From positions 1-32,917 of the forward strand of contig SXIR01000145.1 of the NCBI GenBank assembly GCA_005772765.1: a stretch of 32,917 nucleotides of DNA, written 5' to 3'. This document shows, in pieces, positions 1 to 32,917 of this stretch. This stretch comes from Actinomycetota bacterium. GTDB taxonomy: Bacteria; Actinomycetota; Acidimicrobiia; IMCC26256; PALSA-610. Below the pieces are notes generated by a model that ran no database searches, had not been told where the DNA came from, and saw nothing but the letters and a program-made list of their open reading frames with translations. Position 1 is the first letter of the stretch, and every line of letters begins with the position of its first letter. Position numbers and translations under genes: made by a program.

Positions 1-989
1 AGACGACCACGCTGCGGATGATCGCCGGCTTCGAAACCCCCACGTCTGGCGCGATCCGCCTCGAAGGGGTCGACGTTTCGCGCACCCCGCCCTACAAACG
101 CAACGTCAATACGGTGTTCCAGCAATACGCGTTGTTTCCGCACATGACGGTGTGGGACAACATCGCCTTCGGGCCACGCAGCAAGAAGATCGACAGCAGC
201 GAGGTGAAACGCCGCGTCGACGAGATCATCGACGTGGTCCGCCTCGGCGAGTTCGCCGAACGCCGACCGACGCAGCTGTCCGGAGGCCAACAGCAACGTG
301 TGGCGCTGGCGCGTGCGCTCGTCAACTACCCGAGCGCACTGTTGCTCGATGAACCGCTCGCCGCGCTCGACCTCAAACTGCGTCAGGCAATGCAGATCGA
401 GTTGAAGCGAATCCAACGCGAGGTCGGGATCACGTTCATCTTCGTGACCCACGATCAAGAAGAAGCGCTCACGCTTTCGGATCGCATCGCGGTCATGAGC
501 AAAGGTCTCGTCGAGCAGATCGGAACGCCCGAGGAGATTTACGGATCGCCCGCCACGGTTTTCGTCGCCGGGTTCATCGGCCAGGCCAACATCTGGGAGA
601 CCTCCATCGAGACTGCCGCCGACGGTCGTGCCGACGTTCGTGTGGGCGATCAGTTGGTGAACGGCTCGACCCAAGGACGATCTGCACGGCCCGGCGATGC
701 GGTCACGTTCATCGTGCGCCCCGAACGGGTCAAGGTCACGATCGACCAACCCGGCACGGGCGGGGCGTCGATGCGTTGTGAGGTGATCGACTATGTCTTC
801 CAGGGTCCGGTCGTGCGGTTCGCGTTGCGTTCGCCGGACGGATCCGAAATTGCCGCGTATGTGGGAGCGGACGAGGGACTGCCGTTACTGCGGCCCGGCG
901 ACGCGGTGTGGGCGGGGTGGGACCGTGATGCAGCCTTGATTCTTCCATCGGCCGCAACTGCGACCGAACCGACCGAGGAGCCAGCATGA
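1..989 (+). CDS. potA: Spermidine/putrescine ABC transporter ATP-binding protein (5' truncated by window edge)
   Basis: Frame open from base 3 ([10 protein letters not shown] after the Walker A), [15 protein letters not shown] signature, [11 protein letters not shown] Walker B, TOBE-like C-terminus; followed by potD/B/C. Confidence 0.9.
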
Positions 990-2215
990 ATCGCTACCGA
1001 ATCAACCAGATGCGTGCCGCGCAGACGCGAGCAGGCCTGAACCGACGGCAGTTCTTGGGGCGCGCGGGTGCGTTCGGCGGCGCCGTGTTGCTGACCCCGT
1101 CGTTGCTCGCCGCGTGCGGCGGGGACGACGAAGACCCGAAGGGCAATGGTGGCGACACCGAACCGGGCCCGACTGCGGATCCGAACAAGTCGACCGGCGA
1201 CTTGCTCATGTCGAACTGGCCGCTCTACATCGACCCGACCGAAGACGGTGTGACCGGCAGCGTCGACCTGTTCAAGAAGGCAACCGGCATCGACCTCACC
1301 TACAACGAGGACTTCAACGACAACAACGAGTACTTCGCTGCGATTCAACCGGACCTGGCGAACGGGAAGGCGATCAAGCCCGACATCATTGCCCCCACCT
1401 TCTGGCTTGTGGCGCGCTTGATCGAACTCGGCTGGGTCGAAGCTCTGCCCCTCGACCAGATCCCGAACGCCGCGAACCTGTTGCCGTCCCTCCAGAAACC
1501 GCTGTGGGACCCAACGGGGGCCTACAGCCTGCCGTGGCAGTCGGGCATGACCGGGATCGCCTACAACATCGATGCGACGGGCCGCGAGCTCACGAGCGTC
1601 GAGGACCTGTTCGACCCCGAGTTCAAGGGCAAGATCGGCATGCTCACCGAGATGCGCGACACGCTCGGCCTCGTGTTGCTCGGCCTGGGCAAGGACCCGT
1701 CGACGATCTCGTTCGATGACGCCGCCGACGCGTTCGACAAGATCGAAGCGGCCAAGAACGACGGACAGATTCGCCAGTTCACCGGCAACGACTATCAGGA
1801 CGACCTCGTCGCGGGGAACTTCGCGGCGTGCGTCGCGTGGTCGGGCGACGTCGCCCAACTCGCGCTCGATACGCCGAGCCTCCGGTTCGTCATTCCTGAG
1901 GAGGGCGGCATGCAGTGGAGCGACTGCATGGTCATCCCGAAGGGTGCCGACTCCATCAAGGAAGCGGCTGCGTGGATGAACTACGTCTACGACCCCGTGA
2001 ACGCGGCTCGGATTGCGGCCTACGTCACGTACAACTCACCCGTTGCCGGTGTACAGGACGAGTTGCGGAAGAACCCCGACACCGTGGGGCTCGCCGATTC
2101 CGAGCTCATGTTCCCCGACGAGGAGACGCTCGGGCGTCTCAAGGTCTTCAAAGCGCTCGACGAGGACGAAGAAGCCCAGTTCGACGACCGTTTCTCGTCG
2201 ATCACGACCGGCTGA
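986..2215 (+). CDS. potD: Polyamine ABC transporter substrate-binding lipoprotein (PotD-like)
   Basis: [13 protein letters not shown] Tat-like signal, LLAACGGD lipobox, PotD-like body; ATGA overlap with potA. Confidence 0.87.
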
Positions 2216-2254
2216 TCACGACGCGCCGAACGTCGCGAGGCACGAGGGGCACGC

Positions 2255-3157
2255 ATGGCCGGGGGAGGTGAAGAGCGCAACCAACGGCGCGGGACGTGGC
2301 AGCCCTACGCCATGTTGTCGCCCGGCATGCTGTGGATGGCGCTGTTCTTCTTCGCGCCGATGGTCATTCTCGCCCGGTACGCGCTCTCCGAACCTCGCGA
2401 TCGCTTTTCGGGCAAGTACGACCTCACGTGGCGGTTCGAGAACTTCACCGAGGTGTTCGACCGATACGGCGAGCAGTTCCTCCGGTCGTTTCGCTATTCC
2501 GGAATCGCCACCTTGTTGTGCATCGCGCTCGGATATCCACTTGCCTATTGGATCGCGACCCGCGGTGGGCGGTACCGGAACCTGCTCCTCGGACTTGTCG
2601 TCGTTCCCTTCTTCACGTCGTATCTCGTGCGCACGATTGCGTGGACGACGTTGGTCGGCGACGAAGGGCCGATTCTCGGGATCGCGGGCGCGCTGTCGCT
2701 CGAGGGCGCACTCGATTCAATTGGCATTACGACCAACGGCGGTCTGTTGCAGACCCAGACCGCGGTGATCCTCGGTCTGACCTACAACTTCTTGCCGTTC
2801 ATGGTGTTGCCGATCTACGTCAGTCTCGAAAAGATCGACTTTCGCCTCCTCGACGCGGCCAAGGACCTCTACTCGTCGTCGCGGCGAGCGTTCTGGAAGG
2901 TGATCTTCCCGCTGTCGTTGCCTGGAGTGTTTGCCGGGACGCTGCTGACCTTCATCCCGGCGTCGGGTGATTTCGTCAATGCCGAGTTCCTCGGCGGCCC
3001 GAACAATCAGATGATCGGCAACGTCATCCAGAACGAGTTCTTCGTGCAGTTCGACTTCGCGTCGGCCGCGGCGATCTCGTTCATCTTGATGTTCATCATC
3101 ACCGTTGGCGTGCTGGTCTACGCGCGCATCTTCGGAACCGACGAGCTCTCGGTATGA
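2255..3157 (+). CDS. potB: Polyamine ABC transporter permease (PotB-like)
   Basis: Multi-TM permease with EAA-like loop (LLDAAKDLYSSSRRAFWKVIFPLSLPG), in potABCD order. Confidence 0.87.
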   Translation: MAGGGEERNQRRGTWQPYAMLSPGMLWMALFFFAPMVILARYALSEPRDRFSGKYDLTWRFENFTEVFDRYGEQFLRSFRYSGIATLLCIALGYPLAYWIATRGGRYRNLLLGLVVVPFFTSYLVRTIAWTTLVGDEGPILGIAGALSLEGALDSIGITTNGGLLQTQTAVILGLTYNFLPFMVLPIYVSLEKIDFRLLDAAKDLYSSSRRAFWKVIFPLSLPGVFAGTLLTFIPASGDFVNAEFLGGPNNQMIGNVIQNEFFVQFDFASAAAISFILMFIITVGVLVYARIFGTDELSV

Positions 3158-3996
3158 CGACGACGGCTCGTCCCCGACGCCGGCTCGGTGATCTCGTGCT
3201 CGCGGGATTCTCCATCTTGGTGTTGTTCTACTTGTTCATGCCGATCATCACGATCGTCGCGTTCTCGTTCAACGACCCCGCCGGCAAGTTCAACCTCACG
3301 TGGTCGGGATTCACGCTGGCGAACTGGTCGGATCCCTTCGCGGGCGGCGATCTGCTCGACGCGATGGTGTACAGCATCAAGATCGCGGTCATGGCGTCGC
3401 TTGTCGCGACGGTGATCGGCGGGCTCGTGGCGTTGGCGTTGTCGCGCTATCGGTTCCGGGGCGGCGCGCTCATCAACTTGTTCTTGGTGCTGCCGCTCAC
3501 CACCCCCGAAGTCGTCCTGGGTGCGTCGTTGCTCAACTTCTTCGTCGCGCAAGACGAACGGATTCTCTTCTTCGATGTGTCGCGAGGCTTCCGCACGATC
3601 CTCGTCTCGCACATCTTGTTCTGTGTGAGTTTCGTCGCGATGACGGTCAAGGCGCGTGTGCGCGGATTCGATTGGTCGCTCGAAGATGCAGCGATGGACT
3701 TGGGTGCTCCGCCGTTGCGTGTCTTCGCGAAGGTGACGTTCCCGTTGATCGTCCCTGGCATTCTTGCCGCGGCGCTGTTGTCGTTCGCCTTGTCGATCGA
3801 CGACTACATCATCACCACGATGGTGCGCGACGTCGGTGGCGAACCGACGTTCCCGCTCTACATCGCGGGCGCGTTCCAACGCGAGGTGTCGCCGCAGATC
3901 AACGTGTTGTCGACGCTGATCCTCATCATCAGCGTCTCGCTGATGGCGTCGGGTTCGATCCTCGGCGCCTTGCGACAGCGGCGATCCATGGCCTGA
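3154..3996 (+). CDS. potC: Polyamine ABC transporter permease (PotC-like)
   Basis: EAA loop (LEDAAMDLGAPPLRVFAKVTFPLIVPGI); ATGA overlap with potB. Confidence 0.87.
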   Translation: MTTTARPRRRLGDLVLAGFSILVLFYLFMPIITIVAFSFNDPAGKFNLTWSGFTLANWSDPFAGGDLLDAMVYSIKIAVMASLVATVIGGLVALALSRYRFRGGALINLFLVLPLTTPEVVLGASLLNFFVAQDERILFFDVSRGFRTILVSHILFCVSFVAMTVKARVRGFDWSLEDAAMDLGAPPLRVFAKVTFPLIVPGILAAALLSFALSIDDYIITTMVRDVGGEPTFPLYIAGAFQREVSPQINVLSTLILIISVSLMASGSILGALRQRRSMA

Positions 3997-4023
3997 GCGC
4001 GGCGCTGACGCCACGCGGCCGCA

Positions 4024-5070
4024 TCAGCCGCAGCCGCCGCCCCATGGTCCCTTGCCCTGCCACTGATAGAGCACCCAGGCAAGATCGTCTTGATCCCACC
4101 GTGACGCGGCGTTGGGCAGGACGCCGATGAGTTGGGGTCGCCCGGCGTGTGATGCCGTGGCATCCCAGGTGCTTGCCGCGAACTGGTATGCGCCGTACCA
4201 CGGACCCGACCAGTTCACGACGCTGTAGTCACCGCGGCTCTCGCGCCAACGTACGCACGACAAGAACGGATCGTTGTGCCTTGGGTGCTCGCCCGGGGCG
4301 GGCGGTGGCGGAGGATCGACCGGATCCGGTTCGTCGGGATCGGGATCGCCGGGGTCATCAGGGTCATCAGGGTCATCAGGTTGGGTCGGCCCAGGATCGT
4401 TCGGTTCGGTCGGCGACGGTTCGCCGTCGGTGTCGTCGGAGGCGTTCGTCGCCGCCTCGGCCCTCGCCTTCGCCGCGGCCTCGGCTGCAACCCGGGCGCG
4501 ATAATCGGCCTGGGCTCGGGCGAGCTGTCGGCGGAGCGCGACCTCGTCGTCGGCGAGGCGGGCGATGGTCGTGTCGAGTTGGGTGCGTGCCGCGTCGAGT
4601 TCGGCGAGCCGCGCTCGCGCTTGGGCTGCGGCGGTGGCGTGGGCGTCGATGTCCTTGCGGACGGCGTCGTTGATGGAGCCCAGCAACACGTTGCGTCGGT
4701 CGGCGTCCATGGCGCTGCCCCCGCCGAACAGCGAGTCAGCTTCCACGGCAGAGTTCGCGCCCTCGTACAAGGCCACGGCCTGCACCTTGGCGTCGCCGCG
4801 GAGTCGTTCGGCTGCCTGTTGCAGTTCTTCGAGTTCGCCCTCGAGCTGCTCGATCTGCGCGTGCAGTTCGGTGGACTCGGATTGGGCGTCGAACCAACGC
4901 TCGGCGAGTTCGTCGATTGCGGCTTGCGTGCTGGCGATCTCGTCCGCCGGATCGGTGGCCGCGCCCACCGCCGTTGCGACCCACGTCGTCGACCACACCA
5001 AACCGACGACGAGGAGTCGGGCTCGACGTCTTTGGCGCACTCGGGTGGGGGACAGGGCGGGCTCCCTCAT
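4024..5070 (-). CDS. Secreted coiled-coil protein with C-terminal transglycosylase / Rpf-like domain
   Basis: N-terminal hydrophobic signal, long coiled coil, acidic/Pro linker (DDPDDPGDPDPDEPDPVDPPPPP), C-terminal FLSCVRWRESRGDYSVVN...GAYQFAASTWD transglycosylase-like fold. Confidence 0.78.
   Translation of the reverse strand: MREPALSPTRVRQRRRARLLVVGLVWSTTWVATAVGAATDPADEIASTQAAIDELAERWFDAQSESTELHAQIEQLEGELEELQQAAERLRGDAKVQAVALYEGANSAVEADSLFGGGSAMDADRRNVLLGSINDAVRKDIDAHATAAAQARARLAELDAARTQLDTTIARLADDEVALRRQLARAQADYRARVAAEAAAKARAEAATNASDDTDGEPSPTEPNDPGPTQPDDPDDPDDPGDPDPDEPDPVDPPPPPAPGEHPRHNDPFLSCVRWRESRGDYSVVNWSGPWYGAYQFAASTWDATASHAGRPQLIGVLPNAASRWDQDDLAWVLYQWQGKGPWGGGCG
4352..4378. repeat. 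3x 9-bp tandem repeat GGGTCATCA encoding the acidic linker
   Basis: Direct reading; encodes the repeated DDP units on the - strand. Confidence 0.85.
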
Positions 5071-5316
5071 CGGCGGATGGGACGGTGGCGACGGAATCGT
5101 CGGCGACGTTGCGCGGTGAGGGTCGACTGCGCACGCGACTGCGCACGTGCCTCGGACCGCACCGCCCGTCGCCGCTTCGGCTCCGTCGTGACGACTTCGA
5201 CCCTAGCGACTCCGCCCCGCGCGTCCCAACCCGAACGACACAAAGAGTGAGCGCAACGCCACGAAAAGTGAGCAACCCGGTACGAAGGGCGGAGCGCCAG
5301 GCGCGACAATCGAACA

Positions 5317-7485
5317 ATGGGCCCCGACCACCTTGCCGAGGCGCGGTCGGCCCGTGCCGTTGCCGACTCGGTGATCGATCCAACACTCGATCGTGTCCCT
5401 GATCCGGGGGCACTGGGCCCGGAACTCGCGCCACCGAACGATGGGACGCCGGTTCGGTTCGTGCGATGGGCCCGGCCATCGCCGCAATGGGCGCTGATCG
5501 TCGTGATCGGTGTTTGGGTGGTCGTGGCCTGGCGCCTCGGCGAGTTGCGCCAGGACCGATTCGCCACCTTCGGCTTCGACCTGGGGATCTACGGCCAAGC
5601 AGCCTGGCTCGTCGCGACGGGCGAAACACCGTTCATGACGGTGCGCGGACTCGACGTATGGGGCCACCACGGCACCGTGATCTTCTACCTGCTCGCGCCC
5701 ATCATCTGGTTGGGTGGTGGCCCGACGGGCCTCCTCGTGGCACAGGTCGTTTCCCAGGCGGCCGGCGCGGTCGGCCTGTACCTGCTCGTGCGCGATACGA
5801 CGATCGGCGCGCGCCGCGGCCTCGGGGTCGCCGCCGCCGCGTTGTTGCTCCTGAACCCCACGCAGCAGTGGCTGGTCTGGGAGCACTTCCACCCGGAGTC
5901 CTTTGCGGTCGGGCCGCTGCTCCTCGGATGGTGGGCCCTGCGCACCGAGCGGTGGGGTTGGTTCGCCGCATGCGCAATCGTGGCCGCGTCGTGCAAGGAA
6001 GACATCGCGCTCGCCGTTGCGATGATGGGTGTGGTCATCGTCATCTCATCGCCGAGAAGCCGGCGGCGAATCGAAGTGGGTCTCGCCACGTTCCTGCTCG
6101 CGGTCGGCTGGTACTTCATCGTGACGCAGTGGCTCATCCCCGCACGGAATCCCGCGGGAGCGTTCTACGTGCAACAGTTCTTCGGAGACTTCGGTTCGAG
6201 CACCACCGAAGTGCTGCGTAACGTCGCCGCGCATCCGATGACGTTCCTGCGCTACATCACCGAGACCCGGTCGACGCCGCCCGGAACCGCGCTGCGACCG
6301 ACCGGGCATCTCGAGTGGTACCGCATGATGCTGTTGTCGACGCTCGGGGTCGGACTCCTTCGTCCCAAGGCGTTGCTGGTTGCCGCGCCCGCCGTTGCGG
6401 TGGCGATGCTCACCGATACGGGGCACAATTGGGTACGCGACTACCGCTACCACTACTCGGCGGTGGTGAGCGCGTGCGCCGTTGTTGCCGCGGTGGAGGT
6501 GATCGTCGCGTTGCAGCGTCGGGGGAGCGAACGCGTCGACTGGCGACGCCACGCCGCAGCTGGGCTGACCGTCGCATTGCTCGTCGTCGGTGTGATCACC
6601 ACGCGGCACTACGGCGCGTTCCCGTCGTTGTTCATGACCACCAGCGCGCTCTCGATCGGCGGGGCCGCAACCTCGATCGCGTTGGTTCGTGCGGTGCGGC
6701 GCGCCGATCGCGACAATGTCGTGGGCGCGGCACTCGTCCTTGCGGCGATCGCAATCGCGATCGCTGGCTTCCACCTCGAAGGAAAAGGCCTTGCCGCGTT
6801 GGTCGGCACCGCAGTGGTCATTGTCGGCGTGATCGTCGCACGACGCGCGTTGGGCGCGGCAACTGCGTTCGATGCCATCGTCGTCGGGATGGTCCTTGCG
6901 ATCGCGGGTGGGTTCGTGGTCGGCGACCGACTCCACGGGCCGGGGCCCGCAGACCGAAGGACCGGTTACTGGCCATTTCATGGCGACGAAACGATGTTCG
7001 ACGTACTTCTTGGCGTGGATCCGGCGCGCGACGACGTCACTGCGGCGAAGCGGGCGATCGTGAAGGCACTGCCACCCGACGCGTCGGTGAGTGCTGCCTA
7101 CAACGTCGTGCCGCACCTGACCGAACGTCGATTCGTCTATGAGTTCCCGAACCCCTGGATTCCGTCGAACTGGGGTGTGCAGAACGAGAACCAGGCCGAT
7201 CCCGCCGATGTCGAGTACCTCGCGTTCGACGAGGCGCTGTTGTCGAGCGATCCCAACGACCGCACTGGTGTCGCGGTGCGCCGCGTGCTCGACCACTTGC
7301 TCGCCGAAGAGTTCGATGTGGTGGTCGAGCGCGATCTGGGAGGTCGGCGAATCGTGTTGGCTCGGCGAGTACAGCCGCCAACCTGCATGCCCGATTCCGA
7401 CGGATTGCTGCGATCGATTGTCAACGATCAGCGCTTCGCAAGCGTGGGTACTGGCGACCGCGGGACTGTCTGCCCGGTGACGTAG
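5317..7485 (+). CDS. DUF2079-like polytopic membrane protein
   Basis: 722 aa, multiple TM segments; FDLGIYGQAAWLVATGETPFMTVRG and WEHFHPESFAVGPLLLGWWALRTERW are typical of DUF2079. Confidence 0.75.
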   Translation: MGPDHLAEARSARAVADSVIDPTLDRVPDPGALGPELAPPNDGTPVRFVRWARPSPQWALIVVIGVWVVVAWRLGELRQDRFATFGFDLGIYGQAAWLVATGETPFMTVRGLDVWGHHGTVIFYLLAPIIWLGGGPTGLLVAQVVSQAAGAVGLYLLVRDTTIGARRGLGVAAAALLLLNPTQQWLVWEHFHPESFAVGPLLLGWWALRTERWGWFAACAIVAASCKEDIALAVAMMGVVIVISSPRSRRRIEVGLATFLLAVGWYFIVTQWLIPARNPAGAFYVQQFFGDFGSSTTEVLRNVAAHPMTFLRYITETRSTPPGTALRPTGHLEWYRMMLLSTLGVGLLRPKALLVAAPAVAVAMLTDTGHNWVRDYRYHYSAVVSACAVVAAVEVIVALQRRGSERVDWRRHAAAGLTVALLVVGVITTRHYGAFPSLFMTTSALSIGGAATSIALVRAVRRADRDNVVGAALVLAAIAIAIAGFHLEGKGLAALVGTAVVIVGVIVARRALGAATAFDAIVVGMVLAIAGGFVVGDRLHGPGPADRRTGYWPFHGDETMFDVLLGVDPARDDVTAAKRAIVKALPPDASVSAAYNVVPHLTERRFVYEFPNPWIPSNWGVQNENQADPADVEYLAFDEALLSSDPNDRTGVAVRRVLDHLLAEEFDVVVERDLGGRRIVLARRVQPPTCMPDSDGLLRSIVNDQRFASVGTGDRGTVCPVT

Positions 7486-7617
7486 TCGGCACCGGGGAGC
7501 GTGCGAGCCTCGCGCCCGGGCACCACAACACCAAGGATCGACGCCACCACCTTCACCGGGTCCGATGACCCGAATGGCTCGGTACAGTGCCGGCAACCTC
7601 AGAGCCAAGGGAGTGCG

Positions 7618-8439
7618 TTGAACGAGACGTGGACCTATACCGAGGGCGACTATCCGCTGAGAACGCCGACCGACGCGACGGCAATGCACACGGTGCGCGA
7701 CAAGGTCGTGATCATCACGGGTTCAGGTCGAGGGGTCGGTCGGGGTATGGCGCTGCACCTCGCCAAGGGCGGGGCGAAGGTCGTCGTCGCCGAATGGAAA
7801 TCGGACCTGCTCGAGTCGACGATCGCCGACATCGACGCGATCGGCACCGAGTGTCTCGGCCTGGTCACGAACATCATGCAACGTGACGACATCGATGCAA
7901 TGGTCGAAGCCACCGTTGAGCGATTCGGCCGCGTCGACGCGTTGATCAACAACGCGCAGACGTTCCGACCGCTCGCCGACCTCGCGACGGTGACCGAAGA
8001 CGACCTCGACATCTTCTATTCGTCAGGCGTCAAGGGAACGTTGTGGGCCATGCAAGCCGTGTATCCCCACATGGCCGCGCAGCGTTGGGGCCGGATCGTC
8101 AACTTTGCTTCGTCGATGGGCATCACCGGTGGCAAGGGGTTCGCGGCCTACAACGCATCGAAGGAGGGCGTGCGGGCCTTGACGCGCACCGCCGCCCGCG
8201 AGTGGGCCATGGACGGCATCGTCGTCAACGCGATCGCACCGGCCGCGGCCACGCACAAAGGCGCGTCGGCGCAAGAGAGCGAGGGCTACCGCCAGTTCAT
8301 CGAAAGCTGTCCGATGCGTCGCCAAGGCGATCCCGAATGGGACATCGGTCCGCTCGCGTGGTTCTTGTGCAGCGATGCGTGTCGCTACGTCACTGGTCAC
8401 ACCTTCATGGCCGACGGCGGAGCGTTCATGTGGGCGTGA
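7618..8439 (+). CDS. SDR family NAD(P)-dependent oxidoreductase
   Basis: Rossmann VVIITGSGRGVGRG, catalytic YNASKEG; TTG start preceded by a purine-rich AAGGGAG. Confidence 0.85.
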   Translation: MNETWTYTEGDYPLRTPTDATAMHTVRDKVVIITGSGRGVGRGMALHLAKGGAKVVVAEWKSDLLESTIADIDAIGTECLGLVTNIMQRDDIDAMVEATVERFGRVDALINNAQTFRPLADLATVTEDDLDIFYSSGVKGTLWAMQAVYPHMAAQRWGRIVNFASSMGITGGKGFAAYNASKEGVRALTRTAAREWAMDGIVVNAIAPAAATHKGASAQESEGYRQFIESCPMRRQGDPEWDIGPLAWFLCSDACRYVTGHTFMADGGAFMWA

Positions 8440-8954
8440 CGCTCGAAGATTTCGCGTGGACGAGTCGGCTCGACCTGCTCGGCGACGACTTCGACCGACA
8501 AGGTCACCTCAACAACGCCGCCATCGCTCGACTGTGCAACGACCTGCGGGTCGCATACATCCAGGCGAACATCGGCGAGCCGTGGATCGAGTGGTTGCGC
8601 AACTCCGGTGCCGTCGTTGCCGCGCGAGAGGTCCACATCTCCTACGTCAGTGAGGGTTTCCCGGGGGAGGAATTCGTCGGCGCCACCCGGATCACGCGTC
8701 GCGATGGTCGGGCCGCGATCGTCGAACAGCGCATCGTCGAAGCGGTCAGCGGACGCGTCGTCGCCGACGCGTGGGTGGTGCAACTGCTCGTGCTCGACGG
8801 TCAGGTTGTCGATTGGCCGGCCTTCTACTGGGACCTGGTCGAACGGGCCGAGGGTCGCCCGGTGCCGTATCGAATATCGGTACCGCGACCGCCGTGGGGT
8901 CCGCCGGCTTGGGAACCGATCGTGGACCCGTCAGCGCGGGACGTCGATCGGTGA
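8436..8954 (+). CDS. Acyl-CoA thioesterase (4HBT hotdog fold)
   Basis: DDFDRQGHLNNAAIARLCNDLRVAYI motif; GTG start overlaps the SDR stop (GTGA). Confidence 0.78.
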   Translation: MTLEDFAWTSRLDLLGDDFDRQGHLNNAAIARLCNDLRVAYIQANIGEPWIEWLRNSGAVVAAREVHISYVSEGFPGEEFVGATRITRRDGRAAIVEQRIVEAVSGRVVADAWVVQLLVLDGQVVDWPAFYWDLVERAEGRPVPYRISVPRPPWGPPAWEPIVDPSARDVDR

Positions 8955-10009
8955 ACGAGGCACGGGCAGCCCTGGCTGCCGATCACTATCGCATCCAGGC
9001 CGATGGTTGTCGCTCCGGTGCTTCAGCCAGTCCGTTCTACGCCACGATGCTCGACGCGCTTGGCGCGGACGCGGCTCGGCGCGGTCCTGCCGCTCGAGTA
9101 CTCGACCCGGTTCTGGATTCTGGATTCCTTGCCGCGTTGCCGCTTCGTCTGCTCGGCGGGATCCACCGCGAGGTGCTGTCGGGGCGGGCGCCGGCCCTCG
9201 CGACGCGCTTTCCATCGACCGGCGGTGATGGCGATGCGCGCGCCGCGATCGACGACGTGCTGCGGATGTGCGACGACCCTCCGCCGGGTGTCCACGACGC
9301 GCTGGATCGCGATCCGCAAACCAACGAGGTGGGGCGAGCCGCTTCGCTCGCAGTCGGATTGGCGGCGATCGGTTCGATCACCCGCCGCCCGATCCGATTG
9401 TTCGAAATCGGTTCGAGTGGCGGACTGAACCTGCGACTCGATCACTACTGGTACGACGCCGACGGCGGTTGGGGAAACCCCGACGCGCCCGTGCGCTTCG
9501 CCGCCGACGAGTTTCTCGGCCGCACCGAGTTTGCCGCCGCCGTGCCGATTGTCGAACGTCGCGGCTGCGATCTGCACCCACTCGACGCCACCACCGACGC
9601 GGGCGTGTTGACGCTCCTCGGCTATGTGTGGCCCGACCAGACCGAACGCCTCGATCGCCTTCGCCGCGCGTTGGCGGTCGCGCGAGACGTGCCGGTCACG
9701 ATCGACGCCCAACTTGGCGAGGCCTTCGTCGATCAGCACTTCCGCCCCGAGCCCGGCACCACGACGGTCCTGATGCACTCGATCGTGTGGCAGTACATCC
9801 CCGAGGCCGAACGCCGCACGATCCGAGCCATCGTCGCCGAACGGGTCGCGCACAGCAGCGTGCACGCTCCGTGCGCGTGGCTCCGCTTCGAACCCCGTTC
9901 CGAGTGGACGCTCGCCGAAACGCACATCGAGATCTGGCCGCACCGACCCGGCGCGGTCCGAGTCGCGGCAAGCGGCTTTCACGGACCGCCGGTGCACGTG
10001 TTCAGGTGA
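8951..10009 (+). CDS. DUF2332 family protein
   Basis: GTG start overlaps the preceding stop; IRLFEIGSSGGLNLRLDHYWYD and TTVLMHSIVWQYIPEAER are DUF2332-like. Confidence 0.78.
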   Translation: MNEARAALAADHYRIQADGCRSGASASPFYATMLDALGADAARRGPAARVLDPVLDSGFLAALPLRLLGGIHREVLSGRAPALATRFPSTGGDGDARAAIDDVLRMCDDPPPGVHDALDRDPQTNEVGRAASLAVGLAAIGSITRRPIRLFEIGSSGGLNLRLDHYWYDADGGWGNPDAPVRFAADEFLGRTEFAAAVPIVERRGCDLHPLDATTDAGVLTLLGYVWPDQTERLDRLRRALAVARDVPVTIDAQLGEAFVDQHFRPEPGTTTVLMHSIVWQYIPEAERRTIRAIVAERVAHSSVHAPCAWLRFEPRSEWTLAETHIEIWPHRPGAVRVAASGFHGPPVHVFR

Positions 10010-10856
10010 TGGCGATCGTTGCAAGCATTTCCCCGAGCGCGACTCGCGCTCGGGGGATCGCGGTGTCGTAGCCCTCCGCCTCGATGCGTGGACCGATCAA
10101 CTCGAGATCGAATGACCCGGCGTACCCAGCGTGCAACAGGGTCGCAAGAATCGTCGCGATGGGGATGTCGCCATCGCCGGGCACCAGACGGTTCGGAGTC
10201 GACAGCGTTCCGACGGCGAAGTCCGACACCTGCACGAGCGAGATGACGTCGATGCCGTCGCGGATCGTGCGAGCAAGATCGCGCTCGGCCCAACACGCGT
10301 TGAGTTCCATGCACACGCCGCTGTCGAGGCGGCGGGCGAGGTCGATCACATCGCGCAGTGTGTGCACGAACCCGACGTCGACTCGCAGCGAGTTGGTGTG
10401 TTCGATCGCGACGGTGACGCCGAGATCGCGCGCCGCGGAGAGGACCGGCTCCAGCGCGGCTTCGAGGGCATCGGCTGCCTGTTCCCACGTCAACGATCCC
10501 GCGGGCCCGGTCGTGAAGACGATCGTCGAACAATCCAATCGGGCCGCCGTCTCCAGGGATCGCACCAACCGTCGACGTTGGTCGTCCCATTGGGTCGGGT
10601 CGTCGAGCCGAAAGGGTCCGACGCCGATGAGGTTGTCGACCCGCAACCCGTCGGTGCGGATGGCCTCGACGAGGAGGTCGCTCCCGGCGTCCCAGCCGAA
10701 CGCGTCGAGTTTCGCCACCGAGACTCCGACCACCTCGATCGCGTGGCGGCGCCAGAAGGCGAGGTCGCCGTCGAGGGGTAGCCCGAACGTGCAGATCGCC
10801 GAGGTCGAGATCGTCTGGAGGCGACGGGTCGGCGGTTGCACAGTCTCGTCGCTCAC
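10002..10856 (-). CDS. Sugar phosphate isomerase/epimerase (xylose isomerase-like TIM barrel)
   Basis: VTVAIEHTN, VCMELNACWAERD, LVQVSDF and GDGDIPIATIL motifs. Confidence 0.75.
   Translation of the reverse strand: MSDETVQPPTRRLQTISTSAICTFGLPLDGDLAFWRRHAIEVVGVSVAKLDAFGWDAGSDLLVEAIRTDGLRVDNLIGVGPFRLDDPTQWDDQRRRLVRSLETAARLDCSTIVFTTGPAGSLTWEQAADALEAALEPVLSAARDLGVTVAIEHTNSLRVDVGFVHTLRDVIDLARRLDSGVCMELNACWAERDLARTIRDGIDVISLVQVSDFAVGTLSTPNRLVPGDGDIPIATILATLLHAGYAGSFDLELIGPRIEAEGYDTAIPRARVALGEMLATIAIT
10031..10055. terminator. Perfect 11-bp-stem hairpin at the convergent DUF2332/epimerase junction
   Basis: CCCCGAGCGCG-ACT-CGCGCTCGGGG, 22 nt downstream of the DUF2332 stop; no T-tract. Confidence 0.5.
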
Positions 10857-10869
10857 GGGCGCGGGGTGA

Positions 10870-11637
10870 TCATCCGAGCACGCGGCCGCGGGCGATCGAA
10901 CTCCCGCCGTCGAGTTGCAGATTGATGCCGGTGACGTACTCCGACTCTCGGCTTGCGAGGTACACCGCGGCCGTGGCGACGTCGTCGGCCACGCCCAACC
11001 GCGTCAGATGCATGGCTTGGTAGTACGCGCGACGATCGGCGGAGAGGTCGGCGTCGCGGCGATCGTTGATCACGAATCCGGGGCTGATCGTGTTGCACCG
11101 AACACCGTTGGCTGCGTAGTCGACCGCGATCGATCGAGTGAGCCCGTTGAGGCCGGCCTTGCTCGCGATGTACGCCGCGAAACCCGCGCTGGCCCGCTCG
11201 GCCTGGCGGGTCGAGATATTCACGATGGCACCGCCGCCGCGGGCGACGATGTGATCGATTGCCGCGCGTGCCAACCAGAAGGGGGCCGTGAGGTTGGTGC
11301 GCAACACGGATTCCCAGGCGTCGGTGTCGACCCGGCCGACCGGTCCATCGCCCGAACTGCTGCCGGCCGCGTTGTTGACGAGCACGGTGAGACCGCCGAG
11401 TCGTTCGGCGGCATCATCGATGAGGCGTTGACACTCGGACTCTCGATCGAGGTCGGCGGGGACGAACAACGCGGTACCGCCCTGCGCGGTGATGTCGGCG
11501 ACCACCGCCTCGCCCCGAGCTGCATCTCGGCCGGTGACGCACACGGCAGCACCTTCGGCGCCGAACCGCCGCGCGATTGCGGCACCAATCCCCGACGTCG
11601 AGCCCGTCACGACGGCTTGTTCACCGATCATGCGCAC
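10870..11637 (-). CDS. SDR family oxidoreductase
   Basis: VVTGSTSGIGAAIARRFG, NNAAG, YIASKAGLNGL; C-terminal DGG. Confidence 0.85.
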   Translation of the reverse strand: MRMIGEQAVVTGSTSGIGAAIARRFGAEGAAVCVTGRDAARGEAVVADITAQGGTALFVPADLDRESECQRLIDDAAERLGGLTVLVNNAAGSSSGDGPVGRVDTDAWESVLRTNLTAPFWLARAAIDHIVARGGGAIVNISTRQAERASAGFAAYIASKAGLNGLTRSIAVDYAANGVRCNTISPGFVINDRRDADLSADRRAYYQAMHLTRLGVADDVATAAVYLASRESEYVTGINLQLDGGSSIARGRVLG

Positions 11638-11692
11638 GCAACGCAGGGTACCGGTCCCTCGTCGCGGCCATCGCGACCGCGAGACTCGCGGC

Positions 11693-13126
11693 GTGGAGCC
11701 ACCGAACGACTCGTCTTGCGACGCGACCGAACCAGCACCGGCATCTCCCGGAAACGGGGACGGTCACGATCACGGGCACGAGCACGAGCACGGGCACGGG
11801 CACGGTCACGATCACGGGCACGGCCACGGCCACGGGCACGGGCACGGCCATGGCGATCTCGAGCTCAACCGGCGCGTCCGCACGATCCTGGACACGGTGG
11901 CGCTCGCGCTCGCGGTGGTGACGATCGTCGCAATGGTGTTGGTCAACTCGACCCGCGCCGATGTTCCCGAAAACACCTTGTTGCCGTCTGAGACCTACCG
12001 CGCGACCGTGGTGTCGGTCGAGCTCGGACCGTGTGGTGACAACTTCGGCGACGGCCTCGATTGCCGGATCGTCACCTATGAGTTGACGCAAGGTCCGGAC
12101 CGGGGCGAGACCCGCCAACAGGTGTCATCGAACGTCGAAGAACCATCGTTGCGCCTGCACACCGGCGACAAGATCATGGTCGATCGGTATCCCGACTCCG
12201 AAGCGCCCAACGACTATCGAACCTCGGGAGATCATCAGCGACAGCCGTTGCTGTTCGTCCTCGCCGGGTTGTTCGTCGTTGCGGTCGTCGTGCTCGGTCG
12301 GTTGCGCGGCTTCGCCGCACTCGGTGGACTCGCGTTGAGCTTGCTCGTGATCTTGCAGTTCACGTTGCCGAGTCTGCTCGGAGGTCGCGATCCGGTCTTG
12401 GTCGCAGTGCTGACGGCCTCGGCGGTGGCCTTCCTCGCGCTCTACCTCGCGCACGGTTTCAATCCGCTGACGACCGTTGCGTTGCTCGGAACGCTCGCGT
12501 CGCTCGTGTTGATCATCATTGCGTCGGCGGTGTTCACCGAAGCCGCGCATTTCAGCGGGCTGGCCGACGAGGAATCACTCATTCTTGCCAACTTGCTCGG
12601 CGACGCGGGCGTGCGCATCGACTTCGTTGGACTGATTCTCGCGGGCACCGTGATCGGCGCCCTCGGCGCACTCGATGACATGACCGTGACGCAGGCGAGC
12701 GCCGTTGCCGAACTGCACAGTGCGAATCCCGGCCTCGGGGTCTGGGACCTGTATCGACGCGCGCTGCGCATCGGCCGAGACCACATCAGTTCGACGGTCA
12801 ACACGCTGGCGCTCGCGTATGTCGGTGCGGCGCTCCCGACGCTCATGATCTTCTTGTACGGTTCGCAGTCGCTGGGCACGGTCGCCAATCGTGAGTTGGT
12901 GGCGGTCGAGATCGTCCGCACCCTGGTCGGATCACTCGGACTGGTGGCGGCAGTTCCGATCACGACGATGCTCGCGGCGTTCGTCGTCCGGGCCGGGATC
13001 CACGAAACCGGCCGCCACGCCATCGAACCGAAGATCGCCCGCCCGTCGCGTCGAGCGCGCGCCACCTCGCCAGTTGCGGCCGAACCCGACGCTGGCGACG
13101 GCGACGATCAGTTCTGGCGCAAATAG
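11693..13126 (+). CDS. YibE/F-like membrane protein with His-rich N-terminus
   Basis: HDHGHEHEHGHGHGHDHGHGHGHGHGHGHG region, then a multi-TM body with GALDDMTVTQASAVAEL typical of YibE/F. GTG at 11693 preferred over the ORF start at 11489, which lies inside the divergent SDR. Confidence 0.8.
   Translation: MEPPNDSSCDATEPAPASPGNGDGHDHGHEHEHGHGHGHDHGHGHGHGHGHGHGDLELNRRVRTILDTVALALAVVTIVAMVLVNSTRADVPENTLLPSETYRATVVSVELGPCGDNFGDGLDCRIVTYELTQGPDRGETRQQVSSNVEEPSLRLHTGDKIMVDRYPDSEAPNDYRTSGDHQRQPLLFVLAGLFVVAVVVLGRLRGFAALGGLALSLLVILQFTLPSLLGGRDPVLVAVLTASAVAFLALYLAHGFNPLTTVALLGTLASLVLIIIASAVFTEAAHFSGLADEESLILANLLGDAGVRIDFVGLILAGTVIGALGALDDMTVTQASAVAELHSANPGLGVWDLYRRALRIGRDHISSTVNTLALAYVGAALPTLMIFLYGSQSLGTVANRELVAVEIVRTLVGSLGLVAAVPITTMLAAFVVRAGIHETGRHAIEPKIARPSRRARATSPVAAEPDAGDGDDQFWRK
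11755..11852. repeat. Degenerate hexameric tandem repeat (CACGGG/CACGAG/CACGGC) encoding poly-(His-X)
   Basis: Direct reading of the GGACACGATCACGGGCACGAGCACGAG...GGCCATGG-type run; boundaries approximate. Confidence 0.85.
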
Positions 13127-13146
13127 TCAGGGCCGACTCGAGCCAA

Positions 13147-13184
13147 CCGACGCGGCCCGACCGACGCGGCCCGACCGACGCGGC
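13147..13184. repeat. 14-bp tandem repeat CCGACGCGGCCCGA, about 2.7 copies
   Basis: Copies at 13147-13160 and 13161-13174, partial at 13175-13184; between convergent yibE/F-like and znuB. Confidence 0.85.
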
Positions 13185-13190
13185 GACCGA

Positions 13191-14024
13191 TCAGTGCTCG
13201 TGGGTGTGCTCGGCCGCGGCAGGTGGGAGCCGGACGCCCCGCGTCGCAATGGCCACGAGGAACACGGCCGACGCGCACAACACGATCGTGCCGCCCGGGG
13301 CGAGGTCGAACCGTCGAGCGACGGTCAGTCCACTCGTGACGCTCAACGCGCCGACGAGCGCCGCGCCGACCAGCGTCGCGCGGAACGAGCGGGCGATGAG
13401 CCGACTCGATGCCACGGGGAGCACCATGAGCGCGGCGATCAGCAACGTGCCGACGACATCGATTGCCGCAACGACGGTGACGGCGGTGAGTGCAGCCAGC
13501 ACGAGATTGAGGCGATCAACCGGCAGGCCGTTCACGCGAGCGGACTCCTCGTCGAGCACAACCGCAAACAACGCGCGTCCTGCGATCGCGACGGTGACGA
13601 TAATCGCGGCAGCGAGGGCGACGACCGTGCGGACATCTGACCACGACGCTGTGAGAATCGAACCGAAGAGGTAGCGGTCGCCGCCGATCTGGCTCGACCC
13701 CGACTTGCCGATCATCACGCTGCCGGCCGCGAGACCGCTGTAGAACACGAGCGCGAGGGCGAGATCGCTCGTCGCGCGCCCGTGCGATCGCAACCACTCG
13801 ACCACCACCGCGCCACAGGCCGCGACGACCAACGCGCTCCACACGGGCCAGACGTCGAGCAACAGGCCCGCGCCGACGCCGGCGAACGCTGCGTGGCCAA
13901 TGCCGTCGCCGAAGAGCGCCATGTTGCGTTGCACGAGGAAGGTCCCGACGAGGGGTGCGGCGATGCCGATCGCCAAGCCCGCGACCAGCGCCCGCTGCAT
14001 GAACTCGAGTTCGAACGGCCACAT
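13191..14024 (-). CDS. znuB: Zinc/manganese ABC transporter permease (ZnuB-like)
   Basis: MQRALVAGLAIGIAAPLVGTFLVQRNMALFGDGIGHAAFAGVGAG is typical of the ABC-3 family; C-terminus ends EHTHEH; follows the ATPase gene. Confidence 0.87.
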   Translation of the reverse strand: MWPFELEFMQRALVAGLAIGIAAPLVGTFLVQRNMALFGDGIGHAAFAGVGAGLLLDVWPVWSALVVAACGAVVVEWLRSHGRATSDLALALVFYSGLAAGSVMIGKSGSSQIGGDRYLFGSILTASWSDVRTVVALAAAIIVTVAIAGRALFAVVLDEESARVNGLPVDRLNLVLAALTAVTVVAAIDVVGTLLIAALMVLPVASSRLIARSFRATLVGAALVGALSVTSGLTVARRFDLAPGGTIVLCASAVFLVAIATRGVRLPPAAAEHTHEH

Positions 14025-14025
14025 C

Positions 14026-14799
14026 TCAGTGATCGTCTCCGTTCGATGGTTCGAGATCTTCGAGCCAGCGTGGGAGATCGTCCTGGTGGATACCGAGATG
14101 GACCCCTTGGGCGGTGAGGTCGTCGGGTGCGCCGTCGAAAACGACACCGCCGCGCAACACGATCACGCGGTCGAGATCGTCGGCGACCGCACCGAGCTCG
14201 TGGCTGACCAACAACACGCTGGCACCGTGATGCGCGACGAGGTGGACGACGGAGTCGCGAAACTGCTGCTGGGCCTCGCGGTCGACTCCGGCGATGGGTT
14301 CGTCGAGGACGAGCAACTCGGGTTCGCCGGCGAGCGCTTTGGCGATCATCACGCGTTGTTGTTGACCGCCCGAGAGTTCCGCGACGAGACGGTGGCGCAA
14401 GTCGGCGAGTCGGACAGCCTCCAGCGCGTGATCGACGGCGTCGCGGTCGGATGCGTTCGCGAACCGCCACCAGCCGCGGCGAGCAAGTCGACCGACGCGA
14501 ACCACCTCTTCGACGGTCGCCGGCAGATCGCCGGTGAGCGCGGGGCGCTGCGGGACGTACCCGATGCGCCAGCGATCACGGAGGGCCCGCGGTTCGGTGC
14601 CGAGAATGGTGATCGACCCGGCCTGCGGGCGAAGCAGCCCCATGAGCAGTCGCAGCAGCGTGGATTTCCCCGAGCCGTTCGGTCCGACCAAGGCGCCGAA
14701 CTCGCCCGCCCGCAGCGAGAAGCTCACGTCGTGCAACACCCGGTGGTGCCCGTACGAGAAGCCGACGCGGTTGACGTCGAGCACCACGTTGTCGTTCAT
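14026..14799 (-). CDS. znuC: Zinc/manganese ABC transporter ATP-binding protein (ZnuC-like)
   Basis: [52 protein letters not shown]. Confidence 0.87.
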   Translation of the reverse strand: MNDNVVLDVNRVGFSYGHHRVLHDVSFSLRAGEFGALVGPNGSGKSTLLRLLMGLLRPQAGSITILGTEPRALRDRWRIGYVPQRPALTGDLPATVEEVVRVGRLARRGWWRFANASDRDAVDHALEAVRLADLRHRLVAELSGGQQQRVMIAKALAGEPELLVLDEPIAGVDREAQQQFRDSVVHLVAHHGASVLLVSHELGAVADDLDRVIVLRGGVVFDGAPDDLTAQGVHLGIHQDDLPRWLEDLEPSNGDDH

Positions 14800-14848
14800 G
14801 TCGGCTCCGTGCCGACGCGCTTCGGCTCGATCACACGAGAAGGAGAAG

Positions 14849-14863
14849 TGAGGATGATTCTCA
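14849..14863 (-). promoter_or_regulatory. Candidate Zur box upstream of znuC
   Basis: TGAGGATGATTCTCA; - strand TGAGAATCATCCTCA matches the recalled actinobacterial Zur consensus TGAAAATCATTTTCA at 12 of 15; about 50 bp upstream of znuC; zur is in the same window. Confidence 0.65.
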
Positions 14864-14906
14864 GATCATACCGGGGTGACCGGTTCGGTCACCACCGACG
14901 GTTCGG

Positions 14907-15866
14907 CTACCCGGGTGTCGTCTCGCCGAGCCAGGAGGCGATTTCGTGGGGGTGGGCCGTGAGGACCTCGACGCCGGTCGCGGTGGGCACCATTGTGTGT
15001 TCGAACTGCGCGCTGCGGGATCCGTCGAGGGTTGGCGCGGTCCACCCGTCGGACCACACAGGCCCGACCCTCCAGTCGCCCATGGTGATCATGGGTTCGA
15101 CGGTGAACGGTCGACCGACGACGATCGGTTCGTCGGCATGCGGATCGAAGTAGTGCGGTACCGAAGGCGCGGTGTGGAACTCCGAGCCGATCCCGTGACC
15201 GACGAATGTGCGCACGACCCCGAACCCGTGGCCCTCGGCGTGACGTTGAATGGCTCGGCCGATCTCGTGCAGGGCGACGCCCGCGCGGATCGTGCGGATG
15301 CCGTGCCACATCGACTCGTGGGTGACGCGGATGAGTTCGGCGCTTCGATCGTCGATCGCACCGACCGCGTAGGTGGCGTTGCAATCGCCGTGCACGCCGT
15401 CGAGGTAGATCGTGACGTCGACGTTCACGATGTCGCCCTCGACCAACTTGCGATCGTCGGGGATGCCGTGACAGATGACCTCGTTCACCGAGGTGCAGAC
15501 CGACTTGGGATACCCGCGGTAGCGCAACGTGCTCGGGTACCCGCCGCGAGCGATGTAGCCCTCGTGCGCAATCCGGTCGAGTTCGTCGGTGGTGACGCCG
15601 GGAGCGACCGCCGCGCCGACCTCGTCGAGGACCTCGCGCGCAGCACGCCCGGCACGCCGCATCCGATCGAGGAAGTCACCCGCCGAGAACGTCGGCGCGA
15701 GTGATCCTGGCGCGGCGGCGTACGGCGGCCGCACGATCTGCGCCGGGACGCTGCGTTCGGGCGACAGGCGTCCCGCTCGCAGCCGGGTAATGGCGGTACC
15801 GCTCGCACCGGTGCCGAGCGATGCCCGACGGCGATCTTGCCGGCGTTTGATCTGACGGCGGCTCAT
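14907..15866 (-). CDS. map: Type I methionyl aminopeptidase with N-terminal extension
   Basis: APGVTTDELDRIAHEGYIARGGYPSTLRYRGYPKSVCTSVNEVICHGIP, DGVHGDCNATY, GHGIGSEFH, TVEPMI; extension resembles mycobacterial MetAP-1c. Confidence 0.9.
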   Translation of the reverse strand: MSRRQIKRRQDRRRASLGTGASGTAITRLRAGRLSPERSVPAQIVRPPYAAAPGSLAPTFSAGDFLDRMRRAGRAAREVLDEVGAAVAPGVTTDELDRIAHEGYIARGGYPSTLRYRGYPKSVCTSVNEVICHGIPDDRKLVEGDIVNVDVTIYLDGVHGDCNATYAVGAIDDRSAELIRVTHESMWHGIRTIRAGVALHEIGRAIQRHAEGHGFGVVRTFVGHGIGSEFHTAPSVPHYFDPHADEPIVVGRPFTVEPMITMGDWRVGPVWSDGWTAPTLDGSRSAQFEHTMVPTATGVEVLTAHPHEIASWLGETTPG

Positions 15867-16228
15867 ACGTTGATCATCCAAGTCGCCGACCGGTCGAAGT
15901 AGTCGCGCATCACGACGCGGGCCTCCGAGTCGAGGTCCACTTGGTCGAGGGCGCTGACCATCGCGTCGTACCAACCGTCGCGGGCGGCGACGTCGATGGG
16001 GAGGTGCGCGTGACGCATCCGCAGGCGCGGATGGCCCTTGACGTCGCTGTAGGTCGTGGGCCCGCCGAAGTACTGCGCGAGGAACAAGGCGAGCGAGTCG
16101 CGGCTGGCCGTGAGATCCGACGGATACAGGGCGCGCAACCCCGCGTTGTGCTCGACTTCGGCGTAGAAGCGCTCGACGAGGGACTCGAAGAATGGCATCC
16201 CGCCGACGGACTCGTACAGCGTCGACAT
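15863..16228 (-). CDS. glbO: Group II truncated hemoglobin
   Basis: YESVGGMPFFESLVERFYAEV, FLAQYFGGPTTYSDVKGHPRLRMRHAHLPI is the GlbO-type signature; overlaps map by 4 bp. Confidence 0.9.
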   Translation of the reverse strand: MSTLYESVGGMPFFESLVERFYAEVEHNAGLRALYPSDLTASRDSLALFLAQYFGGPTTYSDVKGHPRLRMRHAHLPIDVAARDGWYDAMVSALDQVDLDSEARVVMRDYFDRSATWMINV

Positions 16229-16297
16229 CGATGACCAGCCTAGGAGTTGCCGACGCTAAATTCCCCACCTCCCTGCAGTCGAACGAGGTGCTGTGTC

Positions 16298-16807
16298 GTG
16301 TCGAGCTCGTCGTATTTGTCGCCCAAGATCGAAGTCCGCGATGCCGACCGCAAGGGGCTGGGGTTGTTTGCGACGTCGCCGATTGCTGGCGGAGAGACCC
16401 TCGCCGGCTGGGGCGGCGATGTGATGACCCGGGTCGAATTCGATCGCTTGAGCGATCACCGTCGCACCCACGCGCTGCAGATCGACGAGGATCTCTACAT
16501 GGTCGGGCCCGACAATCCCGATCCGGCCGATCTCGCGAATCACTCCTGTGAACCCAACGCCGGCGTTGTCGGCAACATCTTGCTGGTCGCCATGTCCGAG
16601 ATTCTTCCCGGCGAAGAAGTTTGCTTCGACTACGCGATGGCCGACACCGACGACTACGACGAGTTCGTCTGCGAATGCGGGGCACTGACGTGTCGGCGTC
16701 TCGTGACCGGTGGCGACTGGCGTATCCCGGAACTGCAACAGCGCTACCGCGGCTTCATGTCGAGCTACATCGAACGGCGGATCGCGGCCGAAGCCGACTC
16801 TCACTGA
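16298..16807 (+). CDS. SET domain-containing protein
   Basis: KGLGLFATSPIAGGETL, LANHSCEPNAGV, GEEVCFDYAM and post-SET-like CECGALTCR. GTG start at 16298 preferred over 16247. Confidence 0.82.
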   Translation: MSSSSYLSPKIEVRDADRKGLGLFATSPIAGGETLAGWGGDVMTRVEFDRLSDHRRTHALQIDEDLYMVGPDNPDPADLANHSCEPNAGVVGNILLVAMSEILPGEEVCFDYAMADTDDYDEFVCECGALTCRRLVTGGDWRIPELQQRYRGFMSSYIERRIAAEADSH

Positions 16808-17829
16808 ACGAGGTCGCCACCAGGTGGCGACGGACGTACTCGTAACGCGCCGGCGGCGAGCGCGACCGCGACGGAACCGCTGCCGAGCGCGCTCGCCACG
16901 ACCACCCGCCACAGCGGCGCCGGTCCGAGCGCCGGCAGCACTGCGTGGGTCAACCACGGGATGAGTGCGACTCCGAACGCAAGCGCCAAACCACCGAACC
17001 CGAACACGAGCCAGGGTGCAGCTGAACCCAGTCCTCGCCGGAGACGGAGCGCGCCCAGGGTCAGGACCACCCCGAGCAGCGTCGGCGCAAAGACCACGAG
17101 GCGCGTTCCGGTCGGTTCGGTACTCGCTCGCCACCGCGCGATCGACAGTGCAACACACCCGACGGCGAGTACGGCACCGATGATCACGAATCCGACGGCG
17201 CGACGTTCTCGGAGCACCAGCGCGCTCAGGATCGCGATGCCGACAACGAGCGCGATCGCCGACCAGACCGGTGGCGGCGACTCGCGGGTCGTCTCGCCAC
17301 GGACGATCGTCGTGACGCCGTCGACGGCGATCGTCACCTGCCACTCCGTCGACGCACCGGCGCCGGGATGGAGCCGGTGGTCATGCCAGCGCGCCGTGCG
17401 CCCGTCGCCCATGCGTTGCCATTGCGGCGCGGCAGACGCGTCGTAGCTGTCGGGGATCTCCGCAACGGTGTCGAGTCGGCGGTTGAGAAATGTCGCCGGC
17501 GATCGCTCGTTGCGCCACACGCCATCGTCGTCGATCCGCAGGTATTCCTCGCCGTCGTAGCCGAACACGATCACCTCGGCGCCGTCGGTCGTGAGGACGA
17601 CGTGTTCACCGAGGTCGGTGATGCGGGCCTGCACGCCGGGATGGTCCGGCACGATGTCGATGACGCGGGTTTGTGTGTTGACGGGGGCTTGTCCGGCGCT
17701 GCCGTGCGCGTCGGCGGGCGCGGCCATGAGCGTCACGGCGAGCGTGGCGACGCCCAGCAGGGCCGAGATCCGGAGCGCGCCGTCGATCGATGCGCCTGCG
17801 GCGAACCGGCGCCGACGCGTCGGTGTCAC
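16801..17829 (-). CDS. Exported/membrane protein of unknown function, translationally coupled to zur
   Basis: Signal peptide ending APADA|HGSAG, extracellular domain (VIDIVPDHPGVQARITDLGEHVVLTTDGAEVIVFGYDGEEYLRI), several C-terminal TM helices; GTG start overlaps the zur stop (GTGA). Confidence 0.7.
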   Translation of the reverse strand: MTPTRRRRFAAGASIDGALRISALLGVATLAVTLMAAPADAHGSAGQAPVNTQTRVIDIVPDHPGVQARITDLGEHVVLTTDGAEVIVFGYDGEEYLRIDDDGVWRNERSPATFLNRRLDTVAEIPDSYDASAAPQWQRMGDGRTARWHDHRLHPGAGASTEWQVTIAVDGVTTIVRGETTRESPPPVWSAIALVVGIAILSALVLRERRAVGFVIIGAVLAVGCVALSIARWRASTEPTGTRLVVFAPTLLGVVLTLGALRLRRGLGSAAPWLVFGFGGLALAFGVALIPWLTHAVLPALGPAPLWRVVVASALGSGSVAVALAAGALRVRPSPPGGDLVQ

Positions 17830-18269
17830 GCGCAGTCCGCGCACATGCCGATCAAGTCGAGTCGGTGGTCGTCGACCCGAAACCCGCGTTGGCGCTGGAC
17901 GGTGGCGACCGTCGAGTTCACGGCACGCTCGAGCGAAGGCGTCGCCGCGAGATCTTCGACCCGTCCGCAACCGGAACACACCAGATGGTGGTGGTGTCCG
18001 GTGAGATCCGCGGTCAGTTCGTAGCGGGCGAACTCGTCGCGGGTCACGACCCGTTCGACGACACCCGCCTCTTCGAGCACGACCAAGTTGCGGTACGCGC
18101 TGCTTTGCGCCAAGGCCGAGTTGGCCTCGAGAACCTCGGGCAACGTCAACGGCCGATCGGTGTCCGAGAGGATCGCGAGGAGCGCGCGCCGACCGGATGT
18201 CAGCCGCTGGTTCACACCGCCGAGCCTGCGCTCGGCGACGGCCATGACATCTTCGATCCGGCGCGACAT
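17826..18269 (-). CDS. zur: Fur family transcriptional regulator, probably Zur
   Basis: LTSGRRALLAIL, SSAYRNLVVLEEAGVV, GHHHHLVCSGCGRVED and terminal CADC; zinc-transport genes nearby. Confidence 0.82.
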   Translation of the reverse strand: MSRRIEDVMAVAERRLGGVNQRLTSGRRALLAILSDTDRPLTLPEVLEANSALAQSSAYRNLVVLEEAGVVERVVTRDEFARYELTADLTGHHHHLVCSGCGRVEDLAATPSLERAVNSTVATVQRQRGFRVDDHRLDLIGMCADCA

Positions 18270-18319
18270 GATCGAGTCATCGTACGGCCCGCCATCGCGA
18301 CCGATACGGTCGCGCGCCG

Positions 18320-19090
18320 GTGGACCCTCGTTCCGAGCTCGCCCGAGTCCTCGCGTCGCCGCGGCCGTCGCTGTTCGACGCCGCGTGGTGTGTCGCCCAA
18401 GTCGCGGGGCGGGTTCCGGATCGTGCCGACGTCGAAGCCGTGCTCGATGTTGTGGCGGCTTGCGTCCGGCGCGCCGATCTCGATGGTGTCGTCGCGACCC
18501 TGCGCGACTGTGGGTTCACCGGTCCGCGGGTCGGCTACGACGACCCGCGTCACAGCATGATCGACCTGGTCGTGACGGCAAGGGTGGGAATTCCCATCAG
18601 TTTGGCCATCGTGGCGATCGAGGTCGGGCGACGAGCCGGCGCTGATCTCTTGGCGATCGGGATGCCAGGCCACTTTCTCGTTGGGTCGGCCGAGCAGCCC
18701 GATCGGTTCGGTGATCCGTTCCACGGCCGCGTCATCGACCGTGACGAGTGTGCGGCCATCGTGCGTCGGCTGGCGGGTGGGGCTCGTTCGTTGCATCCGG
18801 GCGATCTCGATCCGACACCGCCCGGCGCAGTCGTCGCACGCATGCTCAACAATCTGATCGCAGGTCCGTGGGGTCGCGATCTCGTTCGCCTCGCAGCGTT
18901 GTGCGACCTGCAGATGGTCGTACCGCATCTTGCGACGGCCGAGCGGTTTGCGCTGGCGGGCCGGCTCGAGCTGCTCGGCCGCTTCGACGATGCCGCGACC
19001 CAGTTAGACGAGGTCGCGGCCCACACCGCCGGTTCGGCGCGTCGCCGGCTCGACGCTCGCGTCGTCGCGCACCGAGCGCGTTACAACTGA
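18320..19090 (+). CDS. SirB1 / transglutaminase-like family protein
   Basis: GIPISLAIVAIEVGRRAGADLLAIGMPGHFLV and FGDPFHGRVI motifs; GTG start. Confidence 0.78.
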   Translation: MDPRSELARVLASPRPSLFDAAWCVAQVAGRVPDRADVEAVLDVVAACVRRADLDGVVATLRDCGFTGPRVGYDDPRHSMIDLVVTARVGIPISLAIVAIEVGRRAGADLLAIGMPGHFLVGSAEQPDRFGDPFHGRVIDRDECAAIVRRLAGGARSLHPGDLDPTPPGAVVARMLNNLIAGPWGRDLVRLAALCDLQMVVPHLATAERFALAGRLELLGRFDDAATQLDEVAAHTAGSARRRLDARVVAHRARYN

Positions 19091-19106
19091 TGCGATCGCG
19101 ATTGTC

Positions 19107-19733
19107 ATGGTGAGCGAACTCGCGATGTTCCCGTTGGGCACCGTGGTGCTCCCGTACTCCCTGCTCCCGCTCCATGTGTTCGAGCCGCGGTATCGAGCGC
19201 TGGTGCAAGCCGCGCTCGCCGACAATTCGGAGTTCGGCACGGTGCTCATCGAACGAGGTTCGGAGGTTGGCGGCGGCGACGTTCGCTTTGGCATTGGCAC
19301 GCGGGTGCGGTTGGTGCACTGTGAACAGTTCCCCGACGGTCGGTACGCGATCGCCGTTGCCGGGGTCGGACGGCTGCGGATCGTGGAGTGGCTTGCCGAC
19401 GATCCGTTCCCGCGAGCGCGCGTGGAGTCGATCGACGAACGAGTTGGTCACGGTGATGTGACGCGAGCCCGACGCGTCGTCGAGGCTCGTGTCGCTGCGG
19501 TCCATGAGTGTTGGGCTCGGCTCGATCCCCGGTTCGACGCGACACGGTGGTCGCCCCTCGATGTCGATCCCGTGATCGCGAGCTACGAGTTGTGCGCGCG
19601 GGGCGGACTCGATGGCCTCGACGCGCTGCGCGTGCTGGAGGCACCCGACGTCGGGACGCGTCTCGAACTCCTCGCGGAACTCCTGGCGGATCAACTGGTG
19701 TTGTTGCGAGCTCGTCTCGATGGCGAAGGCTGA
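19107..19733 (+). CDS. LON peptidase substrate-binding domain protein
   Basis: MFPLGTVVLPYSLLPLHVFEPRYRALVQAAL start and GIGTRVRLV; no AAA or protease domain follows. Confidence 0.85.
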   Translation: MVSELAMFPLGTVVLPYSLLPLHVFEPRYRALVQAALADNSEFGTVLIERGSEVGGGDVRFGIGTRVRLVHCEQFPDGRYAIAVAGVGRLRIVEWLADDPFPRARVESIDERVGHGDVTRARRVVEARVAAVHECWARLDPRFDATRWSPLDVDPVIASYELCARGGLDGLDALRVLEAPDVGTRLELLAELLADQLVLLRARLDGEG

Positions 19734-19766
19734 TCGCACCACCGCCGTACGGGTTAGTTTGGGGAG

Positions 19767-20036
19767 GTGGACGACGTACATGACGAACTTGCCGACGCTG
19801 GCGAGTCGGCCGGGCTGGCCGAGGACCCTGCAACCGAGGTCCGGGGCGAGGCTGGCGACGCACGCAGCGGGGCCGCGCCCACCCAATCCTCCGAGACCGC
19901 CGAACTCGCCGAGAACGCCGAGAACGCCGAGAACGCGACCCCATCGTTGGCCGACGACGTGGCGTTGACGGGGGAACTCGAGGCGGATCTGGCCGCGGTC
20001 GAGGCCGAACTCGCTGCGCTCGAACCCAGCGGCTGA
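19767..20036 (+). CDS. Small acidic hypothetical protein
   Basis: 89 aa, strongly acidic, low complexity; GCCGAGAAC x3 at 19908-19934 (AENAENAEN). Fits between the LON-domain and MoaD-like genes. Confidence 0.5.
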   Translation: MDDVHDELADAGESAGLAEDPATEVRGEAGDARSGAAPTQSSETAELAENAENAENATPSLADDVALTGELEADLAAVEAELAALEPSG

Positions 20037-20053
20037 CCCCGCAGTGCGATGAC

Positions 20054-20311
20054 GTGAGTGCGCCCCGCGTGCGTCTGTTGTTGTTCGCCGCGGCACGCGA
20101 AACCGCCGGTGGATCCAGTTTCGATCGCCAGGCTGCGACGCTCGGAGACCTGCTCGCACAGGCCGCGGCCGACTTCGGGCCTGACTTTGCCGCGGTGTTG
20201 GGCACGGCTCGGGTGTGGGTGAACGGCGACGAGCCCGAGTCGGGCGGTGCGACGCCCTTGCGCGACGGCGACGAGATCGCGGTGTTGCCCCCGGTCAGCG
20301 GCGGATCCTGA
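20054..20311 (+). CDS. MoaD/ThiS family ubiquitin-like sulfur carrier
   Basis: VRLLLFAAARETAG, VWVNGDEPESGGATPLRDGDEIAVLPPVSGGS; beta-grasp signature, C-terminal GG followed by Ser. Confidence 0.82.
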   Translation: MSAPRVRLLLFAAARETAGGSSFDRQAATLGDLLAQAAADFGPDFAAVLGTARVWVNGDEPESGGATPLRDGDEIAVLPPVSGGS

Positions 20312-20393
20312 CGGCTGGCGCCCGATTCGGGCGATTTCGGAGGGTTTCCGTTGGGAGTGGCCGCGGTGATCCCACTACGGTGATGACGCTGTC

Positions 20394-21446
20394 ATGGCTC
20401 GCTTCCGCAGGATCTCCGTTCTCATCGCCGCGGTCTCGCTGGTCCCGGTCGGTGCATCGTCGGCTCGAGCCGACGATGCTGTCGACGCGGCAGTCGAGCG
20501 CGTCGAAGCGGCGCAGGCCGAACTGCAGCGGCTGACCGACGAGTTCGAAGGTGCCAACGCCAAGCGCTACGAACTCGAAGACGAAGCTCTTGCGCTCGAA
20601 GCCGACATCGCCGCGACCCAGGCCAGACTGCGTGCCGCTCGGCAGATCTCGGCCCGGCAGGCGGTCGACGACTACGCCTCCGGCGTCGACCCGACCGAGT
20701 TCGACATCTTCGACGACGGTTCGGTCATGGACGCCGCGCGCCGCGAAGAGATGCTCGACGTGATCCAGTCGAAGAACGTCGAGGCGTTCGACGATCTGCG
20801 AGCGCTGATGCAAGACGAACGTTTACAACAAGACGAACTCGACTACACCCGATCGCAGCAAGAAGATCTCCTCGACGAACTCGCCGATCGCCAGCTGGCC
20901 ATGGAGGGAGCGCTGCGTCGGGCGGAGGAGGCCGAAGCCGAGGCCCGCACCGACGCCGAGCGGCGCGCGGCTGCGGCCGCCGCCGCGGCCGCCCGCGCCA
21001 ACATCGACGACGACGATGAAGGCCAGATCACCGGCGGCGGCGGCCAGATCATCGGGTCGGGTGACTGGGTCTGTCCCGTCCAAGGCCCCCGCGCATTCTC
21101 GGACACCTTCGGCGCCCCACGTTCGGGTGGTCGCCGTCACCAAGGTGTCGACATGATGAGCCCGATGGGGACTCCGTTGGTCGCGGTAGTCGGCGGAAGC
21201 GTGAACCACAGTTCGTCGAACCTCGGCGGGAACCAGGTGTGGTTGCACGGCAACGACGGCAACACGTACTTCTACGCTCACCTCTCGAGCTACGCGGGTG
21301 GCCCGAGGTCGGTCAGCGCGGGTGAGATCGTTGGCTACAACGGCGACACCGGCAATGCGCGAGGGAATCCCCACTTGCACTTCGAGATCCATCCTGGCGG
21401 CGGTTCCGCGGTGAATCCGTACCCGACCGTCGCCCGAGCCTGCTGA
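20394..21446 (+). CDS. Secreted coiled-coil M23 family peptidoglycan peptidase
   Basis: Signal peptide, long coiled coil, then HQGVD, YAHL and HLHFE M23 motifs intact. Confidence 0.87.
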   Translation: MARFRRISVLIAAVSLVPVGASSARADDAVDAAVERVEAAQAELQRLTDEFEGANAKRYELEDEALALEADIAATQARLRAARQISARQAVDDYASGVDPTEFDIFDDGSVMDAARREEMLDVIQSKNVEAFDDLRALMQDERLQQDELDYTRSQQEDLLDELADRQLAMEGALRRAEEAEAEARTDAERRAAAAAAAAARANIDDDDEGQITGGGGQIIGSGDWVCPVQGPRAFSDTFGAPRSGGRRHQGVDMMSPMGTPLVAVVGGSVNHSSSNLGGNQVWLHGNDGNTYFYAHLSSYAGGPRSVSAGEIVGYNGDTGNARGNPHLHFEIHPGGGSAVNPYPTVARAC

Positions 21447-21559
21447 ACCGGGCGGTCACGGCGGTCAAATCGCGTATTCCTTGCGATCAGTGGCCGACGC
21501 GCCGATGAAGCACCAACTGCCGGAGGATTTGGGCATACCCTGCCCACGTCTCGCACACC

Positions 21560-22075
21560 TTGGGGGTGATCACCACGGAACGGATCGAACGCGTGCTCGA
21601 CCCCGGATACGCCGCGGATCTGGGCGGTCGCGACTCCGACACCCTGCGCACCATGAAGTCCGAATGTGCTGCGCTCGAGAACTCGGTCAGCTACGCCCGG
21701 CGTCTGGCGCAGGGTCGAATCGAAATCCTCGAAGCCGAACAGCTCCGTCGGGCCGAGGGCCGGCCGCTCAGCGACCTCATCGATCGGTTGCCGCAGATCC
21801 TCGGGGCTGACGCGGGACGGGCCGATGTCGCACACACGCGCCTGGCCGAACCCGAGACCGAGATCGTCGAACTGCATTGGGGGCAAGGTGAGGAGCGGCT
21901 CCTCGCCGACGACTCCCTCGCGAACCTGCCGACGCTGTCGGATCCCGATCTCGCGTCGAGCATCTCGGCGTTGCGTGACTTCGAACGCGAACTGTCGGTC
22001 TGTCGACGTTCGCTGCATTCGGTGATCGATGGAATCGAACACGAAATCGCCACTCGGGCCGCGGCCGGGAACTGA
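21560..22075 (+). CDS. RsiG family protein (putative c-di-GMP-responsive anti-sigma factor)
   Basis: Two helical copies of a motif close to E(X)3S(X)2R(X)3Q(X)3D: E40-S44-R47-Q51-E55 and E142-S146-R149-H153-D157. Start could be TTG 21560 or GTG 21566. Confidence 0.7.
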   Translation: MGVITTERIERVLDPGYAADLGGRDSDTLRTMKSECAALENSVSYARRLAQGRIEILEAEQLRRAEGRPLSDLIDRLPQILGADAGRADVAHTRLAEPETEIVELHWGQGEERLLADDSLANLPTLSDPDLASSISALRDFERELSVCRRSLHSVIDGIEHEIATRAAAGN

Positions 22076-22080
22076 TCGCC

Positions 22081-22497
22081 GTGCCGACGGGCCGCGCGGG
22101 CTCGATGCCCGGTGATCTCGAGTCTCGGCTCGCCGAACTAGGAACCTTCATCCGCGACCAGCGGCGCAACGCACGATTGTCGTTGCGCAAGCTGAGTGAA
22201 GCCGCCGGTATCTCGAATCCCTACCTGAGCCAGATCGAGCGCGGGCTGCGCAAGCCTTCGGCCGAAATTCTCCAGTCGATTGCCAAAGGGCTGCGCATCT
22301 CGGCCGAGACGCTGTACGAACGCGCCGGGCTCCTCGACGAACGCAGCGACGTGTTCGATCTGGTCGGTGAGATCTTGCGAGATCCGACGATCTCGGATCG
22401 TCAAAAGGACGCGCTGGTGTCCATCTATCGCTCGTTCCAGGCCGAAACCGCCGCTGCCGAACCACGCGCCGAGACCGAGGACACCACCGACCGGTAG
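22081..22497 (+). CDS. XRE family transcriptional regulator
   Basis: LSLRKLSEAAGISNPYLSQIERGLRKPSAEILQSIAKGLRISAETL helix-turn-helix. Confidence 0.87.
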   Translation: MPTGRAGSMPGDLESRLAELGTFIRDQRRNARLSLRKLSEAAGISNPYLSQIERGLRKPSAEILQSIAKGLRISAETLYERAGLLDERSDVFDLVGEILRDPTISDRQKDALVSIYRSFQAETAAAEPRAETEDTTDR

Positions 22498-22507
22498 CCT
22501 TGCTGTC

Positions 22508-23725
22508 GTGGTCCGGCGGGTCGCGGCGTTCAGCGTGCATACCTCTCCGCTCGCCCCTCCGGGCAGCGGTGACGGTGGCGGCATGAATGTCTACGTCGAT
22601 TCGCTCGCCCGGGCATTGGGCGAAGCCGGCGTCACCGTCGACGTGTTGGCGCGAGCCGACGATCGCAACTCCGGCATCGTCGAAGTGACCGACAGCTATC
22701 GCGTTGTGCACCTCGACGTCGGCCCGCGTCGCTCACTCCACCGCGGTGCGTGGACATCGCTCATCGACCCATACACCGAAGCGGCGCGCTCGTTCATCCG
22801 CGCGAACGGCGACTACGACGTCTTGCACGCGCACTACTGGTTGTCGGGCGCGATCGCGCACCGCCTCAAGCACGAGCTCGACCGGCCGCTGGTCTCGACG
22901 TTCCACACACTCGCGCTCGTGAAATCGGCGGCCGGCTTCTCCGACGACGACACCCGCGCGCAGATCGAACGCGACGTCGTTCGGTGTTCCGATCTCATGC
23001 TCGCGAACACGCGCGACGAAGCCGAACAACTCATCGGCCTGTACGAAGCAGACGCAACGCGCGTCGAGATCGTTCCACCTGGGGTCGACCATGTCGCGTT
23101 CTCACCCGTAGGTGATCGCAACATCGATCGCGCGGCACTCGGCGTCGAGGGACACAAGGTCGTGTTGTTCGCCGGCCGCATCCAACCGCTGAAAGGCGCC
23201 GACGTTGCGATCCGGCTCGTCGCGGCACTGAAAGATCCGCACGTACTGTTGTTGTTGGTCGGCGGTCCGAGCGGCATCGATGGCGAGCGCGAGCTGCGGC
23301 GGCTGCATGCGCTGGTCGATGAGACTGGCCTCGCCGACCAGGTGCGCTTCGTCGGTCCTCAGGAGCACAACGCGCTCGCGCGTTATTACCGAGCGGCCGA
23401 TGTCTGTGTCGTGCCCAGCCGGACCGAATCGTTCGGGCTCGTCGCGCTCGAGGCGCAGTCATGCGGCACGCCCGTGGTCGCTTCCGCGGTCGGCGGATTG
23501 CGTCTGGCGGTCGACGACCACCGCAGCGGTGTGCTCGTCGGTTGCTGCGACGCGAACAACTTCGTCGAACCGGTGCGGCGCATCCTCGACGACGCCGCCT
23601 ATCGCGAGGAGTTGGCAAGGGGTGCGGTCGCGCACGCGGCCACGTTCTCGTGGGCGATCGCCGCCGCGCGGCTGCGCCGGCACTACAGCGATCTGACGGC
23701 ACGCGAACCCGTGCGTTGCGCCTGA
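22508..23725 (+). CDS. mshA: MshA-like glycosyltransferase (D-inositol-3-phosphate glycosyltransferase type, GT4)
   Basis: VAAFSVHTSPLAPPGSGDGGGMNVYV start, FAGRIQPLKG, PSRTESFGLVALEAQSCGTPVVAS; GTG at 22508. Followed by ybjN-like as in mycobacteria. Confidence 0.78.
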   Translation: MVRRVAAFSVHTSPLAPPGSGDGGGMNVYVDSLARALGEAGVTVDVLARADDRNSGIVEVTDSYRVVHLDVGPRRSLHRGAWTSLIDPYTEAARSFIRANGDYDVLHAHYWLSGAIAHRLKHELDRPLVSTFHTLALVKSAAGFSDDDTRAQIERDVVRCSDLMLANTRDEAEQLIGLYEADATRVEIVPPGVDHVAFSPVGDRNIDRAALGVEGHKVVLFAGRIQPLKGADVAIRLVAALKDPHVLLLLVGGPSGIDGERELRRLHALVDETGLADQVRFVGPQEHNALARYYRAADVCVVPSRTESFGLVALEAQSCGTPVVASAVGGLRLAVDDHRSGVLVGCCDANNFVEPVRRILDDAAYREELARGAVAHAATFSWAIAAARLRRHYSDLTAREPVRCA

Positions 23726-23734
23726 GCGCACGCG

Positions 23735-24202
23735 ATGTCTGCCGACCAACCGATCACGTTCGATCACGGAGCCATGCTCGAGGCCCGAACGTTGCTCGAC
23801 GACCACCTCTTCGGCGACGTTGCCAACGAAGACTGGGTGCAGGCGGTCGAACACGACCCCGAGATCTGGCGTTGGTACGTCCGGTTCGGCTGTGATGGTC
23901 GCGATGCGGCGACGATCTACTTCGATCTGCATCAACGGTCGCTGCACTACGAGGTCTATTTCTTGCCCGATCCACCGGCGAACCATGAGGCGCTGTACCG
24001 GGCCGCGCTGCGGTGGAACCACGATGCCTACGGGGCCCGGTTCTCGATCGGAGCCGACGGCGAGTTGTACCTGACCGGCCGGGTGTTGCTCGAGCATCTC
24101 GATCGCGCCGAACTGGATCGGATCATTGGGGTGCTCTACACGCTGGTCGACCGATACTTCCCGGCCGCGGTGCGCCTCGCGTTCGGAACCTCAACCTCAT
24201 AA
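23735..24202 (+). CDS. YbjN domain-containing protein
   Basis: RWYVRFGCDGRDAATIYFDLHQRSLHYEVYFLPDPPANHEALYRAALRWN; mshA-ybjN adjacency. Confidence 0.78.
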   Translation: MSADQPITFDHGAMLEARTLLDDHLFGDVANEDWVQAVEHDPEIWRWYVRFGCDGRDAATIYFDLHQRSLHYEVYFLPDPPANHEALYRAALRWNHDAYGARFSIGADGELYLTGRVLLEHLDRAELDRIIGVLYTLVDRYFPAAVRLAFGTSTS

Positions 24203-24206
24203 GGTC

Positions 24207-24236
24207 TTGTCACACTCTGTCACATCTTGATATGGT
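24207..24236 (+). promoter_or_regulatory. Candidate sigma70-type promoter
   Basis: TTGTCA (24207-24212) - 18 bp - TATGGT (24231-24236), just after the ybjN-like stop. Confidence 0.45.
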
Positions 24237-24283
24237 GTTGGTGGTCGGTGATCTCCGCACACCGGCGGCGATCGGGCCGACCT

Positions 24284-24359
24284 CGACTCGGGGTGGCAAC
24301 GACGATGGTGGCGTTCGGGGAGAACCTCCGCCATCCGACTTGGCAACCACCCCGAGTCG
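24284..24359 (+). ncRNA. Candidate structured RNA: long nested hairpin between ybjN-like and proC
   Basis: Outer stem CGACTCGGGGTGG (24284-24296) / CCACCCCGAGTCG (24347-24359), perfect 13 bp; inner stem GATGGtGG..GTTC (24304-24316) / GAAC..CCgCCATC (24322-24335), loop GGGGA. RNA class unknown. Confidence 0.45.
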
Positions 24360-24473
24360 CCTCAACTCCGTGTACCGGCGGCGGGTGGCATCGGCGACAC
24401 TGGCGCCGTTCGTGGCACCTGCCCGAAGGTGAACGGGTCGGCGGCGCGCGACGCGGGTTCTAGTGTCGAATCC

Positions 24474-25271
24474 GTGCGAATCGCGTTGATCGGCGGCGGC
24501 AAGATGGGGCTGGCCCTCGTGAGTGGTTGGCTCGACCGGGGGTTCGATGCGGCCGACATCGTCGTCGCCGAGCCCGACGCCGATCGCCGCCGCGAGATCG
24601 AAGCTGCGCAGCCGGCGATCCACGTCGTTCCGGCGGCGGCGTGGGCAGTTCCCGACGCCGACGTGGTCGTGCTCGCGGTCAAACCCGGAGATGTTGCCGG
24701 AGCGCTCGAATCGGCGGGTGCCGCGCTCGGCGAGCGCGCGCTGATCGTGTCCATCGCGGCCGGCGTGACGACGACGACGATCGAGGCCGCGGCGCCGGGT
24801 CGCCCCGTCGTTCGGGCAATGCCGAATACGCCGGCCCTGGTCGGTCAGGGCGCAGCAGCTATCTCCGGTGGCGGCAGCGCGACGTCGGGCGACCTCGACA
24901 CCGCTGAACGCCTCTTACGTGCGGTCGGGTCGGTGGTTCGGGTCCCTGAACACCTCCTCGACGCGGTCACCGGGCTCTCGGGATCGGGACCCGCTTATGT
25001 CTTCTTGGTGGCCGAAGCCCTGATCGAAGCCGGGGTCCTGGCTGGCCTTCCACGCGACGTGAGCGCGGACCTGTCGATCCAGACCCTGCTCGGCGCCGCC
25101 ACCCTGCTGGCCGCAGAACGCGATCCCGAACGGCTCCGCGCGATGGTCACCTCACCCGGCGGTACGACCGCCGCGGGCCTCCACCAGCTCGAGCGGGCGG
25201 GTGTCCGGGCTGCGTTTCTCGATGCGATTGCCGCAGCGACGAATCGCTCGAAAGAACTCGGATCCATCTGA
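24474..25271 (+). CDS. proC: Pyrroline-5-carboxylate reductase
   Basis: RIALIGGGKMGLALVSGWL, VVLAVKP, RAMPNTPALVGQGA, GLSGSGPAYVFLVAEALIEAGV, TSPGGTTAAGLHQLE. Alternative GTG start at 24429. Confidence 0.92.
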   Translation: MRIALIGGGKMGLALVSGWLDRGFDAADIVVAEPDADRRREIEAAQPAIHVVPAAAWAVPDADVVVLAVKPGDVAGALESAGAALGERALIVSIAAGVTTTTIEAAAPGRPVVRAMPNTPALVGQGAAAISGGGSATSGDLDTAERLLRAVGSVVRVPEHLLDAVTGLSGSGPAYVFLVAEALIEAGVLAGLPRDVSADLSIQTLLGAATLLAAERDPERLRAMVTSPGGTTAAGLHQLERAGVRAAFLDAIAAATNRSKELGSI

Positions 25272-25391
25272 GCCGACGAGCGCAACCCGCCGTGCTTCAC
25301 TGTGACGCTCACCACCAACGTTCGCCTCGGTGGACAGCACGAACCTCCGCCCTCTACCCTGACACCCAGCGGTTGGAGTAGGGAGTCCCGC

Positions 25392-25586
25392 GTGGCCCAA
25401 GAGTTGAGCAAGTCGCGCTTCTTGACTGTGCAGGAGGTCGCTGACCTCATGCGCGTCTCGTCGATGACGGTGTATCGCCTGATCAAGGCCGGTGATCTGC
25501 CGGCCGTGCGCGTCGGGCGATCGTTCCGCGTCGCGGACCGCGATGTGGATCAGTACCTGGCGGATCGTTACACCCAAGCTGGGTGA
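25392..25586 (+). CDS. Excisionase/MerR-type helix-turn-helix DNA-binding protein
   Basis: RFLTVQEVADLMRVSSMTVYRLIKAGDLPAVRVGRSFRVADRDVDQYL; GTG 25392 with GGAGTAGGGAG upstream; proC neighbour as for Rv0500A. Confidence 0.87.
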   Translation: MAQELSKSRFLTVQEVADLMRVSSMTVYRLIKAGDLPAVRVGRSFRVADRDVDQYLADRYTQAG

Positions 25587-25678
25587 GCAGGCGCTCGCTC
25601 CCTGCCCACATCTCGATCGAGTCGTCCCGTCGCGTTGCGATCGCTGAGGCGCGGCTGCACTGATCTACGGTCGCACCC

Positions 25679-26548
25679 GTGGACAGCCCCACGTTCGTCT
25701 CGTTCCTTTCCGACTACGGCACTCGTGATGAGTTCGTCGGCGTCTGCAAAGCGATCATGTTGGAGCTGGCGCCGGCTGTGCGTTTCGTCGACGTCACCCA
25801 CGACGTCGATCCCTTCGACGTGCGCGGCGGCGCACTGACGTTGGTTCGTTCAATCCAGTACCTTCCCGCGGGCATCGTGCTCGCAGTCGTTGACCCTGGC
25901 GTCGGTACCGATCGTCGCGCCATCGCGGTCGAGGTCGAAAACGGACTGCTGGTCGGACCCGATAACGGCCTGCTCGCGCCGAGTGTCGCCATGCTCGGTG
26001 GCGCGTTGCGGGTGTTCGAGTTGGCGAACCTCGAGTACCAACTCCCCGCACCCGGTGGTTCGTTCGCGGGTCGCGACGTGATGGCTCCCGCCGTCGGCCA
26101 CTTGGCGGCCGGGCTCGCGATCGAAGAACTCGGACCCGAGATCGATCCCAACACGCTCGTTCCCGGTCTGTTGCCCTTGCCGAGCGAAGACGCGAACGGT
26201 CGGATCGATGGCGAAGTGCTGTGGATCGATCGATTCGGGAACGCGCAGCTCAACGTGGATCCCGACATGCTCGTCGCTCGCGGCGTCGGCCTGGGTGACG
26301 GCATCGAGGTGCACGTCGGCGACGAGATTCGACGGGCGCGTTGGGTGTCGACCTACGCCGACGCGCGACCGTCCGAACTCGTCGTGATCACCGATAGCTA
26401 CGGATTGTTGGCGTTGGCCATCGACCGGCAGAACGCGGCCGCCCAACTCGGAGCGCGGCCGGGAACCCGAGTCGCAATCATCCCGCCCGACACGCCCGGT
26501 GCGATGGCGCCGACCGAGTCACCGATCGATCTGGGGAGACGAACATGA
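25679..26548 (+). CDS. SAM hydrolase / SAM hydroxide adenosyltransferase (DUF62 family)
   Basis: FVSFLSDYGTRDEFVGVCKAIM, DVTHDVDPFDVRGGA, AVVDPGVGTDRRAIAV, VGPDNGLLAP; GTG start. Confidence 0.87.
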   Translation: MDSPTFVSFLSDYGTRDEFVGVCKAIMLELAPAVRFVDVTHDVDPFDVRGGALTLVRSIQYLPAGIVLAVVDPGVGTDRRAIAVEVENGLLVGPDNGLLAPSVAMLGGALRVFELANLEYQLPAPGGSFAGRDVMAPAVGHLAAGLAIEELGPEIDPNTLVPGLLPLPSEDANGRIDGEVLWIDRFGNAQLNVDPDMLVARGVGLGDGIEVHVGDEIRRARWVSTYADARPSELVVITDSYGLLALAIDRQNAAAQLGARPGTRVAIIPPDTPGAMAPTESPIDLGRRT

Positions 26549-26631
26549 GAAAAGGCACCACGATCGCGGTTGGCCTGCTGCTCGGAGCGATCCTGGTCGC
26601 GAACCTCATCTTGTTTACGAAGATGACCTGA
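26545..26631 (+). CDS. 28-aa putative single-TM microprotein
   Basis: ATG overlaps the preceding stop (ATGA), GGGGAGACGAAC upstream; translation MRKGTTIAVGLLLGAILVANLILFTKMT. Absent from the ORF track. Confidence 0.5.
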   Translation: MRKGTTIAVGLLLGAILVANLILFTKMT

Positions 26632-26659
26632 CCGGCGCGGGCCCGAAGGGCCACCGATC

Positions 26660-26730
26660 CCGTAGCAGCTCAAGATGCCGTAGCAGCTGAAGAAGCCGAA
26701 GAAGCCGAAGAAGCCGAGAAGCCGAAGAAG
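26660..26730. repeat. Short tandem repeats: CCGTAGCAGCT x2, then GAAGAAGCC array
   Basis: CCGTAGCAGCT at 26660-26670 and 26678-26688; GAAGAAGCC-type units to about 26730. Confidence 0.8.
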
Positions 26731-27063
26731 ACGGGGTTCCGGTCGCTTGCGTGGACGTTTCTGGGGCGGGCTGGGAGGCTACGTTGCATGACTCACCTTT
26801 GTCGGCGAGCCATACCGCCCACGCCACGTTCCGGAACCCCGGTTCTTGGCCTCGCCGTGTTGCCATGCCCGGCGAGTGTGTTCCTAGTTACGGCGCTCTC
26901 CGCGCGCATCTTGAGCACTTTCTGCCACAGAGAGTGATATTCATGGATCGACCCCGATCGCGTCGCCATGGAGCGTGAGGATCAACGCTCGCCGTGGGGA
27001 CCGGTTTCGACCGACGCTGCCGACCCCGCGCATCGCCGAGCCTCACCGTTAGGCTCGCCGCCC

Positions 27064-28503
27064 GTGAACCTGGTCGAACTCCTGCTGTCCGAACCCGACG
27101 AACGCCCGGCGCTCGTCACACCATCGGTTCGGTGGAGTCGAGCCGACCTGGCCGCCGCGGCGCGCGCGGTCGCCGGCGCGGTCGGCGACGCGACGGCAGT
27201 GGGCGACAGGGTCGCCATCCTCGCTGGGAACGACCAGCACTTCGTCGCGGGCTACCTCGGCGTCTTGGGCTCGGGGCGGGTCGCGGTGCCGCTCAACCCG
27301 ACGTCGCCTCGCACCGAACTCGAGCGCGAGATCGCCGCGGTCGGCGTGACGCTCCTCCTCACCGGACCCGATCATCACGCGCCGTCGACCGTTGCGACGC
27401 TGTCGATCGTCGATGCGTGCACCCACGCGCCGATCGGATCGTGGGCCGCAGTCGAAGCCGACGACCTCGCGGTGTTGCTGTTCACCTCGGGGACCGCCGG
27501 GATGCCGAAGGCGGCGATGTTGTCGCACGGCAACCTCGCCGCGAACATCGAGCAGGTGCAATCGGCGCCCGGCCTCAAGTTCGAAGCCGGCGACGTCGGG
27601 CTCGGCGTCTTGCCGTTCTTCCACGTCTTCGGCCTCAACGTCGTCATCGGGCTCTCCCTCGCCGCGGGTGCGATCTTGGTGTGTGTGCCGAACTTTCATC
27701 GCGACGAGTCGATCGCCGCGATTGGTGAGCACCGCGTCACCGTGATCGCTGCGGTTCCGGCGATCTATGCCGCCTGGCTCGATTCCGATGCGCCAGCCGA
27801 AGCCTTTGCCACTGTTCGGCTCGCGGTGTCCGGTGCGGCTGCGTTGGGTGCCGAGACGATCGCCGCGATGCAAGCTCGCTTCGGTGTCCGCGTGCACGAG
27901 GGCTACGGCCTGACCGAAGCGAGTCCCATCGTCACCACGACTGCGGTGGAACGAGCGGTACGCCCAGGGTCGATCGGTCCCGCGTTGCCCGGCGTCGAGG
28001 TTCGTCTGGTCGATCGCGACGGCGACGACGCGCTCGCCGGAGACCCAGGTGAGATTTGGGTGCGCGGTGCCAACGTGTTCCGGGGTTACTGGGACGATCC
28101 CGAACAGACAGCGCGGGTCTTGGTCGACGGGTGGTTGCGAACCGGCGACATCGCGGTCGCCGACGACGACGGCTGGCTCGAACTCGTCGACCGCGCCAAA
28201 GACCTCATCATCGTCTCGGGATTCAACGTGTATCCGGGTGAGGTCGAAGCCGCCCTCGGCGAGCACGACGATGTGCACCAGGCTGCCGTTGTCGGTGAAG
28301 CCGACGAGCGCAGCGGCGAACGAGTCGTCGCCTACGTCGTGGCCCGAGCGGGCGCGTCGCCGACCCCGACGATCCTCACCGCCCACCTACGCCGTCGCGT
28401 GGCGCGCTACAAGATTCCGCAGCGTTTCGAGTTCGTCGACTCGCTACCGCAAACCTTCACCGGCAAGGTCCTCCGTCGCGCGCTGCGCGATTCGGTGGCC
28501 TGA
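27064..28503 (+). CDS. AMP-binding acyl-CoA synthetase / fatty acid-CoA ligase
   Basis: LLFTSGTAGMPKAAMLSHGNL, GYGLTEASPIV, WLRTGDIAVADDDGWLELVDRAKDLIIVSGFNVYPGEVE, TFTGKVLRRALR. GTG 27064 preferred. Confidence 0.88.
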   Translation: MNLVELLLSEPDERPALVTPSVRWSRADLAAAARAVAGAVGDATAVGDRVAILAGNDQHFVAGYLGVLGSGRVAVPLNPTSPRTELEREIAAVGVTLLLTGPDHHAPSTVATLSIVDACTHAPIGSWAAVEADDLAVLLFTSGTAGMPKAAMLSHGNLAANIEQVQSAPGLKFEAGDVGLGVLPFFHVFGLNVVIGLSLAAGAILVCVPNFHRDESIAAIGEHRVTVIAAVPAIYAAWLDSDAPAEAFATVRLAVSGAAALGAETIAAMQARFGVRVHEGYGLTEASPIVTTTAVERAVRPGSIGPALPGVEVRLVDRDGDDALAGDPGEIWVRGANVFRGYWDDPEQTARVLVDGWLRTGDIAVADDDGWLELVDRAKDLIIVSGFNVYPGEVEAALGEHDDVHQAAVVGEADERSGERVVAYVVARAGASPTPTILTAHLRRRVARYKIPQRFEFVDSLPQTFTGKVLRRALRDSVA

Positions 28504-29202
28504 ACGAGACCGAGTGGCCCCGACCGCCGGTGCGGCCGCGGCGATCCAGAAACCGGCGTAGATCACGCTGATTCCCAACGCCGTGCACAGCGCGAACGCC
28601 TGATCGGCATCGATGCTGAAGAACCGTTTGGCGAGGCCGCCGCTCGACAACACGAGCGTGCCGAGCGCAATGCAACCGTTCGCGGCTGCGAGCCGGGTCG
28701 CTCCCGCGTCGTCGCGGCGGCGCAGCCAACGCCACGCGGAGACGGCAGCGCCGACGAACAACACAACGGCGCCGAGTCCCGAACCCATGGCGACGCAGAT
28801 CCGGGGCAGCGCGCCGAAATGGTCGCGGCCGTTGGGGATGGCGTCGGTAGGGAGCGTGCCACGCAACGGCGACACGAGTACGGCGCCGGTGGCGAGACCC
28901 GAGAAGAACACGACGCCCGCACGGATCCGATCGGCGATCCGTCGATCGGTCAGCAGGTAGATCGTGCCGAGCGCCAGCCACGGCACGTTGAGGGCCGCGC
29001 CGAGGAGATAGAAGGCCTTGTAGACGCCAGGATCCCAGCCCGTCGTCGAGCCGAGGAACAAGCACACCGAAGCCAGCGCGAACAACGCCAGCGCGACGGT
29101 CCACACCCCTTCGTGAGTCCGACGATGCTGCGCCCAACGCACCGACGTCGTCTGCGCGAAGACCGAGGCGACCACGGTTGCGACAACGGCCAGCATGCCC
29201 AC
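28444..29202 (-). CDS. Polytopic membrane protein of unknown function
   Basis: About 7 hydrophobic segments (MLAVVATVVASVFA..., GVYKAFYLLGAALNVPWLALGTIYLL...); start uncertain (GTG 29202 or ATG 29196). Confidence 0.6.
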   Translation of the reverse strand: MGMLAVVATVVASVFAQTTSVRWAQHRRTHEGVWTVALALFALASVCLFLGSTTGWDPGVYKAFYLLGAALNVPWLALGTIYLLTDRRIADRIRAGVVFFSGLATGAVLVSPLRGTLPTDAIPNGRDHFGALPRICVAMGSGLGAVVLFVGAAVSAWRWLRRRDDAGATRLAAANGCIALGTLVLSSGGLAKRFFSIDADQAFALCTALGISVIYAGFWIAAAAPAVGATRSRSGHRIAQRATEDLAGEGLR

Positions 29203-29338
29203 CACGGAACCGAAACTAGCGGCGCGACTCCGTCGGCCTGACTTCGAGAAAACGATCACAAGCTCGGTACGGTGGAGTCGTTCGCACAAGCCACCCGGCG
29301 CCCGACTCGGGGCGTCTTGGCCTCGCCTGGAGTGATTC

Positions 29339-30007
29339 GTGACCCCCGATCCCGGACGCCGCATCCCCGAAGCCACGGTCGCTCGGCTGCCGCTCTACTA
29401 CCGGGTGTTGCTCGAGAGTGCCGAAGCGCGGGTCTCGACGATCAGCTCCGATCGTCTGGCCGAGATGGCGGGCGTCAACGCCGCGAAGGTGCGCAAGGAT
29501 CTCTCCTATCTCGGCAGCTTCGGCACGCGCGGTGTCGGCTACGACGTCGACTATTTGCTCCACGAGATCGCCCGCGAGCTCGGCCTCACCCAGGACTGGC
29601 CGTGCGTCATCGTCGGCGTCGGCAACCTCGGCGCCGCGTTGGCGAACTATCGCGGCTTTGGTGCGCGCGGCTTTCGCGTCGTTGCCTTGGTCGATGCCGA
29701 CCCGGCGAAGGTTGGCCAAACCGTGGCGGATCTTCGGGTCGAAGCGTTCGCCGAACTCGGCACGGTGTGTGCTCGAGAACGCATCGCGATCGGGATCATC
29801 GCGACGCCGGCCGGCGCGGCCCAGGACGCGGCCGACGGTTTGGTCGGCGCCGGCGTCCGTTCGGTCCTGAACTTCGCGTCCGGCGTGCTGAGCGTGCCCG
29901 ACGATGTCTCGGTGCGCAAGGTCGATCTCGCGACCGAGCTCCAAATTCTGGGTTTCTACCAACTTCGCGGCGCCAACACCGCGCTCAACACGAGCCGCCC
30001 GGCCTGA
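29339..30007 (+). CDS. rex: Redox-sensing transcriptional repressor Rex
   Basis: IPEATVARLPLYYRVL, NAAKVRKDLSYLGSFGTRGVGYDV, VIVGVGNLGAALANY, NFASGVLSVP; GTG start. Confidence 0.93.
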   Translation: MTPDPGRRIPEATVARLPLYYRVLLESAEARVSTISSDRLAEMAGVNAAKVRKDLSYLGSFGTRGVGYDVDYLLHEIARELGLTQDWPCVIVGVGNLGAALANYRGFGARGFRVVALVDADPAKVGQTVADLRVEAFAELGTVCARERIAIGIIATPAGAAQDAADGLVGAGVRSVLNFASGVLSVPDDVSVRKVDLATELQILGFYQLRGANTALNTSRPA

Positions 30008-30666
30008 TGGCCGAATCGACCCCGACGTCGGACGCAGGACGGCCGGGCCTGTCTGGCTGGCCGGTCAACTTGCTCGTCGCCGGACGCCGGGTGGTCGTGG
30101 TCGGCGGGGGGCGCATCGCGGCCCGCAAGATCGCCTCGCTACTCGAACTCGGCGCGGTCGTCGTCGTGGTCGCAATCCGGGTTGACGACGAAGTCGCCGA
30201 ACTGCGCGCCGCGGGACGGGTACAGGTCCTCGAACGCGAGTTCGCACCGGCCGACCTCGACGACGCCTGGCTCGTCGTCACCGCAACCGATTCGTCCGCC
30301 GTGAATCGGTCGGTGTTCACCGCGGCCGAGGATCGCCGAATGTTCTGCAACGGTGCCGACGACCCCGACAACTGCTCGTTTACCCTGATGTCGGTGGTCC
30401 GCCAGTCCGACCTGGTCGTCGCGTTGGGAACCGGAGGCCGCAGCCCGGCGCTGGCCACGTGGCTGAAGCATCACGTCCAGGAGGAGATGGGTCCTGAGTA
30501 CGCGCAGCTGCTCGACCTCCTCTCCGAGGCGCGTGAGGAGATTCGCGCCAGCGGTCGATCCAGCGAGGACGCCGATTGGCAACGGGCGTTCGAATCCGGC
30601 ATCGTGGACCTCGTCCGGGCCGGCCGGCTCGCCGAGGCGAAGGAGTTGTTGAGCGCGTGTCTCTGA
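30007..30666 (+). CDS. Precorrin-2 dehydrogenase/sirohydrochlorin ferrochelatase-like protein (Met8/CysG-N type)
   Basis: VNLLVAGRRVVVVGGGRIAARKIASLLELGA, FCNGADDPDNCSFTLMSVVRQSDLVVALGTGGRSPALA; TGATG overlap with rex. Confidence 0.83.
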   Translation: MAESTPTSDAGRPGLSGWPVNLLVAGRRVVVVGGGRIAARKIASLLELGAVVVVVAIRVDDEVAELRAAGRVQVLEREFAPADLDDAWLVVTATDSSAVNRSVFTAAEDRRMFCNGADDPDNCSFTLMSVVRQSDLVVALGTGGRSPALATWLKHHVQEEMGPEYAQLLDLLSEAREEIRASGRSSEDADWQRAFESGIVDLVRAGRLAEAKELLSACL

Positions 30667-31934
30667 TCGTCGTCGGACTCAACCATCGCACGGTGCCGGT
30701 CGACCTACTCGAGCGGATGGCTGTCCCCGAGACCGCGTTGGCCAAAGCGCTGCACGATCTCGAGAGTCGCGAACATCTTCTCGAGGTCGCGATCTTGTCG
30801 ACCTGCAACCGCACCGAGATCTACGCGTACTGCTCGCGCTTTCACGCCGCGGTCGGCGACGTGTCGCAGTTCCTTGCCGACTACAGCGGCGCGAGTACCG
30901 AGGAACTCGCGGCCCACCTCTACACCTACTACGACGATGCTGCGGTCAACCATCTCTTCACCGTCGCCGCGGGGCTCGACTCGATGATCGTCGGCGAGAA
31001 CGAAATCCTCGGCCAGGTGCGCGATGCATGGACCCGTGCGAACGATGCCGGAACGTCCGCGACCTTGCTCGGCATCACGTTTCGTCATGCCATCGAAGCT
31101 GGCAAGCGCGTCCGGACCGAAACCGAACTCAACCGGCACCCGGTGTCGGTCGCGTCCGCTGCGGTTGCCGTCGCCGGCGAACGCATGGGAGGGTTCGAGG
31201 GCGCACGGGTGCTGGTGATCGGCGCGGGCGAGATGGGCGAAGGCATGGCGATGGCGGTCGCGTTGCGCGACATCGATCAACTGACGGTCGCGAACCGCAG
31301 CGCCGATCGAGCCGAATCGCTGGCCGGCAAAGTGCGCGGACGCGTCGTCGAGCTCGACGCCTTGCCCATCGAACTCGCCGACGCTGATCTCGTGTTCGCG
31401 TCGACTGGTTCGAGTGAAGTGCTGATCGAACGCGCCACGGTCGAGGTCGCGATGCGCAATCGGCACATCCGACCGCTGTACATCGTCGACGTCGCGTTGC
31501 CCCGAGACTTCGACCCTGGGGTCGGTCAGATCCCCGGGGTGACGCTGCTCGACCTCGACGACCTCAAGGATTACGCGCAACGCAGCTCGGTGCGTCGACG
31601 CGAAGAGATCGGCCGGGCCCGCACGATCGTCGCGCACGAAGTCGAGCGATACCTCGACGAGCGTCGCCAGCGCATCGTTGCGCCCGTCGTCGGCGCGCTC
31701 CATCGTCATGGCCGCTCGGTTCGCGATGGCGAACTCGAACGGTTCGCCGCGAAGCTCGTCGGGCTCGACCCCGAAGCGCGAGCCGCGGTCGAAGCACTCG
31801 TCGATGGCATCGTCAACAAGCTGCTGCACGAGCCGACGGTCCGGCTCAAAGACGCCGCGGGTACCGACCGTGGCGACCTCTTCGTCGATTCGGTGCGAGC
31901 GTTGTTCGCGCTCGACGACGACCTGGACGGCTGA
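30657..31934 (+). CDS. hemA: Glutamyl-tRNA reductase
   Basis: VGLNHRTVPVDLLERMAV, STCNRTEIYAYCSRFH, GLDSMIVGENEILGQVRDA, RDFDPGV; GTG start at 30657. Confidence 0.93.
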   Translation: MSLIVVGLNHRTVPVDLLERMAVPETALAKALHDLESREHLLEVAILSTCNRTEIYAYCSRFHAAVGDVSQFLADYSGASTEELAAHLYTYYDDAAVNHLFTVAAGLDSMIVGENEILGQVRDAWTRANDAGTSATLLGITFRHAIEAGKRVRTETELNRHPVSVASAAVAVAGERMGGFEGARVLVIGAGEMGEGMAMAVALRDIDQLTVANRSADRAESLAGKVRGRVVELDALPIELADADLVFASTGSSEVLIERATVEVAMRNRHIRPLYIVDVALPRDFDPGVGQIPGVTLLDLDDLKDYAQRSSVRRREEIGRARTIVAHEVERYLDERRQRIVAPVVGALHRHGRSVRDGELERFAAKLVGLDPEARAAVEALVDGIVNKLLHEPTVRLKDAAGTDRGDLFVDSVRALFALDDDLDG

Positions 31935-32006
31935 CGTGCGCGGCGGGCTCGGCGAGCCGCACCGATCGGCCTCGGCTGCTCGCACGATCGCGAGCGCGCA
32001 GCGCGC

Positions 32007-32912
32007 ATGATCCGAATCGCGACGCGAGGGAGCGCGCTTGCCCGTTGGCAGGCGAACCGCGTGGTCCAGTTGTTGGGCGCGCCCGAACACGAACTCGTCA
32101 TCGTCACGACCACCGGCGATGCGCGCACCGACGCGCCGATTCACGCGCTCGGGGGTCAGGGTGTCTTCGTGAAGGAAGTGCAACAGGCCGTGCTCGACGG
32201 CCGCGCGGACATTGCGGTGCATTCGGCGAAAGACCTTCCGGCCTCGAACCCGACCGGTGCTGCGGAAGGCCTGCTGCTTGCCGCGATCCCCGAACGCGCC
32301 GACGTGCGCGACGCACTCGTCGGCGCTCGCCTCGCGGACCTGCCGGCCGGAGCGACCGTCGCAACCGGCGCGGTACGTCGCCGCGCACAACTACGTGCCC
32401 GCCGACCCGACCTTCGCTTCGCCGAACTGCGCGGGAACATCGACACCCGCCTGGCGAAGGCCGTCGACTTCGACGCGGTCGTTGTCGCGTTCGCCGCGCT
32501 GCAGCGTCTGGAGCAAGCGTCGGTCGCGACCGATCTCCTCGGGATCGACGTGATGATTCCCCAAGTCGGCCAAGGTGCGCTCGCGGTCGAATGTCGCCAT
32601 GACGACACGGTCACGCTCGCCCGACTCGCCGCGATCGACGACGCGGCACGCCACCGCGAGGTCGAAACCGAACGCGCCTTTCTCGCGTGCCTGGGCGGCG
32701 GTTGCGATCTTCCGGTCGGGGCGCTGGCGACCCTCGCCCCCGACGGTTCCATCACCCTGCGGGCCTTCCTCGAGACCGACGACGGCCCCCGCCGAACGAT
32801 CGTCCACGGCACCGACCCCGCAGCGGTCGGCACCGACGCGGCCCGCGCGCTCGGAGCGCGACCGAGACCGACGCGCTGGGCGGCGCCGGACCCGGCGCTC
32901 CCGGCCTGGTGA
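32007..32912 (+). CDS. hemC: Hydroxymethylbilane synthase (porphobilinogen deaminase)
   Basis: IRIATRGSALARWQA, VHSAKDLPA, PQVGQGALAVECR, ERAFLACLGGGCDLPVGA cofactor-attachment Cys. Confidence 0.93.
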   Translation: MIRIATRGSALARWQANRVVQLLGAPEHELVIVTTTGDARTDAPIHALGGQGVFVKEVQQAVLDGRADIAVHSAKDLPASNPTGAAEGLLLAAIPERADVRDALVGARLADLPAGATVATGAVRRRAQLRARRPDLRFAELRGNIDTRLAKAVDFDAVVVAFAALQRLEQASVATDLLGIDVMIPQVGQGALAVECRHDDTVTLARLAAIDDAARHREVETERAFLACLGGGCDLPVGALATLAPDGSITLRAFLETDDGPRRTIVHGTDPAAVGTDAARALGARPRPTRWAAPDPALPAW

Positions 32913-32917
32913 CCCGG

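Follow-up and report, generated by a model that had tools for sequence, protein, structure and literature searches.

A twin-motif RsiG with lineage-typical motif letters, very likely a c-di-GMP-armed anti-sigma factor, in an Acidimicrobiia-like actinobacterium

The open reading frame at positions 21560-22075 of the window (here, the whole 32,917-nucleotide stretch of DNA that was analysed) encodes a twin-motif RsiG, one more ordinary representative of a switch that is already known. Homology, fold, motif geometry, the conservation of WhiG and of its contact residues, the co-occurrence of the two proteins and the GGDEF enzymes of the host genome all point, with a high degree of confidence, to an ordinary twin-motif rsiG that an Acidimicrobiia-like actinobacterium inherited vertically and the product of which would serve as the c-di-GMP-armed anti-sigma factor of WhiG. 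Measured against the preliminary description of this DNA, the value of the result is mainly corrective, in that the odd motif letters and the absent sigma neighbour are the norm of the lineage. The analysis also widens the known range of the RsiG-WhiG switch, from the three Acidimicrobiales genomes already published to the greater part of the class as sampled, with the two genes generally present or absent together; this lends support to the idea, put forward in the literature, that the switch is ancient. The repeated interchange of Asp and Glu at a guanine-reading position is mildly interesting and supplies natural variants with which the importance of individual contacts could be tested.

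The reading frame (forward strand, 171 aa) was assigned by translation, by a Pfam profile scan and by phmmer. The family profile search proposed in the preliminary description gave a match to the Pfam family PF22802 (RsiG-like) in two stretches and above the curated cut-off (88 bits, E 3.3e-25, cut-off 27), and a single-sequence phmmer search of the PDB aligned residues 17-170 with Streptomyces venezuelae RsiG (6pfj_T, E 1.3e-11) and also found the single-motif RsiGs of Rubrobacter (E 0.003-0.007). The NCBIfam profiles searched with the protein contained no matching RsiG model. Possible starts are a TTG at 21560 and a GTG at 21566, and the frame is also open further upstream; residues are numbered here with the TTG at 21560 as residue 1 and, because the start codon is uncertain, the numbers are approximate and may shift by a few.

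An AlphaFold model built from a 50-sequence alignment (mean pLDDT 88.9, the linker at about residues 80-110 being less certain) contains the expected two-helix coiled coil. DSSP assigned residues 26-66 to the long helix alpha1 (21635..21757, forward strand) and residues 128-169 to a long C-terminal helix (21941..22066, forward strand). In a Foldseek search of the PDB at E ≤ 0.001, only four matches were obtained, all of them RsiG chains of 6PFV and 6PFJ (probability 1.00, identity 32-34%, TM 0.61-0.69), and the antiparallel coiled-coil fold of 6PFJ was found in the model and in these top four matches. The profile match, the homology to 6pfj and the Foldseek result together bear out the initial assignment as an RsiG-type protein.

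The closest known system is the S. venezuelae RsiG (6PFJ and 6PFV, deposited in the PDB as AmfC protein), a twin-motif, monomeric anti-sigma factor of WhiG. The two proteins share whole-length homology, the same two-helix coiled-coil fold, motifs in the same places and a WhiG ortholog in the genome; they differ in two motif residues (Glu in place of Asp as the last residue of motif 1, His in place of Gln in motif 2), the structural alignment gives an identity of about 34%, and the present host is not a Streptomyces. The RsiG of Rubrobacter radiotolerans (PDB 7LQ2-7LQ4) matches over the first helix (E 0.003), which bears a motif of the same type; however, this is its only motif and it acts as a homodimer, whereas the protein described here has both motifs in one chain.

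Translation of 21560-22075 on the forward strand reproduced the two c-di-GMP motifs at the positions and with the exact spacing first reported. Motif 1 consists of E40, S44, R47, Q51 and E55 (21677..21724, forward strand; terminal Glu, not Asp) and motif 2 of E142, S146, R149, H153 and D157 (21983..22030, forward strand; His, not Gln). The spacing of E(X)3S(X)2R(X)3[Q/H](X)3D is exact, with one copy on each long helix and four of the five exact letters in each; the Glu-for-Asp of motif 1 departs from the strict motif letters, although the replacement is a conservative one and shared by the whole family. When the residues of the protein were shuffled 100,000 times, 31 of the shuffles contained two separate 4-of-5 matches with the exact spacing; homology is much stronger evidence for an RsiG than the motif alone. 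The protein is very likely a c-di-GMP-armed anti-sigma factor.

The motif letters were compared in a class-wide sample of 69 RsiGs (14 from the host family, 28 from other members of the order and 27 from outside the order). Ser and Arg of both motifs are invariant (69/69). His occupies position 4 of motif 2 in 42/42 proteins of the host family and order; elsewhere the residue there is His, Phe, Tyr or Gln. Motif 1 ends (position 5) in Glu throughout the host family (14/14), in Glu (10/28), Asp (16/28) or Gly (2/28) in the other order members and in Asp in all 27 proteins outside the order. The Streptomyces letters ESRQD in both copies were found in 0/69, and the combination of the window protein (ESRQE/ESRHD) occurs in 19 of the 69. 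A second set of 80 rsiG loci from named genomes, partly overlapping with the 69, gave the same motif picture, with the motif 1 Gln position biased in this set because the search pattern contained that Gln. The 80 loci were gathered with a tight-alignment pattern, and the relatives are metagenome-assembled genomes (MAGs) titled Acidimicrobiia, Acidimicrobiales or Actinomycetota, which makes a member of the Acidimicrobiia the most likely host; a scan of the genome collection for RsiG relatives with the single protein returned no matches. The motifs had been called degenerate, a term that holds relative to the Streptomyces consensus and fails within the protein's own lineage, where both letters are typical.

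In the published structures, the terminal Asp and the Arg of the motif confer guanine specificity, the last residue reading the Watson-Crick face of guanine, and His was reported, for motif 1, as a suitable stacking substitute for Gln (PMC8325347). On the class-sample tree, which was computed without the two terminal motif columns, at least 7 changes between Glu and non-Glu are required at the end of motif 1. This repeated interchange suggests near-equivalence, and Asp and Glu would appear to be largely interchangeable at this position. The same data could be read as a lineage-specific variant, in which the Glu of motif 1 and the His of motif 2 alter the affinity for c-di-GMP or make the half-sites unequal, so that the switch answers to another signal level with WhiG still as its partner. 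The fixation of Glu in the family and its several changes on the tree favour such a variant, as do a few relatives that have G, A or H in place of the motif 2 Asp, mostly with Glu in motif 1; nevertheless, the conservative nature of the replacement, the apparent near-equivalence of the two acids and the published stacking ability of His argue against it, and we regard it as a tentative alternative. The further proposal that the half-sites have become functionally unequal in this Acidimicrobiia lineage, with the motif 1 Glu fixed in the family and recurring in the order, some relatives without the motif 2 Asp, and the switch retuned, perhaps to govern flagella or pili alongside a separate FliA-like sigma factor, draws on the same observations and is rather unlikely. 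As both substitutions are typical of the lineage and the His was already described as suitable for stacking, the claim of a divergent switch was not upheld.

The host genome (3.6 Mb, 80% complete) encodes a WhiG ortholog at G000:C224:17775-18560 that exceeds the cut-off of the NCBIfam model NF004935 (367.9 bits, cut-off 343) and shares 59% identity with the WhiG of S. venezuelae; downstream of it lie a gene for an M23 peptidase and then rpsB. In the solved complexes, c-di-GMP is contacted by residues K57, G61 and R62 of WhiG (PMC8325347), and their equivalents are kept in the C224 WhiG and in the WhiGs of the family (14/14), all 14 of the family genomes having the protein. The genome search for whiG and diguanylate cyclases that had been suggested thus found this WhiG and 19 GGDEF matches. 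Flagellar genes are located on contigs C5 and C101 and flagellin and flgK on C184, and Tad genes and several T2SSE-type ATPases (pilus/secretion superfamily) are also present.

No sigma-factor domain was detected among the part of the window's reading frames that was scanned, in agreement with the earlier remark that no whiG/fliA-like gene lies in the window. Likewise, tblastn of both sigma factors found a sigma gene beside rsiG in 0/80 loci, up to 6 kb on each side; since rsiG lacks a sigma neighbour in all 80 loci, the absent neighbour says nothing about the partner. It had been suggested that the sigma partner may differ, and the available candidate is a second FliA/WhiG-family sigma factor on C184, which exceeds the TIGR02479 cut-off and is encoded near flagellin and flgK. 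A divergent RsiG acting on another sigma factor such as this one could draw on that availability and on the lack of linkage of rsiG to any sigma gene. However, unlinked rsiG is the rule, WhiG is present in all 14 family genomes, and the C184 protein has Q/S/E at the K/G/R contacts of WhiG, making it a poorer candidate partner for RsiG; its identity to the S. venezuelae WhiG is 34%, as against 59% for the C224 protein. Since the same genome encodes a canonical WhiG in which the c-di-GMP contacts are conserved, the suggestion of a different partner was not supported, and we consider this reading improbable. As a separate observation, the genome has two flagellar-clade sigma factors, and the C184 protein is 354 aa long with a long Thr/Ala-rich N-terminus; its gene lies in a region (L153, G000:C184, 7890-12930) with flagellin, flgK and TadE/TadG-type genes.

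Twin-motif RsiG was previously reported in 3 of 4 Acidimicrobiales (PMC8325347). Among 296 genomes of the class, 175 encode both RsiG and WhiG and 102 neither, while RsiG occurs alone in 7 and WhiG alone in 12 (Fisher p ~1e-56, in a test that ignores phylogeny); some of the absences will reflect incomplete assemblies or weak matches. That rsiG is non-functional or decaying, with c-di-GMP binding lost, has next to no credibility and was rejected since the one substitution that each motif shows against the Streptomyces consensus is conserved across family and order, S and R being invariant, and the frame is moreover intact, codon bias is normal and most genomes retain RsiG and WhiG together.

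For the preferred reading, an anti-sigma factor of WhiG, we infer c-di-GMP binding, sequestration of the C224 WhiG and the regulon from the Streptomyces and Rubrobacter structures. RsiG would fold as an antiparallel two-helix coiled coil with a flexible linker between the helices, each helix giving one E-x3-S-x2-R-x3-[Q/H]-x3-[D/E] motif, and at high signal both motifs would clasp a c-di-GMP dimer. The armed protein would then bind the sigma2 and sigma4 domains of WhiG and hold it off RNA polymerase; as c-di-GMP falls, WhiG would be freed and transcribe its regulon. The affinity may differ from that of the known proteins because motif 1 ends in Glu at its guanine-reading position.

In Rubrobacter, the RsiG-WhiG switch controls type IV pili (PMC8325347). 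Strict patterns for WhiG-type promoters gave no sites in the host genome, and TAAA-N15-GCCGATAA, with at most 2 mismatches allowed, matched 34 times, as often as its reversed control (34). When short stretches upstream of flagellar, tad and rsiG genes were scanned, no WhiG-type sites emerged, and a single 3-mismatch site was found upstream of whiG. As the searches were no better than the control, neither flagella nor pili are claimed as the regulon.

The surroundings of rsiG are conserved in the order rsiG, XRE regulator, mshA, ybjN, proC-like gene and SAM hydroxide adenosyltransferase gene (window 21560-26548; loci L156-L235), and among the 80 related loci mshA is near rsiG in 75, ybjN in 63 and the XRE gene in 57. 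The XRE-type HTH regulator gene (22081..22497, forward strand; HTH_3, E 6.7e-13) is followed by an mshA-like glycosyltransferase gene (22517..23725, forward strand, start approximate; TIGR03449 MshA, 384 bits, short of the 462.5 required for an equivalog). We know of no functional link between rsiG and these conserved neighbours. The XRE protein is up to 88% identical across loci and is more conserved than RsiG. The idea that it is a BldD-like c-di-GMP receptor was dropped, as its PDB matches were of the ClgR, DdrO and SinR types and included no BldD. A weak, sub-threshold match to HTH_Cmi2_C was also noted in the profile scan.

Several individual relatives deserve mention. The terminal Asp of motif 2 is replaced by Gly, Ala or His in L041, L054, L063, L066, L166, L176, L183 and L189, all of which except L063 carry Glu at the end of motif 1; these are natural variants without one guanine-reading Asp. 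In L206 (JACPCJ010000008.1), Ser ends motif 1 and the aligned RsiG frame breaks around motif 2 (gaps), through a frameshift, an assembly error or a decayed copy. Finally, L172, L177, L230, L231 and L235 come from MAG records titled 'Bifidobacterium breve' with rsiG loci of the Acidimicrobiia type, and these titles look mislabelled.
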